Shown piece after piece: positions 1 to 64,000 of a stretch of 64,000 bases of DNA (within the stretch, counting starts at the first letter, position 1; each line of letters starts with the position of its first letter). This DNA comes from Paucibacter sp. TC2R-5 (GTDB lineage Bacteria; Pseudomonadota; Gammaproteobacteria; Burkholderiales; Burkholderiaceae_C). The notes under the pieces were generated by a model. That model saw only the letters and a list, made by a program, of their open reading frames with translations. It did no database searches and was not told the DNA's origin. A program made the translations under genes and the position numbers. The DNA lies in NCBI RefSeq assembly GCF_025717605.1, contig NZ_JAJIRQ010000004.1, forward strand, positions 70,804 to 134,803, in the 5' to 3' direction.

Positions 1-968
1 TGAGCCCCGTGGCCGGCGGCGGTTACGCGGTCACAGAAGTCTTCAATGCGCAGGGCAATGCCAATAACTTCGCCCTCTACGGCATCAATAACAGCAACAC
101 CGTGATCGGGGTGGATCGCAACGCGGGCTCGTCGCAAGCCTTTGTCTGGCAAGCCGGTGTCAGGACCAATTTGCCGCGCTTGGCGAATTGGGATCACTAT
201 GTCTATTCCGAAGTGCGGCAAATCAATGCCAAGGGTCAGATCATCGGCAACACCGGTGATGGTGCTGCGATCTGGACGCCCGATGGCAGCGGCGGCTATG
301 CCATCACGGAACTGGATAAATGGAGCACGGGCAGTGCCATCAATGACGCCGGCATGGGCCTGATGAGCAATTTCAATTCACCCACGGCTAGTTTCCAAAC
401 TGGCTATTCAAACGGGGTGGGCGGCACGACTTTTGTGCCCGAGCGGGCTGGCTATAGGCCGGCGGGCGCGGCCATCAACAATTCGAACACGGTGGCCGGC
501 GCGGCTTTTTATGAAGCGGCGGGCTATAGCTGGAACCAGACCTATGTCTGGCAGGGCAGCACGGTGACGCCCTTGCCGGTCAGTGCCACGGCGGCCAATT
601 GGCAGATGAATGTCGGCGGTGTCGGCGGCATCAACGAAGCCAACACCATCGTCGGTTATGGCTCTTACGGCCCCTATGACGAGCGGGCCATGATGTGGAC
701 ACCGGGCGCCTTGGGCTGGAACGAGATCGACCTGAATACCGTGGCCTACACGGGGGCAAGTTTTGGCAAGCTGACCCAAGCAAGAGCCATCAATGAGAGC
801 GGGCAAATCCTCGGCGCCGGTGATTACTTCGACAAGGCCAGCGGCCAATGGGGCCAGCATGTTTTCTTGCTCACGCCGGTGCCGGAGGCGACCAGTTCGG
901 CCATGTTCGTGGTGGGCTTGCTGAGCCTGTTTGGATTGATGCGGCGGCGGCAGCTTCGCGCCGGGTAA
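1..968 (+). CDS. HAF-repeat PEP-CTERM exported protein, 5' end outside window
   Basis: The reading frame is open to the left edge, so the start and signal peptide are missing; a GTG at 9 is only an internal candidate. The visible part of more than 319 residues has repeated units of the kind AINxxNTVxGxA followed by aromatic-rich strands (AFVWQ, TYVWQ, AMMWTP). This is the HAF extracellular repeat, a beta-propeller-like fold. The C-terminus has the PEP-CTERM form: VPE, one hydrophobic helix, then MRRRQLR. The sorting motif reads VPEA rather than VPEP. The protein is probably processed by an exosortase and exported with extracellular polysaccharide, but no exosortase gene is in the window. A strong hairpin terminator follows. 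Confidence 0.8.
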   Translation, partial: SPVAGGGYAVTEVFNAQGNANNFALYGINNSNTVIGVDRNAGSSQAFVWQAGVRTNLPRLANWDHYVYSEVRQINAKGQIIGNTGDGAAIWTPDGSGGYAITELDKWSTGSAINDAGMGLMSNFNSPTASFQTGYSNGVGGTTFVPERAGYRPAGAAINNSNTVAGAAFYEAAGYSWNQTYVWQGSTVTPLPVSATAANWQMNVGGVGGINEANTIVGYGSYGPYDERAMMWTPGALGWNEIDLNTVAYTGASFGKLTQARAINESGQILGAGDYFDKASGQWGQHVFLLTPVPEATSSAMFVVGLLSLFGLMRRRQLRAG

Positions 969-988
969 GACTCGCAGCCCCCAAAAGA

Positions 989-1026
989 GAAACCCGCAGG
1001 GCTTGCGCGCTGCGGGTTTCCTTTTT
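989..1026. terminator. Rho-independent terminator between convergent genes
   Basis: GAAACCCGCA (989-998) pairs perfectly with TGCGGGTTTC (1011-1020) around a 12-base loop and is followed by CTTTTT. A-rich sequence lies on the other side, so it can end both the PEP-CTERM gene and the converging oxidoreductase gene. Confidence 0.85.
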
Positions 1027-1044
1027 ACTTCATGCCGGCTCAGT

Positions 1045-4000
1045 TCAAGCAGCGGCCTTCCACTGCGCCATCAGCCCGTCCCACTTGCTGCGGGCCGCAT
1101 GCACATGGCGCTCCTTGACATGGCCGTAACCGCGAATCTCCTCGGGGATGCGGGCAATCTCGGTAGCCAAGCTCAGGCGCTCAGTTGTCAAGCCCTTGGC
1201 CAGAATCGCTTCGATGCTGGCGCGGTACTCTTCAATCAAGGCGCGTTCCATCTTGCGCTCGGCTGTGTAGCCGAAGATGTCAAACGTGCCGCCGCGCAGG
1301 CCCTTGAACTTGGCCAGCAGGCCAAACGCAGGGCGGATCCAGCCGCCCATCTGCTGCTTGATCAACTCGCCCTTGGCGTTCTTCTTGGCCAAGAGTGGTG
1401 GCGCCAAATGATGGACCAGCTTGTAGTCGCCTTCGAACTGGCTGGCCACTTGATCCAGGAACTTCTGGTCGGTGTGCAGGCGCGCGACTTCGTACTCGTC
1501 CTTGTAGGCCATCAGCTTGAACAGATATCGGGCCACCGCCTCGGTCAGCTTGTTCGAGACGCCACCCAACTTGTCTTCGGCTGCGCGCACCTTCTCGACG
1601 AAGGCTTTGTAGCTCTCTGCATAGGCCGGGTCTTGGTAGTCAACCAAGAAGTCGATGCGCTTGGAGAACATCTCGTCCAGCGCTGGGCGCTTGACGATGT
1701 TGATGATCTGGCGCGCCTCGAACAGCGCCCGCACGGCAGCCAGATCCTGCGCGCAGTGACGGCCCCATTCAAAGGCGATCTTGTTGTTCTCGATCTGCAC
1801 ATTGTTCAGCTCGATCGCCCGCATCAGCGCCGCATAGCTCAAGGGCACGCGGCCTTGCTGCCAAGCATAGCCCAGCATCAGCGGGTTGGTGTAGAGCGAG
1901 TCGCCGACCAGCTTGACCGCTACTTCCTCAGCGTCAAACATGCCGACGCCGGCCTTGCCAACGGCCGCCGCCACGGCGCTCTCGCAAGCAGCGCCTGGGA
2001 ATGACCAGTTAGCGTCATTGACCAGCGCGGCGGTCGGCGAGCCATGGGTGTTCAGGGCGACAAAGGTGCGGCCCTCGCGCATCACCGCCAGCGTGGTCTT
2101 GTTGGCGGCGACGATGGAGTCGCAAGCGATCACCAGGTCGGCTTCGGCCGTGCCGACCTTGGTGCAGTGGATCGCGTCTTCGCTATTGGCGATCTGGATA
2201 TGGCTCCAAGTGCTGCCGCCCTTTTGCGCCAAACCGGCCGCGTCTTGGGTGATCACGCCCTTGCCTTCCAGGTGCGCGGCCATGCCCAGCAGCTGGCCGA
2301 TGGTGATGACGCCGGTGCCGCCGACGCCGGCGACAACGATGCCCCAGGCTTTCTCGGGGTTAGGAATCAAAGGCAGGGGCAGGGCGCCCAAAGCGGCGTC
2401 GAAGGGGCTCAGGCGCTTGTCCTTCTTGGGCTTCTTGAGCTGGCCGCCTTCAACGGTGACGAAGCTCGGGCAAAAGCCCTTGACGCAGGAATAGTCCTTG
2501 TTGCAGCTGTTCTGGTTGATCTGGCGTTTGCGGCCGAAGTCGGTGTCCAGCGGCTCGATGCTCAGGCAGTTGGACTGCACCGAGCAATCGCCGCAGCCTT
2601 CGCAGACCAGGTCGTTGATCACAACGCGCTTGGCTGGATCGACCAGCTTGCCCCGCTTGCGGCGGCGGCGCTTTTCGGTCGCGCAGGTCTGGTCATAGAT
2701 GATGGCCGAGGTGCCGACGATCTCGCGGAACTCGCGCTGGATCGCATCCAGCTCATCCCGGTGATGCACGGTCACGCCGGGCAGCAGCGCCACACCGTCG
2801 TACTTCTGCGGCTCATCCGTCACGATGCTGAGTTTGGCCACGCCTTCCGAGATCACGCTTTGCATGATTTGCAAGACGCTGTGGCCTTCCGCGCGCTCGC
2901 CCACTTGCTGGCCGCCGGTCATCGCGACCGCGTCGTTGTAGAGAATCTTGTAGGTGATGTTGACGCCGGCAGCGATCGACTGGCGGATCGCCAGGATGCC
3001 GCTGTGGAAGTAGGTGCCGTCGCCGAGGTTGGAGAAGATGTGCTTCTCGTCGGTGAAGGCCGACTGGCCTACCCATGGCACGCCTTCGCCGCCCATCTGC
3101 GTGAAGGTGGCGGTGTTGCGGCCGGGCATCCAGGTGACCATATAGTGGCAGCCGATGCCACCCACTGCACGCGAACCTTCGGGCACGCGGGTGGAAGTGT
3201 TGTGTGGGCAGCCGCTGCAGAACCACGGCGTGCGGTCGGCACCGGCGGCTGTTTTTTCCTCGGCCTTGAGGGCATTCTCTTTGGCGTCAATGATGGCGAC
3301 GCGGGCGTCCAAACGTGCCATCACATCGGCGTCGACGCCGAGCTTTTTGAGGCGTTTGGCGATTGCGCGGGCGATGATGGCCGGCGTCAGATCGGCCTGT
3401 GGGCGTAAGAGCCAGTTCTTGCTCGGGCTGGCCATGCCCCATTCGCCGCCCAGGGCACCCGAATCGGCGTCGTCATCGAACTTGCCCAGCACATGCGGGC
3501 GCACATCTGGTCGCCAGTTGTAGAGCTGCTCTTTGATTTGATACTCGATGACCTGGCGCTTTTCTTCCACCACCAGAATCTCTTGCAGGCCGTCGGCAAA
3601 GTCGCGCGTGATCGTCGCCTCTAATGGCCAAACCACATTGACCTTGTGGACGCGGATACCGAGCCGGCGGCAGGTGTCGTCGTCCAGGCCCAGGTCGTGC
3701 AAGGCCTGGCGGGTGTCGTTATAGGCCTTGCCGGAGGCGATCAGACCAAAGCGATCCTGTTGGGTCGAGATCACGTTGTAGTTGAGCTTGTTGGCGCGCA
3801 CATAGGCCAGGGCGGCGTACCACTTGTGGTCCATCATCCGTGCTTCTTGCTCCAGCGGCGCGTCGGGCCAGCGGATGTGAAGGCCGCCGGCCGGCATGGG
3901 GAAGTCCTCCGGCATGATGATCTTGACGCGGTCCGGGTCGACGCTGACCGAGGCCCCCGATTCGACGATTTCCTGAATCGTCTTCATGCCCGACCACAGA

Positions 4001-4614
4001 CCCGAAAAGCGGCTCATCGCGAACGCGTGTACACCCATGTCCAGGATGCCTTGCACGCTGCTCGGGAAGAAGACCGGGAAGCCGGCCGCCTTGAAGACGT
4101 GGTCGCTCTGGTGGGCGGCGGTGGAACTCTTGGCGATATGGTCATCGGCGGCGATCGCGATCACGCCGCCATGCTTGGAGGTGCCGGCCATATTGGCATG
4201 CTTGAAGACGTCGATGCTGCGGTCCACACCCGGGCCCTTGCCGTACCAGATGCCGAACACGCCGTCGAACTTGGCCTTCTCGGGGAACAGGTCGAGTTGC
4301 TGCGAGCCCCACACCGCAGTGGCGCCAAGTTCCTCGTTGACGCCGGGCTGGAACACGATGTGCTGCTTGGCCAGATGCTTTTTGGCTGATTGCAGCGCCT
4401 GGTCATAACCACCCAGTGGCGAGCCCCGGTAGCCGGATATGAAACCGGCGGTGTTGAGGCCGGCCAGCGCGTCGCGTGTGCGTTGCAGCATCGGCAGGCG
4501 CACAAGGGCCTGCACCCCGCTCATGAACGCGCGACCGGAGTCCAGCGCGTATTTGTCGTCCAGCGTGACTTTTTCTAGCGCGCGCAGGATGTGATCGGGC
4601 AAGGGTGCATTCAT
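1045..4614 (-). CDS. Indolepyruvate ferredoxin oxidoreductase, fused alpha/beta subunits
   Basis: A 1189-aa single-chain 2-oxoacid:ferredoxin oxidoreductase. The family oxidatively decarboxylates aryl-pyruvates (from Trp, Phe, Tyr) to aryl-acetyl-CoA, with thiamine diphosphate and iron-sulfur clusters, in the cytoplasm. The N-terminal half has the pyrimidine-binding region (GYRGSPLGGYD) and the TPP/Mg region with CSGCPHNTSTRVP and GGIGCHYM. Near residue 670 there is a ferredoxin-like cluster motif CEGCGDCSVQSNC, followed by further cysteines (CNKDYSC, GFC). The C-terminal half begins with GVGGTGVITIGQLLG, the POR gamma-type domain. The ATG at 4614 starts MNAPLPDHIL; upstream in-frame codons lack family character. 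It is divergent from an Lrp/AsnC gene, which probably regulates it. The natural substrate is not shown by the sequence. Confidence 0.93.
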   Translation of the reverse strand: MNAPLPDHILRALEKVTLDDKYALDSGRAFMSGVQALVRLPMLQRTRDALAGLNTAGFISGYRGSPLGGYDQALQSAKKHLAKQHIVFQPGVNEELGATAVWGSQQLDLFPEKAKFDGVFGIWYGKGPGVDRSIDVFKHANMAGTSKHGGVIAIAADDHIAKSSTAAHQSDHVFKAAGFPVFFPSSVQGILDMGVHAFAMSRFSGLWSGMKTIQEIVESGASVSVDPDRVKIIMPEDFPMPAGGLHIRWPDAPLEQEARMMDHKWYAALAYVRANKLNYNVISTQQDRFGLIASGKAYNDTRQALHDLGLDDDTCRRLGIRVHKVNVVWPLEATITRDFADGLQEILVVEEKRQVIEYQIKEQLYNWRPDVRPHVLGKFDDDADSGALGGEWGMASPSKNWLLRPQADLTPAIIARAIAKRLKKLGVDADVMARLDARVAIIDAKENALKAEEKTAAGADRTPWFCSGCPHNTSTRVPEGSRAVGGIGCHYMVTWMPGRNTATFTQMGGEGVPWVGQSAFTDEKHIFSNLGDGTYFHSGILAIRQSIAAGVNITYKILYNDAVAMTGGQQVGERAEGHSVLQIMQSVISEGVAKLSIVTDEPQKYDGVALLPGVTVHHRDELDAIQREFREIVGTSAIIYDQTCATEKRRRRKRGKLVDPAKRVVINDLVCEGCGDCSVQSNCLSIEPLDTDFGRKRQINQNSCNKDYSCVKGFCPSFVTVEGGQLKKPKKDKRLSPFDAALGALPLPLIPNPEKAWGIVVAGVGGTGVITIGQLLGMAAHLEGKGVITQDAAGLAQKGGSTWSHIQIANSEDAIHCTKVGTAEADLVIACDSIVAANKTTLAVMREGRTFVALNTHGSPTAALVNDANWSFPGAACESAVAAAVGKAGVGMFDAEEVAVKLVGDSLYTNPLMLGYAWQQGRVPLSYAALMRAIELNNVQIENNKIAFEWGRHCAQDLAAVRALFEARQIINIVKRPALDEMFSKRIDFLVDYQDPAYAESYKAFVEKVRAAEDKLGGVSNKLTEAVARYLFKLMAYKDEYEVARLHTDQKFLDQVASQFEGDYKLVHHLAPPLLAKKNAKGELIKQQMGGWIRPAFGLLAKFKGLRGGTFDIFGYTAERKMERALIEEYRASIEAILAKGLTTERLSLATEIARIPEEIRGYGHVKERHVHAARSKWDGLMAQWKAAA

Positions 4615-4809
4615 GGTGGTGTCGCTTGTCTCTTGGTTTGGGGCAGGGCTGGCGCAGGTCGCTTGTGGCGACTTCGCCCCCAACGGGTATGGGCAGTATT
4701 ACCGGGTAGGGCAGTGTAGGGAAAGCGCGGCGTCAGGTGCTTGCTTTTTGCTGTTGCATTTTTGATTCAAGCGCAATAATCATGCTGTAAACATCAAAAG
4801 GAGTGCAGA
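4615..4809. promoter_or_regulatory. Divergent promoter region, probable Lrp operator
   Basis: These 195 bases separate the divergent oxidoreductase and Lrp genes. From about 4740 to 4800 the sequence becomes AT-rich against the surrounding GC-rich DNA, with TTGC and GCAA arms around a T-tract (TTGCATTTTTGATTCAAG then CGCAA). AT-rich degenerate dyads are usual for Lrp/AsnC sites. No clean consensus promoter can be named. Confidence 0.35.
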
Positions 4810-5406
4810 TTGGCATCTCGAAAGCCGGAAACAGGGCATGGCCGGGCGAAAGCCTTGGCCAAAACAGCGCTGAACATTGCGCCGTCGGCGGCTGGCAGCC
4901 CAATGCTGGATGGCGAAGGCGCCGGTGGCGACACCCTGGATCGCTTCCACATCGCCATCCTGGCCGAGCTGCAACGCGATGCGCGCTTGTCGAATGCCGA
5001 GCTGTCGGCGCGCATTGGCCTGTCCACCGCGCCGACCTGGCGGCGGGTGCGTTGGCTGGAAGAGCAGGGCTTCATCACCGGCTACCGCGCCGAGATCGAC
5101 CGCCGCAAGATCGGCCTGGGCGTGCTGGCCTTTGTGCGTTTGGACGCCGATCGCAACACGGGCGCCTCGACCAAGCCGCTGGAAGATGCGATCCGGCAGT
5201 TGCCCGAGGTGATCTCCTGCCACTACATCTCGGGCGCCGGCACCTTCGAGCTGCAGGTCTTGGCGACCGACCTCGATGCCTTCAGCCGCTTTACCATCGA
5301 CACCTTGTTGAATCTGCCTAACGTCAAAGATGTACACACCAGTTTTTCGCTTGGCGAGGTGAAGGCCAGTGGCGGTGTGCCCTTGGCGCATCTGGGTGGC
5401 GGCTGA
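4810..5406 (+). CDS. Lrp/AsnC family transcriptional regulator
   Basis: A 198-aa regulator with an N-terminal extension of about 40 residues, an AsnC-type helix-turn-helix (LDRFHIAILAELQRDARLSN ... IGLSTAPTWRRVRWLEEQGFI) and a C-terminal RAM/effector domain (VLAFVRLDADR ... FELQVLATDLDAF). Family members bind amino acids and act as dimers or octamers. The TTG start is supported by AGGAG at 4799-4803, six bases upstream; no ATG exists before residue 32. Its divergent placement suggests that it controls the indolepyruvate oxidoreductase in response to an aromatic or branched amino acid. That target is inferred. Confidence 0.9.
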   Translation: MASRKPETGHGRAKALAKTALNIAPSAAGSPMLDGEGAGGDTLDRFHIAILAELQRDARLSNAELSARIGLSTAPTWRRVRWLEEQGFITGYRAEIDRRKIGLGVLAFVRLDADRNTGASTKPLEDAIRQLPEVISCHYISGAGTFELQVLATDLDAFSRFTIDTLLNLPNVKDVHTSFSLGEVKASGGVPLAHLGGG

Positions 5407-5442
5407 GGTCGCAACTGTGTTTATGCTTAAAAAGGAATGCCT

Positions 5443-6045
5443 ATGTTCGTGACCTCACTAGGGGCCAAGGATTTGGAGGCGATGCCGAGGCTTGCGTGGT
5501 TAAAGAAAGGTTCCCGCTGGGCGGGCGCCCTCTTGCTTTTGTCACTGTTCTTGATCCTCGGGCCTCTGCATTTGAAGGAGCCCTGGAACTTCGTTTCCTA
5601 CTTTGGGGCTTATTTCAGCGGCGTCGTTTTGCTGCTGCGCGTGTATACCTTGCCCGCCAAGCAATGGTGGACGAAGCTGATCAAGATCCTTGTGCTTCTG
5701 CTGATGGGCCTGATCTTGCTGGTGCTTACTTTTGTGATTCCTTTGTCACTTTCCCTCATGGCGACACCGGGCAGGATCCAAGACATAGATTGCGGCCCTT
5801 CGCTGGAATGCCGCGTGTACCACCGGGGTGCTTTCGGAAAATACTGGCAAGACCTGGTCCAGCGTCAGCGATACCTGGGCTTCATCTATGTGGAAACGCC
5901 ATTGACGCAGTTTGACCGTGAGGTCGTCAACAGCTTGCGTTTCGATGCGCAGGCGCAAGGCCTGATTCTGGAGGTGGAGGAATATGGGCAGGCGCCGCGC
6001 ACGGTGAATATTGCTTTGCCTCTGCCGGCCCGGGCGGTTCAGTGA
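5443..6045 (+). CDS. Hypothetical membrane protein, three predicted TM helices
   Basis: A 200-aa protein of no family I recognise. Three hydrophobic stretches fill the N-terminal half (about residues 25-45, 48-66 and 80-108), followed by a soluble C-terminal domain of about 95 residues with a cysteine pair (DCGPSLECRVYHR) that could form a disulfide outside the cytoplasm. An ATG at 5437 overlaps the AAGGA, while the ATG at 5443 sits six bases from it, so 5443 is preferred. It follows the lrp gene by about 37 bases in the same direction and may share its transcript. Confidence 0.65.
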   Translation: MFVTSLGAKDLEAMPRLAWLKKGSRWAGALLLLSLFLILGPLHLKEPWNFVSYFGAYFSGVVLLLRVYTLPAKQWWTKLIKILVLLLMGLILLVLTFVIPLSLSLMATPGRIQDIDCGPSLECRVYHRGAFGKYWQDLVQRQRYLGFIYVETPLTQFDREVVNSLRFDAQAQGLILEVEEYGQAPRTVNIALPLPARAVQ

Positions 6046-6127
6046 TCCGCGGCTCAGCTTTTCAGCGGCCTATTCGGGTATCAAGCGCTACATTTGAAGC
6101 CCAAGACCTTGCCTTTGCTGCCCGCCC

Positions 6128-6739
6128 ATGGAACTCCTGAAACCAACTTGGATGAGCGCTGTCGCAGCGGCAGCAGCAGCGATCGCTGTCTGGGCGAGCC
6201 CTGCAGCCTGGGCCGCCCAGCCTGAAGCGCCAGCAAACTGGGCGCCGTCGGAAGATGGCGCTGCTGTGATCGACACAGCGACTCAGCAGATCTGGCAGCG
6301 CTGTGTGGCCGGGATGCAGTGGACGGGCAAGACCTGTGTTGGCGAGGCCCTCTTGATGACGCGTGCCGAGGCCGGCGCATGGGCCCTTAGCGCGGCCAAG
6401 GCTGAGGGCCTGAGTTGGCGCCTACCCCGGGTGCCTGAGTTGAAGCGACTGGCGGCACATTCAGCCCATTCGGCCCCTGCGGGCGAGCGAGCCGGCGCGC
6501 AGCAGGCACTCTTCCCGGCGGCGCCCAGCGGCTGGTATTGGTCTGTCACGGTCAGCATCAACACCACGCCCGTCAACCAATACGACTATGCCAATATCGC
6601 CCGAGGCCGGACGAACGAGAACGCCGACCGGCTGTCCGTCCGCCAAGGCTGGGCCGTCAACTTGGCCAGTGGCGAAGCGCGGGCCGACACCGACAAGCAG
6701 CGCAAGCTGGCCGTGCGCCTTGTGCGCTCAGCGCCCTGA
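6128..6739 (+). CDS. Exported DUF1566-like protein
   Basis: A 203-aa protein with a clear signal peptide (MELLKPTWMSAVAAAAAAIA ... SPAAWA, cleavage before AQP). The mature part has the pattern of Lcl/DUF1566 domains: an early VIDTATQQIWQRC stretch, W-rich middle (GLSWRLPRVPELKRL), a GWYWSVT strand, and a final LAVRLVR strand. Such domains are small lectin-like folds found in exported proteins. The two cysteines RCVAGMQWTGKTCVG could form a disulfide. A specific role is unknown. Confidence 0.7.
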   Translation: MELLKPTWMSAVAAAAAAIAVWASPAAWAAQPEAPANWAPSEDGAAVIDTATQQIWQRCVAGMQWTGKTCVGEALLMTRAEAGAWALSAAKAEGLSWRLPRVPELKRLAAHSAHSAPAGERAGAQQALFPAAPSGWYWSVTVSINTTPVNQYDYANIARGRTNENADRLSVRQGWAVNLASGEARADTDKQRKLAVRLVRSAP

Positions 6740-6822
6740 GGGACGCAGTGTTGAGCGGTGGACGCCTCGCCACCGTCCCTGCATCGCACCGCGCGGAGGG
6801 TGGCGGGAACTAGGCATTTAGC

Positions 6823-6981
6823 TCAATGCCTTGGGCTTTGGGCTGCGGCGCGGGCTTCGTCCGCATGCATATGGGTGATGAAGTAGCGCACAAAGAAGGC
6901 GCCCATGCCGAGCACGATGCCTATGGTGGCGACGCTGAAAAGACCGACATCGCTGCTGAAGAGATCCATGAAGAGTTTCAT
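6823..6981 (-). CDS. Small DUF3149 single-pass membrane protein
   Basis: A 52-aa gene. The translation begins MKLFMDLFSSDVGLFSVATI and continues GIVLGMGAFFVRYFITHMHA, with one TM helix spanning about residues 14-37 and a short charged tail (DEARAAAQSPRH). This matches the DUF3149 pattern: LFSSDVGL, then a helix ending FFVRYF. These are short inner-membrane proteins of beta- and gammaproteobacteria with unknown function. AAGG lies eight bases before the ATG. It lies divergent to the EamA exporter, in a stretch that otherwise looks intergenic. Confidence 0.8.
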   Translation of the reverse strand: MKLFMDLFSSDVGLFSVATIGIVLGMGAFFVRYFITHMHADEARAAAQSPRH

Positions 6982-7124
6982 CTGTGCGCCTTGGGGTTTG
7001 AAGGTGTGAACTGATTGGATGCCTCAGCGCGTGCCGCGTCTCTGACTTGGCGCAAGCTTTTTGCAGGCCTTGCGCTCTGACGAAAACTTTGGGCATGGCG
7101 TCGGCTAGCCCTCAGAATTCGCGC

Positions 7125-8024
7125 ATGAGTTCAAGTGCCCGTCTACCTTTCAAGCATTTTTTGTTGGCCTTGGCCGTGGTGGCCATCTGGGGCAGTAACT
7201 TCGTCGTCATACGGCTCGGGCTGAACGCCTTGCCGCCGCTGCTGTTCGCAACTCTGAGATTCAGCTTCGCGGTATTGCCGGCGATCTTCTTCCTCAAGAA
7301 ACCCGATCTGCCCTGGCGCCATCTGGCCAGCTACGGGCTTTTGATCGGCGTTGGCCAGTTCGGCCTGTTGTTCTTGGCCATGCGCAGCAATATCTCGCCC
7401 GGCCTGGCCTCCTTGGTGATACAGACACAAGTCTTCTTCACGCTGATGCTGTCGATGCGGCTGAACAAGGAAGGCGTGCAGGGCTATCAATGGTTGGCCT
7501 TGGCTCTGGCGGCCGGCGGCATCGGGTTGATTGCCAGCCATACGGACGGCAGCGCTACGCCGCTGGGGCTGGTGATGATTCTGGCCGCCGCCTTCAGCTG
7601 GGCCTGCGCGAATATGCTCGGCAAGAAAGCCGGCCGGGTCAATATGCTGGCCTATATGGTCTGGACCAGCGTCTTCGCCGTGCCGCCTTTGCTGGTGCTG
7701 TCTTTGATTGTCGAAGGGCCGGCGGCGATGTCCGCCGGCTTGGCCCGGGCTGACGCGACGACCTGGGCCGCCGTGCTCTGGCAAGCCGTCGGCAACACCT
7801 TGTTCGGCTATGCCGCCTGGGGTTGGCTGCTGGCTCGCCACGCGCCGGCCACTGTTGTGCCCATGGCCTTGCTGGTGCCGGTGTTCGGCATGAGCACGGC
7901 GGCCTTGGTGCTGGGCGAGAGCCTGCCGGCCTGGAAGCTGATCGCAGCCGGCCTGGTGTTGAGTGGCCTGGCGCTGAATCTGCTGTGGCCGCTGCGGCCG
8001 TGGCGGGTTCGCGCCGTACATTGA
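7125..8024 (+). CDS. eamA: EamA-type exporter (O-acetylserine/cysteine exporter family)
   Basis: A 299-aa drug/metabolite transporter with ten hydrophobic helices in two EamA repeats. Diagnostic stretches resemble E. coli EamA: AIWGSNFVVIRLGLNALPPL, GLASLVIQTQVFFTLML, AAAFSWACANMLGKKAG and APATVVPMALLVPVFGM. EamA exports cysteine-pathway metabolites, but specificity within the family cannot be read from sequence. The frame is open upstream to a TTG at 7047; the ATG at 7125 (MSSSARLPFKHFLL) gives the family's normal N-terminus, and an ATG at 7095 is also possible. Confidence 0.88.
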   Translation: MSSSARLPFKHFLLALAVVAIWGSNFVVIRLGLNALPPLLFATLRFSFAVLPAIFFLKKPDLPWRHLASYGLLIGVGQFGLLFLAMRSNISPGLASLVIQTQVFFTLMLSMRLNKEGVQGYQWLALALAAGGIGLIASHTDGSATPLGLVMILAAAFSWACANMLGKKAGRVNMLAYMVWTSVFAVPPLLVLSLIVEGPAAMSAGLARADATTWAAVLWQAVGNTLFGYAAWGWLLARHAPATVVPMALLVPVFGMSTAALVLGESLPAWKLIAAGLVLSGLALNLLWPLRPWRVRAVH

Positions 8025-8087
8025 TCTAAAGCAGGCGGCGCTCATTGGCTGGGATTTGGCGGGCGGGCTGGAGATTAGGATGGAGCG

Positions 8088-9863
8088 ATGAACTCCTCAT
8101 ACCCACTCGCCTTGCTCAAGCACCCGCCCCGCTACTTGTTCTTCACCGGCAAGGGCGGCGTGGGCAAGACTTCTTGCTCGACGGCGGTGGCGCTGGCCTT
8201 GGCGGACAGCGGGCTGCGGGTCCTGCTGGTCAGCACCGACGCGGCCTCCAATTTGGACGAGATGCTGAACGTGCCGCTGCGCAACCACCCGGTGGCTGTG
8301 CCCGGCGCTTTGGGTTTGTCGGTCTTGAATATCGACCCGAATCAAGCCGCCGAGGAATACCGCCTGCGGGTGCTGGCTCAGTTGGCAGTTGACGTTAGCG
8401 AGTCCGAGCGAGGCACGGTGCGCGAACAGTTGTCGGGCGCCTGCACGACCGAGATTGCCGCTTTTGACGAGTTCGCGACGCTGCTGGCCGAGCCGCCGGC
8501 GGACTTTGATCACATCATTTTTGATACCGCGCCAACCGGTCATACGCTGCGCTTGCTGAGCCTGCCCAAGGCCTGGAGCGGATTCCTGGCCGACAACGAC
8601 CGAGGTGCTTCCTGCTTGGGTCCGCATTCGGGCCTGAAGATGCAAGAGCAGCGCTTTCAAGCGGCCTTGGCCGCCCTGACCGACCCGGCCTTGACCGAGG
8701 TGGTGCTGGTGACGCGGGCCGAGGTGGCGGCCTTGGCCGAGGCCGGCCGCACATCTGCGGAGCTGCGCGAACTGGGTTTGAACCGTCAACGCTTGCTGGT
8801 CAATGGTGTATTCAAGGCCAGCGATCGAAGCGATGCAGTCGCGCTGGCGCTGGAGGCGCAAGCTGAAACCTCGCTCGCGGCGATGCCGGCGGCCTTGCGC
8901 GAGTTGCCGCGTGACCAAGTGCCGCTGCGCTCTTTCGACACCGTGGGTTTGGTGGCCTTGCGTGGCTTGTTGAGTGAGTCGCCCGTTGGCCATCCGACTT
9001 CAGCCGCTTTGTCGCCTCCCGCTCAACTCGACGCCGCCAGCCTGGGCGTGCTCTGCGATGACTTGGCTGCCGCCGGCCATGGCCTGATCATGGTGATGGG
9101 CAAGGGCGGCGTCGGCAAGACCACAATCGCGGCGGCGCTGGCCATTGGCCTAGTGCAGCGCGGCCATGCGGTGCACCTGACCACCACCGATCCGGCCGCC
9201 CATGTGCTGCCGACCGTGCACGGCGATTTGGCCGGGCTGCGCGTCGACTGCATAGACCCCAAGCGCGAAACCGAGATGTACATCGCCAAGATCATGGCGG
9301 CGCGTGGGCGCACGCTTGACGATGCTGGGCGCGCGCTCTTGCTGGAGGACTTGCAATCACCTTGCACCGAGGAGGTCGCGGTGTTTCATGCCTTCTCGCG
9401 CGTGGTCAGCGAAGCGCGCAGCGCCTTTGTGGTGATGGACACCGCGCCGACGGGCCACTCGCTGCTCCTGATGGACGCCACCGGCGCCTACCACCGCCAG
9501 ATGATGCGCGAGTTCGAGGGCCGCAACTCGGCGGGCAGGGTACTGACGCCGCTGATGCGGCTGCAAGACCCGCATCACACCCGCATCATCATTGCGACGC
9601 TGGCCGAGCAGACGCCGGTGTCGCAGGCGGCGGCGCTGCAAGACGATCTCAAACGCGCCGGCATCACGCCGTTTGCCTGGGTCATCAACCGCAGCCTGCT
9701 GGCCGCTGGCGCGCGTGACCCTTTGCTAACGGCTCGGCTGATCGGTGAGCAGCGCCAGGTGCAACGCATCCGGGCCGGCCTGGCCGAGCGGCTCTATGTA
9801 TTGCCTTGGTCGGCCACACCGCCGGTGGGCGTGGCGGCCTTGGCGGGTTTGACGGCCTCGTGA
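8088..9863 (+). CDS. arsA: Arsenical pump-driving ATPase ArsA, full-length two-domain form
   Basis: A 591-aa cytoplasmic ATPase with two homologous halves. Each half has its own P-loop (GKGGVGKTS near residue 22; GKGGVGKTT near 340) and a DTAPTGH signal-transduction motif. The three cysteines that bind As(III)/Sb(III) in E. coli ArsA have counterparts here: GACTTEIAAFDEF, ASCLGPHSGL and SPCTEEVAVFHAF. ArsA couples ATP hydrolysis to the ArsB or Acr3 efflux channel, loaded by ArsD. None of arsB, acr3, arsC, arsD or arsR is in the window, so the gene stands alone. RBS AGGATGGAG precedes the ATG. Confidence 0.93.
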   Translation: MNSSYPLALLKHPPRYLFFTGKGGVGKTSCSTAVALALADSGLRVLLVSTDAASNLDEMLNVPLRNHPVAVPGALGLSVLNIDPNQAAEEYRLRVLAQLAVDVSESERGTVREQLSGACTTEIAAFDEFATLLAEPPADFDHIIFDTAPTGHTLRLLSLPKAWSGFLADNDRGASCLGPHSGLKMQEQRFQAALAALTDPALTEVVLVTRAEVAALAEAGRTSAELRELGLNRQRLLVNGVFKASDRSDAVALALEAQAETSLAAMPAALRELPRDQVPLRSFDTVGLVALRGLLSESPVGHPTSAALSPPAQLDAASLGVLCDDLAAAGHGLIMVMGKGGVGKTTIAAALAIGLVQRGHAVHLTTTDPAAHVLPTVHGDLAGLRVDCIDPKRETEMYIAKIMAARGRTLDDAGRALLLEDLQSPCTEEVAVFHAFSRVVSEARSAFVVMDTAPTGHSLLLMDATGAYHRQMMREFEGRNSAGRVLTPLMRLQDPHHTRIIIATLAEQTPVSQAAALQDDLKRAGITPFAWVINRSLLAAGARDPLLTARLIGEQRQVQRIRAGLAERLYVLPWSATPPVGVAALAGLTAS

Positions 9864-9896
9864 ATCGCCGCAGCTCGTGAGTGCAAGCAAACGGCT

Positions 9897-10817
9897 TCAG
9901 TTCGCGTGCTCGTGCGTATGCGTATGCACCGTTTGAGCTTGCAGGCCGTTGCTCAAGGCATGGGCCAGCGCGAGCAAGGTATCAAAGCGCTTGCGAGCCT
10001 CGGAACGCTTCTTCGAGGCGATCGCAGTCAGGTCGGGCGGGCTCAGCGGCTCGCAGCTCAATTGATAGTCGCCGTCCGCGCGTTGTCGCGCCCCCATTTC
10101 TTTCCATAGGCTGTTGTAGTCGGCAAAAATCTTGCCCTTGCGCGCAGCGCTTCGATGGGCGAGGTTGGCGTTGCCAACCAGCAATAGCTGGCGACAACCA
10201 TAGCCATGACCTAAATGTGCCAGCAGTCGCAGCATCAGGCATTTGGGACGCAGGCCATGGAAGTCTTGAGTGGCTTGGCGGATGTGTTGGAGGCCGTCTT
10301 CGCCCTGCGGCCCTTGCATGCAGCCTATGCCCAGCGCCAGCTGGGTGCCCTCGCGGAAGAAAGAAAACGCCGCCGAGTAGATCAGCGTCTCGCCTTGCAC
10401 CAGGCGCAGCACCAGTTCGCCTTCACGTTCGAGTGGCGCGATCGCCGACAACTCAATGCCGTAGCTCGCGCCGCTTTTGCCCTCGACTTGGGCCAGTAGC
10501 ACTGCTTGCTGCGCGGCGCGCACGACCAAGGGGGCCAGGCCTTGACTGAAGATGAAGTGGTAATGCGCCTGCAGCAAAGCCAACCTTTGGCTGCAGTTCA
10601 GGGTGTTGCTCAGGTAGGGGCGGTAGATCTTCAAGACCAAGCTCGGCTTGTGCTTGACCAGCTCGCTGAAGGGTGAGTGGGCATTCAGCAACTGCAACCA
10701 GGCGGAAGTGGCCGGCCGGTTGGCGAAAGCTCGCCAGCCGATCTTGATGCTTTCACGTAAACGGGGCAGGCCTTGCCTTCCGCTCAGGCCCGAATTGAGG
10801 GTGATGGTTTGCGACAA
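9897..10817 (-). CDS. DUF535 (VirK/YbjX family) protein
   Basis: A 306-aa soluble protein with the DUF535 layout: an N-terminal helical part with KIYRPYLS and RLALLQAHYHFI, a central strand-rich core (ELVLRLVQGETLIYSAAFSF), then GIGCMQG and FHGLRPKCLMLRLL, and a late KGKIFADYNSLWKEMG motif. YbjX/VirK proteins have been tied to virulence and cell-envelope stress, but no activity is known. The C-terminus ends in a His-rich tail (VHTHTHEHAN), which may bind metal. The start used is TTG at 10817, with only a weak purine stretch upstream, so the N-terminus is uncertain. Confidence 0.82.
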   Translation of the reverse strand: MSQTITLNSGLSGRQGLPRLRESIKIGWRAFANRPATSAWLQLLNAHSPFSELVKHKPSLVLKIYRPYLSNTLNCSQRLALLQAHYHFIFSQGLAPLVVRAAQQAVLLAQVEGKSGASYGIELSAIAPLEREGELVLRLVQGETLIYSAAFSFFREGTQLALGIGCMQGPQGEDGLQHIRQATQDFHGLRPKCLMLRLLAHLGHGYGCRQLLLVGNANLAHRSAARKGKIFADYNSLWKEMGARQRADGDYQLSCEPLSPPDLTAIASKKRSEARKRFDTLLALAHALSNGLQAQTVHTHTHEHAN

Positions 10818-11115
10818 AGTGGGGTCTTCAGCGTGGCGGTGGACGGCCGCGGATGGAGCAGCTGGTGCGATGGAGGTCTAGGACGCGAGGGGCAAGACTT
10901 CTTGCTGGTCTGTGGCCCCAAGGTAATGAATTGTAAATCTTTGTGTTTTGGTAAAACTGCCTTGACACCCCCTCTGATGGGGGGTGTCGGGCGGCAAATC
11001 GTCACGATTCAAGGCATGTTTCGCGTCAGCTCCAGCTCCAGCACCAGCTGGGCCATGCAGCCCATACTGAAGAGCGACCCGGGCCAAGCGGAGTTCCGGC
11101 GCGTCCCCATCCCGG
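10818..11115. other. Gene-free stretch with one strong hairpin
   Basis: No credible gene is seen on either strand. It holds an AT-rich core (about 10925-10965) upstream of the DUF535 gene. GACACCCCC (10964-10972) pairs perfectly with GGGGGTGTC (10980-10988). No immediate T-run follows on either side, so it is not a canonical terminator, though it lies downstream of the S74-domain gene. A TTGACA at 10962-10967 is inside the hairpin arm. Confidence 0.5.
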
Positions 11116-11634
11116 CTAACGCCGCTGGGCTGCGACCCATTGTTCGAGCGTGACAAGTTCAAGCCCGAGGCGCTGATAATCCACCGCGAGATGCCCGTCC
11201 GGGGCCACCGTCACGGCCTCAGGTACCGCCACCGCAACTTCTTGAGCCAGCACGCCGACATAGACGGTGTCGCTCCAGACGTAGCGATAGGCGTACAGGC
11301 CCAGTCCCGCAGGTGTGCGCTCCAGCAAGCTGATGTCTTGCTTCAGGCCTTGGTCTGAAAGCCAATACCAGCATGCGCGAACGGGGCCGGCGTAGCTGCT
11401 ATTGCTGCCCCAAAAACCGTTGGGCGACTTGCGCGGCGATTTGAGCTCGGCTTGGGCGGCATTTTTGTGCTTTGTGATCTGTAGCCGAGCTTGGTTTGAA
11501 TGCCCGCCAGTTGCCGAGGCTTGCCAAGCTTCGGCCGAGCGCGGCTCGCCGGCGGCTTTTGCGGTGCCGGTGACGGCTGCCGCCAGAAGGCAAAGCAATG
11601 TGGCGCAATGCCTCAGGGTAAGGGTCGTTTCCAT
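11116..11634 (-). CDS. Exported protein with peptidase S74-like (tail-fibre chaperone type) domain
   Basis: A 172-aa protein. The N-terminus has a signal peptide (LLCLLAAAVTGTAKAAG). The C-terminal half has the S74 pattern SDQGLKQDISLLERTPAGLG, then VYVGVLAQEV and AVDYQRLGLELVTLEQ. In phage and adhesin trimers this domain is an intramolecular chaperone that cuts itself off at a conserved Ser-Asp pair, also seen here (LSDQGLK). No fibre domain precedes it and no phage gene lies nearby, so it may be a host-derived stand-alone version. Function is unknown. Confidence 0.72.
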   Translation of the reverse strand: METTLTLRHCATLLCLLAAAVTGTAKAAGEPRSAEAWQASATGGHSNQARLQITKHKNAAQAELKSPRKSPNGFWGSNSSYAGPVRACWYWLSDQGLKQDISLLERTPAGLGLYAYRYVWSDTVYVGVLAQEVAVAVPEAVTVAPDGHLAVDYQRLGLELVTLEQWVAAQRR

Positions 11635-11746
11635 AGGGAGTCCTTGTTGTTCAGTGGTCTATCAGCGCGGGGCGACGGGGCGACAAATTGGCGAAAGTGC
11701 GAGACGCCTCGCGCTTGAAGGCCGATCGCCGCCTGGGCTGCCAATC

Positions 11747-12553
11747 TCAGCCGCGCCGCCGATGAATCGCGCCAGCGCCGATGGCCAGCAAGCCCAGCCC
11801 CATCAAGGCCCAGGTGCCGGGCTCGGGCACGGCTGTGATGTTGTAGGTGATGTCCTGCTCAAAGGTCCACTGGCCCGCAAACGGGCCGGTCGGCGAAGAA
11901 TTGACCGTCCAGCGCACTTGATGATTGCCTGCGGACAGTCCCTCCATCGCGATCAGGTAGCCATCCGAAATGGCCGGGAAGATGCCGGCAGGCCAGCCGC
12001 CCAGATTGTCTGCGCCGACATGCAGCGGGAACAAGTCGGTTGATTGGCGGAATTGGCCCAGCGACGAATAGCCGGCTGGCAGCAAGGCGGGCGCGCCGTC
12101 GACGGTGATTGACATGCTGTTGATCGTGCCCAATACATGGCCGGCTATGAAGCGAAGGTCAGCTTCGGTTTCGTTAGCGTCGGGCCAGCCGGTCACGACC
12201 TGAAGATTCAGCAGCAGGGTCTGGTCAGGGCGCACAGTCACGTTGCGAACAACCGGGGTCGCGTTGAAGGAGCCTGGCAGAAAGAAATACCCACCTTGGT
12301 CGCCGAGCTGTGTGTTGGCGCCGGGCCCGTCGAGGAGGGGGTTGGTTGCGGCTGGAATCGAGATCCACCATTGGCTGAACTGGGCTAATCTGAAGCGCTG
12401 GTCGTAGCCGGCGACGAGGGCGTCGGGCGCGATCAGCTGCTGTGCCAGCGAGGGGCCGGCCGCGATGGCAAGCAGGGCGGCCGCAGCCAGCGGCAGCAGT
12501 TGGCGCCCGACGCCGTGAGCTGCGTGGCCATGTTGTGTTGCTAAGTTTGTCAT
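11747..12553 (-). CDS. PEP-CTERM sorting-domain protein, paralogue A
   Basis: A 268-aa exported protein with a signal peptide (LLPLAAAALLAIAAGPSLAQ) and a C-terminal sorting signal: AVPEPGTWALMGLGLLAIGA followed by HRRRG. The mature part begins APDALVAGYDQRF and contains FSQWWISIPAATNPLLD, then a beta-rich domain. I do not recognise the core fold as a named family. Exosortase-dependent export to the cell surface or matrix is inferred from the signal. An ATG at 12562 lies directly on the AAAGG, so 12553 is chosen. It lies 56 bases downstream of paralogue B and is probably co-transcribed. Confidence 0.82.
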   Translation of the reverse strand: MTNLATQHGHAAHGVGRQLLPLAAAALLAIAAGPSLAQQLIAPDALVAGYDQRFRLAQFSQWWISIPAATNPLLDGPGANTQLGDQGGYFFLPGSFNATPVVRNVTVRPDQTLLLNLQVVTGWPDANETEADLRFIAGHVLGTINSMSITVDGAPALLPAGYSSLGQFRQSTDLFPLHVGADNLGGWPAGIFPAISDGYLIAMEGLSAGNHQVRWTVNSSPTGPFAGQWTFEQDITYNITAVPEPGTWALMGLGLLAIGAGAIHRRRG

Positions 12554-12609
12554 GTCGTACATCCTTTGAATTGAGGTTCGAAGATGGTTCTCGGCCTGCG
12601 CCGCCAAGC

Positions 12610-13428
12610 TCAAGCGCGCCGGCGGTGCAGCGTGCCGGCGCCGATGGCCAGCAGGCCCAGGCCCATCAAGGCCCAAGTGCCTGGCTCGGGCACGGCGGTG
12701 ATGTTGTAGGTGACGTCGTACGAGGTCGGCGGGCCACCGGCGTAGGGGCCGGTGGAGACAAAGGTCGAGGTGAAGCGCAGCTGATGTTGGCCGGCAGTCA
12801 GACCCTCCAAGGCAAAGGTGTAGCCCAAGGTGACGGCCGGAAAAATGCCCGGTGGATAGCCCCACATGGTGTCAATAATGCCGCCGGGTGGCAGGCTCAG
12901 CGGAAACAAGGGGCTGGCTTGCAGGAACGGATTTCGCGAGCCGGGGTCATTGGACAATAGGTCCGCACCATCAACCGTCACCGTCAGACTGCTGACGTCG
13001 CCAAGTGCGTAGGCGGCATGTGTGCGCATATCCGCCTCGGTGAAGACCTGGGCATCCGCCCAGTAGAGGATGGTGACCGGGCTGAACACCAGCGTTTGAT
13101 CTGTGCGCACGGTCACATTGCGGACCACGGGAGCTTGTGAAAACGTGGAGGCTAGAAAGAAGTAGCTGCCATGATCGCCTTGCGCGGTATGGGCGCCGGT
13201 CATGTCCAGTATGGGGTTGGTCGCCGCGGGGATGGAGAACTCCCATTGCGCCATCTGGGCCGACAGGAAGCTCTGGCTGTAGCCGCCAACCATGGCGTTG
13301 GGTGCGATCATTTGCTGCGCCCGCAATGGCGCAGCCGAGATGGCGAGCAGGGCCGCCGCGGCCAACGGCAGCAGTTGCCGCACCAGGCTAGGGGCGGCTT
13401 GGCGATGTGAAGCGTGTTGGTGTGACAT
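12610..13428 (-). CDS. PEP-CTERM sorting-domain protein, paralogue B
   Basis: A 272-aa paralogue of the next gene downstream. Shared features are the signal peptide (LLPLAAAALLAISAAPLRAQ), the SIPAATNPILD motif, PVVRNVTVR, an AEGLxAG-like strand (LEGLTAGQHQLRF) and an almost identical tail, AVPEPGTWALMGLGLLAIGA then HRRRA. The start is ambiguous in the same way as in its partner: an ATG at 13437 touches AAGGG, and the ATG at 13428 is nine bases from it. Sequence identity is highest at both ends and lower in the centre, as expected for a tandem duplication with diverging binding or matrix domains. Confidence 0.82.
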   Translation of the reverse strand: MSHQHASHRQAAPSLVRQLLPLAAAALLAISAAPLRAQQMIAPNAMVGGYSQSFLSAQMAQWEFSIPAATNPILDMTGAHTAQGDHGSYFFLASTFSQAPVVRNVTVRTDQTLVFSPVTILYWADAQVFTEADMRTHAAYALGDVSSLTVTVDGADLLSNDPGSRNPFLQASPLFPLSLPPGGIIDTMWGYPPGIFPAVTLGYTFALEGLTAGQHQLRFTSTFVSTGPYAGGPPTSYDVTYNITAVPEPGTWALMGLGLLAIGAGTLHRRRA

Positions 13429-13696
13429 TTTATTCATCCCTTGAATCTGGGCTTGAGGGTTGGCGGCAGCGTGCACTGCCTCGGGCACGGCGAAGTTCGT
13501 TTGCCGTGATGCCAATGTCCTACTTGGCCGGCGCGTCGTACTTAAAGCGTCTGAAACGGCACTTAAAAATTCTTAAAGTTTGCGGCCAGCGTTCAGATGC
13601 CGTGCTTTGGATCCCTATGATCGGCAGCGCTGTGTCCGGGAGTTAGTCTCCGCGCCAGCTTCTCAGTCCGCCAAGATTTCCGAGGAGTAGCCCGCC
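13429..13696. promoter_or_regulatory. Divergent control region with three phased CTTAAA boxes
   Basis: This region separates the PEP-CTERM pair (minus) from the hybrid kinase operon (plus). CTTAAA occurs at 13541, 13562 and 13572, spaced 21 and 10 bases, so all three face the same side of the helix. Helically phased direct repeats are typical of OmpR/PhoB-type winged-helix binding sites. GAGGAG (13682-13687) is the ribosome-binding site of the kinase gene. Confidence 0.45.
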
Positions 13697-16687
<2,991 letters not shown>

Positions 16688-16703
16688 TGTCGAGATGAGA
16701 GCC

Positions 16704-17051
16704 ATGAACCCGCCCTTGATAGATCCGCTAGTTTTCGAAGCCCTGCAGGCCAATGCCGGCGCCGATTTCGTGCTGCAACTTATCGAAGCTTTCGCCGAGG
16801 AGGCACCGCTGTTGGCGCAGCAATTGCGCGAGGCGGCGGCTGCCGGCGACAGCGCTCAGTTCGAGACCATCGCGCACAGCTTGAAGAGCAATGGTGTGAC
16901 CTTTGGTGCCGCGCGCTTGGCTGAGCTGGCCGGCCGCTTGGAGTGGCAAGGCTTGGCGACGGGTGGCGCGGCCACAAGCGCGGCGATCGATGAATTGACG
17001 GCCGAGATTGCTGCCGCCTTGCTGGCCCTGCAAGCGGCTGCGCGCGCATGA
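16704..17051 (+). CDS. Histidine phosphotransfer (HPt) protein
   Basis: A 115-aa all-helical HPt protein. The phospho-accepting histidine is in ETIAHSLKSNGVTFGA, the usual AHxLKG-type helix. DFVLQLIEAFAEEAPLLAQQ forms the preceding helix. It would carry phosphate from the receiver of the upstream kinase to the receiver of the next gene. The frame is open from a TTG at 16677 that overlaps the kinase stop, and ATGs lie at 16695 and 16704; the last gives the cleanest N-terminus (MNPPLIDPLVFEAL). Its stop overlaps the next start by four bases. Confidence 0.88.
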   Translation: MNPPLIDPLVFEALQANAGADFVLQLIEAFAEEAPLLAQQLREAAAAGDSAQFETIAHSLKSNGVTFGAARLAELAGRLEWQGLATGGAATSAAIDELTAEIAAALLALQAAARA

Positions 17052-18346
17052 ACGGCGGCCCTGCTTCGAGACTGGTGTTCCGCCATATTGAGCTGCGCCT
17101 GGACGAGCGCCGCGTGCTGGTCGATGGCCAAACCGTCGCCTTGGGCAGCCGCAGCTTTGATCTGCTCAAGGCTTTGGTCAACAAGCGCGAACGCGTCGTC
17201 AGCAAGGAGGAGTTGCTCGACGAGGTGTGGCCAGGCCTGGTCGTCGAGGAAAACAATCTGCAGGTGCAGATCTCGGGCCTGCGCCGTGTGCTGGGCGCGT
17301 CCGCGATCGCGACGGTGCCGGCCCTGGGCTACCAATTCACGCTGCCTTTGGGGCCGGCCGAAACTGCAGATACTGCCGAAACAGCAGACGCTAGCGAAAA
17401 GAGGCAACAAGCCCAACAGGCGCAACATAAGACGCCGGCTTTGGCGGGCAGCCTGTCCGCGCGCGTGCTGGTGGCCGATGACAACCGGGTCAATCGGCTG
17501 CTGCTGTGCCGCTCGCTGGAGCTGATGGGGCATCAGGTCAGCGCAGCCGCCAATGGTCGCGCGGCGCTCGACTTGCTCAGGCAGCAGCCTTTTGACCTGC
17601 TGCTGCTCGACCTCGCGATGCCCGAGTTGGATGGATTTGGTTTGCTGCAAGAGCGGGCCGGTGACGCGGCGCTGCGCGAGGTGGCGGTGATCGTGACCAG
17701 CGCCTTGGGCGGCGTGGCGCCGGTGGCGCGCTGCATCGAGCTGGGGGTGGAGGACTTTCTGCACAAGCCGGTCGATCCCTGGCTGCTCAAGGCGCGGGTC
17801 GATGCCAGCTTGAACGCCAAGCTGCAACGCGACAGCCAGCGCGCCGCGCTGCGCCGCTTGATGCCCGGCGGCCCCAGCGAAGCCCGCAGCTTGCCCGATG
17901 TGACGGTGTTGGTCGTCGGTCTGCATGGCTTGGCCGCGCTGGAGTTCTTGCCCGAACAGATGCAAGAACTGCTTAGCGACTGGTGCACGCTGATGTTTGA
18001 CGCTGTCGAGGGGCGCGCTGGCGAGGTGGCGCAGTTTTGCGGCGATAGCCTGATGGCTTTGTTTCGCACGCCGCAGGCGGCTGTATTGGCGGCGCAGGAC
18101 ATAGGCGAGCTGATGGGCGCATTCAATGAAGAACGGCTGGCCGCCGGTTTGGCGGCTGTCAGCTCGGGCTGCGGCCTGGCGCGCGGTCAGATCCTGGCCT
18201 GCACAGCGGCCGCCAGCAGTCGCGCGGCCTATGCCTGCATAGGTACACCGGTGGCGCAGGCGCAGCGGCTGGCGCGAGCCAGCGGGGAGGGCGGCCAGGG
18301 CTTTTTGATGGATGAAGCGGTGCGGGCCGGGCTGGCTGATCAATGA
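17048..18346 (+). CDS. Response regulator: winged helix + receiver + degenerate nucleotide-cyclase domain
   Basis: A 432-aa protein with an unusual domain order. Residues 8-100 form an OmpR/CadC-type winged helix (LGSRSFDLLKALVNKRERVV ... NNLQVQISGLRRVLG). Residues 137-255 form a receiver (VLVADDNRVNRLLLC, phospho-Asp near 188 in LLLLDLAMPELDGFG, and the HKPVD lysine). Residues 285-432 resemble a class III adenylate/guanylate cyclase domain (FCGDSLMALF, CGLARGQILACT, YACIGTPVAQAQRLARAS). The first metal-binding Asp is absent (VLVVGLHGL in place of the FxDIxGF pattern), and the transition-state Asn region reads VAQAQRL instead of VNxAxRL, so catalysis is doubtful. It is presumably the output of the kinase-HPt relay and may bind DNA. 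Confidence 0.85.
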   Translation: MNGGPASRLVFRHIELRLDERRVLVDGQTVALGSRSFDLLKALVNKRERVVSKEELLDEVWPGLVVEENNLQVQISGLRRVLGASAIATVPALGYQFTLPLGPAETADTAETADASEKRQQAQQAQHKTPALAGSLSARVLVADDNRVNRLLLCRSLELMGHQVSAAANGRAALDLLRQQPFDLLLLDLAMPELDGFGLLQERAGDAALREVAVIVTSALGGVAPVARCIELGVEDFLHKPVDPWLLKARVDASLNAKLQRDSQRAALRRLMPGGPSEARSLPDVTVLVVGLHGLAALEFLPEQMQELLSDWCTLMFDAVEGRAGEVAQFCGDSLMALFRTPQAAVLAAQDIGELMGAFNEERLAAGLAAVSSGCGLARGQILACTAAASSRAAYACIGTPVAQAQRLARASGEGGQGFLMDEAVRAGLADQ

Positions 18347-18385
18347 GGCGGCCGCGAGCCAGGATTTGGCGGGTATGCTGATGCA

Positions 18386-19129
18386 ATGAAGATTCAGCCT
18401 GCATGGGCCTCGGCGCTGGCCTTGTTCGCGCTCTCGTCAGTGGCGGTCGACGTGCTTGCCGAGGCTGGCGGTTCCAGCGCCGCTCAGCAAAACCTCTGGG
18501 TCGAAGTGCGCTGGGTGGACAGCGCGCTCAGCGGCGCGGCGCTGTCTGCGGTGCGCGAGGGCTCGGTCGTGGTGGGCACGGCCGGTTCGGTGTCGGCGCG
18601 GGGCAGCGTTGGCTTCAACACGCAGCGGCGTGATGATCAGCAGGTGCAGCGCCTCTTGGTGCTCAACGGCCATCAAGCCTCGGTGCAGCTGACCGAATCG
18701 ACGCCGGTGCAGTGGGTGGATTTCGCTGTGCCCTTCAATGCCGGGGGCGGCGCAGGTGGGGCTGTGCCTTTGCCGGCGGCGGGCGCTGGGGCGAACTCGA
18801 ACCCAGGCTGGGCCATGCCGCGTAACGGTGTAACCGAGCAGACTCAGGGTTTCACTGTCACGCCCCATTGGCCGGGCGGCCAGCAAGCGGTGCGGGTGGA
18901 GTTGCGCGCGCAGGGAACGAGCGGCTCCGGCTCGCTGCTGCAAGGCCAGACTCAAACTCAGACGCAGGCACAAGTCATCAGCACCGTTTCGGTGAGTCTG
19001 GGTCAATGGCTGACCGTAGCGCGCAGCGGCGCGGCCACCCAGCGTCAAGAGCGCGGCGTCATCAGCAGCCGCAGCGCCGAGACACAGAGCACGCGCGAGC
19101 TGCAGCTGCGGGTGGATTTGGCGCCTTGA
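18386..19129 (+). CDS. Exported hypothetical protein, Gln/Thr-rich
   Basis: A 247-aa protein with a signal peptide (SALALFALSSVAVDVLAEAG). The mature chain is rich in beta-prone, low-complexity sequence, with a Gly/Ala-rich linker (FNAGGGAGGAVPLPAAGAGA) and a Gln/Thr repeat (LLQGQTQTQTQAQVISTVSV). The pattern of short strands ending in LQLRVDLAP recalls beta-rich periplasmic subunits, but I cannot place it in a family. It follows the phosphorelay operon by 39 bases on the same strand and could be co-transcribed. Confidence 0.65.
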   Translation: MKIQPAWASALALFALSSVAVDVLAEAGGSSAAQQNLWVEVRWVDSALSGAALSAVREGSVVVGTAGSVSARGSVGFNTQRRDDQQVQRLLVLNGHQASVQLTESTPVQWVDFAVPFNAGGGAGGAVPLPAAGAGANSNPGWAMPRNGVTEQTQGFTVTPHWPGGQQAVRVELRAQGTSGSGSLLQGQTQTQTQAQVISTVSVSLGQWLTVARSGAATQRQERGVISSRSAETQSTRELQLRVDLAP

Positions 19130-19217
19130 AAAACAAGCGTGGCGCTTGGCCGGCTTCGAGCAGCTATGCTCAGCCACCGGTCGCGCGGGTCGCGAAGTCA
19201 ATCGTTAGGACTGCCCC

Positions 19218-19391
19218 ATGACCCTTTGCCCAATCGCTATCGCCGTCGGATGCCGCAAATGCCCGATCTTCAAGCTCTGCCCGGTTAAGGGTTTGATTGG
19301 CGATATGGGGGATTCGGGGGACACCCCCGCCGCCCCTGAAAAGCCCAAGGCCGCTGCCAAGAAGACCAGCGCCGCCAAAAAGAAGGCTTAG
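19218..19391 (+). CDS. Small cysteine-rich protein with Lys/Ala tail
   Basis: A 57-aa gene. It begins MTLCPIAIAVGCRKCPIFKL and continues CPVKGLIGDM, giving five cysteines in 21 residues (C4, C12, C15, C21 and the CP pairs), then a PKAAAKKTSAAKKKA tail. The cysteine pattern could bind zinc or an iron-sulfur cluster, and the basic tail could bind nucleic acid or acidic surfaces. Similar short proteins occur in Burkholderiales as conserved hypotheticals, from memory and not checked. AGGA at 19207-19210 is seven bases before the ATG, which supports translation. Confidence 0.72.
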   Translation: MTLCPIAIAVGCRKCPIFKLCPVKGLIGDMGDSGDTPAAPEKPKAAAKKTSAAKKKA

Positions 19392-19422
19392 CCGCTGTTG
19401 CTGCCGCAGCTTTTCCCCTGCG

Positions 19423-20199
19423 CTACTGCATGCCGTAATTGCGCCTGATCTGCTTGAGCACACCGCGTGCTTCAAGGCGCTCGGCGGCGGCGTCGAGCAG
19501 CGAGACATCGGCCTCGGGCACGGTCTTCTTGTTGAACATCATGTGGACCGGCGCGTGCGAGATGTTGTGGGGCAGCGGGGTCAGGTCCATTTTGAGCCGT
19601 GCCGCTTCGGTCAGCAGCGTGGCGTGGTCGGCCATGATCAGCTCGCCGCGTTCCTTGCTCAGCATGACCAGGCCTTGCGCGAAGCCCTCGAAGGTGGAGC
19701 TGAGCTTGGCCTCGCGCAGCCGGACTATGTATTGCTCGTAGGCCGGCCCGAACCAACCCGAATTCAGGCTCAAGAGGGTGATGCGGCGATTCAGCACATC
19801 TTCAAAACCACGCACATCGCGGTAGCGCTCCAGCTTGGCCGGCAAGGTAAAGAAGCTGACCGTTTCGTTGCGATAGGGCTTTGAGAACCAAGCATATTCA
19901 CGCCGCTCCGGCGTATCGGACGAGCCCGGGATCATGTCGAGCTCGCCGGCCATGAACATGGCCAAGCGGCGCTTGCGCGGCACTTCCTCGCCGATCTCCA
20001 GCTTGCAGCCGGCCTCTTTGAAGATGGCCTGCATGATCTCGACATCACCGCCGACGGCGGAGCCGAGATCGCCGGCGTAGAAGTAGGGCGGCCAGGCCAT
20101 CATGGCCACCCGCACCGGCTTGGAGCAGGCCTGTGCCGCAGGGGTCCACAGGCCCAGCATCGAGAGGGCAAGGGCAGATGCAGCGGCGGCAAACTTCAT
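19423..20199 (-). CDS. Type 3 family extracellular solute-binding protein
   Basis: A 258-aa periplasmic protein with a signal peptide (MKFAAAASALALSMLGLWTP, cleaved near AQA-CS). The mature part follows the SBP_bac_3 pattern: VRVAMMAWPPYFYAG at the N-terminus, GGDVEIMQAIFKEAGCKLEI, then RRLAMFMAGELDMIPG and REYAWFSKPYRNET. Such proteins bind amino acids or other small polar solutes. No ABC permease or ATPase is adjacent, so it may serve a distant transporter or a sensor. The ATG at 20199 has GAGGA eight bases upstream; the GTG at 20214 is less likely. Confidence 0.85.
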   Translation of the reverse strand: MKFAAAASALALSMLGLWTPAAQACSKPVRVAMMAWPPYFYAGDLGSAVGGDVEIMQAIFKEAGCKLEIGEEVPRKRRLAMFMAGELDMIPGSSDTPERREYAWFSKPYRNETVSFFTLPAKLERYRDVRGFEDVLNRRITLLSLNSGWFGPAYEQYIVRLREAKLSSTFEGFAQGLVMLSKERGELIMADHATLLTEAARLKMDLTPLPHNISHAPVHMMFNKKTVPEADVSLLDAAAERLEARGVLKQIRRNYGMQ

Positions 20200-20280
20200 G
20201 CTTGTGATCCTCACGCCATGTGTCGGTCATTCCTGCACCGATTTTGCGCTTGAATCGCCGCCCTCAAAGCCCAAAGCTCA

Positions 20281-22911
20281 TCAATAGTCGATGCCAACCC
20301 TCAGGCCATACATGCGTGGGTCGTTCCACATCGCCCGCACAAAGCCACCGCCGTCCTGGGCCGAGTTCTTGGTGTACTTGTTGGTGGCGTTGAAGACATA
20401 GACCTCGGCATACCAGCTCTTGGGCGCCGACAGCTTGATCGAGGCGTCGATCTTGGTGAAGGCTTTTTGCGCATCCGAGATATGCGGGTTGTCGAGGTTG
20501 CGCAGGGTGAAGTACATCTTGTCCTGCCACTTCAGGGCCAACCAAGGTGTCACCGAATAGCCGTCACCGAAATCGAATTTCTGCGAGAAGTTGACGCCCA
20601 GGCTGTACTTGGGTGAGAAGGGCAGGTGGTTGCCGGTGATGTCATAGATATTGCGGCCAATCAGATTCGGGTCGGTGCCCTCGTTCGCCGGCGGGCAGTC
20701 CGGTGCGCCCATCTCGTGGCGGTAGTCGCAGTTCCAGGTGTCGCTGAAGTTAGGAAAGTCTTTCACCTTGGAGTTGATGTAGGTGAAGAAGCCGCCGATT
20801 CGCCCGCCTGCCCATGGCTTGTAGTCGAACTCCAACTCCAGGCCGGGGATATCGACCTTGCCGACGTTGATGGTCTGGTACTTCTTAACCAGGTCGCAGT
20901 CAAAGGTATTGGGCGTGCAGCCGGCTTCGGGCTTGACCTTGGCCGAGAAGAACTCGTCTGTGACCTGCATGTCCTTGTAGCGGCTGAAAAACGCCGTGGC
21001 GGAAATGCTCAGGCGGTTGCTCAGCATCAGCCCCTTGTAGCCGAACTCCAGGTTGGTGACGGTCTCGGGCTTGTAGGGGAAGAAGGTGTACTGGGGCGAC
21101 GGGCCTTCAACGCAAGTCTTGTCACCGCAGCGGTCGTCCTTGTCACCGAAGCCACCGGCCTTGTAGCCGGTCGACAAGGAGCTATAGACCATGTCCTTGG
21201 GTGTGATCTGCGTCATCAGCCCTAAGCGATAGGTGAACTTGCGCCAGGATTCGGAGTGGTCGTTCTGCGCTGGATCGCCCCAGTGCGAATAGGCGCCGGT
21301 GCCGGCGAAGGGGCCCATGGCATTGGTCAAATTGGCACTGTTGTGCGGGCGGAACTCGGGCGTGCCGGGGTGGCCTGGGTCGAAGTGGCCGTTGTAATAG
21401 GCGTCGCTATCGTCGGCCCAGCCGCCGAAGACCTTGCCGCCTTGGTCGGTCTTGCTATCCCAGCTGTAGCGCCCGCCGACGGTGGCCGTCCAGGTCGGTG
21501 CAAACTTCCAGTCCATCTGGCCGAACAAGGCCTTGGCATCGATCTGGCGATTCGGCTGGTTGTAGAACTGGCTGTTGGGCAAGCCCCAGTTGTTGTTGGT
21601 CAAGAATTCCTGTGCGTAGTCAATGGCATTCTTCTCGCGCATCCAGAATCCGCCGACCACGTATTGCAAGGTGTCGGTTCTTTGCTTGTATTGCAGCTCC
21701 TGGACCAGGGACTTGTAGCGGGAGTTCAGCGTGATCGAGGAGTTGTCTTGCACCGGCCAAACGCCGGGCTGCAGGCCTTCGGCGGTCCACTCAGCCGTGA
21801 CCTGGCTGGACAGGCGGTGATAACCCGCATCATCATCGGTCTGCTGGCTGCGCCGCTGATCGGCATAGGCAAAGTTGTATTCCAGGCTGCTGGACTTGGA
21901 CAGATTCCAGTTCAGGCCTCCGCGCACGGTGTCGATCGACATATCGATCTTGCCGGGTAAATTGACATTGACGTCCCATTGGCTGCCTGGGCAGGCAAAG
22001 CGCGTGCCGGCGGCTTGAGCGCAGTCTTTCAGCGCGATCTCGCCAGCGCCGGAGTTCTGGAATTTTTCATAGCTCAGCGAAGCCTCGAAGTCGGGGGTGA
22101 CTCTCCAGCGGCCGGACAGGCGACCCGCCCATTGGTCCTTGTTGTTGTAGGCTTCGGCCTTGCTGACCGGCGTGTTGCGGCGCTGGTCCACATCGGGGAT
22201 GCCGTCTTTGTGGAAGCCATGCTCGGGCATGTCGATATCGGTCTTGTCCTGCGTCTGGTTCAACCAGCTGTCGCGGGTCAGATGCATCAGCGTGGCGCGC
22301 AGCGCGAAGTTCTCGCCGATGCCGATGTTCTGGATCACATTGAGCTGGCGCTTGTTCAAATTGCCCAGGTCCAGCTCGGCGCTGCCGTAGCTTGCGCCGT
22401 ACTCGGGCTTGGCCGGCATGATGTTGATGGCGCCGGCCGTGGAGTTACGGCCGAACAAAGTGCCCTGCGGGCCGCGCAGCACTTCGACCTGCTCCAGGTC
22501 GAACATCAAAGCCATCGCACCCTGCGGGCGTGGCGAATACAGGCCGCCCACATGCAGGCCAACTGCCGGGTCGCCGATCTCGGTGAAGTTGTTCGAGCTG
22601 ATGCCGCGGATGGCGATCTGCACGCCGGAGTCGGCGCCGGTCGAGAACTGCAAATTGGGCACCGTGCCGGCCAGGCCGCGCACATCGGTGACGCCTTCGC
22701 GGGTCAGCCGGTCCTGCGTGATCGCCGTGACGGCGACCGGCGTTTGCAGCAGGCTGGAGCTGACGCGTGTGGCGGTCACCACCACCGTTTCCAGCTCGTT
22801 CTTGTTCTGTGCAGGCTGCGCAGTCTGTGCGTTCGCATGCTGGGCAATGCAGCCCAATGCCGCTGTAGCCAATGCCGTCAAGGCCAGGCGGGAGGGGTGG
22901 CTATTCTTCAT
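20281..22911 (-). CDS. TonB-dependent outer membrane receptor, probable oligosaccharide uptake
   Basis: An 876-aa receptor. It has a signal peptide ending HANA-QTAQ, a TonB-box-like region ELETVVVTATRVSSS, a plug domain (TPVAVTAITQDRLTREGVTD, EVLRGPQGTLFGRNSTAGAI) and a 22-strand barrel ending in the aromatic signal MYGLRVGIDY. Substrate cannot be read from the receptor. It is the last gene on the minus strand of a locus with a sugar permease, PfkB kinase and ROK regulator, and a divergent GH9 enzyme. That context suggests uptake of oligosaccharides released outside the cell rather than iron chelates. Confidence 0.92.
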   Translation of the reverse strand: MKNSHPSRLALTALATAALGCIAQHANAQTAQPAQNKNELETVVVTATRVSSSLLQTPVAVTAITQDRLTREGVTDVRGLAGTVPNLQFSTGADSGVQIAIRGISSNNFTEIGDPAVGLHVGGLYSPRPQGAMALMFDLEQVEVLRGPQGTLFGRNSTAGAINIMPAKPEYGASYGSAELDLGNLNKRQLNVIQNIGIGENFALRATLMHLTRDSWLNQTQDKTDIDMPEHGFHKDGIPDVDQRRNTPVSKAEAYNNKDQWAGRLSGRWRVTPDFEASLSYEKFQNSGAGEIALKDCAQAAGTRFACPGSQWDVNVNLPGKIDMSIDTVRGGLNWNLSKSSSLEYNFAYADQRRSQQTDDDAGYHRLSSQVTAEWTAEGLQPGVWPVQDNSSITLNSRYKSLVQELQYKQRTDTLQYVVGGFWMREKNAIDYAQEFLTNNNWGLPNSQFYNQPNRQIDAKALFGQMDWKFAPTWTATVGGRYSWDSKTDQGGKVFGGWADDSDAYYNGHFDPGHPGTPEFRPHNSANLTNAMGPFAGTGAYSHWGDPAQNDHSESWRKFTYRLGLMTQITPKDMVYSSLSTGYKAGGFGDKDDRCGDKTCVEGPSPQYTFFPYKPETVTNLEFGYKGLMLSNRLSISATAFFSRYKDMQVTDEFFSAKVKPEAGCTPNTFDCDLVKKYQTINVGKVDIPGLELEFDYKPWAGGRIGGFFTYINSKVKDFPNFSDTWNCDYRHEMGAPDCPPANEGTDPNLIGRNIYDITGNHLPFSPKYSLGVNFSQKFDFGDGYSVTPWLALKWQDKMYFTLRNLDNPHISDAQKAFTKIDASIKLSAPKSWYAEVYVFNATNKYTKNSAQDGGGFVRAMWNDPRMYGLRVGIDY

Positions 22912-23022
22912 TGAAGTCTCCTGAAAAAATTCAAAGTGTTTGAGGACAGGCGAAGGCGGCTATGCCTTGGCGGCACGGGACGGGCAAGAGTCAGGGAAAG
23001 AAAACGAAAATCAGGGCGAAAA

Positions 23023-24282
23023 TCAGGGCGGGTTCTGGGCAGGCGATGCCGCCGGACGGCGGCGGCTGCTCAAGAGCTCGGTCAGTCGGACGGTCTTGTT
23101 AGCGACCAGGGGGCGGGCCCAAAAGGCCACGCTCAGGATGTAGGCCAGCGAGATGAAAACGCTGCTCATCGCCAGGCGCAGACCTATCACTTCGCCCAAC
23201 TGCCCGACCAGCATGGGCAGCACCGCACCACCCAAGATGCCGGTGCACAAGATGCCGGAGAAGGCGCCGTGATGCATGGGCACCGAATTCAAGGCCAGGG
23301 AAAACAGCACCGAGAACATCACCGAGAGGCAAAATCCCGCCGCCGGAAAGGCCCACAAGGCCGTGGCCGCCGGCCCGTAGAGTGCTGCGGCCACGCAGGC
23401 CATCGCCCCCAGCACGAACAGCATCAGCACCCGGCGCGAATCCATCAGTTTGAGCAGCAAGAGGCCAAGCAGGCAGCCCAGCGACATCAGGCCCCAGAAC
23501 TGCCCGACCGCATCGGCGCCTTCGGCCGTGGCGGACAAGCCATGTTGGCTGCTGAGGAACTGCGACATCCAGTTGGCCAGTGTCTGCTCGGTGCCCACAT
23601 AGGCGACGATGGCGAGGAAGTAGAGCCAGACATCGGCGCGCGACAAGAGTTCGCGGTAGGCCTTCATGCCGCCCATGCGCTCGTCATCTTTCAGATCCAC
23701 GGTCGGCAAGGGTAGGCGCTGGTTGAGCAGCAGCAGGGCCACGAAGGCGGCGACAAAAGCCCAGTAGAAATCGACCCACACCAGGCCGCCGGGCGCAGTC
23801 ACCGGGCGCGTCATCATCCACTGAAAGACCCAGGGGCTGATGAAGGAGGCCAGGCCGAACACCAATTGGCCCATCACAGAGAAGAAGGCGAAATTTGCCT
23901 CGCCGCCTGCGGTGCGCATCAGCGGGTTGATGACGACTTGCAGCAGCGCCATCCCCAGCCCAATGACGAACAGGCCGCCGATCACGACGGCAAATACCGG
24001 CTGCACGGCGATCGCCAGCGCACCGATCAGATTCAGCGCAAAGGCCAGCATCAAGGTGAACCTAGCGCCCCGGCGTTCGACCAGGATGCCGCCCGGAATC
24101 GACACCAAACCGTAGGCCAAAAAGAAGGAGAAGGGCAGGAAGCCCGCCATGCCCAAGCTGAGCTTGAAATCCTGGATCAGCACCGGCATCAGCGGCCCGA
24201 TCAAGTTGGTCACGAAGGAGATCGCGAACCAGATGACCAGTATGTAGATCACGATGCCATAACGCTGCGCCATATTGCTCAT
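23023..24282 (-). CDS. MFS sugar permease (FHS/NagP-like)
   Basis: A 419-aa inner-membrane transporter with about twelve TM helices. Features are a first helix with WFAISFVTNLIGPLMPVLI, the LERRGAR-type loop 2-3 motif (GGILVERRGARFTLML), and MRTAGGEANFAFFSVMGQLV in helix 5, which matches the FucP/NagP type of sugar:proton symporters. Later helices carry ALNSVPMHHGAFSGILCTGI. The start is set at ATG 24282 because AAGGTGAG lies seven bases upstream; a TTG at 24309 abuts the kinase stop. It should import the mono- or disaccharide that the neighbouring kinase phosphorylates. Confidence 0.87.
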   Translation of the reverse strand: MSNMAQRYGIVIYILVIWFAISFVTNLIGPLMPVLIQDFKLSLGMAGFLPFSFFLAYGLVSIPGGILVERRGARFTLMLAFALNLIGALAIAVQPVFAVVIGGLFVIGLGMALLQVVINPLMRTAGGEANFAFFSVMGQLVFGLASFISPWVFQWMMTRPVTAPGGLVWVDFYWAFVAAFVALLLLNQRLPLPTVDLKDDERMGGMKAYRELLSRADVWLYFLAIVAYVGTEQTLANWMSQFLSSQHGLSATAEGADAVGQFWGLMSLGCLLGLLLLKLMDSRRVLMLFVLGAMACVAAALYGPAATALWAFPAAGFCLSVMFSVLFSLALNSVPMHHGAFSGILCTGILGGAVLPMLVGQLGEVIGLRLAMSSVFISLAYILSVAFWARPLVANKTVRLTELLSSRRRPAASPAQNPP

Positions 24283-24309
24283 CTTGTCGCTCACCTTCTT
24301 GCTCAACAA

Positions 24310-25254
24310 TTAAGCCGGCAGTGCCAGCAGATCACTGAATTCACCCGGCTTGATGGTCTGGCGCGGAAAGCGCGAGAGCACCGCCGTGGCGATACTGCAG
24401 GCACTGGACAGCGCTTGCGCAAGCGAGGCACCTTGCAAGAGCGCCGCCAGATAGCCGGCATTGAAACTGTCGCCCGCGCCTATGGTGTCAAACACATCGG
24501 CAGCCTGCGTGGCCTGACTCAGCTGCTGCGTCCCTTGGCATGCCAGGGCGCCGCGTGCGCCGGCTTTGACGACCAGGGTGGCCTCGGGGCGCAGCCAGGT
24601 CTGCAGCAGGGGCATGGCCTGGGCGACCTCGTCGACGTCGGCCAATTTGCAGACCTCCAGCTCATTGAGCAGCAGGTGATCGCATTGGCTCAGCCAGCCC
24701 CGGACCTCGGCGCGAACGGCCGGTGTCCAGCCTTCGCTGGGCCAGCCGGTGTCCAGGGCCACTTGGTAGCCCCGCGCGCGCAGCTCGCTCAGCAGCGTGG
24801 CGTAATGGGCGCGCAGGCCCGGCAGCAAAAACACGCCAGTCAGCAGCGCCAAACTGCCCGGCACGGCCTCGGGCAGTTGACTGAGCACCTGTTCCAGCGT
24901 CAGTGCCGCCAGATGCCCCTCGGTGGTGAAGAAATTGCGTTCGCTGCAACTGTGCATCAGGCCGACCGACACCGTCGATGCGCAAGGGCAGACAGCGAGG
25001 CGTGCATCGACGCCGTGGAACTGCGCGCTCAGCCAGCGGCCGAAGTCATCATTGCCCACGGCAGACACCAGCCGAGCCGGCACGCCGAGATGGCGCAAGG
25101 CCAGCACGGCATTGCCGGCCGAGCCACCTGCGCGCAACTCGCTGCGCGGCAGGATCAGCTCGGTGCCGATTTGTGGCCATTGTTCGAGCATGCCCATGAC
25201 GAGGTCGACGCCGACATCGCCTATGACACAAATAAAAGGGTTGTTGCGTTCCAT
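24310..25254 (-). CDS. PfkB family carbohydrate kinase
   Basis: A 314-aa cytoplasmic ribokinase-fold sugar kinase. It opens with ICVIGDVGVDLVM and has ELRAGGSAGNAVLALRHLGV (substrate lid and first signature). It ends with the anion-hole and catalytic-base motif DTIGAGDSFNAGYLAALLQG, with the base Asp in GAGD. Members phosphorylate ribose, fructose, 2-keto-3-deoxygluconate, aminosugars and others; the exact sugar is unknown here. It lies just before the MFS gene and is presumably co-transcribed with MFS and receptor. An AT-rich dyad in front is the likely operator. Confidence 0.9.
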   Translation of the reverse strand: MERNNPFICVIGDVGVDLVMGMLEQWPQIGTELILPRSELRAGGSAGNAVLALRHLGVPARLVSAVGNDDFGRWLSAQFHGVDARLAVCPCASTVSVGLMHSCSERNFFTTEGHLAALTLEQVLSQLPEAVPGSLALLTGVFLLPGLRAHYATLLSELRARGYQVALDTGWPSEGWTPAVRAEVRGWLSQCDHLLLNELEVCKLADVDEVAQAMPLLQTWLRPEATLVVKAGARGALACQGTQQLSQATQAADVFDTIGAGDSFNAGYLAALLQGASLAQALSSACSIATAVLSRFPRQTIKPGEFSDLLALPA

Positions 25255-25289
25255 GGGGGCGACTATAGGGCGCCATTTATCTCCGTGTC

Positions 25290-25323
25290 AATAAATAAAA
25301 CCAATGGATGTGTTTATTTATTT
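25290..25323. promoter_or_regulatory. AT-rich inverted repeat, probable ROK repressor operator
   Basis: TAAATAAA (25292-25299) and TTTATTTA (25313-25320) form a perfect 8-bp dyad with a 13-base spacer, in DNA that is otherwise GC-rich. It lies upstream of the kinase-permease-receptor genes. NagC/Mlc-type ROK repressors bind sites with TTATTT/AAATAA arms, so the adjacent ROK gene product is the obvious candidate ligand. Binding is inferred. Confidence 0.6.
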
Positions 25324-25342
25324 GCAGGTGCGTTGGCGGCCT

Positions 25343-26593
25343 TTATCCGCCCCAGCGCCCCCCGCTGCGGTGCCCCAGCAGCTCCGCCACATCGGTATCG
25401 GGCCGCCTGTCCTGCTGTACCGTTTCCAGCCGGGGAGAGAGCATTTCGTAGATCGGCAGCACGGCCGCGCCGAGGATGGAGCTGTCTCCTTGATGCTTGG
25501 ACAGCAGCAGGCGCAGCTGCGGGTCGCTGACGCCGCCGCGCACCGAGCGGCGCAGGGGAAGTGCTGCGGCCATGAGGCGTTCGACCAGCGCCTTGGGTGC
25601 GGCGCCGCCGATGATGATGGCGCCGGGGTCGAGCATGTTTTCAATCATGCAAATGGCGTCCCGCAGGCGTTCGCCGGCCTGGCGGCACCAGGCGTTGACG
25701 GTTTCGTCGCTGCTGTCTTCCAGCCGCGCCAGCAACTCGGGCGAATGCAGTTGCGGGTCTTCAATGCCCAGTGCTTCGGCCAGCGCATGCATGGAGACAT
25801 AGCGTTCCAGGCAGCCCGAATTGCCGCAGTAGCAGGGCAGGCCGCCCGGCACCACCGGCACATGGCCGAGCTCGGTTGCATTGCCGTTGGAGCCTCGGTA
25901 GGCCGTCCGATTGACGACCAGCGCCCCGCCCAGACCCAGACCCAGGTGGAGGTAGAAAAAGTTATCCAGCGATTTGGCGACCCCGAACAGCGTCTCGCCC
26001 AGGGCGCCGGCCACGCTGTCCACGCTATAGAACAGGGGCAGGCGGACCGCCTCGCGGAGCTCGTCCAGCAAAGACAAATCTGCCCAGCCCTCCATGGCCG
26101 TAGGCCCAAGAAAGCTGATGTCGGTGGCCCCCAGGGGCCCGGGCAGCGCGACGCCTATGCCCCATAGGCGCTCTCTGGCCCCTTTGCGCAGCTGCGTCAC
26201 CTGGGTCAGCATGGTGGCCAGCAGCTGTTGCCGGTGGCTGGTGTTGACCGCAGTTTCGGTGCGCTCCAGCACGTCTCCGACCAGGTTGACTCTTGCCGCC
26301 GATACGCGCCCGGGCTCCAGACTGATGCCGATGGCATGCCCGCCTTCGGGGTTCAGCTCGAAGGCCATTGGGGGCTGGCCCCGCAATTTGTCGCCTTTTT
26401 GGCGGCGCGACACGATCAGGCCTATCGACTCCAGGTCATTGGTGATGTTGACCACGGTCTGCGGGCTGAGCGAGACCATATCGGTGATGTCTTTGCGCGA
26501 GGCAGCGCCTTGCTGCCGAATGAAATCCAGCACCACGCGCCGGTTATAGGGCGCGCTCGATTGTTGGGTGGCGCCACGGCCGATATTTCGCAT
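25343..26593 (-). CDS. ROK family transcriptional repressor
   Basis: A 416-aa NagC/Mlc-type regulator. Residues 15-80 form a winged helix (NRRVVLDFIRQQGAASRKDI ... LSPQTVVNITNDLESIGLI). The rest is a ROK sugar-kinase fold: GIGVALPGPLG, YLHLGLGLGGALVVN, and the zinc motif CYCGNSGCLERYVS. The ELGH stretch with the zinc-binding His (NATELGHVPVVP) is present. A sugar or sugar phosphate should release it from DNA. It is upstream of and parallel to the kinase gene, and divergent from the GH9 gene, so it is well placed to control the whole locus. AGGAC is six bases before the ATG. Confidence 0.9.
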   Translation of the reverse strand: MRNIGRGATQQSSAPYNRRVVLDFIRQQGAASRKDITDMVSLSPQTVVNITNDLESIGLIVSRRQKGDKLRGQPPMAFELNPEGGHAIGISLEPGRVSAARVNLVGDVLERTETAVNTSHRQQLLATMLTQVTQLRKGARERLWGIGVALPGPLGATDISFLGPTAMEGWADLSLLDELREAVRLPLFYSVDSVAGALGETLFGVAKSLDNFFYLHLGLGLGGALVVNRTAYRGSNGNATELGHVPVVPGGLPCYCGNSGCLERYVSMHALAEALGIEDPQLHSPELLARLEDSSDETVNAWCRQAGERLRDAICMIENMLDPGAIIIGGAAPKALVERLMAAALPLRRSVRGGVSDPQLRLLLSKHQGDSSILGAAVLPIYEMLSPRLETVQQDRRPDTDVAELLGHRSGGRWGG

Positions 26594-26704
26594 GAATGAG
26601 GTCCTGATCAGCTAGGGCAAATGATATGGCAGGGCTACCTGCAGCCGCCTTCAATGGCCGGCTTCGTTTTGCAATTATCTTATTACTTCTAGTGGTTGTA
26701 TGTA

Positions 26705-26733
26705 TTGACGAATGAAAAACTGCTTGCTATGGT
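26705..26733 (+). promoter_or_regulatory. Predicted sigma-70 promoter for the GH9 gene
   Basis: TTGACG (26705-26710) and TATGGT (26728-26733) are separated by 17 bases, close to the housekeeping consensus, in a locally AT-rich stretch. A start near 26740 would place the ATG at 26789 in the transcript and exclude the earlier in-frame codons at 26696 and 26729. Confidence 0.5.
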
Positions 26734-26788
26734 TGCCCGCGACCGGTCGATTGTCGGCCCACTCAATTCTGCTCAGCGAGACTCGCCG

Positions 26789-28738
26789 ATGTTCCTGCTT
26801 TTATCTTCTCGATTCAGTCCTGCCGCTCGCCCCTTTCGACGCGCTCTTCGACGCGTCCTTTGGGCCGCCCTGCATTGCGCATGCCTGAGCCAGGGCGTCG
26901 CGGCTGCAAGCCCGCGTGTTGTCAAAGCAGAGAAGGTGGAGGGCTTGGTGAGCCTGCCCAGCGCTGCGCTGCAAGTGCATATCAATCAGGTCGCGCTGGA
27001 GCGTTTAGGCCCCAAGGTGGCCGTGGTGAGCGCCAAAGGCCCTGCTGTGTCGGGCCGTTACCGCGTGCTGCGCGATGGCCAGGTGCAACTCGAAGGAGAG
27101 CTCACCGCGCTGCCGGCCTTTGAGGCCTGGACGCCGGGGCGCCAGCATTTTGAGCTCGACTTTTCGCAGCTGACGCAGCCCGGGCGCTATCAGCTTGAGG
27201 TCTGGGTTGGCGGGCGCCATGCCCGCTCGGCCCCCGTGCAGGTCGAAGATCAAGCGCTGTTTAAGCGCACCGCTGCGGGCTTGCTCGATTACTTCAAGCA
27301 GTCCAGGCATACCGATGCCGGTGACCACCGTCGCCGCGTGTTTGAGACCGATCGCTATGTCGATGTCTGGGGCGGCTGGAATGATGCGGGTGGTGACACC
27401 GGCAAATACCTGTCCCATCTGGGCTACGCCAACTACTTCAACCCGCAGCAAGCGCCCATGGCCGCCTGGGTGCTGGCTCACAGCGCGCATGAGTCGGCCG
27501 CGCTCTACGCCCGCGCCGGGCTGCTGCGCCAAGCGCAGGATGAAGCATTCTGGGGCGCCGACTATCTGCACCGGGTGCTGGACCCGGCCGGCTATTTCTA
27601 CACCACCGTCTTTGACAAATGGGGCGCCGAGGGCGCCGAGCGCATGGTCGTGGGCTACGAGGGTGAGGACGGCGTTTACACCAGCGGCTACCGCAGCGCT
27701 TACCGGGCCGGCGGCGGCATGGCGATCGCGGCCTTGGCGCGGGCCGCCATATTGGCCAAGAGTTCCGGGCGCCAGGGCGAGTTTTCGGCGCAGACCTATC
27801 TGGATGATGCCCGCCGCGCCTTTGCCCATCTGCAAACCCACAACATCGGCTACACCGCCAATGGGCAGGAGAACCTGATCGACGACTACACCGCCTTGCT
27901 GGCGGCCGTGGAGTTGCAACGCGCCACCGGTGAGGAGGAATACCTCCAAGCCGCCCGCGAGCGGGTCGCGCAGATGCTCAAGCGCCAGGACGCCGATGGG
28001 CATTTCTACAGCGACGCGATTGGGCAGCGGCCTTACTACCATGCGGTTGAAGCCGGCTTGCCCGTGATCGGTCTGAGCCACTATCTGAGCATCGAGCCCG
28101 ACGCCGCACGGCAAGCCATCGCCCGCCAGGGCATTGGCAAGGCTTTGGAGGCGCAGCAGCGCCTGGATCAAGCAGTCGCTAACCCCTATGCCTACGCTCG
28201 CCAGCGCTTCCGCCAAGCCGCCCCGGGCACCGAGCCCGGCCCCGTCCAGAGCGGCTTCTTCATTCCGCATCGCAATGAAACCGGCTATTGGTGGCAGGGC
28301 GAAAGCGCGCGCCTGGCTTCACTCAGCACGGCCGCCGTGCTGGGTGGCAGGGCTCTCGATGCCGTGAACGGCCAAGCGGCGCCGAGTGGGGCTGCCAACT
28401 TCGGCGTGACTGCCGCACAAGCGCGCAGCGCCCAAGCGCAGCTCGACTGGACCCTGGGCCGCAACCCTTATGGCATCTCGATGTTGTACGGCTTTGGTGC
28501 GCTCAATCCGCCGGCTGCGCCTAGCGCGGCCGGCGTGATGCTGCGCGGCGGCGTCTCCAACGGCATCACCGGCGCGCCCGACAGCGATGGTGGCACAGGC
28601 ATCGCCTTTGCCAACGGCCCCACCGACGACCAATGGCGCTGGAACGAGCAATGGCTGCCGCACACGGCTTGGCTGTTGATGGCCGCTGTGACGATGGCCC
28701 AGCCACCTACCAAGGCAGGCGCTCACCCGAGTAACTGA
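26789..28738 (+). CDS. Secreted family 9 glycoside hydrolase, exo-glucosaminidase-like
   Basis: A 649-aa enzyme with a signal peptide (RRALRRVLWAALHCACLSQG ... AAASPR), an N-terminal Ig-like CelD_N domain (about residues 45-150) and an (alpha/alpha)6 GH9 catalytic domain. The nucleophile-activating Asp region reads VWGGWNDAGGDTGKYLSHLG near residue 194, not the WYDAGDHxKF of cellulases. The acid Glu is in DDQWRWNEQWLPHTAWLL near 619. NYFNPQQAPMAAW follows the Asp region. These features recall the GH9 exo-beta-glucosaminidases of Vibrio chitin loci (VC0615 type). A GlcN-containing or cello-oligosaccharide substrate is therefore inferred. The 3' end overlaps the convergent SDR gene by 32 bases. 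Confidence 0.87.
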   Translation: MFLLLSSRFSPAARPFRRALRRVLWAALHCACLSQGVAAASPRVVKAEKVEGLVSLPSAALQVHINQVALERLGPKVAVVSAKGPAVSGRYRVLRDGQVQLEGELTALPAFEAWTPGRQHFELDFSQLTQPGRYQLEVWVGGRHARSAPVQVEDQALFKRTAAGLLDYFKQSRHTDAGDHRRRVFETDRYVDVWGGWNDAGGDTGKYLSHLGYANYFNPQQAPMAAWVLAHSAHESAALYARAGLLRQAQDEAFWGADYLHRVLDPAGYFYTTVFDKWGAEGAERMVVGYEGEDGVYTSGYRSAYRAGGGMAIAALARAAILAKSSGRQGEFSAQTYLDDARRAFAHLQTHNIGYTANGQENLIDDYTALLAAVELQRATGEEEYLQAARERVAQMLKRQDADGHFYSDAIGQRPYYHAVEAGLPVIGLSHYLSIEPDAARQAIARQGIGKALEAQQRLDQAVANPYAYARQRFRQAAPGTEPGPVQSGFFIPHRNETGYWWQGESARLASLSTAAVLGGRALDAVNGQAAPSGAANFGVTAAQARSAQAQLDWTLGRNPYGISMLYGFGALNPPAAPSAAGVMLRGGVSNGITGAPDSDGGTGIAFANGPTDDQWRWNEQWLPHTAWLLMAAVTMAQPPTKAGAHPSN

Positions 28739-29399
28739 TGAACTGGCCGGTGTCAGCCGGGCTCAGCCCGTCCAGCACCGCCAGCATCTCGGCCACTGCG
28801 ACATCGGCGGGCCGGCCAATCTCGGCGCCGCGAAACGGTGCCGATAGCGCCGAGCTGACCGTGCCCGGATGCAGCGCCACCAGCACGGTCTGCGGCTGGC
28901 TGCGACGCAACTCAATGGCGGCGGTTTTGATCAGCATATTCAGCGCCGCTTTGGATGCGCGGTAGCTGTACCAACCGCCCAAGCGGTTGTCCTCGATGCT
29001 GCCGACCTTGGCCGACAGCATGGCCATCACGCCACGCCGACGGTCCAGCAAGGGGCTGAAGTGGCGCAGCAGCAGGGCGGGGCCCAAGGTGTTCACGGTG
29101 AAGCTGCTGAGCAGCTGCTCGTAGCTGAGCTGGCCGAGCTGCTTTTCGGGCATGAAACCGGGGCGGTGCAAGACGCCGGCGGCGTTGATGATGAGCTGAA
29201 ACTGCCCTTGCGGCGCCAGCTCGGCTGCGGCTGCGGCTGCGGCGATGCTGCTCTCTTGCTCGAAATCAATCGCCGGCAACGTCTTGCGCCCCAGGCCCAG
29301 CACCAGGGCGCAGCGTGGGTCAGCTTGAAGCTTTTGGACAAACGCCGCCCCGATCGCGCCGCTGGCGCCTAGCACCAGCGCCCGGTAAGCCTCGGGCAT
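28707..29399 (-). CDS. SDR family oxidoreductase (CsgA/C-factor-like)
   Basis: A 230-aa short-chain dehydrogenase/reductase. It has the cofactor motif LVLGASGAIGAAFVQKL near the N-terminus, an INAAGVLH (NAG) motif, catalytic Ser in AMLSAKVGSIEDN, and the YSYRASKAALN Tyr-Lys pair, followed by ALHPGTVSSALS. The acidic GxG spacing and short length resemble C-factor-type enzymes. Substrate is unknown. The ATG at 29399 gives the canonical N-terminus (MPEAYRALVLGASG); a GTG at 29441 would overlap the Trp-rich gene. No strong ribosome-binding site is visible. Confidence 0.85.
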   Translation of the reverse strand: MPEAYRALVLGASGAIGAAFVQKLQADPRCALVLGLGRKTLPAIDFEQESSIAAAAAAAELAPQGQFQLIINAAGVLHRPGFMPEKQLGQLSYEQLLSSFTVNTLGPALLLRHFSPLLDRRRGVMAMLSAKVGSIEDNRLGGWYSYRASKAALNMLIKTAAIELRRSQPQTVLVALHPGTVSSALSAPFRGAEIGRPADVAVAEMLAVLDGLSPADTGQFISYSGERLPW

Positions 29400-29419
29400 G
29401 GAGGCGAGCAGCGGCCCGC

Positions 29420-29659
29420 TCACAGCCAACCCTGGCGCCACTGCGCCGAGTCTTGCAGTTCGCGCCAGTCAATGCGCTGGCTGCGCTTGGACATCACCGC
29501 CTCCAACTCGACCGCTTCCACCGCGAGAGTTGCTTGAAGGCGCCCGGGCAGGGGGTCGGCATGGATGACGCGGGTCACAAGAAAATGCTTTTCTTTGGCC
29601 TGGGGCCGCACGGCCGTCCATTTACTCAGGTGCAGCTTCTTGGGATGTATCGGATTCAT
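29420..29659 (-). CDS. TIGR02450 family Trp-rich small protein
   Basis: A 79-aa protein that matches the TIGR02450 pattern closely: it starts MNPIHPKKLHLSKWTAVRPQ, continues KEKHFLVTRV, then LEAVMSKRSQRIDWRELQD and SAQWRQGWL. The four conserved tryptophans are present. Function is unknown; family members are widespread in proteobacteria and cyanobacteria as short cytoplasmic proteins. It ends 20 bases before the SDR gene on the same strand, so the two may form a transcription unit. Confidence 0.88.
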   Translation of the reverse strand: MNPIHPKKLHLSKWTAVRPQAKEKHFLVTRVIHADPLPGRLQATLAVEAVELEAVMSKRSQRIDWRELQDSAQWRQGWL

Positions 29660-29809
29660 GGTCTTGAGGCTAGCCGAAATCGAAACCTTGAGCCTCCGGC
29701 CGGCGCTATACCTGGTCGGGCCGGCGGGGGATCGCGCCCAAGCAGCCGCGAGAATGGCGGGCGAAGCAAGAATGCCGAGCCGAGGATGCTTAAACAGGAG
29801 TTTTTATCT

Positions 29810-30820
29810 ATGCCTTCAGCTCAGCATGTGGCCGTCATCGGCGCCGGCCTGGCCGGCTTGTCTTGCGCGACGGCGCTGCAGGCGGCGGGTCACCGGGTAA
29901 CGGTTTTTGACAAAAGTCGGGGCGTGGCCGGACGCATGAGCACCCGGCGCGGCGAGGGCTGGGCCTGCGACCATGGCGCTCAGTACTTCACCGCTCGCGA
30001 CGGCGCGTTCGTCGCCGAGCTGGCGCGTTGGCGCCAAGCGGGGGTGGCGGCCGTCTGGTCGCCGCGCTTGGCGGTGTTTGGCGAGGCTGAGCAGCACCGG
30101 CAGGACGGGGCCTTGCAGCGTTTCGTGGGTACACCGCATATGACGGCGCCGGCCCAATGGTTGGCCGGAAATTTGGCGCAAGCGGTGCGTTTAAGTCAGC
30201 AGATTGAGGCGATCTTGCCTGCGGCCAAGGGCTGGCGGCTGCAGGCCGGCGGTACTGCGCTGGACGATGTTTTTGACGCGGTCGTGCTGGCGCTGCCCGC
30301 GCCTCAGGCCGCGGCGCTGCTGCAGGGGTGTGCGCCTGAGCTGGCGCAGCAAGCGGCGGCGGTGCGCATGCGTGCCAGCTGGGCCGTGATGTTGACCTAC
30401 GAGCAAGCGCTGGAACTGGGCTTCGACGCCGGTTTCGTCAATGCCGGGCCGCTGCGCTGGCTGGCGCGCAACAGCAGCAAGCCGGGCCGCATGGGTGCGG
30501 AAAGCTGGCTGCTGCATGCGCAAGCCGAGTGGAGCGAGGCCAATCTGCAAACGCCGCCCGAGCAGGTGGCGGCCGAGCTGCAACAAGCCTTCAAGGCGCT
30601 GGGCGGGGTCGTGAGCGAGCGCTGGACGGCGCACCGCTGGCTCTACGCGGACATGGCGCCGAACCCGACGGGCGTGGCCGAGCTTGGCTCGGCCGGCCCA
30701 GCGATCTGGGACGCGCGTCTGAGCCTGGGTTTGTGTGGCGATTGGCTGGGTGGCGGCAAGGTCGAGGGCGCCTGGCTGAGCGGGCAGGCCGCAGCGCGGC
30801 GGGTGATTGCTGGCGCTTGA
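29810..30820 (+). CDS. Renalase-like NAD(P)/FAD-dependent oxidoreductase
   Basis: A 336-aa flavoprotein. The N-terminus has the dinucleotide motif VAVIGAGLAGLSCATALQAA, then VTVFDKSRGVAGRMSTRR (ribose-binding acidic residue and GGRMS-like motif) and DHGAQYFTAR, as in COG3380/renalase-like amine oxidases. The C-terminal FAD motif reads GLCGDWLGGGKVEGAWLSG. Renalases oxidise abnormal dihydro-nicotinamide isomers; whether this one does is unknown. The ATG has CAGGAG nine bases upstream. The reading frame extends much further upstream but without family similarity. Confidence 0.88.
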   Translation: MPSAQHVAVIGAGLAGLSCATALQAAGHRVTVFDKSRGVAGRMSTRRGEGWACDHGAQYFTARDGAFVAELARWRQAGVAAVWSPRLAVFGEAEQHRQDGALQRFVGTPHMTAPAQWLAGNLAQAVRLSQQIEAILPAAKGWRLQAGGTALDDVFDAVVLALPAPQAAALLQGCAPELAQQAAAVRMRASWAVMLTYEQALELGFDAGFVNAGPLRWLARNSSKPGRMGAESWLLHAQAEWSEANLQTPPEQVAAELQQAFKALGGVVSERWTAHRWLYADMAPNPTGVAELGSAGPAIWDARLSLGLCGDWLGGGKVEGAWLSGQAAARRVIAGA

Positions 30821-30924
30821 ATTGGCAAAAAACCCAATTGGGGCGAACACGAGTAGGCGGCGCACTTTGTTGCTTCACAATATGCCGTCGAAAGTCAATG
30901 CTATGTAGCCCTGAGGTTTGATTG

Positions 30925-33900
30925 ATGAAACCAGCCCAAGCCCAGCCCAAGCCAGAGCGGGACTCGAAGCAGGATGCACAGCAGCACAAAGAGCAGGAGT
31001 CAGCGCGACTGAGCGCCCTGCAGGCCCTGCAAGTGCTGGACAGCCCGCCCGAGCCTGAGTTCGACGCCTTGGTGCAGGCCGCCGCCCTGGCTTGCGCCGT
31101 GCCGATCGCACGCATAGGCCTGGTTGACGAGCAGCGGGTCTGGTTCAAGGCCGGTGTTGGGCTGGAGGGGCTGGATGAGCTGCCCCGCCATGAAGCGTTT
31201 TGCGCGCTGACGATTTTGCAAGATGACATCTTCGAAGTGGAAGATGCCAGTCACGATGAGCGCTTTCGCCAGCTGCCGGCCATTGCCGGCCCGGTCGGGC
31301 TGCGTTTTTATGCAGGAGCGGCCTTGCGCTTGAGCGGGGGCCAGATCGTGGGCACCTTGTGCGTGCTGGATGTGCAGCCGCGCAAACTCAATCAAGCGCA
31401 GCGCGACGTGTTGCTGCACCTGGCTCAGGCCGTGGTGCATGCCCTGGAGTTGCGGCGCAGCGCCCTGGCCGAGCGGCAAGCCGCGAACGCTTTGGCCGAG
31501 CGCAATGCCTGGTTTCAAACGCTCAATGAGGCGGCGCCTATCGGGATCTTTCACAGCAATACCAGCGGTGCTTGCAGCTATACCAACCCACGCTGGCAAG
31601 AGATCTTCGGCTTGGCTGCGGAGCAAGTGTTGGGGCAGGGCTGGTCGCAGACGATCCACCCTCAAGACCGGGCGCGGGTTGTCGAACATTGGTTGAGCTG
31701 CGCCCGCTCGCAGCGCGAGTTCGAGATGGAGTTTCGTGTGCATGCGGCTGGCTCGGGCCTGCGCCATGTGCATGTGCGTAGCCGGCCGGTGCTGGGGGCG
31801 GCGGGTGAGTTCATAGGGCATGTCGGCGCGGTGGAAGACATCACCGAGCGCATCCGCTCGCAGGCAGAGCTGGCGGCCAGCCAAGCGCGCTTGAGCATGG
31901 CGCTGGACAGCGGCCGCATCGGCATCTGGGAGCTTGATCTGCATAGCGGTCAGCTTGTCTGGGATGACTGGATGCACCGTCTTTATGGGCTTGAGCCCAG
32001 CGGCAAGCCGATGACTTACTCCGCTTGGGCGGCCTGCCTGCATCCGGATGATTTGCGGCGCGCCGAGCATGAGGTGCAGCAGGCGATCAAGGGCCTGAAG
32101 CCTTTTGATACCGAGTTCCGCGTGGTCTGGCCTGATGCCAGCGTGCATCATCTGCGCGGCTCGGCGCGGCTGATGTTTGATGAGCAGGGCCGGGCGCTGC
32201 GCATGGTGGGCGCCAACTGGGATTTGACCCAGATTCGCCAGCTGGCCGAAGAAATGGCCGCGCGCATGGGCTCGGTGCTGGCCGAGCAGCATGAACTGCT
32301 CTTGGTCACGCTGCGCTCGATCGGGGACGCGGTCATCACGGTTGACTCATCAAGCCAGGTGGTTTGGCTGAATCCCGCGGCCGAACAGCTGACCGGCTGG
32401 GCGGCCGAGGAGGCACGCGGGCGGCCGCTGGAGCAGGTTTATCACATCGTCAATGAACAGTCCCGCATGCCGGTCGAGAACCCGGTGCTGGCTTGTTTGA
32501 AAGAAGGCCGCAAGATCGCGCAGTCCGCCCCGATCTTGCTGATCTCCCGCACCGGCGAGGAATATGGCGTGCAGGATTCGGTGGCGCCGATCCGCAATGA
32601 TCAGGGCGCCATCTTTGGGGTCGTGCTGGTTTTTCATGATGTCACCGAGCAGCGCCGGCTGAGCGGCGAGATGACTTACCGCGCCACCCATGATGCCTTG
32701 ACGGGCTTGATCAACCGCTCGGAGTTTGAGCTGCGCCTGCGCCGCGTCCTGGAGCAAGCGCAGGGCGACCGCAGCCAACATGCCTTGCTCTATATCGATT
32801 TGGATCAATTCAAACTGGTCAATGACGCCTGCGGGCACGCGGTCGGGGATCAGCTGCTCAAGCAAGTGGCCGGCATCTTGGCGGCTGCGGTGCGCAACCG
32901 CGATACCTTGGCGCGGCTGGGCGGCGATGAGTTTGCGGCGCTGCTGGAGCATTGCTCGCCCGCGCAGGCGCAGCGAGTGGCGCAGCAGATTTGTGATCGC
33001 ATGGAAGAGTTTCGCTTCGCCCACGAAGAGCGCCGTTACCGCATCGGTGCCAGCATAGGCCTGGTGCCGATCAGCGGGCGCTGGCCCTCGGCGGCGGCGA
33101 TTTTGCAAGCCGCAGATACCTCTTGTTATGCCGCCAAAGAGCAGGGGCGCAACCGCGTGCATACCTGGTTCGACACCGATCTGGCGATGCGGGCGCGCCA
33201 CGGTGAGATGCAGTGGACCGGGCGCATCGAGCAAGCCCTCGATGAAGACCGCTTTGTGCTGTATGCGCAGCGCATCGAGGCCTTGCATCTGGCGCCGGTG
33301 GCCAGCACGGCGCAAGCGTCTGCCTTGCCCGTCTTGCCTGCCGCTGGCCTGCACGCCGAGATCTTGTTGCGCATGGTGGAGCCGAGCGGGGCCTTGGTCT
33401 TGCCGGGCGTGTTTTTGCCTGCGGCCGAGCGCTTTAACCTGGCCACCCGGATAGACCGCTGGGTTTTGCGTCATGTGCTGGACTGGATGGCGGCCGAACC
33501 CGAGCTGGCGGCGATCAAGATGCTCAGCGTCAATTTGAGCGGGCAGTCGATCGGTGACCGGGCCTTCCATCGCTGGGCCATTGCGGCCTTGACCGAGGCC
33601 GGGCCGGCCTTGTGTGGCCGGCTGTGCATAGAAATTACCGAGACGGCCGCCATCACCAGCTTGGCCGATGCGGTGCTTTTCATCGAGCAGGTGCGTGCGC
33701 TGGGCGTGCGCGGCGCGCTGGATGACTTTGGCGCCGGCGCCTCGTCTTTTGGCTATCTGAAGCATTTGCCGGTCGACTATCTGAAGATCGACGGGCAGTT
33801 TGTGCGCGACCTTGTCAATGACGCGCTGGACGAGGCCGCCGTGCGTTGCTTTGTCGACGTGGCGCAAGTGGTGGGCATGCAGACGGTGGCCGAGTATGTG

Positions 33901-34032
33901 GACAGCCCGGCGGTCTTGGCGCGGCTGCGCGAAATCGGGGTGAACTTTTCGCAGGGATTTTTGCAGCATGAACCCATGCCGCTGAGCGAGCTGATTGGCT
34001 CCAGGCTCAATGCGCTGCCGCAACCGGCGTGA
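30925..34032 (+). CDS. GAF-PAS-PAS-PAS-GGDEF-EAL signalling protein (cyclic di-GMP turnover)
   Basis: A 1035-aa soluble protein. Residues about 28-180 form a GAF domain (ALQVLDSPPEPEFDALVQAA). Three PAS domains follow near 195-300, 315-435 and 455-575, the last ending in VVLVFHDVTEQRRL. The GGDEF domain has an intact LGGDEFAALLE near residue 665. The EAL domain has AEILLR near 811, ITETAAI, LDDFGAGASSFGYL and LKIDGQF, all residues needed for phosphodiesterase activity. It can in principle make and break cyclic di-GMP; one domain may be regulatory. No TM helix is present. GAGG lies nine bases before the ATG at 30925. Confidence 0.93.
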   Translation: MKPAQAQPKPERDSKQDAQQHKEQESARLSALQALQVLDSPPEPEFDALVQAAALACAVPIARIGLVDEQRVWFKAGVGLEGLDELPRHEAFCALTILQDDIFEVEDASHDERFRQLPAIAGPVGLRFYAGAALRLSGGQIVGTLCVLDVQPRKLNQAQRDVLLHLAQAVVHALELRRSALAERQAANALAERNAWFQTLNEAAPIGIFHSNTSGACSYTNPRWQEIFGLAAEQVLGQGWSQTIHPQDRARVVEHWLSCARSQREFEMEFRVHAAGSGLRHVHVRSRPVLGAAGEFIGHVGAVEDITERIRSQAELAASQARLSMALDSGRIGIWELDLHSGQLVWDDWMHRLYGLEPSGKPMTYSAWAACLHPDDLRRAEHEVQQAIKGLKPFDTEFRVVWPDASVHHLRGSARLMFDEQGRALRMVGANWDLTQIRQLAEEMAARMGSVLAEQHELLLVTLRSIGDAVITVDSSSQVVWLNPAAEQLTGWAAEEARGRPLEQVYHIVNEQSRMPVENPVLACLKEGRKIAQSAPILLISRTGEEYGVQDSVAPIRNDQGAIFGVVLVFHDVTEQRRLSGEMTYRATHDALTGLINRSEFELRLRRVLEQAQGDRSQHALLYIDLDQFKLVNDACGHAVGDQLLKQVAGILAAAVRNRDTLARLGGDEFAALLEHCSPAQAQRVAQQICDRMEEFRFAHEERRYRIGASIGLVPISGRWPSAAAILQAADTSCYAAKEQGRNRVHTWFDTDLAMRARHGEMQWTGRIEQALDEDRFVLYAQRIEALHLAPVASTAQASALPVLPAAGLHAEILLRMVEPSGALVLPGVFLPAAERFNLATRIDRWVLRHVLDWMAAEPELAAIKMLSVNLSGQSIGDRAFHRWAIAALTEAGPALCGRLCIEITETAAITSLADAVLFIEQVRALGVRGALDDFGAGASSFGYLKHLPVDYLKIDGQFVRDLVNDALDEAAVRCFVDVAQVVGMQTVAEYVDSPAVLARLREIGVNFSQGFLQHEPMPLSELIGSRLNALPQPA

Positions 34033-34110
34033 GTCGCCGGCGCGAGCGGGCCGGAGCAAGCCATGCATTTGCCGCACAATGCGGGCCTTCGCCGCAGCCC
34101 CTCACGCTTG

Positions 34111-34349
34111 ATCCTAGATTCGGCAGTTGACCGCTCCCCAATGTGAATAGACATCGATGACCATTGAGAACACTCGCGTTTACGAAATTCACCAATCAGG
34201 TGAGAACGCTAATCGCCCGCCTGAGCCGAACCGGAACTCGCTGTACAGCGTTGCTTCTCCTCGTGGGCAGGAGCCCACTTCGTCGTCGCGCCTTGCCAGC
34301 AAGCCCCGGCTCGACTCCTTCGGGTGCTTTCAACTGCCGAATCTAGGAT
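34111..34349. repeat. Perfect 20-bp inverted repeat bounding a 199-bp segment (MITE-like)
   Basis: ATCCTAGATTCGGCAGTTGA (34111-34130) reappears as its exact reverse complement at 34330-34349. The enclosed 199 bases look less GC-rich than the flanks and hold short palindromes (CGCTGTACAGCG; GTGGGC-AGGA-GCCCAC). No clear target-site duplication borders it. The right arm contains the AGG and ATG of the ABC binding-protein gene. A small non-autonomous mobile element or an inverted duplication is possible. Short reading frames inside it are not convincing. Confidence 0.75.
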
Positions 34350-35955
34350 GAGTTCTCCAAATCCTGATCGCCGTCGCCTTCTGAGCAGCGCCATGCTGCT
34401 GGCCACGGGTGGCCTGACCGCTTGCGGCCATGTCGGCACGCCCAAGGACACGCTGGTGCAGGCCTTCGCCTTCGATGACATCACCAGCATGGACCCGGCC
34501 ACGTCCTTCGAGATCTCCGGCGGTGAGATCCTGGGCAACACCTACGAGCGCCTGGTGGGCTTTGATCTGGATGAACCCAGCCGCATCGTCGGGGTCTTGG
34601 CCGAGTCCTGGCAGATCTCAGCCGACGGGCTGGAGATCAGCTTCCAACTCAAGCCGGGCCTGCGTTTCGCTTCGGGCAATCCGCTCGGCGCCGAGGATGT
34701 GGTGTTCTCCTGGCAGCGGGCGGTGCGCATGGACAAGACGCCGGCCTTCATCTTGACCCAACTGGGTCTGAGCAAAAGCAATGTGGGCGAGCGCGTGCTG
34801 CAGACCGGCCCGCTGGCGCTGACGCTGCGCATCGGCAAGCCCTTTGCGCCCAGCTTTGTCTTGAATTGCCTGACCGCAACGGTGGCCTCGGTGCTGGACA
34901 AGCGGCTGCTCTTGGCCAAGGAGAAGGACGGCGATTTGGGTGCCGGCTGGCTGAAGCTCAACCACGCCGGCTCCGGCCCCTGGAAGCTGCGCGACTGGCG
35001 CGCTAACGAGATTTTGGTCATCGAACGTAATGATGTATTTCATGGCCCCAAGCCGGCGCTGACCCGCGTGATTTACCGCCATGTGAAGGAGGCCGCGACG
35101 CAGCGCCTGCTGCTGGAAAAAGGCGATGTGGACATCGCCCGCAACCTGGCGCCGCAAGATCTCGGCCCGCTGGCGGCGCAGCCAGGCATCTTGCTGACCC
35201 AGCAGGCCAAGGGCGTGGTGTATTACCTGGGGCTTAACCAGAGCAACCCGCTGCTGGCCAAGCCTGAGGTGCGCGAAGCCTTCAAATGGTTGGTGGACTA
35301 CGACGCCATTGGCGCCACCTTGATCAAGGGTATTGGCCGGCCGCATCAGAACTTTTTGCCGCAGGGACTGTTGGGTGCCAGCAGTGAGCAGCCCTTCAGG
35401 CTGGATGTGGCCAAGGCGCGCGCGCTGCTGGCCAAGGCCGGGCTGGCGGACGGCTTCAAGATCACGATGGATGTGCGCACGATTCAGCCGGTGATGGGCA
35501 TTGCCGAGGCCGTGCAGCAAACCGCTGCCCGCGCCGGCATAGCGATCGAGATCATCCCCGGTGACGGCAAGCAGGTGCTGACCAAATACCGCCAGCGTCG
35601 CCACGATATTTTCATCGGCGACTGGGGCACAGATTATTGGGACCCGCACAGCAATGCCGATACCTTCACTCGCAACCCCGATAACAGCGACGGCGCCAAG
35701 AACAAGCCGCTGAGTTGGCGCAATAGCTGGGACATCCCCGAGCTAACGCGTCAGACCGACGCTGCCGTGCTGGAGCATGACGGCGAGCGGCGGGTGCAGA
35801 TGTATGCGGCGCTGCAGGCCGAGTTCCGCAAGACCAGCCCCTTTGTGATGCTGTTCCAGCAGACGCAGGTGGCGGCGCTGCGCAAAGGCGTGCAGGGCTT
35901 CCGCTTGGGGCCCACTTCAGATACGACCTATATGGCGCCGGTGAGCAAGCTGTGA
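34348..35955 (+). CDS. ABC transporter substrate-binding lipoprotein, peptide/oligopeptide type
   Basis: A 535-aa SBP_bac_5 (DppA/OppA) protein. The N-terminus is a lipoprotein signal (DRRRLLSSAMLLATGGLTAC, lipid on the Cys of LTAC). The mature part has LVQAFAFDDITSMDPATSFE, the family signature GLEISFQLKPGLRFASGNPL, and EAFKWLVDYDAIGATLIKG. It should capture peptides or similar solutes in the periplasm for the four following proteins. The ATG at 34348 lies inside the right arm of the inverted repeat with an AGG touching it, so initiation may be weak; a GTG at 34324 is in frame upstream. The stop overlaps the next start (TGATG). Confidence 0.9.
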   Translation: MSSPNPDRRRLLSSAMLLATGGLTACGHVGTPKDTLVQAFAFDDITSMDPATSFEISGGEILGNTYERLVGFDLDEPSRIVGVLAESWQISADGLEISFQLKPGLRFASGNPLGAEDVVFSWQRAVRMDKTPAFILTQLGLSKSNVGERVLQTGPLALTLRIGKPFAPSFVLNCLTATVASVLDKRLLLAKEKDGDLGAGWLKLNHAGSGPWKLRDWRANEILVIERNDVFHGPKPALTRVIYRHVKEAATQRLLLEKGDVDIARNLAPQDLGPLAAQPGILLTQQAKGVVYYLGLNQSNPLLAKPEVREAFKWLVDYDAIGATLIKGIGRPHQNFLPQGLLGASSEQPFRLDVAKARALLAKAGLADGFKITMDVRTIQPVMGIAEAVQQTAARAGIAIEIIPGDGKQVLTKYRQRRHDIFIGDWGTDYWDPHSNADTFTRNPDNSDGAKNKPLSWRNSWDIPELTRQTDAAVLEHDGERRVQMYAALQAEFRKTSPFVMLFQQTQVAALRKGVQGFRLGPTSDTTYMAPVSKL

Positions 35956-36965
35956 TGCCTTTTCTTAAAGCCCTGATTCGCTTCTTGCCGGTCGTTGCGC
36001 TGACCTATCTGGGTCTTTTGGCCGTTACCTTCTTCATCGGCCGGGTGGTGCCGGTGGACCCGGTGCTGGCCGTGTTGGGTGACCGCGCGACCGAGGACCA
36101 GATGGCGCAGATGCGCGAGACCATGGGCCTCAACAAGCCCCTGTGGGAGCAGTTCGGCAGTTACGTGGCCAAGGTCGCGCAGGGCGACTTCGGCGTCTCG
36201 GTGCTGACCGCACGTCCGGTGCTGGACGACATCGTCCGTGTCTTCCCTGCTACGCTGGAGTTGGCGACGCTGGGCATCCTGATCGGCGTCGGCGTTGGCG
36301 TGCCGCTGGGGGTGTGGGCGGCGGTTCGTCGTGGCCGTCTGGCCGACCAGCTGGTGCGGGTAATGGGTTTGATTGGTTACTCGGTGCCCATCTTCTGGCT
36401 CGGACTGATGGGCTTGGTGCTGTTTTATGCCAAGCTCGATTGGGTCAGCGGCCCCGGGCGTATAGGCATCGCCTTCGAGTACAGCGTGCCCCGCGTCAGC
36501 GGCCTGATGCTGCTGGACTGCGCCTTGGCCGGCGAATGGCAGGCCTTCAGGAGCGCGCTCTCGCATCTGGCCCTGCCCGCAGGTTTGCTCGGCTACTTCT
36601 CGCTCGCCTATATCAGCCGCATGACGCGCAGCTTCATGCTGAAGGAGCTGAGCCAGGAATACATCGTGGCGGCGCGCGCCAAGGGCTTGAGCGAGGCGAC
36701 CATCATCTGGCGCCATGCGCTGCGCAATGCGGCCGTGCCTTTGGTGACGGTGATCGCGCTGTCCTACGCGGGTCTGCTGGAAGGCTCGGTGCTGACCGAG
36801 ACGGTGTTCGCTTGGCCGGGTCTGGGTCTCTACATCACCAACTCGCTGCAGAACGCCGATATGAACGCGGTACTGGGCGGCACGCTGGTGGTCGGCTCCA
36901 TCTTCATTGCTTTGAATCTGTTCTCCGACCTTATGTATCGTTTACTGGACCCGCGCACAAGATGA
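35955..36965 (+). CDS. ABC transporter permease, DppB/OppB type
   Basis: A 336-aa inner-membrane permease. It has the N-terminal helix and FFIGRVVPVDPVLAVLG segment of the DppB family, a large periplasmic loop with MRETMGLNKPLWEQFGSYV, and the permease EAA loop YIVAARAKGLSEATIIWRHA, which contacts the ATPases. Six TM helices are expected. The start overlaps the binding-protein stop (TGATG), and the end overlaps the next gene by four bases. It forms the membrane channel together with the following permease. Confidence 0.92.
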   Translation: MPFLKALIRFLPVVALTYLGLLAVTFFIGRVVPVDPVLAVLGDRATEDQMAQMRETMGLNKPLWEQFGSYVAKVAQGDFGVSVLTARPVLDDIVRVFPATLELATLGILIGVGVGVPLGVWAAVRRGRLADQLVRVMGLIGYSVPIFWLGLMGLVLFYAKLDWVSGPGRIGIAFEYSVPRVSGLMLLDCALAGEWQAFRSALSHLALPAGLLGYFSLAYISRMTRSFMLKELSQEYIVAARAKGLSEATIIWRHALRNAAVPLVTVIALSYAGLLEGSVLTETVFAWPGLGLYITNSLQNADMNAVLGGTLVVGSIFIALNLFSDLMYRLLDPRTR

Positions 36966-37873
36966 GCGGAGCGTCTTCTTTTCACCGTTGGTTGATGAGC
37001 GAGCAGCCGGGCTCGCGGCGGCAGGCTGCGTTTGGCCGTGCGTACGCCGGCTGGCGAGCTTTTGCTCGCAACCGGCTGGCCTTGGTAGGCCTGGCCATCG
37101 TGCTCGGGCTCGTGCTGGTGGCCGCCTTGGCCCCATGGCTGGCGCCCTATGCACCGAATGTCGGCGACCTCATGACGACGCGCCTGCTGCCGCCGTCGGC
37201 AAGCCATTGGCTGGGCACCGATGACCAGGGCCGCGATATCTTGTCGCGCATCCTGCATGGCTCGCGCATTACCTTGTTTGTGGTCACCTTGGTGGCCTTG
37301 TTGGCGGCACCGATTGGCTTGTTGGTCGGTACCGTGGCTGGCTATTTCGGCGGCGTGGTCGATGCGGCGCTGATGCGGGTGACCGATATCTTCTTGGCCT
37401 TCCCGCGCCTGATTCTGGCCCTGGCCTTTGTTGCTGCGCTTGGCCCCGGCATCGAGAACGCAGTGCTGGCGATTGCCATCACCTCCTGGCCGGCCTATGC
37501 CCGCATCGCTCGCGCCGAGACGCTAACGATTCGCCATGCCGACTACATCGCCGCCGCGCAACTGCTGGGCGCCTCGCGCTGGCGGATTGTGTGGCGCCAC
37601 ATCATGCCTTTGTGCCTGCCTTCGGTGATCGTGCGCGTCACCTTGGACATGGCCGGCATCATCCTGACCGCCGCCGGCCTCGGCTTCTTGGGTCTGGGTG
37701 CGCAGCCGCCCAGCCCCGAATGGGGCGCGATGATCGCGGCCGGCCGGCAATATGTGCTGGACCAATGGTGGGTGGCGGCGGGGCCGGGTCTTGCCATCTT
37801 CATCGTCAGCCTAGGCTTCAACTTGCTCGGCGATGGCCTGCGGGACGCGCTTGACCCTAAGGCTGGCGAATGA
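36962..37873 (+). CDS. ABC transporter permease, DppC/OppC type
   Basis: A 303-aa inner-membrane permease of the DppC family. It has a cytoplasmic N-terminus, the first helix ALVGLAIVLGLVLVAALAPW, the family segment HWLGTDDQGRDILSRILHGS, and the EAA loop YIAAAQLLGASRWRIVWRHI. The late GFLGLGAQPPSPEWGAMIA motif is typical. ATGA overlaps join it to the genes on both sides. The frame is open far upstream, inside the dppB-like gene, but that part is an out-of-frame shadow. Confidence 0.92.
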   Translation: MSGASSFHRWLMSEQPGSRRQAAFGRAYAGWRAFARNRLALVGLAIVLGLVLVAALAPWLAPYAPNVGDLMTTRLLPPSASHWLGTDDQGRDILSRILHGSRITLFVVTLVALLAAPIGLLVGTVAGYFGGVVDAALMRVTDIFLAFPRLILALAFVAALGPGIENAVLAIAITSWPAYARIARAETLTIRHADYIAAAQLLGASRWRIVWRHIMPLCLPSVIVRVTLDMAGIILTAAGLGFLGLGAQPPSPEWGAMIAAGRQYVLDQWWVAAGPGLAIFIVSLGFNLLGDGLRDALDPKAGE

Positions 37874-38799
37874 GTGATTCGAAAAACATGCTGGAAGTCG
37901 AAAACCTGCGGGTGAGCTTTCCGAATCGCGACGGGACGTTCAGCGAAGCGGTGCGCGGCGTGTCTTTCCAGCTCGGCCGCGAGCGTTTGGGCATCGTTGG
38001 CGAATCCGGTTCGGGCAAGTCGCAGACCGGTCGCGCCATCTTGGGCCTGTCGGCGCCCGAGGCGCGGGTCAGTGCGGATCGCCTGCGCTTTGACGGCATT
38101 GATCTCTTGGCCTGCAGCCCGAAGGAGCGCCGCAGCCTGCGCGGCCGGCGCATCGCCATGGTTTTGCAAGATCCGAAGTATTCGCTCAACCCGGTGATGC
38201 GCATAGGCGCGCAGATCGCCGAGACCTTGCTCGCGCATCAGCGTTTGGCAAAGGACGAGGTGCAGCGCCGGGTGATGCAGGCGCTGGCCGATGTGGCGAT
38301 CGAAGATCCCGAGCGGGTGGCGCGTCTCTACCCGCATGAGGTGTCCGGCGGCATGGGGCAGCGGGTGATGATGGCGATGATGCTGATCGCCGAGCCACAG
38401 CTCTTGATCGCCGATGAGCCGACCTCGGCCCTGGACGTCACCGTGCAGCTGCAGGTGCTGGGCATTCTCGACAAATTGGTAAGGGCTGATCGACCCCTGG
38501 GCCTGGGCGAAGCGCAGGCCGTCCCTCAAGGGGAGTCGGGCGGCTTGGGTCGGCCCGGCACCGCCCAGCGCGGCATGGGCCTGATCTTCATCTCGCACGA
38601 TCTGCGCTTGGTGGCGACGTTTTGCGACCGCATCCTGGTCATGTATGCGGGCCGGGTCGTCGAAGAGGTCAAGGCCAGCGAGCTGCATGCGGCCCAACAT
38701 CCTTACACGCAAGGCTTGCTGAATTGCCTGCCGCAGCTGGGGGCGCCGCGCCATCCGCTGCCGACGCTGCAGCGCCAAGAGGCCTGGAAAACATCATGA
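37870..38799 (+). CDS. ABC transporter ATPase, DppD/OppD type, with in-frame insertion
   Basis: A 309-aa ATPase. Walker A GESGSGKSQTGRA, the Q-loop (MVLQDPKYSLNPVM), signature VSGGMGQRVMMAMML and Walker B LLIADEPTSALDVTVQ are intact, as is the H-loop ISHDL. Between Walker B/D-loop and H-loop, residues about 205-233 (RADRPLGLGEAQ ... RPGTAQ) have no counterpart in the family or in the sister ATPase next door. The corresponding DNA is palindrome-rich. The C-terminal oligopeptide-type extension is short (QHPYTQGLLNCLPQLGAPRH). It powers import together with the next ATPase. Whether the insertion is tolerated is unknown. Confidence 0.9.
   Translation: MSDSKNMLEVENLRVSFPNRDGTFSEAVRGVSFQLGRERLGIVGESGSGKSQTGRAILGLSAPEARVSADRLRFDGIDLLACSPKERRSLRGRRIAMVLQDPKYSLNPVMRIGAQIAETLLAHQRLAKDEVQRRVMQALADVAIEDPERVARLYPHEVSGGMGQRVMMAMMLIAEPQLLIADEPTSALDVTVQLQVLGILDKLVRADRPLGLGEAQAVPQGESGGLGRPGTAQRGMGLIFISHDLRLVATFCDRILVMYAGRVVEEVKASELHAAQHPYTQGLLNCLPQLGAPRHPLPTLQRQEAWKTS
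38482..38568 (+). repeat. Palindrome-rich 87-bp insertion inside the DppD-type gene
   Basis: GGCCTG (38500-38505) pairs with CAGGCC (38515-38520), and CCCT-CA-AGGG (38523-38532) forms a second dyad, followed by a G/C-rich tail (GGCTTGGGTCGGCCC). The arrangement resembles intergenic repeat elements of Burkholderiales as I remember them. It is a multiple of three and has no stop codon, so the ATPase frame is kept. Confidence 0.6.
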
Positions 38800-39569
38800 G
38801 CATAGGCTTGAAAATCAGCGGCCTGCAGGTGCGCTTCGGCGCTTTCACCGCCGTGCATGACTTGAACCTGGAACTCGCGCCGGGTGAGAGTTTTGGCCTG
38901 GTCGGTGAGTCGGGCTCGGGCAAGTCCACCGTGCTGCGGGCGATTTGCGGCTTGGCGCCCCTGGCAGCAGGCGCGGTCCAGCTGACCGGCGCTGGTGAGC
39001 TGCCAACTCCCGGTAGCAAGGCCTTCAGGCGCGCGGTGCAGATGGTGTTTCAAGACCCTTATGGCTCACTGCATCCGCGCCAAACGGTCGACAGCATGTT
39101 GGCCGAGGCGCTGGCCATCCACGCGATAGGAGATGCCGAGCGGCGCATCGAAGCGGTGCTGGGCGCGGTCGGGCTGGGGGCGGGCTTTCGATTCCGTTAC
39201 CCGCATCAGCTCTCCGGCGGCCAACGCCAGCGTGTTGCGATTGCGCGGGCGTTGATTCTGGAGCCCAAGGTTTTGCTGCTGGACGAGCCGACCTCGGCGC
39301 TTGATGCCTCGGTGCAGGCCGAGGTCTTGAACCTGTTGGAGCGCCTGCGCGCCGAGCGCGGCCTGACGTTTTTGATGGTCAGCCATGACTTGGCCGTGGT
39401 CACGCATTTGTGCGAGCGCCTGATGGTGATGCGGCAGGGGCGCGCGGTCGAGAGCCTCAGCGCCGCCGATTTGGCCGAGCGGCGCGTCAGCGCCGACTAC
39501 ACCCGTCAGCTGATGCAGGCCTCGGCCGGTTTTGTGCGTGGCGCCTCTCTTGGCCCTTCTTCGTCTTGA
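38796..39569 (+). CDS. ABC transporter ATPase, DppF/OppF type
   Basis: A 257-aa ATPase with Walker A GESGSGKSTVLRAICG, Q-loop VFQDPYGSLHPRQTV, signature LSGGQRQRVAIARALILEPK, Walker B LLLDEPTSALDASVQ and H-loop SHDLAVV. All catalytic positions are present. It is shorter than a typical DppF, lacking most of the C-terminal extension. Its start overlaps the DppD-type stop by four bases. It is the last gene of the five-gene transporter operon. Confidence 0.92.
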   Translation: MSIGLKISGLQVRFGAFTAVHDLNLELAPGESFGLVGESGSGKSTVLRAICGLAPLAAGAVQLTGAGELPTPGSKAFRRAVQMVFQDPYGSLHPRQTVDSMLAEALAIHAIGDAERRIEAVLGAVGLGAGFRFRYPHQLSGGQRQRVAIARALILEPKVLLLDEPTSALDASVQAEVLNLLERLRAERGLTFLMVSHDLAVVTHLCERLMVMRQGRAVESLSAADLAERRVSADYTRQLMQASAGFVRGASLGPSSS

Positions 39570-39597
39570 CGCTGCGCTGTAACCGCCAGTCTCTAAG

Positions 39598-39978
39598 ATG
39601 AGCGCCATGAAACTCGCACTGATCGCCCACGACGGCAAAAAGAACGATATGGTGGCCCTGGCCGCCAAGCACCTCGCCTTGCTGCAGACTTGCAGCCTGA
39701 TGGCCACCGGCACCACCGGCCGCCGCTTGAGTTCGGAGTTGGGCCTGACGGTCGACTGCCTGCTCAGCGGCCCGCATGGCGGTGACCTGCAAATCGGTGC
39801 CCGCCTGGCGGTGGGCGAGGTGGATGCAGTGATTTTTTTGCGCGACCCGATGACGCCGCAGCCGCATGAGCCCGATATCAATGCGCTGGTGCGCGCCTGT
39901 GACGTTCACGATGTGCCCTGCGCCACCAATCTGGCCGGTGCCGAGTTGATGCTGCAGGCCTGGACGCAGCGAGCCTGA
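39598..39978 (+). CDS. mgsA: Methylglyoxal synthase
   Basis: A 126-aa cytoplasmic enzyme that converts dihydroxyacetone phosphate to methylglyoxal and phosphate, a bypass of lower glycolysis under sugar-phosphate stress. It has [15 protein letters not shown], the phosphate-binding [10 protein letters not shown], and [13 protein letters not shown] with the catalytic Asp, then [20 protein letters not shown] with the second conserved Asp and His. It is shorter than the 152-residue E. coli protein, ending after the ATN segment. A second ATG at 39607 gives the same family start (MKLALIAHD) and may be the real one. Confidence 0.92.
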
Positions 39979-39983
39979 GGGTT

Positions 39984-40340
39984 TCAGTCCGGCGCCGGGC
40001 CGGCTGGGGCACCCAGCACGGCCTTGATCAGCCGGTTCAAAAAGCTGTCAGGTGCCAATTCTTTGCTGGCGCTGGGCTTTCTGGCCTCAATGGCCAGCTT
40101 GCGGTAAAGCGCTTGTTGTTCCTCGTTGACGCCCAGGCTTTGCCAGCCGTCGGCGGTCAGCTCGAAGTTGTTGGCGATTCTTTCGCGCTCGGCCCGGGCC
40201 GCCTGCAGGTCGGCGGGTGAGGCCGCACAACCTGCCAGGGCGAGGGCGATCAACAGGGCTTGCAGTAGGGCTTGTTTCAATGGAGGGCGAGAGTTTGGCT
40301 GGACTTGCGCCAGTCTTGCCTTGGAGTGCGGGCGCGGCAA
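39984..40340 (-). CDS. Small predicted lipoprotein
   Basis: A protein of up to 118 aa with a hydrophobic segment ending in a lipobox (LLIALALAGC-AAS), followed by a charged, helical mature part (AARAERERIANNFELTADGW) and a Pro/Ala tail. I recognise no family. The long frame starts at a TTG (40340) with no ribosome-binding site; a TTG at 40280, just before the hydrophobic segment, would make a normal lipoprotein signal. It ends five bases from the convergent mgsA stop. Confidence 0.55.
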   Translation of the reverse strand: MPRPHSKARLAQVQPNSRPPLKQALLQALLIALALAGCAASPADLQAARAERERIANNFELTADGWQSLGVNEEQQALYRKLAIEARKPSASKELAPDSFLNRLIKAVLGAPAGPAPD

Positions 40341-40636
40341 GCGGGTTCGTCAAAGTGCAGATTTCAGCCCTGCAAGAGGGCGTTTTGGGGCACCTTGGCG
40401 GCGGCGACTGCACAAAAATATGCGTGCGGCTTGGGCGAATCTCGTTTCCAAAGTAAAATGCCGGATTCTCTCCAACTCAGCCGGGTTGAAATTGGGCGCA
40501 TTTGAGGCCCGATCGCGACTGCGGCTTCCGCTGAGCGTGCTTGCATTCAAGCAGCGCCTGAGTGGAAAAGGGGTTGGTGAATTTTTGCATTCAGCTTCGC
40601 TGTCAGCTTTATCAATCCTTTGTACTGGAGCCACTC
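40341..40636. other. Gene-free leader region before the small basic protein gene
   Basis: About 300 bases without a convincing gene. It becomes AT-rich toward 40560-40620 and probably contains the promoter for the 55-aa gene; TTGCAT at 40585-40590 and TTTATC at 40608-40613 with a 17-base gap are a weak candidate. A 16-codon frame starts near 40459 but has no supporting features. Confidence 0.35.
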
Positions 40637-40804
40637 ATGGGCAACAAAATCATCACCGAAGCCGCTCGTCGTGCTACTCCTCGTCCTGCCGCTCCTGTTG
40701 GCGTGACTTTCACCGCCGGCCACGGCCAGAAGTGCAGCCTTGAGCGCGGTGTGCACACTCGCAGCAAGAAGAACCCGGGCAAGCGCCCAAGCAAGGGCGG
40801 CTGA
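40637..40804 (+). CDS. Small basic protein of unknown function
   Basis: A 55-aa gene starting MGNKIITEAARRATPRPAAP and ending TRSKKNPGKRPSKGG. TGGAG is six bases before the ATG. The chain has one cysteine (GQKCSLERG) and a strongly basic C-terminus, which suggests binding to nucleic acid or ribosomes. I know of no named family. It has its own leader and is followed by two hairpins, the second a good terminator, so it is likely to be a separate, well-expressed transcript. Confidence 0.7.
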   Translation: MGNKIITEAARRATPRPAAPVGVTFTAGHGQKCSLERGVHTRSKKNPGKRPSKGG

Positions 40805-40820
40805 TTGGCCGAAACCCTGT

Positions 40821-40850
40821 GGCACCAACATCCGGCGAGGATTTGGTGCC
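40821..40850 (+). other. Perfect 8-bp hairpin after the small basic gene
   Basis: GGCACCAA (40821-40828) pairs exactly with TTGGTGCC (40843-40850). No T-run follows. It lies 17 bases after the stop of the 55-aa gene and just before the terminator, so it may protect the transcript 3' end. Confidence 0.5.
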
Positions 40851-40867
40851 CGCGATAAGAATTGACA

Positions 40868-40893
40868 CGAGGCCCTGGACGGGGCCTTTTGTC
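40868..40893 (+). terminator. Rho-independent terminator
   Basis: AGGCCC (40870-40875) pairs with GGGCCT (40882-40887) and is followed by TTTTGTCATTT. It ends the transcript of the small basic gene ahead of the flavoprotein gene. Confidence 0.75.
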
Positions 40894-40952
40894 ATTTCTG
40901 CAACAGCTTTTCATCAGATCGGGTTTGCAGCCCAAGCCCTTGAGCGACCACC

Positions 40953-42623
40953 ATGCTTCGCATCACCGAACTCCGCCTGCCCTTGAACCATGCCGAGGAC
41001 GCACTGCGCCCGGCGATCGTTCAGCGCCTGGGTGTGCTTGATGCGGACCTGCGAGCCTTCACCGTTTTCAAACGCAGCTACGACGCACGCAAAAAGTCGG
41101 CCATCGTGCTGACCTATACGGTGGACTGCGAGTTGACCGGTGAAGCTGTGGTGTTGCAGCGTTTCGCCGGCGACAGCCATATCAAGCCGACGCCGAACAC
41201 CGACTACCATTTCGTCGCTCAGGCGCCTGCGAGCTTTTATGCCGGGTCGAATCCGCAGCCGCGACCCCTCGTCATCGGCTTTGGTCCCTGCGGTATTTTT
41301 GCGGCGCTCATCTTGGCGCAGATGGGTCTTCGCCCTATCGTGCTGGAGCGCGGCAAGGACGTGCGCCAGCGCACCAAAGACACCTGGGGCCTGTGGCGCC
41401 AGGGCGAGTTGGACCCGGAATCCAACGTGCAATTTGGTGAGGGCGGGGCCGGCACCTTCTCGGACGGCAAGCTCTGGAGCCAGATTTCCGACCCACGCTT
41501 TCTGACCCGCAAGGTCTTGACCGAGTTCGTCAAGGCCGGCGCGCCGGAAGAAATTCTCTACGTCAACAAGCCGCATATCGGCACCTTTCGTTTGGTGTCG
41601 ATGGTGATCAAGATGCGGGCCGAGATCGAGGCCTTGGGCGGCGAGATCCGTTTCGAGCAGAAGGTCTCGGATGTGTTGATTGAGGATGGCCCCGATGGTC
41701 AACATATTCGCGGTGTGACGCTGGCCTCGGGCGAGCAGATCGCCAGCAACCAGGTGGTGCTGGCGCTGGGGCATAGCGCGCGCGACACCTTCACGATGCT
41801 GCATCAACGCGGCGTCTATATGGAAGCCAAGCCGTTTTCTATCGGCTACCGCATCGAGCACCCGCAAAGCATCATCGACGCGGCTCGTTTTGGCGCCAGC
41901 GCCGGCCACCCTATCCTGGGTGCTGCCGATTACAAGCTGGTGCATCACGCCAAGAACGGCCGCTCGGTCTACAGCTTTTGCATGTGCCCCGGCGGTACGG
42001 TGGTGGCGGCGACCTCGGAGCCCAACCGTGTCGTCACCAATGGCATGAGCCAATACTCGCGCAATGAGCGCAATGCTAATGCCGGCATCGTCGTCGGCAT
42101 CAACCCGCAAGATTACCGCCAGGATGGCAAGGCAGATGGCCCCGTCAATCCGCTCGACGGCATGGCCTTCCAGCGCATCTGGGAGAGCCGCGCCTACGAG
42201 TTGGGCGAGGGCGGCTACAAGGCGCCCGGCGCGCTGGTGGGCGACTTCATCAAGCGCCAACGCAGCAAGGTGTTTGGCAATGTCGAGCCGTCCTACAAGC
42301 CCGGCGTGACGCTGACTGACCTGCAGCAAAAAGGCCATGGCAGCTTGCCCGACTACGCGCTTGAGGCGATCCGCGAGGCGCTGCCGGCCTTCGAGCGCCA
42401 GATCAAGGGTTTCTCCATGGCCGACGCGGTCTTGACCGGCGTCGAGACGCGCACCTCATCGCCGCTGCGCATCACGCGCGGCCGTGACTACCAAAGCCTC
42501 AACGTCAAGGGCCTGTACCCCGCCGGTGAAGGTGCGGGTTATGCCGGCGGCATCATGTCGGCCGGGGTGGACGGCATTGAAGTGGCCGAGGCCTTGGGCG
42601 CGGCCATGCTGCAGCCATCTTGA
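40953..42623 (+). CDS. COG2509-type FAD-dependent dehydrogenase
   Basis: A 556-aa flavoprotein. An N-terminal domain of about 95 residues (MLRITELRLPLNHAEDALRP ... FTVFKRSYDARKKSAIVLTY) precedes a Rossmann FAD-binding motif, VIGFGPCGIFAALILAQMGL, and VLERGKDVRQRTKDTWGLWR. The middle has FGEGGAGTFSDGKL, and the C-terminus has LYPAGEGAGYAGGIMSAGVDG, the FAD-pyrophosphate motif. This layout is typical of the widespread COG2509 family, whose substrate is not known. It stands alone, with a terminator before it and a convergent gene after it. Confidence 0.9.
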   Translation: MLRITELRLPLNHAEDALRPAIVQRLGVLDADLRAFTVFKRSYDARKKSAIVLTYTVDCELTGEAVVLQRFAGDSHIKPTPNTDYHFVAQAPASFYAGSNPQPRPLVIGFGPCGIFAALILAQMGLRPIVLERGKDVRQRTKDTWGLWRQGELDPESNVQFGEGGAGTFSDGKLWSQISDPRFLTRKVLTEFVKAGAPEEILYVNKPHIGTFRLVSMVIKMRAEIEALGGEIRFEQKVSDVLIEDGPDGQHIRGVTLASGEQIASNQVVLALGHSARDTFTMLHQRGVYMEAKPFSIGYRIEHPQSIIDAARFGASAGHPILGAADYKLVHHAKNGRSVYSFCMCPGGTVVAATSEPNRVVTNGMSQYSRNERNANAGIVVGINPQDYRQDGKADGPVNPLDGMAFQRIWESRAYELGEGGYKAPGALVGDFIKRQRSKVFGNVEPSYKPGVTLTDLQQKGHGSLPDYALEAIREALPAFERQIKGFSMADAVLTGVETRTSSPLRITRGRDYQSLNVKGLYPAGEGAGYAGGIMSAGVDGIEVAEALGAAMLQPS

Positions 42624-42627
42624 GGAA

Positions 42628-43494
42628 TCATTCGCTGTAGTGCGGCTTGCTGCGGCGCAGATAGAACTGCTCGATTTGCGGTTTCAGTCGCTCTAGCGCC
42701 GCTCCGCTGAACCAGTCGGCGCTTGTTTTTCGCATATGAGCCGCGCCGGCGGGCGTGCCGAGCACCTGGTCGATCGCCTTGACGGCGGCCAGCCCCCAGG
42801 CCGTGCGAGGGCAGGCAATGCCCAGCACCAGCGGCTCAGAAGCGCCTTGGATGGGCAGATCGACGAAGGGCTTGACGTCAATATTGCGGGCGCTCATCTG
42901 CGCCAAAGCGCCATTCGATTCGATCAGATAGTCGGCGCGATCACGCGCCAGCATGTCTTGCAAGCGCGAGCCATAGCCTGCCATTGAATAGTCGACCAAT
43001 TGCTTGTTTTGGCCTTGGCTGGCCAGCAGGCGGTCAATAGCCTCGCCGTAGCTGCGCCCGCGGGCATATGCACCGCGCAAAGAACCTTTGTTGATCAGTA
43101 GTTCCAGATCGACCTCACCCGCTGAGTTGCGCGGCACAAGTGCCAGTTTGTCGCGCCGCACCAGCAACTCTGCCGGCGGCGCTAGATGGGTGTCGGCAAA
43201 GTAAGCTTGCTGCTCGCGCTGTGCGGTGCGCACCGTCACCGGGCGGCAGGCATGTTCGCCGCGCTCAATCATCTGCCAACTGCGCAGCGCGTTCACCGAC
43301 AAGTATTCATGCTGAATCGCCGGCAGGCGCTCGACTATATAGGCCGTCGCCGGGTTGATTGCTTTGGCGTCGGCCTTCATCCAGATGATGCGTTCAAGCG
43401 CGGGCGGCTGCGCGTCGGGCTGCGAGATGCCTTGTGAAGCCAAAGCCGTCAATGGCCAGGCGAACAAAGCCAGCAGCAGCGCAGGCAACTTCAT
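42628..43494 (-). CDS. TIGR02285-like periplasmic solute-binding protein, paralogue 1
   Basis: A 288-aa exported protein with a signal peptide (MKLPALLLALFAWPLTALAS). It has a type 3 solute-binding-like fold, with IIWMKADAK in the first strand, then LRSWQMIERGEHACRPVTVR, GSLRGAYARGRSYGEAIDRL, DRADYLIESNGAL and LVLGIACPRTAWGLAAVKAI. These stretches align with the two genes upstream, so the three are a tandem family. GGAGG eight bases before the ATG at 43494 decides the start. No transport genes are adjacent. Confidence 0.8.
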   Translation of the reverse strand: MKLPALLLALFAWPLTALASQGISQPDAQPPALERIIWMKADAKAINPATAYIVERLPAIQHEYLSVNALRSWQMIERGEHACRPVTVRTAQREQQAYFADTHLAPPAELLVRRDKLALVPRNSAGEVDLELLINKGSLRGAYARGRSYGEAIDRLLASQGQNKQLVDYSMAGYGSRLQDMLARDRADYLIESNGALAQMSARNIDVKPFVDLPIQGASEPLVLGIACPRTAWGLAAVKAIDQVLGTPAGAAHMRKTSADWFSGAALERLKPQIEQFYLRRSKPHYSE

Positions 43495-43608
43495 TTTGAT
43501 GGCCTCCATGGCTGAGTGGCTTGGTGCGGACCAGTTTAGAGCATGTTCTTGGCCGCGCAATCCCCGCAATCCCCGCAGTTGGCGCAGCGCCTGGAGTGCC
43601 TAGGGTGC

Positions 43609-44487
43609 TTAAGGGTAATGCGTTAGTTTGCTGCGCTCTTTGTAGAACTGCTCCAAGCGGGGCCCATAGATGCGCAAGATCTCCGGTGTGGCCCAGCGCG
43701 TGCCGGCGCTTCTGAGCAGGCCCAAGCCGGCCGGTGAGGACATCAGCTTGTCGATCTGCCGAATCGCGCTCAAACCCCAGGCATTGCGTGGGCAGGCGAT
43801 GCCGACAACGAGCGGTTCACTGGCTCCTTGAATCGGTAGGCCGACGAGCTGACTGCGCGCTATGCCGCGTTCGTCCAGTGTGCGCAGCGCGACATCAAAA
43901 TCGACGGTGAAGTCGGCATGCCCTTTGAGCACCATCTGCAGCACATTGTCACCAAAGCCTTGGGAAGAGAAGAACTTCAGCGTCCCGCCGGCCGGGCGGC
44001 TTGCCACCGCTGCGTCTACCGCTGCACCATAGCTTCGCCCTTCGACCAGAGCCCCTTGCAAGTTGCCCTGGCGCAGCATCTGAGGCAGATCGACTTCACC
44101 CTTGGTGTTGAGCGGCAGCGCCGCCAGATGAGCTCGGTTGACGATCAATTGAGCGGGTAGCACCAGCAAGATATCGCTGAAATAGGCCAGCTTTTCGCGC
44201 TCGGCGGTGTGCACGGCGGTGGTGTGGCAGGCCGGCTCGCCATTGCCTATCATCTGCCAGCTGCGCTTGGAATTGGCCGTGAGCAACTGATGCTGAACTT
44301 GCGGCCATTCGCTGTCCATGAAGGCGATCAGCAGCTCGGTGATACCGTAGCTCGGCCCCTTGCTTTTGTGGGCGGGCGCGTCGGATGAGAGCCATTGGAT
44401 GTGGCTCACCACGTCGCTGGCCGCACGGCTGCTCCCGGTCGGGCACGCACCGAGTATCAGCAGGGCGAGGGCGGCAGCAAAGCGCAT
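43609..44487 (-). CDS. TIGR02285-like periplasmic solute-binding protein, paralogue 2
   Basis: A 292-aa protein of the same family. The signal peptide MRFAAALALLILGACPTGSS could be a lipoprotein signal (LGAC), unlike those of its neighbours. Shared motifs are HIQWLSSD, KRSWQMIGNGEPACHTTAVH, NLQGALVEGRSYGAAVDAAV, GHADFTVDFDVAL and LVVGIACPRNAWGLSAIRQI. AAGGAG lies about ten bases before the ATG. A small ligand from outside the cell is inferred. Confidence 0.8.
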   Translation of the reverse strand: MRFAAALALLILGACPTGSSRAASDVVSHIQWLSSDAPAHKSKGPSYGITELLIAFMDSEWPQVQHQLLTANSKRSWQMIGNGEPACHTTAVHTAEREKLAYFSDILLVLPAQLIVNRAHLAALPLNTKGEVDLPQMLRQGNLQGALVEGRSYGAAVDAAVASRPAGGTLKFFSSQGFGDNVLQMVLKGHADFTVDFDVALRTLDERGIARSQLVGLPIQGASEPLVVGIACPRNAWGLSAIRQIDKLMSSPAGLGLLRSAGTRWATPEILRIYGPRLEQFYKERSKLTHYP

Positions 44488-44564
44488 GGGTTAGGCTCTC
44501 CTTGATCGCTGCGCTGAAGCCTAGGCAGCGGTGGAAGTATCGGTCCAAATTTCTTGGGCTTGAT

Positions 44565-45431
44565 TCAGGGGCCAAACTGGGTCGCTTGAGCGCGGCTCTT
44601 GTAAAACGCGTCGATCTGCACGGCAAAGCGCGGCAGTTCATCTCCAGTGGCCCAGCGTGCACTCGTTTGCCTCAACATGGCGACACCCGCGGGTGTGCTC
44701 AGCGCCGCGTCTATCAGCTGAATCGCAGCCAATCCCCAGTGGTTGCGCGGGCAGGCCACGCCAACCAGCATCAGCTCGGAAACGCCTGCAATGGGGAAGC
44801 TCAGCAAGGTTTGCTGCCGATTTTCAACCATCAACATCGCTTGGTGGTACTCGATGGTGTAGTCCGCCCGGTCGCGCGCGATCATTTGCAGCACTTGAAC
44901 GCCGAAGTCGCTGGGCGTTATCACGCTGATGGCCTGGTTCGGCGGTCGCTCGGCCAGCAGCTTATCAATGGCTGTGCCGTAGCTGCGTTGGTTCACCAAA
45001 GTGCCGCGCAGCTGCGTCGTATTCAATAGTGAGCCCAAGTCCACTTCGCCGAACTTGTTCAGTGGCAAGGCAGCCGCCTTGTCTTTGCGCACGATCAATC
45101 GCAGCGGCGGCGTCAGTTCTGTGTTCGAAAAGTAGGCCAAGCGTTCACGCTCAGGATTTCGCACTGCCGATGCAATGCAAATTCGGTCGCCCTGCCGCAA
45201 CAATTGCCAGCTGCGTTTGGCATTGGCGGTGATGAGCTGATGACTGATCTGGGGTGTTTGCTGCTTGATGAATTCAAGCATTGGGTCGACAGAGCCCGCG
45301 CTGCGCAAAAAGTCTTTCGACATGGATGACTCGGACTTTAACCATGTAATGCTGTCGAACGTGACCGTTTGAGCCTGCGCGAGCAAGGTGCTGGCGCATA
45401 GCATCGAGGCAACGAGGGCTTTGACGATCAT
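44565..45431 (-). CDS. TIGR02285-like periplasmic solute-binding protein, paralogue 3
   Basis: A 288-aa protein, first in the tandem array by direction of transcription. It has a signal peptide (LVASMLCASTLLAQAQ), SITWLKSES, KRSWQLLRQGDRICIASAVR, QLRGTLVNQRSYGTAIDKLL, DRADYTIEYHQAM and LVGVACPRNHWGLAAIQLI. The last motif is the best-conserved signature of all three copies. Its leader contains a run of degenerate tetranucleotide repeats. As with the others, no permease, ATPase or kinase is beside it. Confidence 0.8.
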   Translation of the reverse strand: MIVKALVASMLCASTLLAQAQTVTFDSITWLKSESSMSKDFLRSAGSVDPMLEFIKQQTPQISHQLITANAKRSWQLLRQGDRICIASAVRNPERERLAYFSNTELTPPLRLIVRKDKAAALPLNKFGEVDLGSLLNTTQLRGTLVNQRSYGTAIDKLLAERPPNQAISVITPSDFGVQVLQMIARDRADYTIEYHQAMLMVENRQQTLLSFPIAGVSELMLVGVACPRNHWGLAAIQLIDAALSTPAGVAMLRQTSARWATGDELPRFAVQIDAFYKSRAQATQFGP

Positions 45432-45442
45432 GGCTTTCAGGT

Positions 45443-45484
45443 CTTTGTCTGTTTGTTTGTTTTTCTTGCTTACTTGCTTGCTCG
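45443..45484. repeat. Degenerate tetranucleotide repeat tract (TTTG/CTTG)
   Basis: The plus strand reads as runs of TTTG followed by CTTG units (GTTTGTTTGTTTTT, then CTTGCTTACTTGCTTGC). On the coding strand this is an A-rich CAAA/CAAG tract, 12 to 53 bases before the start of paralogue 3. It may affect translation or vary in length. Confidence 0.6.
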
Positions 45485-45493
45485 GCCAGTCCT

Positions 45494-45733
45494 TTAGCTT
45501 TGTTGCAGCATCTCGATCAGCTCCTTCAAAAAAGCCAGCGCTTCTTCCGGCGTGGCAAAGTAATACTCGCCGCCCAGGTCGGCGGCATCGCCGTCGGGGC
45601 CGATATGCACGACCGACCAGCCCTGTGCGCCGCCGTCGATGGCACAGATGCCGAATGAGCCGGGGCTGAGGTCCTTGGCAGAGCCGGAGGTGACAAAAAT
45701 GTCGCGGTCAAGGTGGGAGTGGTAGCGTTTCAC
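45494..45733 (-). CDS. Conserved-looking hypothetical protein
   Basis: A 79-aa soluble protein with a GTG start (KRYHSHLDRDIFVTSGSA). It has alternating strands (FGICAIDGG, WSVVHIGP) and a C-terminal helix (TPEEALAFLKELIEMLQQ), a pattern of small alpha/beta domains. I do not recognise the family. The tract on its 3' side separates it from the solute-binding array. It diverges from the DUF427 gene, with 59 bases between starts. Confidence 0.55.
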   Translation of the reverse strand: MKRYHSHLDRDIFVTSGSAKDLSPGSFGICAIDGGAQGWSVVHIGPDGDAADLGGEYYFATPEEALAFLKELIEMLQQS

Positions 45734-45792
45734 CGCTGCATTGTCGGCTGTCCTATAGTCCGCCCCATATTGTTCATGGCAGGAGACTCAAG

Positions 45793-46074
45793 ATGAAAGC
45801 AATTTGGCAGGGTGTGGTCGTGGCCGAAAGCCACAAAACGGTTGTGATCGAAGGCAACCACTACTTCCCGCCCGAGTCGCTCAAGCGTGAATACACGACT
45901 TTCAGCAACCACCGCACTGGCTGTGCCTGGAAGGGCCAGGCCCATTACCTGAGCCTTTTCGTCAACGGCGAGATGAACCCGGATGCGGTCTGGTTCTACC
46001 CTGAGCCGACCGAAGCTGCCGCCGAGATCAAGGGTCACTATGCGTTTTGGAAGGGCGTGCAGATTCAGGAGTGA
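45793..46074 (+). CDS. DUF427 domain protein
   Basis: A 93-aa protein that is a single DUF427 domain: VVVAESHKTVVIEGNHYFPP, then TGCAWKGQAHYLSL, DAVWFYPEPTEAAAEIKGHYAFW at the C-terminus. DUF427 is a small beta-rich fold common in bacteria and fungi; some members are annotated as nucleotidyltransferase-associated, but no activity is established. AGGAG lies eight bases before the ATG. The DedA-rhodanese gene follows on the same strand. Confidence 0.88.
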   Translation: MKAIWQGVVVAESHKTVVIEGNHYFPPESLKREYTTFSNHRTGCAWKGQAHYLSLFVNGEMNPDAVWFYPEPTEAAAEIKGHYAFWKGVQIQE

Positions 46075-46119
46075 TGGTGCACTTGAGCGCTCGCCGGCTG
46101 GACGCAGTCAAGGACGCTG

Positions 46120-47064
46120 ATGCGCGAATTGATTGAGCTTTTGGTCGCGCATGGCGTGCTGCTGGTCTTTCTCGTGACCCTGACCGCAAGAGCCGGCCTG
46201 CCGCTGCCGGCCGCGCCCATGTTGGTGGTGGTGGGCGGCTTGGCGGCCGAGGGCCAACTCTCGGGCTCGGCATCGCTGGTGGCGGCCGTGCTGGCCAATA
46301 TCGGCGGCGATGTGATCTGGTTTGTGGCCGGGCGGCGCCATGGCTACCGCGTCATGAAGCTGCTTTGCCGCATTTCGCTATCGCCCGATGCCTGCGTGCG
46401 CCAAAGCGAGGGCCTCATCTTGCGCTGGGGCGGGCAGGCTTTGCTGGCGGCCAAGTTTTTGCCCGGCGTGTCGGTGGTGGCCGCACCGATGGCCGGCGCC
46501 CTGGGTTTCAGTTGGCGGCGCTTTATTGCCTATGACTTTGTTGCCGGCCTGCTGTGGAGTGGCACTTTTCTGCTCTTGGGTTGGATGCTGTCGGATCAGA
46601 TTCAACAGGTCTTGGACATGCTGGCCAGCGCTGGCTTTTTTGCGCTAGTGGCACTGGCCTTGATTGTTGTCGGTTTGGTTTTGCGCCGCTTGTGGCAGCG
46701 CCGTCGTTTTGCCCGTCGCATTGTGGGCGCACGCATCACGGTGGCCGAGGCCGCGGCGCTGCAAGACAGCGGCGCCGGGCCGGTTTTCATTGATGTGCGC
46801 GCCGCCGGCGGCCGGGCGGTGGACCCTCGTCACATTGCTGGCGCGCTGCTGCTGGAAATTGACCAGCTCAAGGCACAGGCCGCCAGGCTGCCGCGCGACC
46901 GCGAATTGGTCTTGTATTGCAACTGTCCTAACGAAGTCAGCGCGGCCCTGGCGGTGACGGTGCTGGCCGAGCAGGGCCTGCCGCGTGCGCGTGCCTTGGT
47001 GGGCGGCTTGGACGCTTGGGCGCAGGCGGGCCGGGCGGTGGTGGCAGACCCGAGTCCCATTTGA
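46120..47064 (+). CDS. DedA family membrane protein fused to a rhodanese domain
   Basis: A 314-aa fusion. Residues 1-200 form a DedA/SNARE-associated domain with the start AGLPLPAAPMLVVVGGLAAE, the RFIPGVS-like loop (LAAKFLPGVSVVAAPMAGAL) and about five hydrophobic helices. DedA proteins move undecaprenyl phosphate or other lipids across the inner membrane. Residues 210-310 form a rhodanese domain with FIDVRAAGG and an active-site Cys in LYCNCPNEVSAALAV. The fusion puts sulfur or redox chemistry on the cytoplasmic face of a lipid translocase. How the two act together is unknown. Confidence 0.88.
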   Translation: MRELIELLVAHGVLLVFLVTLTARAGLPLPAAPMLVVVGGLAAEGQLSGSASLVAAVLANIGGDVIWFVAGRRHGYRVMKLLCRISLSPDACVRQSEGLILRWGGQALLAAKFLPGVSVVAAPMAGALGFSWRRFIAYDFVAGLLWSGTFLLLGWMLSDQIQQVLDMLASAGFFALVALALIVVGLVLRRLWQRRRFARRIVGARITVAEAAALQDSGAGPVFIDVRAAGGRAVDPRHIAGALLLEIDQLKAQAARLPRDRELVLYCNCPNEVSAALAVTVLAEQGLPRARALVGGLDAWAQAGRAVVADPSPI

Positions 47065-47112
47065 AACCTCCGCATAGCGGCGAGGGAGAGATCTTGTCTC
47101 GGTGTCTAAAGC

Positions 47113-47634
47113 CTATCGAGTTTTTGGGGCTTCTTGGTCTCTGGCCGGAAAGATCACCCGGCTAAAAATCAGCGTAATGAAGATGCCGAAATGGGTCGAG
47201 CCGATGATGGACTCGGCGATGAACAGCATCTTGCCGTGGGCATTGCAGGGTAGGAAGTCGCCGAAGCCAACGGTTGCGAAGATCGTGGTCGAGAAATACA
47301 GCGAATCAAGAAAGTCGGTGTTGTTATTGCAGCCCGCGCTCGTGCCGTAGACATCAAAGACTTGCCAGCCTGCCGCAAAGGTCAGGATCAGCAAAACATT
47401 GCTGAGCAGAAAAAGCCAGACTGCTTGTGCCGGATGCAGGCCCATTTGCATGCGCTGGCCGTAAGCGATGCTGAAGATGAAGGACAGGTAATTGATGTAG
47501 GTCGCGGCAATAAACCAATACAGCGTCGTGCCGCCCGGGTCCAGAATTTTCGATCTGATCAAAAATGGCCAGAGGAACATGAACACCAGCGTGTAGAGCG
47601 GTATTTGCCGCCAATCTATGTTTTTGAATGACAT
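47113..47634 (-). CDS. Two-TM potassium channel-like protein
   Basis: A 173-aa membrane protein. Two N-terminal hydrophobic helices (about 12-30 and 40-60) and a third near 75-92 precede a pore loop with the selectivity filter TTIFATVGFGDFLP and a final helix GSTHFGIFITLIFSRVIF. TVGFGD matches potassium-selective pores (TVGYGD with Phe for Tyr). No RCK/TrkA domain follows, so gating must be intrinsic or by voltage or pH. Two cysteines flank the filter region (SAGCNNNTD, LPCNAHG) and could pair outside the cell. Confidence 0.85.
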   Translation of the reverse strand: MSFKNIDWRQIPLYTLVFMFLWPFLIRSKILDPGGTTLYWFIAATYINYLSFIFSIAYGQRMQMGLHPAQAVWLFLLSNVLLILTFAAGWQVFDVYGTSAGCNNNTDFLDSLYFSTTIFATVGFGDFLPCNAHGKMLFIAESIIGSTHFGIFITLIFSRVIFPARDQEAPKTR

Positions 47635-47802
47635 CGGGGCGCGCGCTTTTTTGGGGGCGAACGGGTTGATTGCTGAGTTTTAGGCCGGCATTACCGGCGT
47701 CGCCTTGCCCGCTCAACAAAGAGCTGGAGTGCGGCAGCATACACAGCTTTGCGACCCAAGAGACCTGGCGGCCGAGCGGGATTTCCCGCAAGCGAGGCAG
47801 GC

Positions 47803-48987
47803 TTACATGGCCCCTACCGGCCACAAGGCCCACAGCCGCAGCGGCTGCTTCATGCGCCCGGCCTGCTGTTCCGCTTCACCACCCCAGCCCCAGAAATAAT
47901 CGGCCCGCACCGCGCCGGTGATGGCGCTGCCGGTGTCTTGTGCCATCGCCAATTTGCGCAAGGGCTGCTTGGACAGCGGCTCGGTGGCGTCCAGCCAGAC
48001 CGGCGTGCCGTAGGGGATGCTGGCGCGGTCCACCGCGATCGAGCGGCCCGGCGTCAAGGCCACGCCTTGTGCACCGCGCGGGCCGATGGCCGGGTCGGGC
48101 AACGCTTCTTCGCGGAAGAAAACATAGCGTGGATTGCTCCACAGCAACTCTTTCGCTAACGCTGGATTGCGGCGCAGCCAGTCGCGAATAAGGGGCCAGG
48201 ACGCTTCGCCGGCACGCAGCTCGCCGCGCTCGATCAAGGCCTTGCCGATGGACTGATAGGGATGATCGTTATGACCGGCAAAAGCCATGCGTACCCATTG
48301 CGTGCGCCCGCTCGCGTCGCTGACGCGCAAACGCCCCGAACCTTGGATCTGCAGTACCAGCAAGTCCAGCGGATCTTCCAAAAAGGCCAGCTCGTGCGCC
48401 TTCAGGCGCGCCCGCAGCGCGGCATCGGATTCGATTTGCTGGCGGGTGAAATAGGGACGGCGCTGCATCAGGTCGGCGGGTGCTGCATGCACCGGCACCT
48501 GAAAGCTCGCTTGTGGGCGACGTGTGGCCTCCAGCATCGGCTCGAAGTAGCCGGTGAGTAGGCCCACGGCTTCGCCTTGATGCGACTCAACCCGGTAGGG
48601 GCGCAGATGCTGCATCAACCAAAGCGAAGCTTGGGCGTCATCGGCGGGCGCGGCGTTGCTCTTGGCCTGCGCGCAAACCTCGGCCCAGCCTTCAGCCGGA
48701 CGCGCGCAGCCGCGCAGCAGCGCCGGCCACAGCTCGGCCGCGCGGTCGCCGCCCCAGCCGGGCAATTCGCTCCAGTCGGCCTCGACCCAGCGGGCCCGCT
48801 CGCGCAGCAGCACGGCGCGCTGGCGCGTGGGGTCACCATTGGCAGCGGGCGCGGGCGCGGTCGCTGCGGCTTCGCCCGCCGGGCTGGGCTGCAGCGGTTT
48901 GGGCGGGCTGCTGCAGCCGGCGACCAAGCCCCCTAGAATCGCGGCCACTGCGGCAGTCCGCCGCAGGACGTTGAATTTGTAGATCAT
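47803..48987 (-). CDS. mltA: Membrane-bound lytic murein transglycosylase A
   Basis: A 394-aa outer-membrane lipoprotein that cleaves peptidoglycan glycan strands, leaving 1,6-anhydro ends. It has a lipobox (AAVAAILGGLVAGC), the MltA domain (GLLTGYFEPMLEATRRPQ, FLEDPLDLLVLQIQGSGRLR), and the C-terminal 3D domain with the catalytic Asp region (MAQDTGSAITGAVRADYFWG). ADYFWGWGGEAEQQAGRMK is diagnostic. The ATG at 48987 is used; an ATG at 49005 is possible but would overlap the divergent small gene at 49004. No strong ribosome-binding site is seen. Confidence 0.93.
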   Translation of the reverse strand: MIYKFNVLRRTAAVAAILGGLVAGCSSPPKPLQPSPAGEAAATAPAPAANGDPTRQRAVLLRERARWVEADWSELPGWGGDRAAELWPALLRGCARPAEGWAEVCAQAKSNAAPADDAQASLWLMQHLRPYRVESHQGEAVGLLTGYFEPMLEATRRPQASFQVPVHAAPADLMQRRPYFTRQQIESDAALRARLKAHELAFLEDPLDLLVLQIQGSGRLRVSDASGRTQWVRMAFAGHNDHPYQSIGKALIERGELRAGEASWPLIRDWLRRNPALAKELLWSNPRYVFFREEALPDPAIGPRGAQGVALTPGRSIAVDRASIPYGTPVWLDATEPLSKQPLRKLAMAQDTGSAITGAVRADYFWGWGGEAEQQAGRMKQPLRLWALWPVGAM

Positions 48988-49003
48988 CGAGGTGGCCGCA
49001 GCC

Positions 49004-49138
49004 ATGACATTGCTTTTGTTGGAGGCGCTGGGGGCCTTGTGTGTTTTCGTGTTCATCATCTGGTGGACGATGTTTTCAGGCCGCAAGGGCGGCGAGCGGC
49101 GGCTGCCGGATGAAGACGGCAGCGACAAAAAGGATTAG
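49004..49138 (+). CDS. Overlooked 44-aa single-TM protein
   Basis: A short gene divergent from mltA. It starts MTLLLLEALGALCVFVFIIW and continues WTMFSGRKGGERRLPDEDGS, giving one TM helix (residues 3-24) and a charged tail. GAGGTG (about 48989) is nine bases before the ATG. Its stop overlaps the stop of the convergent Gcr-type gene by four bases, so the frame exactly fills the gap between two genes. The hydrophobic-then-charged composition on the correct frame argues for a real protein. Function is unknown. Confidence 0.65.
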   Translation: MTLLLLEALGALCVFVFIIWWTMFSGRKGGERRLPDEDGSDKKD

Positions 49139-51159
49139 GACGCTGGTGGGGAGGCATCGCTGCTGGCCTTGGGCGGCAGTAGAAAGCTGCGCGGTTGCTC
49201 GCGCAGGCGCCGCCAGATGGCCGAACTAACCCGGGCTCGGTCGGCCAAACGGATGCCGCGCGAACGCAGCGCCACCTTCAGCGCCAGGTAGAAGCTAACG
49301 CTCAGATTCAAGATGCCGGTGACCGCAATGCCGGCCACGCACCACCAAAAGTCGGCCAAGCGGAAGATGTCTGTGCCCAGCGCGCCGACGGCGGCTGCCA
49401 ATTGACCGGTCGAGAGCGTGACGTGCCGCACATCGAGCGGCAGCCCAATGAAGTCCAGCAGCACCGGCACCAGGCCCAGCATCATGCCCAGCGAGACATT
49501 GGCGGCGATGCCGGATACATTGTCCCGCCACCATTTGGCCCAGCGCTGGGCCCGCGAGGCGCCCAGCCGCGCGATGATGGCCGGATTCCAGGCGATGGCA
49601 CTCTCCAGTCGGTGCAGTACAAACCAGTTCTCGAACCAACCCGCCACCATGGAGCTGGCAAACAGCAGCACGCCGGTGAAGGCTGCGTACAGCGCCGAGG
49701 GGCCCAGCAGGGTCAGCGAATGCAGGACGTAATGGGCCGACTTTTCGCCGACCAAGGGTGAGCCGAAGAGCAAGCTGCTGAGCAATTGCACGCCCAGCAC
49801 GACCGGGGCGACCACGGCCAGATTGCCCAGGATGCCGGCAAACTGCGAACGCAAGAGATTGGCCACCTCGTCGACAAAGCTTTGCAGATCGGCGTCGCGC
49901 TCGATGTGTTCAAGCTTTTGCGCCATCGCCGGTGCGGTCATGGCGGGCTGCTTGGTGGCGACCGTCCAGTGCAAGAGATGGATGATCAAAAAGCTCATTG
50001 CATAGTTGGCGCCGGCCCAAAAGCCGGTCCAAAAAGCACTCATGCCGATGGCGATGACGGTGAATTTGGCAAAAGTGGTGCCCACGATGATGGCGCCGCC
50101 GCCGGCCGCATGCTTGAGCATATGGCCATAGTCGGCGCGGTCGCGGGTGATGTAGTGCTCGCCGGTTTCGGCACTGCGCTCGGCGACCTTGCGCGCCAGC
50201 AGCGAATAATGGCTGGAGAACAGCTGTGTGATGCTGCGCCGCTCATGCACCACGCGCACCAGGCTGGCCAGCAAACGCGCCAGTTCGCGTTGCGGCTGCT
50301 CAGCCACCAGGCAGATCAGCAGCGCTTCGATACGTTCGATGCGCGCTTGCATCTGTTCCAGCGCGAAGACGATTTCGACCGAGACGCCATGAGCTTCCAG
50401 ATGGTCGGGGATGGTGGCAGCGGCTGCCCGGCAGGCTTCCAGCAAGGCGCGCAGGTACTGCAAGGCTTGCCCGGTTTTATCGGCGTCCCCGGCGCGCAAG
50501 GCGTCGACCATATCGTCGCAGGCGCTGGCCAGTTGCTCAAAGGGCTGATTGGCCAGCAAGTCGGCGCTCATGCGCCGGCGCAGCGTGGCGGATAGACCAG
50601 AAGCCCGCACCGTGCTGACCAAGGTGGTCAGCCCGCTGAGCATGGGTGCTTGCCAGGCTTTGTTGCGCGCCTGCCCCAGCAGCACATGGCTCAGGCGTTG
50701 CAGCAATTCATCATCGAGTGCCAGCAGCCACTGCTCGTCGGCCTGCTCGGGGAAGAGCAGGTCGAACAGTTCGGCCAGGTCGGTGGTGTCGGCGGTACGC
50801 GGCAGCAAATGCTGGCGCAGGCGGTGCACAAACTCGCCCCACAAGGCCACCCGCGGCGCGAAGCCGACATCGGCAAACAAGCCGATGGCGTCCACATCGC
50901 GCCAGATCGAGGTTAATACGCCGGCGAAGGCCCGGGCATGTTCGGGGTTGCGCTCCAGCACATTGAGCAGGTGCTTGATCCGCAACACCGGCAGCAGCGT
51001 GGTGCCCGTGCTGGCCTCATCGCGGGATACCGGGTGGCGCAGCCACTCAAGCAGGCGCGCCAGCCAGAGATTGCGTTTGGCCAGGCTTGCGCGGGGTTCG
51101 GCGGCATTCAGCAGCGCGGTCAAGTCCCAACCGGGTGCCGCTCGAAAGAGTCCGAACAT
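49135..51159 (-). CDS. Gcr-type membrane protein (annotated elsewhere as site-specific recombinase)
   Basis: A 674-aa protein of the Neisseria Gcr family. The N-terminal half is soluble and helical (LLPVLRIKHLLNVLERNPEH, ALDDELLQRLSHVLLGQARN). From about residue 355 there are several TM helices (GTTFAKFTVIAIGMSAFWTG, YAMSFLIIHLLHWTVATKQP, NLAVVAPVVLGVQLLSSLLF, LYAAFTGVLLFASSMVAGWF). No serine- or tyrosine-recombinase catalytic motif is visible, so the recombinase label looks wrong. It follows apaG directly: the apaG stop and its ATG share a base (TGATG), so the two are translationally coupled. Confidence 0.82.
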   Translation of the reverse strand: MFGLFRAAPGWDLTALLNAAEPRASLAKRNLWLARLLEWLRHPVSRDEASTGTTLLPVLRIKHLLNVLERNPEHARAFAGVLTSIWRDVDAIGLFADVGFAPRVALWGEFVHRLRQHLLPRTADTTDLAELFDLLFPEQADEQWLLALDDELLQRLSHVLLGQARNKAWQAPMLSGLTTLVSTVRASGLSATLRRRMSADLLANQPFEQLASACDDMVDALRAGDADKTGQALQYLRALLEACRAAAATIPDHLEAHGVSVEIVFALEQMQARIERIEALLICLVAEQPQRELARLLASLVRVVHERRSITQLFSSHYSLLARKVAERSAETGEHYITRDRADYGHMLKHAAGGGAIIVGTTFAKFTVIAIGMSAFWTGFWAGANYAMSFLIIHLLHWTVATKQPAMTAPAMAQKLEHIERDADLQSFVDEVANLLRSQFAGILGNLAVVAPVVLGVQLLSSLLFGSPLVGEKSAHYVLHSLTLLGPSALYAAFTGVLLFASSMVAGWFENWFVLHRLESAIAWNPAIIARLGASRAQRWAKWWRDNVSGIAANVSLGMMLGLVPVLLDFIGLPLDVRHVTLSTGQLAAAVGALGTDIFRLADFWWCVAGIAVTGILNLSVSFYLALKVALRSRGIRLADRARVSSAIWRRLREQPRSFLLPPKASSDASPPAS

Positions 51160-51533
51160 CAATGCAGCGCGCCGCTGTCGGCCAGCATGAATTCAGGGAC
51201 CTCGGTGTAGAAGATTTCTGCCTCCTCGGTCACGCACAGCAAGCGCCCATGCATGCTGCCTTGGGGCGTGGCGATTTGCGCCCAGCTGCTGTATTGAAAT
51301 TTTTGGCCCGGCGCCAGCAGCGGTTGATGGCCGACCAGGGCCAGCCCGTCCACGGTTTGCTCGAAGCCGCGCGCATCGGTGATATGCCAGTGCCGCGCGA
51401 TGACCTGGGCGGCGATGTCACCGGTGTTCTCCAAGGTGATTGCGTAGCTGAAGGCGTAGACGCCTTGCTGTGCATCGGTTTGCTCGGGCAGGACTTGCAC
51501 GAGCACGGTGCATTTGATTTGCGGATTAGCCAT
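51159..51533 (-). CDS. apaG: ApaG domain protein
   Basis: A 124-aa single-domain protein with an immunoglobulin-like beta-sandwich. YAFSYAITLENTGDIAAQVI, ARHWHITDARG, and the glycine-rich pyrophosphate-like loop VGHQPLLAPGQKFQYSSWAQ are all as in ApaG; the C-terminus has TPQGSMHGRLLCVTEEAE. ApaG has been linked to cobalt/magnesium resistance and, through its operon with apaH, to dinucleotide metabolism. Here it precedes the Gcr-type gene instead of apaH. Confidence 0.93.
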   Translation of the reverse strand: MANPQIKCTVLVQVLPEQTDAQQGVYAFSYAITLENTGDIAAQVIARHWHITDARGFEQTVDGLALVGHQPLLAPGQKFQYSSWAQIATPQGSMHGRLLCVTEEAEIFYTEVPEFMLADSGALH

Positions 51534-51617
51534 GGCTGGATTCTAGGGGCGCCGGTAAACCCATGCCCTGGGCGGGGCGCTATGCTGCGCGGGTTCAAGC
51601 CGATCCGACCTTCAGCC

Positions 51618-52253
51618 ATGAGTGCAACCCAACCCCTTTTCTTGCCCAGCGACGGCCAGCCGCGCTGTTTGTGGTGTGCCGCTGCGGCGGGTGACGCCGG
51701 CTACCTGCGCTATCACGACGAGGAATGGGGTTTTCCGGTCGACGAGGATAGACGCCTGTTTGAAAAGCTCTGCTTGGAAGGTTTTCAGTCCGGCCTGTCC
51801 TGGCGCACCATTCTGAACAAGCGTGAAGCCTTCAGGGCCGCGTTTGCCAACTTCGAAATTGAGCGGATGGCGCGATTCGATGGCGCTGACATCGGGCGTT
51901 TGCTCCAAGACGCCGGCATCGTGCGGCATCGCGGCAAGATCGAGGCGGTCATCAATAACGCGCAGCGCTGTATCGAGCTGGTCGCCGAGCAAGGCAGCTT
52001 GGCCGCCTATATATGGAGTTTTGAGCCGGCCGCGTTGGATCAGCCGCTGATGGCGACCGAGTCGGAGGCTTCGCGCGCGCTTTCCAAGGATTTGAAGCGG
52101 CGCGGCTGGAAGTTTGTCGGGCCTACCACCATGTATGCCTTTATGCAGTCCATGGGTTTGTTCAACGACCATGCGCTGGGCTGCGTCACCCGCAGCCGGG
52201 TTGATTTGGCGCGTCAGCGTTTCAAACCGCCAAAGGTCTCTGTGCGGGCCTGA
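51618..52253 (+). CDS. tag: DNA-3-methyladenine glycosylase I
   Basis: A 211-aa base-excision enzyme that removes 3-methyladenine from alkylated DNA. Zinc-binding residues are in place: CLWC near residue 17, YHDEEW, NDHALGC near the C-terminus. LCLEGFQSGLSWRTILNKR holds the catalytic Glu and Trp of the 3-meA pocket, and RHRGKIEAVINNAQ is the helix-hairpin-helix region. The frame is open upstream through apaG in the opposite sense; ATG 51618 gives the normal N-terminus. Confidence 0.94.
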   Translation: MSATQPLFLPSDGQPRCLWCAAAAGDAGYLRYHDEEWGFPVDEDRRLFEKLCLEGFQSGLSWRTILNKREAFRAAFANFEIERMARFDGADIGRLLQDAGIVRHRGKIEAVINNAQRCIELVAEQGSLAAYIWSFEPAALDQPLMATESEASRALSKDLKRRGWKFVGPTTMYAFMQSMGLFNDHALGCVTRSRVDLARQRFKPPKVSVRA

Positions 52254-52257
52254 GCCA

Positions 52258-52282
52258 GCCCTGCGCTCAGAGAAGGCAGGGC
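52258..52282. terminator. Weak hairpin between convergent genes
   Basis: GCCCTGC (52258-52264) pairs with GCAGGGC (52276-52282), 5 bases after the tag stop and 15 before the end of the fasciclin gene. No T-run follows, so efficiency is doubtful. Confidence 0.4.
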
Positions 52283-52296
52283 CGAGTCGAATGCTG

Positions 52297-53268
52297 TCAG
52301 GCCAGGCTATTCGGGCAGGCCAAGCGATGCAGCACGCCATTGTTGGCAATTCTGTCACTGCCCGGATGCAGCGACTGGGGCTGGGCCCAGCTTGATGGGC
52401 CACAACTGATCAGCCCCAAGGGGCTCAGGCTGACGGCCTCACCGCTTAGGTTGGGGATTTGGCCGCCCCAGGGTATTTCGTCGCTGAGCCAGCGGCCCGC
52501 CACGAGGTGGCGGCCAAGCATATCTTCCAAGCGAAACGCAGCGCGAGCCTCGGCGGCGGCATATTGGCCAGCTTCCACTTGCGCGGCCCAAGCGCTATTG
52601 CAGGGGGCCAACACGGTGATGGGGCCTCCCCCGCTGAGCCAGCTGCTCAGGCCGGTGCTGCGCAGCGCCTGAAGAAAATCGCTGTGCGCGGGACTGTCGG
52701 CCAGCAGATCCAGCAGACCGCGCTCGGCGGGGCGCAACACGCGATCGATCAGATGGGCGACGGGCCCAAGCTTTTGCCGCGGGGCGATGACGCCGAGCGT
52801 CTGGGCATGCCGGCCCAGGGCGTCACGCAAGCGGCCGTCTCCGAGCAATTGCAGCACGCCTTGGTCGGCGGTGCGCAGCAAGGCGCCGGGGCGCGCGGCC
52901 GTCAGGGCTGAGCCGTCCATCAGCACATGACCCAATAAGAGGCGACGCAGGCGCGGCAGATCCGCACAAAGCTCAGGCCAGCTCAGCTTCAGCTCATGCA
53001 ATAAATCAAGGAAGGCGCGGTCGCTGGGCACCAGCAGGGCAAGGTTGCCGGGGCTGTGCATCAGGCTGCTCAGGCCGGCGGCCTGCAGGGCCTCGCGCCA
53101 ACAGCCATCGCCCAAGTCCAGCGCCGCCGGGTGCCGCAGCGCTCGCGCAGGCGGGTCCAGCAGGATTGCCGCGGAAGACGCAGAGCTTGGTGATGGCGAT
53201 GATTCGATCAAGCGTGAAGCAGGGCGCGCCGGCGAGGGCTGAGCGGTGTTCTTGAGCCAGTTCAACAT
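52297..53268 (-). CDS. Twin fasciclin (FAS1) domain protein
   Basis: A 323-aa protein with two FAS1 domains of about 130 residues. The first has ALLVPSDRAFLDLLHELKLS and LLLGHVLMDG; the second has ITVLAPCNSAWAAQVE, MLGRHLVAGRWLS, and the end motif NNGVLHRLACP. FAS1 domains mediate adhesion outside the cell, but no signal peptide is visible in the first 30 residues (MLNWLKNTAQPSPARPASRL). It may leave by another route or the start may be wrong. A G/C hairpin (52258-52282) lies between it and the convergent tag gene. Confidence 0.78.
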   Translation of the reverse strand: MLNWLKNTAQPSPARPASRLIESSPSPSSASSAAILLDPPARALRHPAALDLGDGCWREALQAAGLSSLMHSPGNLALLVPSDRAFLDLLHELKLSWPELCADLPRLRRLLLGHVLMDGSALTAARPGALLRTADQGVLQLLGDGRLRDALGRHAQTLGVIAPRQKLGPVAHLIDRVLRPAERGLLDLLADSPAHSDFLQALRSTGLSSWLSGGGPITVLAPCNSAWAAQVEAGQYAAAEARAAFRLEDMLGRHLVAGRWLSDEIPWGGQIPNLSGEAVSLSPLGLISCGPSSWAQPQSLHPGSDRIANNGVLHRLACPNSLA

Positions 53269-53450
53269 GGTGGGTGCTTTCGATGGGTGTCTGCAGATGG
53301 GGGTCTGGAGCGACCGGAGCAGCATTAGCGATTGGCGTAAATGTGAACGATGTAGTTCAAAATGTCAACTGTGCGGTACATATTGTGAATTATCGGTTCT
53401 TGTAAAGACTGGTTTGTATTTTTTGTGGGTAGGCAGCCTAGAATGGCGGC
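53269..53450. promoter_or_regulatory. AT-rich divergent control region
   Basis: These 182 bases separate the fasciclin gene and the TetR gene. From 53330 to 53430 the DNA is AT-rich (AATGTGAACGATGTAGTTCA, TACATATTGTGAATTATCGG), a strong contrast to both genes. It is the likely operator of the TetR protein, but I see no perfect palindrome long enough to name. Confidence 0.35.
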
Positions 53451-54146
53451 ATGGCAAAAACCTCCTTCCGTGAACAACAGCTGCAGCTGCGCGAAGACGC
53501 GATCGTGGCGTCGGTCAACCGTTTGCTGGCCGAAAAAGGCTTCGATCTGATGACGGTTGACGAGGTGGTGGCCGACGTCGGCATTGCCAAGGCCAGCCTG
53601 TACAAGCACTTCAACTCCAAGGAGGATCTGGCCGCTGCGGCCATGGTGCGGGTGCTGGAGCGGGCATTGGCCGAGTTGGCCCGGCTGCGCGAGCAAGAGC
53701 CCGCTGCGCCTGCCCTGGTGCAACTCAAAGCGGTGGCGCGCTGGACCATGCAGGTCCAGCTGGCAGGCGAGATGCCCTCGCTGCCGGCACAGAATTCCAG
53801 CTTGCGGGCGGCGTTGCTGGGGCACAAGGTCTATTTGGACCGCTTGATGTGCTTGTCCGATGAACTGGGCGTTTGGATCACAGCGGCGCAGGCCGCCGGA
53901 GACTTGCGGCCCGAGCTGCCTCCTGAAGTAGTGCTCTACACCTTGTTTGCCCGGGCCTGCGACCCGGTGCTGGGTTTGCTCAAGGCCGGCGGCCAATACA
54001 GCGATGAGCAGATCATCGAGATCTTGCTGCTGAGCTGTTTCGGAGGTCTCGCGGCAGCGCAGCCTCTGTTCGAAAGCGAGCCCAAGGCTGCGCTTGCGCC
54101 GGTGAAAAAGCGCGCGCCTGCAAGCCGTGGTCGCGCCAGTCCTTAA
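53451..54146 (+). CDS. TetR/AcrR family transcriptional regulator
   Basis: A 231-aa regulator. The N-terminal helix-turn-helix is typical: REDAIVASVNRLLAEKGFDL, VDEVVADVGIAKASLYKHFN, SKEDLAAAAM. The C-terminal ligand and dimer domain of about 150 residues is helical (LMCLSDELGVWITAAQAAGD). The tail is basic and low-complexity (KKRAPASRGRASP). It is divergent from the fasciclin gene and precedes rpe by 54 bases; its target is unknown, with self-control through the AT-rich region likely. Confidence 0.88.
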   Translation: MAKTSFREQQLQLREDAIVASVNRLLAEKGFDLMTVDEVVADVGIAKASLYKHFNSKEDLAAAAMVRVLERALAELARLREQEPAAPALVQLKAVARWTMQVQLAGEMPSLPAQNSSLRAALLGHKVYLDRLMCLSDELGVWITAAQAAGDLRPELPPEVVLYTLFARACDPVLGLLKAGGQYSDEQIIEILLLSCFGGLAAAQPLFESEPKAALAPVKKRAPASRGRASP

Positions 54147-54200
54147 AATCCGCCATCGCCCAATTCAACGCGCAGGCCGCACAGGCCCCGCCATATCGCC

Positions 54201-54887
54201 ATGAGCAAGAGCAATTTCTGTATCGCCCCCAGCCTGTTGTCCGCTGACTTTGCCCGCTTGGGCGAGGAGGTGCGCAATGTGTTGGCGGCCGGCGCCGACT
54301 GGATTCACTTCGACGTGATGGACAACCATTACGTGCCCAATCTGACCTTCGGGCCCATGGTCTGCGAGGCTCTGCGCAAGCACTCGGTCAAGCCCGACGG
54401 TACGTCCGCGATGATAGACGTGCACCTGATGGTGGAGCCGGTGGATGCCCTGGCTGTCGCCTTCGCCAAGGCCGGCGCCGACATGATCACTTTCCATCCC
54501 GACGCATCCAAGCATGTGGATCGCACGCTGCAGTTGATCAAGGCTGAGGGCAAGCAAGCAGGCTTGGTGTTCAATCCGGCCGAACCGCTGGATGTGCTGG
54601 AGTGGGTGATCGACAAGGTCGACATGATTTTGATCATGAGCGTCAACCCCGGTTTTGGCGGGCAGAGCTTTTTGCCCAGTGCCTTGAAAAAGCTTGAGCA
54701 AGCGCGCCGCATCATCGAGCAAAGTGGCCGTGCCATCCGCCTGGAGATCGACGGCGGCGTCAAGATCGACAACATCCGGCAAATCAAAGATGCCGGCGCC
54801 GACACCTTTGTGGCCGGTTCAGCCATCTTCGGCAAGCCGGACTACAAGGCTGTCATCGACGCGATGCGCGCCGAGTTGGCACGGTAA
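54201..54887 (+). CDS. rpe: Ribulose-phosphate 3-epimerase
   Basis: A 228-aa TIM-barrel enzyme of the pentose phosphate and Calvin pathways, interconverting ribulose 5-phosphate and xylulose 5-phosphate. [20 protein letters not shown] is the N-terminal strand; [19 protein letters not shown] holds the metal-binding His and catalytic Asp; [14 protein letters not shown] is the second signature; [10 protein letters not shown] holds the second Asp. All active-site residues are present. ATG 54201 gives the standard N-terminus. Confidence 0.95.
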
Positions 54888-54905
54888 AACTTGCCGGCAC
54901 CCGCA

Positions 54906-55451
54906 TCAGGGCGCGCTTGCTTCCGGCCCAAACATATTCAAGACCGCCTTGTCGCCATAGAGCGATTCATAGTGCAGCGTGAGTTGCAGCCTGGACAAGA
55001 GCAGCTTCAATTCCTCTGAAGTTTTGGCGCAGCGCTTGTCTAGCGTCCTCAACACCTGCTGGCGCTGGTTGACGCGGTAGAAATGCACCAGGCTGCCGGT
55101 GCCATAGCATTCCGCCGGTTCACCCAAGGCCTTGAGCGCGTCGCTCAAACCTTCAACTGCCTTGCCGTCGACCCGGTAGTCGACGCGCAACACCTTGGCC
55201 GGGCCGAGGCCGCTGTTGAGTACATAGCTCTCCCACCGGCCGTCAGCGTCGGTGTTGATCTCTTCGTCCAGAATCGGCTGCACCATCAAGCGGTTGTGCT
55301 TTTGAATCGTGTAACCCTGCCAGAGCGAGGTGCCCAAGGCGCAGAGCGCGATGATCATCGTGCGGGCGCGAATCGCCGATATCGTGGCCCAGCGATGACT
55401 ACTGCGCGGCAGCGGTGCTGCCTCGTTGTTGGACTCGGAATTGCTGCTCAT
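54906..55451 (-). CDS. Hypothetical single-pass membrane protein
   Basis: A 181-aa protein with a cytoplasmic N-terminus of about 30 residues, one TM helix (MIIALCALGTSLWQGYTI) and a soluble, probably periplasmic domain of 125 residues with two cysteines (PAECYGTGS, DKRCAKTSE). The YVLNSGLGPAKVLRVDYRVD strand pattern suggests a small beta-sandwich. No family is recognised. It converges with rpe, 18 bases apart. Confidence 0.62.
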   Translation of the reverse strand: MSSNSESNNEAAPLPRSSHRWATISAIRARTMIIALCALGTSLWQGYTIQKHNRLMVQPILDEEINTDADGRWESYVLNSGLGPAKVLRVDYRVDGKAVEGLSDALKALGEPAECYGTGSLVHFYRVNQRQQVLRTLDKRCAKTSEELKLLLSRLQLTLHYESLYGDKAVLNMFGPEASAP

Positions 55452-55481
55452 GAAAGCGGCTCATGAAGTAGGAATTGGGCA

Positions 55482-55769
55482 TTATCGAGGTGCCGACCAA
55501 GAGGTCACCGCCGCATCTGCCGGGCCGAAGGCGCCCAAGCGGTAATTGCCCGGCTCTTGCAATTGCAAGCGTGAGCCTGGTGGCAGGATGATGTCATCGA
55601 GCTCCCCGTCCCGCGTCAGCCACAGCCAGCCCTGGCTGACCTGCACCAGCAGGCTTTGGCCACACCGCAGCTGCAACAATTGGCTGGCGGCATTGGCAGG
55701 CAGTTTGAGCTGCTTGCACAGCGAGCCCGGTTCAGGGGTGATGTCGGTTCGGGTCAGGGTGTTGTCCAT
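55482..55769 (-). CDS. DUF2917 protein
   Basis: A 95-aa protein with the DUF2917 pattern: LQLRCGQSLLVQVSQGWLWL, TRDGELDDIILPPGSRLQLQ, then EPGNYRLGAFG. The glycine-rich beta strands suggest a small cupin-like fold. The family occurs mainly in betaproteobacteria, often divergent from a MocR regulator as here. The frame is open upstream to 56186, inside the MocR gene, but the ATG at 55769 (MDNTLTRTDI) gives the family length. Function unknown. Confidence 0.85.
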   Translation of the reverse strand: MDNTLTRTDITPEPGSLCKQLKLPANAASQLLQLRCGQSLLVQVSQGWLWLTRDGELDDIILPPGSRLQLQEPGNYRLGAFGPADAAVTSWSAPR

Positions 55770-55823
55770 GGCCTTGACTTTGCGGCCTTTGTGCCTGTTC
55801 AGCCAGCCACAGACGCCGACCAA

Positions 55824-55838
55824 TCTGTACCGTACAGA
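55824..55838. promoter_or_regulatory. CTGTAC palindrome 1, probable MocR operator
   Basis: TCTGTAC (55824-55830) and GTACAGA (55832-55838) form a perfect 7-bp dyad around one base. It lies between the divergent DUF2917 and MocR genes. Confidence 0.6.
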
Positions 55839-55879
55839 CTCTGTGTTGCGCTGGGCTGTATGGCTCGGCTTGCCCATCA

Positions 55880-55914
55880 TCTGTACTGCTCGCAATACCG
55901 GAGCCTGGTACAGA
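55880..55914. promoter_or_regulatory. CTGTAC palindrome 2, split half-sites
   Basis: TCTGTAC (55880-55886) and GTACAGA (55908-55914) repeat the half-sites of palindrome 1, with a 21-base spacer, ending seven bases before the MocR start. Repeated half-sites suit the two-domain MocR dimer; binding here would block the regulator's own translation start region. Confidence 0.55.
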
Positions 55915-55921
55915 ATGCGGC

Positions 55922-57379
55922 ATGGATGATGTCTCGAACGAGGGCCCGCTGTACCTGCAGATCGCTGAACGCTTGGCGCGCGCCATTCGCGCAGGTACCT
56001 TGAAGCGGGGCGAGCGGCTGGCCTCGGTGCGTGAACTGGCGTCGCAGCAGGCGGTGTCGGCATCCACGGCGGTGCAGGCGCTGCGTTGGCTGGAGGATGC
56101 CCGACTGATCGTCGCCAAGCCGCGCTCGGGTTACTTTGTGGCCAGCCGGCCGACGGCCTTGCCCGAGCCGCAGCTGTCGCGCGCACGACCGCGCTCGCGG
56201 GTGGTGCATTTGGACGAGCTTGGACAGGAAGTTCTGCGGCAATCGGCTGTGCCGGGCCTGATCTCCTTTGGCGCGGCCTGCCCGGAGCCCGAGCTTTTTG
56301 ACCAGGACCGCGTGCGCCGGGCCTTCACGAAAGTGGTGCAACGCCACCGCGAACTCCTGTGCACCTACCCGCTGGGGCCTGGGCGAGAGGAAGTACGCCG
56401 CGCTGTTGCCCGATACGCACTCGGGCTGGGATGTGAATTGCAGGCCGGCGACCTGGTCATGACCAATAGCTGCATGGAAGCGATCACGCTATGCCTGAAG
56501 GCTGTCACCAAGCCTGGCGATGTAGTGGCCCTGGAGTCGCCGACCTATTTTGGCTTTCTCGAGATCTTGCAGAGCCTGCATCTGCGCGCCTTGGAAATTC
56601 CTACCCATCCGCGCCACGGTATCTCGCTGGACGCCCTGCAGCTGGCGCTGGATACGCAGGCCATCAAGGCCTTGTTGGTGGTGCCTACGCTGTCCAACCC
56701 GATGGGCTCTTGCATGCCCTTGGCAGAGCGCAAACGGCTGGCGCAGATGGTTGCCCGGCACGATATCGCCTTGGTCGAAGATGTGATCTACAACGACTTG
56801 GCTGAGCAGGAGGACAAGCGGCGCGCCGTGCGCTCTTTCGACAACACCGGCCATGTGATGCTTTGCGGGTCCTTCAGCAAGACCATGGCTCCTGGCCTGC
56901 GCCTGGGTTGGGTGGATGGTGGGCGCTGGGCGCAAGCCATTCACAAAATCCAGTCGGTGCAAGCCGGCGCGCAAACAGCTGTGGTGGAGCTGGCTCTGGC
57001 CGATCTCCTGAACCAGGCCGGGGCGGCCGCAGCACTGCGGCAATTGCGCGCCAACTTGGCTCGGCGGGTTGACGAGGCGCGCAGCCTGATCGCCGGCAGC
57101 TTCCCCAGAGGAACGCGCGTCAGTGACCCGGGCGGGGGCTTCATTCTGTGGGTGGAGTTGCCGGCCGGGCTGGATGCGGTGGCCTTGTACGAGGCCTGTA
57201 TGGCAGAAAACATCTGTATCGCACCGGGCTCAATGTTCAGCGCCAGCCCGCGCTTTCGGCATTGCCTCAGGCTGAGTGTGGGTGGGCGCTGGGGCAAGGA
57301 GCATCCGCAAGCCTTGTGCCGAATCGGCGCCTTGGCCACACAGATGTTGGAAGCGGCTTTGCGCAGCCGCGCAGCCTGA
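55922..57379 (+). CDS. MocR-type GntR/aminotransferase regulator
   Basis: A 485-aa regulator. Residues 8-75 form a GntR winged helix (GPLYLQIAERLARAIRAGTL, RGERLASVRELASQQAVSAS). The rest is a class I aminotransferase fold (LGPGREEVRRAVARYALGLG, MTNSCMEAITLCLKAVTKPG, VEDVIYNDLAEQ, and SFSKTMAPGLRLGWVDG with the PLP lysine). MocR proteins bind PLP and control vitamin B6, GABA or amino-acid genes. It is divergent from DUF2917 across two CTGTAC dyads. No ribosome-binding site is visible before the ATG. Confidence 0.9.
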   Translation: MDDVSNEGPLYLQIAERLARAIRAGTLKRGERLASVRELASQQAVSASTAVQALRWLEDARLIVAKPRSGYFVASRPTALPEPQLSRARPRSRVVHLDELGQEVLRQSAVPGLISFGAACPEPELFDQDRVRRAFTKVVQRHRELLCTYPLGPGREEVRRAVARYALGLGCELQAGDLVMTNSCMEAITLCLKAVTKPGDVVALESPTYFGFLEILQSLHLRALEIPTHPRHGISLDALQLALDTQAIKALLVVPTLSNPMGSCMPLAERKRLAQMVARHDIALVEDVIYNDLAEQEDKRRAVRSFDNTGHVMLCGSFSKTMAPGLRLGWVDGGRWAQAIHKIQSVQAGAQTAVVELALADLLNQAGAAAALRQLRANLARRVDEARSLIAGSFPRGTRVSDPGGGFILWVELPAGLDAVALYEACMAENICIAPGSMFSASPRFRHCLRLSVGGRWGKEHPQALCRIGALATQMLEAALRSRAA

Positions 57380-57419
57380 GGCTGCCTCAGGCTTGCTTCA
57401 GTCCGGCTCAGGCTTTTTT
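57374..57419. terminator. Terminator hairpins between convergent genes
   Basis: GCCTGAGG (57374-57381) and CCTCAGGC (57385-57392) form a perfect 8-bp stem with a 3-base loop. A second CTCAGGC (57407-57413), followed by TTTTTT, offers an alternative partner. The T-run overlaps the end of the converging phnA gene. Confidence 0.55.
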
Positions 57420-57749
57420 CAAAAACTCTGACTTCAGCATCAGGCTGACGCCGTCGATCTTGCAGTCAACGTCATGGTCACCATCGACCAGGCGTATGCC
57501 CTTGGCCTTGGCGCCTTTTTTGAGCGTGATGGACGAGCCCTTGACCTTCAGGTCCTTGACCAAGATGACCGAGTCGCCATCGACCAGAATCTGGCCATTG
57601 GCGTCGCGCACGACCTTGGCGCCTTCGTCAGCTGGGGCCGCTTCGGCCGCATCGCTCCACTCATGGCCGCAGTCGGGGCAGATGTTCATGTCGCCGTCGC
57701 GGTAGGTGTTTTCAAGTGTGCAGACGGGGCAGGCGGAGGGCGTGGGCAT
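57408..57749 (-). CDS. PhnA/YjdM family zinc-ribbon protein
   Basis: A 113-aa protein with an N-terminal zinc ribbon (ACPVC ... [11 protein letters not shown]) and the PhnA domain ([40 protein letters not shown]). Despite the name, PhnA/YjdM is not needed for phosphonate breakdown in E. coli, and its function is open. The ATG at 57749 ([10 protein letters not shown]) is preferred over a TTG at 57767. Confidence 0.9.
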
Positions 57750-57897
57750 GGTCAATGTTCGGAACAAGATGCGGGGCGTCTAATGTACGCGAGCGCAGGT
57801 TCCCTCAGCAGGTGGCGATGCCTTTCGGCACAAGTCACCGACACACGTCATACTGCGGCTGGCAAAATTTTTGCAAGTAAACAGTCGGAGCATCATC

Positions 57898-58761
57898 ATG
57901 ACCTTGACATTGAAAACGAGCCGCAACTTGACTTCGGGCCTGCTTATCGCTTGCTCGGCCTTTGCCGCCTTGAGCTTGACCGCGACAGCGCGGGCTGCAG
58001 CGGCAGAACCGGTGGATCAAGCCTTGAAGGCCGCGATTGCCGCGCCGCATCGCACGCCTGCCAATGTGGCCCGCGACTCGGCTCGCCACCCCTACGAAAC
58101 GCTGAGCTTCTTCGGCATCAAGCCGAACTACACCGTGGTCGAGTTGTCGCCAGGGGGTGGTTGGTATACCGAAATCTTGGCGCCCTATTTGCGCGACAAG
58201 GGGCAGCTGATCCTGGCAGGTGATGATCCCAGCTCCGAGATTCCTTACTTCCAGCGCAGTGCCGCCCGCATGAAGGAAAAATTAGCGGCCCTGCCGGCCG
58301 TCTATGACAAGGCGCAGGTGACGGTGTTTGCGGCCGGCGCCGGCAAGCTGGATTACGCCAAGCCCGGCTCGGCCGACCTGGTGCTGACCTTCCGCAATGT
58401 GCACAACTGGATAGGCAATGGCGAAGAGAAGACGCAAGCCGTGTTCAAGAGTGCCTTCACTGCGCTCAAACCCGGCGGCACGTTTGGCGTCGTCGAGCAT
58501 CGCCGCCCGGCTTCGGCCAAGCAGGACGAAAAGGCCGAGAGCGGCTATGTGCACCAGGCTTATGTGATCCGCATGGCCGAAAGCGTGGGCTTCAAGCTGC
58601 TTGCAAGTTCCGAGATCAATGCCAACCCCAAGGACACGGCTGACCACGAGGGTGGTGTGTGGTCTCTGCCGCCCAGCTACGCGCTGAAGGACAAAGACCG
58701 GGCCAAGTTCGAGGCGATCGGCGAAAGCGACCGTATGACGCTGAAGTTCGTCAAACCCTGA
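57898..58761 (+). CDS. Exported class I methyltransferase (COG4798)
   Basis: A 287-aa protein with a signal peptide (LLIACSAFAALSLTATARAA) and a Rossmann methyltransferase core: VVELSPGGGWYTEILAPYLR is the SAM-binding motif I, DLVLTFRNVHNWIG motif IV and FKSAFTALKPGGTFGVVEHR motif V-VI. COG4798 proteins are predicted methyltransferases that carry export signals, which is odd because SAM is cytoplasmic. GGAG lies seven bases before the ATG. A role in the envelope, or a moonlighting fold that binds something else, remains possible. Confidence 0.85.
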   Translation: MTLTLKTSRNLTSGLLIACSAFAALSLTATARAAAAEPVDQALKAAIAAPHRTPANVARDSARHPYETLSFFGIKPNYTVVELSPGGGWYTEILAPYLRDKGQLILAGDDPSSEIPYFQRSAARMKEKLAALPAVYDKAQVTVFAAGAGKLDYAKPGSADLVLTFRNVHNWIGNGEEKTQAVFKSAFTALKPGGTFGVVEHRRPASAKQDEKAESGYVHQAYVIRMAESVGFKLLASSEINANPKDTADHEGGVWSLPPSYALKDKDRAKFEAIGESDRMTLKFVKP

Positions 58762-58771
58762 GTTCACACGG

Positions 58772-59659
58772 ATGAGCAGGCCCTTGTCGAGCCGTCGCAT
58801 CGCCTTCATCGGCGCCGGTCGCCTGGGCCAGACCTTGGCGCGGGCCTTCTGCGCTGCGGGCTTGGACGTCGTCGCGGTTGCTAGCCGCAGCGCCGAGGCC
58901 GCCAAGGCGCTGGCGGCCCAAAGCCCTGACTGCCGGGCGGTGGCAGCAGCCGAGGCGGTGGCGGCTGCGGACCTGATCTTTCTCACCGTGCCCGACGATG
59001 CGATCGCTTCGCTGGCCGCCACACTGCCTTGGGGCCCGGCCAAAAGCGCCGTGCATTGCAGCGGCGCCACCGAGTTGACGGCGCTGAGGCCGGCCGCAGC
59101 GGCCGGCGCCCAGACGGGTGGATTCCACCCGCTGCAGATTTTTTCAGACCCCACGCGCGCGGTCGCCTTGCTGGCCGGCAGTGCGGTGGCTATCGAAGTT
59201 AGCCTTGACTCACCGGCCTTGGCGTCCGACTTGCATGAGCTGGCCCGTCTGCTGCAGATGAATCCGCTGCAGCTGCAGCCCGGCACGCGAGCGGCCTATC
59301 ACGGTGCGGCCAGTTTTGCGGCCAGCTTTTTGCTGTCGATGTTGGATGAAGCGACCCAGGTGTGGGCGCAGATCGGCTTACCGCCCGAGGCCGCGCTGCA
59401 AGCGCTGCTGCCGCTGGCGCGCGGCACCTTGGACGCGGCCGGGTCGCGGGGCTTGGCCGGCGCCTTGTCCGGCCCGATTTCGCGCGGCGACCAAGGCGTG
59501 GTGGGTGCGCATTTGCAGGCCTTCGACCGGCTCGGCGGCGCGCATGGTGAGTTCTACCGCGAGCTGGCCCGGCGCCAGCTCGGCCTGGCGCGCGCAAGCG
59601 GACGCTTGGACGAAGCCGCTTTGCAACATATGGCCAGGCTTCTAGAATCCAGGCCATGA
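58772..59659 (+). CDS. Rossmann/DUF2520 protein
   Basis: A 295-aa cytoplasmic protein. Its N-terminal NAD(P)-binding fold (RIAFIGAGRLGQTLARAFCA, LIFLTVPDDAIASLA, HCSGATEL, GGFHPLQIFSDP) and C-terminal helical DUF2520 domain (ASFAASFLLSMLDEATQVWA, GALSGPISRGDQGVVGAHLQ) resemble ketopantoate or pyrroline-5-carboxylate reductases. Substrate is unknown. Its stop overlaps the start of the next gene (ATGA). Confidence 0.88.
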   Translation: MSRPLSSRRIAFIGAGRLGQTLARAFCAAGLDVVAVASRSAEAAKALAAQSPDCRAVAAAEAVAAADLIFLTVPDDAIASLAATLPWGPAKSAVHCSGATELTALRPAAAAGAQTGGFHPLQIFSDPTRAVALLAGSAVAIEVSLDSPALASDLHELARLLQMNPLQLQPGTRAAYHGAASFAASFLLSMLDEATQVWAQIGLPPEAALQALLPLARGTLDAAGSRGLAGALSGPISRGDQGVVGAHLQAFDRLGGAHGEFYRELARRQLGLARASGRLDEAALQHMARLLESRP

Positions 59660-60891
59660 CGCTGGACCCTGCGACGCTCTACCTGGTGCTGACCGTGGTC
59701 GGCCTCTTGATGGCGTTCTGGGTTTGTTTCATGGCCTGGGGCCAGCCTCTCGGTCATGCGCTTTGGGCCTGGGCGCTGGCGCTGCTGGCCTACACGGCAA
59801 GCCATGTCATTTTCGGCCTGCAAGCGCTGCTGCCGGAGCTGGTTTTTTTGGTCGGCGGCAGCACGGCTTATGCGGTCTCCCTGGTCTTGATGCTGCAAGC
59901 AGTGCGGCGGTTTCAGGGGGTTGAGCAGCTCAGCCGCTGGTACATGGCGCCCTTGCTGCTGGTGCCGCTCGTTTGCATCACGCTGGCGCAACACAGCACT
60001 TTGCGGGTGGTCATCTCCGCCTTGATTTACGTCTGGCAAATCGGCCTCATCATGGCGTCCTTGTTGGACCGGAGGCAGCCCCAGCATGGTCGCGGCCGCT
60101 ACATCCTGGTCGGCGCATTTGCGACCATGCTGCTGATGCTCTTGGCGCGCGCTCTGTCGGCGATGTTTGGTTTGATCGACACCCATAATCTGAGCGCCAG
60201 CAGTGCCAGCTTGGGCCCGGTCTTTTTGGTTTCACTGTGCGCCGTCTTGAGCATCACGCTGGGCTTCGTCTATATGACCATGGAGCGGGCCGAGCGGCGC
60301 AACTTCGAGCTGGCGATGAAGGATATGTTGACCGGCCTGGCCAATCGCCGCGCGATCGGCGACCAACTGGCGTCCACGGTCGCCCGGGCGCAACGCCAAG
60401 GGCAGTACCTGAGTGTGTTGATGTTGGACATTGATCATTTCAAACGCGTCAATGACAGCTACGGACACCAAGCCGGCGATGTGGTCCTGCGCAGCGTCGC
60501 CCAGGCCTTGCAGAGCCGCTTGCGGGCACAAGATCAGATCGGGCGCTTCGGCGGCGAGGAGTTTTTGGCCATCCTGCCCGACACCAGCTTGGACGGTGCG
60601 CTGGTGCTGGCCGAGGCGCTGCGCGTGGCCGTCGAGGCGACGCCGACCCAGTGGGGCGCCCACCGTATTGCCACCACCATCAGCATAGGCGTGCGCGGCG
60701 GCGCCATCACCGGCAGCGACACGGCGGACAGCCTGGTGGCGGCCGCCGATGCGGCGCTGTACCGGGCCAAGCAAGGCGGGCGCAACCGGGTCGAGGTGGG
60801 CCACGCGCTGGTGCTGCCGTCGGCCTTTGATCTGGCGCCAGCCAATGCCTCAACGCTGGCCCCCGCACATGACATGAATAGCGAGGCCTGA
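59656..60891 (+). CDS. Membrane diguanylate cyclase
   Basis: A 411-aa protein with about seven N-terminal TM helices (to residue 205) and a GGDEF domain with DMLTGLANRRAIGDQL, the metal-binding LDIDHFKRVNDSYGHQAGD, and GGEEF near residue 299, which is an active form. RAQDQIGRFGG shows no strict RxxD site five residues before the motif. It should make cyclic di-GMP in response to a membrane signal. A CBS protein follows six bases later and may act with it. Confidence 0.92.
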   Translation: MTLDPATLYLVLTVVGLLMAFWVCFMAWGQPLGHALWAWALALLAYTASHVIFGLQALLPELVFLVGGSTAYAVSLVLMLQAVRRFQGVEQLSRWYMAPLLLVPLVCITLAQHSTLRVVISALIYVWQIGLIMASLLDRRQPQHGRGRYILVGAFATMLLMLLARALSAMFGLIDTHNLSASSASLGPVFLVSLCAVLSITLGFVYMTMERAERRNFELAMKDMLTGLANRRAIGDQLASTVARAQRQGQYLSVLMLDIDHFKRVNDSYGHQAGDVVLRSVAQALQSRLRAQDQIGRFGGEEFLAILPDTSLDGALVLAEALRVAVEATPTQWGAHRIATTISIGVRGGAITGSDTADSLVAAADAALYRAKQGGRNRVEVGHALVLPSAFDLAPANASTLAPAHDMNSEA

Positions 60892-60896
60892 GCACT

Positions 60897-61592
60897 ATGT
60901 TTACCGTCTACGGCCTCAATGGGCGCATCTTCAGCGGCAGGCTCGAAGGCCTGCGTGAGCTCAGCGCCGTGCAGTCGGTGGCGCGGGTGCGGGCGGTTGA
61001 GGCCGTCACAAGGCGCGGGGACGACGCAGCAAGCGGTGTGATTCTGGCCGGGCCAGCGCCCGACACTACCTTGGCCGCGCTGGGCGGCGCGGAGCCGGCG
61101 CCACGGGCCGCCATTGCCGCTTACACACAGGCGCAGGCACTCACCGTCGACGGCGGGGCCGAGCGACGCGTCTTGAGTTGGGTCGAGCAGTTGATGAGCC
61201 TGGAATTGCACACGGTGCCGCTGGCCTCGACCGTGGCGCAGGGCTTGGCCATACTCAGTCAAGCCCGCGTCGGCCAAGCGCCCGTGGTGAACGAGCAGGG
61301 CCGCTTGGTGGGCCTGCTTTTGCGGGCCGACCTGTTGCCGGAGCCGGCTAACTTTCAAGATGCGCTGGCTTGGAGCGAGTGGTTGGCCGCGCCGGTGTCG
61401 GCCGTGATGTGGAGCCCGGTGCCGGCGGCAAGACCCGACACGCCGATCCGGGAAGTGGCCCAGGCCCTGCTAGAGCTGCGTCTGCCGGGCCTGCCCGTGG
61501 TGGACGACCGGGGCGATATGCTGGGCTTTCTATCTCGCACCGATATTCTGCGAGCCTTGACCCGCGAAGCGCCCTTGAATCTTTGGAGCTGA
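60897..61592 (+). CDS. CBS domain pair protein
   Basis: A 231-aa soluble protein. Residues 1-95 are unassigned, with FTVYGLNGRIFSGRLEGL. Residues 98-231 contain two CBS motifs: VPLASTVAQGLAILSQARVG ... VGLLLRADLL and ADTPIREVAQALLELRLPGL ... LGFLSRTDILRAL. CBS pairs bind adenosyl nucleotides as energy sensors. Placement right behind a diguanylate cyclase suggests a signalling unit. No catalytic partner domain is fused. Confidence 0.85.
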   Translation: MFTVYGLNGRIFSGRLEGLRELSAVQSVARVRAVEAVTRRGDDAASGVILAGPAPDTTLAALGGAEPAPRAAIAAYTQAQALTVDGGAERRVLSWVEQLMSLELHTVPLASTVAQGLAILSQARVGQAPVVNEQGRLVGLLLRADLLPEPANFQDALAWSEWLAAPVSAVMWSPVPAARPDTPIREVAQALLELRLPGLPVVDDRGDMLGFLSRTDILRALTREAPLNLWS

Positions 61593-61601
61593 AGCCTTGG
61601 C

Positions 61602-62438
61602 TTATTGCCAGGTCAGCGGATTGATCCGGTAATAGTCGCTCAACACGCCGTAGAGCTCCGGGTGCTGCTGAGCCAGATCCAGCGGCCGTTCGAAGAACAA
61701 CTCGCTGCTGACGGCGAAAAACTCTGCCGGGTCTGTAGCGCCATAAGCGTCAATCAGGCCCGGCTCACCTGTGCTTAGCCGAGCGCGCAAGGCGTCGTAT
61801 TCGTTTTGCATCACCGTCGACCAGACTCGGTAGGCCCGTTTATTGGCCAGCTGTGGCGCGCCATTGGCATGTCCCTTGGCTTGATCGAGTTGGTGGGCGA
61901 ATTCATGGATGACCACGTTGTGGCCATCATCCGGGTCGGCAGCACCTGCCTGCACATCGCTCCAGGACAGCAAGACCTGACCCTGCACCCAGCTCTCGCC
62001 GGCCAGGGCTCGGCGCTGCTCCATCTGCACACCGCCCGCCTGATTGACCGGCCTGTCCACCACAAACGCGCCCGGGTAAAGCAGGATTTGCTTCAGCTTG
62101 GGGTAGTAGCCGCGGCGCGCGCCCAAGAGCGGCAAGCAGGCCTGGGCGGCGATGCTGACGCGCATTTCATCGGTGACCGTCAGGCCGCCGCAACCCAAGA
62201 TGGGTTTTTCGGCCAGAAACACCTGGATATCCTGCTTCAGGCGCATTTGCAGGTTGGCCGGCAGGCGCTGGAACAAGGGCATGCGCCGCCGCAAAATGCG
62301 CCGCCAGGCTTGGGGGAAGGGCTGTTCCCGCAGCTTTTGGCGGCGCCGGCGCTGCAATAGCGGGCCGCCGGCCAGCCAGCCGATCAGGCCCAAGCCAAAG
62401 GCGATGGTGAGCAACAGTGGCAGGGCGTTGATGTCCAT
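61602..62438 (-). CDS. mtfA: MtfA family zinc-dependent peptidase
   Basis: A 278-aa M90-family metallopeptidase. It has an N-terminal membrane-facing hydrophobic segment (LLLTIAFGLGLIGWLAGGPL), the zinc motif VIHEFAHQLDQAKGHANGAP (HExxH), and DPAEFFAVSSELFFERP with the third ligand Glu. In E. coli MtfA binds the glucose-repressor Mlc and controls ptsG. This chromosome carries a ROK/Mlc-like regulator at 25.3-26.6 kb, so a similar link is possible but unproven. The N-terminal hydrophobic segment is not in the E. coli protein. Confidence 0.9.
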   Translation of the reverse strand: MDINALPLLLTIAFGLGLIGWLAGGPLLQRRRRQKLREQPFPQAWRRILRRRMPLFQRLPANLQMRLKQDIQVFLAEKPILGCGGLTVTDEMRVSIAAQACLPLLGARRGYYPKLKQILLYPGAFVVDRPVNQAGGVQMEQRRALAGESWVQGQVLLSWSDVQAGAADPDDGHNVVIHEFAHQLDQAKGHANGAPQLANKRAYRVWSTVMQNEYDALRARLSTGEPGLIDAYGATDPAEFFAVSSELFFERPLDLAQQHPELYGVLSDYYRINPLTWQ

Positions 62439-62502
62439 GGCTCACCACATGGGCGCGTTTGTGTTGATTGCAAGGGTGACTCAATGCCTTAGGCTTGGGG
62501 TC

Positions 62503-63693
62503 ATGCAAAGCCCCAGCTCACTCACCACAGCGCGGCCACTACAGGCTTGGCAAGTCATCGTGGGCGGCATCTGCGGCCTGATTCTGACCATAGGCTTGGC
62601 GCGCTTTGCCTACACGCCCTTGCTGCCCCTGATGCAGGTGCAGGCGGGCTTGTCCGATGTGGCAGGCGGTTGGCTGGCCTCGATCAATTACCTCGGTTAT
62701 ATGAGCGGCGCGCTGCTGGCTGCCTGGATTGATGATGCCCGGCTGCGCCAGCGCCTCTACAGCGGCGGGCTGATCTTGAGCTTGGTTGTCACCGCACTGA
62801 TGGGCCTCAGTGGCAACTTCTGGGTCTGGGCCCTATCGCGTTACCTGGGCGGCTTGTGCGGCGCGGCTGGCATGTTGCTGGGTTCCGGCCTGGTGCTGAA
62901 TTGGTTGATGCGCCATGGTCGCCGGCCCGAGCTGGGCCTGCATTTCACCGGCCTGGGGCTGGGCATTGTGGTGTCGGCGCTGGGTGCCTTTGTGATGAGC
63001 GGGCTGTTGATGACTTGGGCGCAGCAATGGTTGGGCTTTGCGAGCCTGGGCCTGCTGTTTTTGCTGCCTGCTTGGGCCTGGCGGCCGCCAGTGCCCCCCG
63101 CCCTGACCGGCACACATGCGGCGCCGAGTGCCCCGTCTAGGCGCTGGATGGGTTTGATGACCTTGATGTATTTTTGTGCAGGTTGGGGCTTTGTGATCAG
63201 TGCCACCTTTACCGTTGCCATCGTCGAGCGCCAACCCTTGCTGGCGGGCCAAGGCCCCTGGGCCTGGGCGCTGGTGGGTCTGGCCGCCACGCCGGCGGTG
63301 TTCTTGTGGGACAAGCTGGCCCGCCGCTGGAGCGAGCTGACGGCCTTGCTGCTGGCTTTCGCGCTGCAGACGCTGTCGGTGCTCTTGCCGGCCTGGTCCA
63401 ACAGCCTGGGCGCCGCGCTGGCGGGTGCCTTTTTGTACGGCGCAACCTTTATCGGCATTGTCAGCCTGACCTTGGCCTTGGTCGGCCGCCGCGCCCCCAA
63501 CAACCCCGGCAAGGCGATGGCCAGGCTGACGCTCAGCTACGGATTGGCGCAGGTCTGTGCGCCGGCTTTGGCGGGGGCTATGGCGCAGGCCAGCGGCAGC
63601 TATCGCGGCGCGCTGTGGATCACGGCGGCGGTGCTGTTCTTGGGCATGGGCTTGTTGCTGCTGTTGCTGCGCGAAGTCGCGCAAAACCCTTGA
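62503..63693 (+). CDS. MFS transporter, YbfB/YjiJ type
   Basis: A 396-aa inner-membrane permease with about twelve TM helices. GLARFAYTPLLPLMQVQAGL at the N-terminus, INYLGYMSGALLAAWIDDAR (motif A region), GSGLVLNWLMRHGRRPELGL and FYGATFIGIVSLTLALVGRR are typical of the YbfB/YjiJ group, whose substrates are not known. ATG 62503 (MQSPSSLTTARPLQ) gives the normal family start; the frame extends upstream over the mtfA start without similarity. Confidence 0.87.
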   Translation: MQSPSSLTTARPLQAWQVIVGGICGLILTIGLARFAYTPLLPLMQVQAGLSDVAGGWLASINYLGYMSGALLAAWIDDARLRQRLYSGGLILSLVVTALMGLSGNFWVWALSRYLGGLCGAAGMLLGSGLVLNWLMRHGRRPELGLHFTGLGLGIVVSALGAFVMSGLLMTWAQQWLGFASLGLLFLLPAWAWRPPVPPALTGTHAAPSAPSRRWMGLMTLMYFCAGWGFVISATFTVAIVERQPLLAGQGPWAWALVGLAATPAVFLWDKLARRWSELTALLLAFALQTLSVLLPAWSNSLGAALAGAFLYGATFIGIVSLTLALVGRRAPNNPGKAMARLTLSYGLAQVCAPALAGAMAQASGSYRGALWITAAVLFLGMGLLLLLLREVAQNP

Positions 63694-63708
63694 GCTGAAA
63701 AAACGCGA

Positions 63709-64000
63709 TCAAGGCTCGACCGGCACAAGCCCGCTGCGCCTGGCCCAGCCGGGTAGGCGGCGTTCCATGGCGGTGACGATTGCAGCGTGCCGGGCGCGTG
63801 CAAACGCTTCATCGCTGAGCCCGGCAGCGGGCTTTGTCGCGGGCATAGTGCGCGCCAAAATCTTCGCCCTGGGTGCGTTGCTGGCGCTGGCACTGGCCGT
63901 TGGCATGACGCGTAGCGCGTAAATGTCGCTGCGGTTATTGCTGTCTTGGCCGGACAGGGCCAGCACGGGCAAGAAGCCGCCTCTGCTGCCGACCAGACCT
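63709..64000 (-). CDS. 3' end of an unidentified gene, 5' end outside window
   Basis: The frame is open to the right edge and ends at 63709, 15 bases after the convergent MFS stop. The visible 96 residues start GLVGSRGGFLPVLALSGQDS and run through NNRSDIYALRVMPTASASAS to a basic tail (AIVTAMERRLPGWARRSGL). Ala/Ser-rich composition and a strand-like start suggest an exported or surface protein, but there is too little to assign a family. Confidence 0.5.
   Translation of the reverse strand, partial: GLVGSRGGFLPVLALSGQDSNNRSDIYALRVMPTASASASNAPRAKILARTMPATKPAAGLSDEAFARARHAAIVTAMERRLPGWARRSGLVPVEP

Follow-up and report, generated by a model that had tools for sequence, protein, structure and literature searches.

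Results

The element and its insertion site

The window, i.e. the whole 64,000-nucleotide stretch of Paucibacter sp. TC2R-5 DNA analysed in this study, carries an ABC operon whose solute-binding protein gene (PF00496; 34348-35955, plus strand, with the start provisionally placed at the ATG) is followed by a permease gene (PF00528). The gene preceding the element described below encodes a PAS-GGDEF-EAL protein. In front of the operon lie two exact 20-bp arms of an inverted repeat (34111-34130 and 34330-34349), which are separated by a 199-bp spacer and can be extended to 31 nt at 87%. This repeat, pointed out in a preliminary description of the sequence, was confirmed: by our own estimate, which assumes equal base use, an exact 20-bp pair within ~300 bp is expected by chance ~2e-5 times per 64 kb. 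The right arm overlaps the ATG (34348-34350), the likely start of the SBP_bac_5 solute-binding protein.

Repeat and end-motif analysis placed the terminal inverted repeats proper in the 18 bases of each arm that face the spacer (34113-34130, plus strand, and 34330-34347, minus strand), since full matches in other genomes span positions 3 to 237 of the 239-bp query and stop there. The outermost AT/AT of the arms is flanking sequence, outside the 235-bp element (34113-34347, minus strand). Its folding strand (see below) reads from 34347 to 34113, opposite to the adjoining genes, and a covariance model matched it on the minus strand with 210.9 bits (G000:C34:104916-105150).

The binding-protein gene was found in 10 of the 18 genomes of the genus, that of the window counted. 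Three orthologues (L157, L158 and L159) could be aligned to their first base and all three lack the element; in the other six the match begins at least 68 bases inside the gene, so that the count of empty sites, whose presence upstream of orthologous operons the preliminary description had proposed to check, rests on these three. The empty site reads ...CTC(A/C)CGC-ATGA(G/A)TT... and the occupied site CACGC-TTGAT-[element]-ATGAG-TTC, a comparison which places the target around the start of the binding-protein gene. Because the element sits at the CGC-ATGA site, the ATG has been retained on its right. The right copy of the target (ATGAG, 34348-34352; ATGAG in L157 and L158, ATGAA in L159) is unchanged, while the altered left copy (TTGAT, 34108-34112) differs from ATGAG at positions 1 and 5, i.e. 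at two of five bases.

It had been suggested in the same description that the insertion swallowed the start codon and replaced the native promoter and ribosome-binding site. The first part does not hold, as the ATG is native and was kept; the second is borne out insofar as a promoter-like stretch now stands apart from the gene. This stretch, TTGCCGCACAATGCGGGCC (34069-34091, plus strand), is common to the window and these relatives, even to L157 with its different neighbouring gene, and we infer from this conservation that it is probably a promoter. With the element in this position, transcription from the old promoter would place ~235 additional bases ahead of the start codon, and the operon is accordingly predicted to have a longer leader.

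Copies and distribution of the element family

The 239-bp query found matches in 16 of 59 genomes (the window genome included), with a maximum of 16 in one genome. Inverted pairs of the end motif were found, usually at a spacing of 234 bp; the pattern reversed as a control turned up once in each of two genomes. With the covariance model, 13 of the 18 genomes of the genus were matched at E <= 1e-5 (up to 22 matches per genome), and in the window genome it identified two full copies plus a single match to the rod only. The second full copy (C12:279236-279469) has identical flanks in a sister species (L002, L027), which indicates that copies can outlast speciation.

The family extends well beyond the genus. 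Model R1, for which at most 5 candidates per genome were scored, gave matches in 97 of 399 genomes and 48 of 159 genera of the order, and a class-wide search (E <= 1e-6) in 47 of 369 genomes, a few of which belong to the order, and in 39 of 272 genera. A pattern scan recovered at least 119 stretches, the genera among the matches listed including Ottowia, Rhodoferax, Denitromonas, Ramlibacter, Polaromonas, Nitrosomonas, Thiobacillus and Methylocaldum. Many of the assemblies searched are drafts. In Ramlibacter sp. H39-3-26 we counted at least 115 copies by the covariance model and 135 and 130 occurrences of the end motif on the two strands (none of the control pattern). These dispersed copies, together with the empty site before orthologous genes, support the earlier proposal of a MITE-type element without a transposase; a single conserved leader with no further copies, which had been named as the contrary finding, was looked for and is not what we see.

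Full copies are also borne by plasmids of Caballeronia grimmiae and Polaromonas sp. P1-6. The former, which is unannotated, lies at 25509-25742 of the conjugative IncP plasmid p5 (NZ_CP084278.1; L451), and such a plasmid could possibly be a vehicle for the element between genera. In Roseateles oligotrophus an inverted pair of copies with the variant end core CCTCGG (L068, 2003-2236 and 5078-5311) flanks part of an ABC transporter cluster.

After removal of weak, cut-off and opposite-strand matches, 134 complete copies remained out of 196. A length of 234 nt is shared by 74 of the 134, and 117 fall within 233-236 nt; for part of these the scan pattern restricted the spacing across roughly half of the element, and the constancy of length is therefore overstated for scan-derived loci. 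Freely found order-wide R1 hits show the same lengths. The G+C content of the copies ranges from 44 to 71%. Exclusion of four copies with other end bases and of two duplicates left 128 distinct copies for the analysis of flanks.

Target duplications and recent movement

Within the genus we compared the flanking 5-mers of 62 copies kept by tightened criteria (a looser version yielded 305 candidates, mostly chance): the two sides agree in 39, 51, 40, 55 and 50 copies at the successive positions, against 12-21 at control positions. In the wider set of 128 copies, which overlaps these 62, agreement reached 110, 118, 103, 115 and 106, with control values of 31-46. The frequent target sites are TTCAA, ATCAT, ATTAT and GTAAC. 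Many sites contain TGA or TAA, and the duplication may therefore preserve stop or start codons; according to our own simple gene caller the median distance to a gene is ~10 nt in a mixed set (n=152) and 18-45 nt in Ramlibacter. Perfect 5-bp duplications accompany 52 of the 62 copies present in 60 fetched regions of Ramlibacter sp. H39-3-26, where two pairs of identical copies were found, the members of each pair at different sites.

The element is a dispersed unit of near-fixed length with inverted-repeat ends, which generates a 5-bp duplication at WTNAW-like sites and has moved recently in some genomes. It conforms to a MITE in being small and multicopy, in having terminal inverted repeats and no transposase gene, and in its target duplication and empty site, the left duplication of the window copy being imperfect.

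We also considered that bases might be carried over from the donor site. In the genus round, 58 of the 62 copies have complementary bases adjoining their two ends, and mismatches within the duplications fall mainly at positions 1 and 3. As a rule this was abandoned: complementarity falls to 102 of 128 in the wider set, and plain 5-bp duplications dominate there and likewise in Ramlibacter. Carry-over is a possible source of the altered left flank TTGAT in the window.

Ramlibacter harbours elements of 118, 176, 234-235 and 318 bp that share these ends, a coexistence to be expected if recognition involves nothing but the ends. The 118-bp elements (L351, 1740-1857 and 3125-3242; L443, 2533-2650) lack the rod described below, and each has its own 5-bp duplication. 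A second family, of 176 bp, which shares these ends and is flanked by perfect duplications, was observed in Ramlibacter sp. H39-3-26 (L344, 1342-1517; L433, L439, L440, L444, L445); it gives a weak covariance-model match on both strands.

The candidate transposase

A transposase with ends of the same kind was found in genome G031, which holds both this enzyme and copies of the element. The protein (539 aa; PF13701, 59 bits) is encoded by an insertion sequence (locus L105) of 1648 bp in total, between CCTAAAAACCGCAGTTA and its inverted partner. The end of this IS is identical to the order-wide element consensus (A6) at 15 of 17 bases, and the duplication size is also that of the element (5 bp). 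Homologues of the L105 transposase occur in 19 of 299 genomes of the family; of the 29 loci recovered, seven are bounded by an end pair of the same type spanning 1630-1666 bp, and perfect 5-bp repeats flank three of these seven. ISs of this IS1380 subgroup therefore resemble the element in their CCTA...GCAGTT terminal repeats and 5-bp duplications; they differ in length, in carrying a transposase gene, which the element lacks, and in their interior. Among IS1380-family insertion sequences, ISEcp1 offers a further comparison for the ends. Two further IS1380 transposases, of Ottowia and Ramlibacter, have ends unrelated to the element.

The window genome contains no PF13701 transposase, and an autonomous partner of this kind is absent there. 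No L105 homologue was found in 47 of 50 carrier genomes, the other three giving partial matches only, and a PF13701 match of any kind was obtained in 7 of 14 named carriers. A transposase with the ends of the element was not found in the window genome, R. oligotrophus or Ramlibacter sp. H39-3-26, the last being the genome with the most recent copies. A search of 13 Ramlibacter regions plus L324 and L344 with the L105 transposase gave a sole hit, L353, which belongs to another genome. Twenty further regions, checked for paired ends only, contained elements of 112-120, 176, 234-235 and 319 bp and a few long end pairs without matching flanks, which were taken as chance.

These likenesses suggest that an IS1380-type enzyme mobilised the element family: a transposase of this subgroup, with ends like CCTARANNC.GCAGTT, would have acted in trans on the ends of the element and would since have gone missing from most carriers examined. 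It is also conceivable, if rather unlikely, that a transposase of another family with similar end recognition moves the element. The recent multiplication of copies in Ramlibacter and in R. oligotrophus, where no L105-type transposase was found, would fit such an enzyme; however, it would have to account for the agreement at 15 of 17 end positions and the equal duplication size, and our searches revealed no further autonomous element bounded by such ends (in the 20 Ramlibacter regions, by paired ends only).

The folded interior

In the window, the predicted fold includes a rod domain (approximately 34206-34329) with an apical hairpin, GTGGGC/GCCCAC (helix 6; 34263-34278), and a short hairpin, TCACC/GGTGA (34189-34203), all on the minus strand. 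Folded by itself, the window copy reached -122.9 (z -8.9) as the minus strand and -96.7 (z -5.8) as the plus strand. For 55 copies, RNAalifold returned -20.1 kcal/mol for the strand corresponding to the window plus strand versus -80.3 for the minus strand. On the latter, 96.2% of 3024 cells pair (85.7% in shuffles), with double changes in 35 of 55 pairs (20.0 in shuffles) and 28-39% pairing for slid versions of the structure, which had been derived from the same rows that were used for these statistics.

A sequence-only alignment of 45 order-wide copies, about half of them found with the structure model, so that some bias remains, gave -149.6 for the folding strand, -130.6 for its complement and -30.9 (sd 4.5) with columns shuffled. 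Full Watson-Crick exchanges occur at 54 of the 70 pairs, and on the minus strand 306 of 3140 cells are G-U versus 39 A-C. The interior does not encode a protein; its fold is kept on one strand through compensatory changes whose intermediates are G-U in preference to A-C.

The rod also occurs by itself. Matches of ~97 nt that cover only the rod (model positions 31-124) occur at C12:444518-444615 of the window genome and at other places. Common to them is the loop CAAGGCGCG...GCAACGC, in this form or as a close variant, but their outer stems differ. Such stand-alone hairpins were noted at L366 (1019-1116, the match of the window genome), L367, L368, L369 and L370.

We take the folding molecule to be RNA, i.e. 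the minus strand is predicted to act as RNA. Among 26 loci compared with Rfam 15 (E up to 1) there was no plausible match, only weak unrelated hits far below gathering scores. The folding strand lies opposite to tandem neighbours in 62 cases versus 25 in a mixed set (152 scored with our own gene caller; binomial p 9e-5), which, with the orientation in the window, counts against a simple read-through RNA. This could not be upheld as a general property, the ratio being reversed in Ramlibacter (7 versus 17; 54 scored, 5 copies of unclear strand left out; p 0.06).

We regard it as improbable, though worth keeping in view, that the conserved strand works instead as single-stranded DNA, for example in movement or replication. 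There is no orientation preference towards transcription that is consistent across both samples, the terminal repeats form part of the stem, and G-T pairs are tolerated in DNA too. On the other hand, the substrate of DDE transposases, IS1380 among them, is double-stranded, and two of the rod-less 118-bp copies, which differ from each other at 8 positions, have moved, as their different duplications show; the rod is therefore dispensable in cis for movement.

Still less probable is an origin of the paired changes in template-switching correction of near-palindromes with no selection on the fold. Such correction does yield paired changes without function, but it leaves unexplained both the excess of G-U over A-C on one strand and the conserved unpaired loop common to rods with different stems.

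The flipping unit of the preliminary description, an invertible switch in which the 199 bp would turn between the exact arms and control the operon, is very improbable: no inverted form was present among the sequences read, no recombinase among the three neighbouring proteins scanned, and dispersed copies, target duplications and empty sites account for the arms as ordinary terminal repeats. A conserved peptide of ~62 residues, for which an open frame ending within the right repeat was seen in many copies, was rejected on the present data, because the window copy is frameshifted and dN/dS is 0.98 in that frame versus 0.77-0.98 over the remaining five (calculated from 51 copies of 234 bp; L032 and L097 left out of the open-frame and dN/dS counts, and copies within 4 differences of another dropped, a step at which L032 was left out and L097 kept).

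Discussion

The locus is probably best explained by a MITE mobilised in trans by an IS1380-subgroup enzyme, carrying a minus-strand RNA fold and inserted at the start of the binding-protein gene.

Small mobile repeats with predicted secondary structure, like the element, include bcr1 of Bacillus cereus, NEMIS/Correia and ERIC. Their hosts differ from those of the element, and the likeness is one of description, with names and sizes as given in the consulted parts of two papers (PMC2267715, PMC3110155). TIMEs, the Tn3-derived MITEs, are similarly non-autonomous (262 bp), moved in trans and flanked by 5-6 bp duplications; in contrast, they have 38-bp Tn3-type ends and, in the sections consulted, usually one copy per genome (PMC4133298).

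The stand-alone ~97-nt rod may correspond to the published repeat BRE (Betaproteobacterial repeat element), which we likened to it by description and not by sequence. In the part available to us of the paper by Hot et al. (2011, PMC3110155), BRE is ~90 bp long, G+C-rich, mostly intergenic and present in several of the same genera, and a small RNA is made from one of its copies in Bordetella pertussis. The rod-only matches are like it in length, G+C, genomic setting and hosts. Unlike the element, also compared by description, BRE is presented in that part without terminal repeats or duplications. A description of the element family itself was not found among the open-licence PMC papers listed by our literature searches.

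Tentatively, and with less than even confidence, the family might be viewed as a functional minus-strand RNA propagated in the form of a DNA transposon and built on the rod module, with its fold selected across many genera and its transposase long gone from most of the hosts examined. MITEs are expected to decay internally after movement stops. Across many genera this family has kept both its length and a fold on one strand, in most cases with no transposase to be detected, which suggests that the RNA or the single strand has a function, either for the element or for its host. The element family may therefore be considered as a test case for the persistence of structured repeats, and the locus in Paucibacter sp. 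TC2R-5 as an example of a foreign structured leader, as predicted, in front of a transporter operon.
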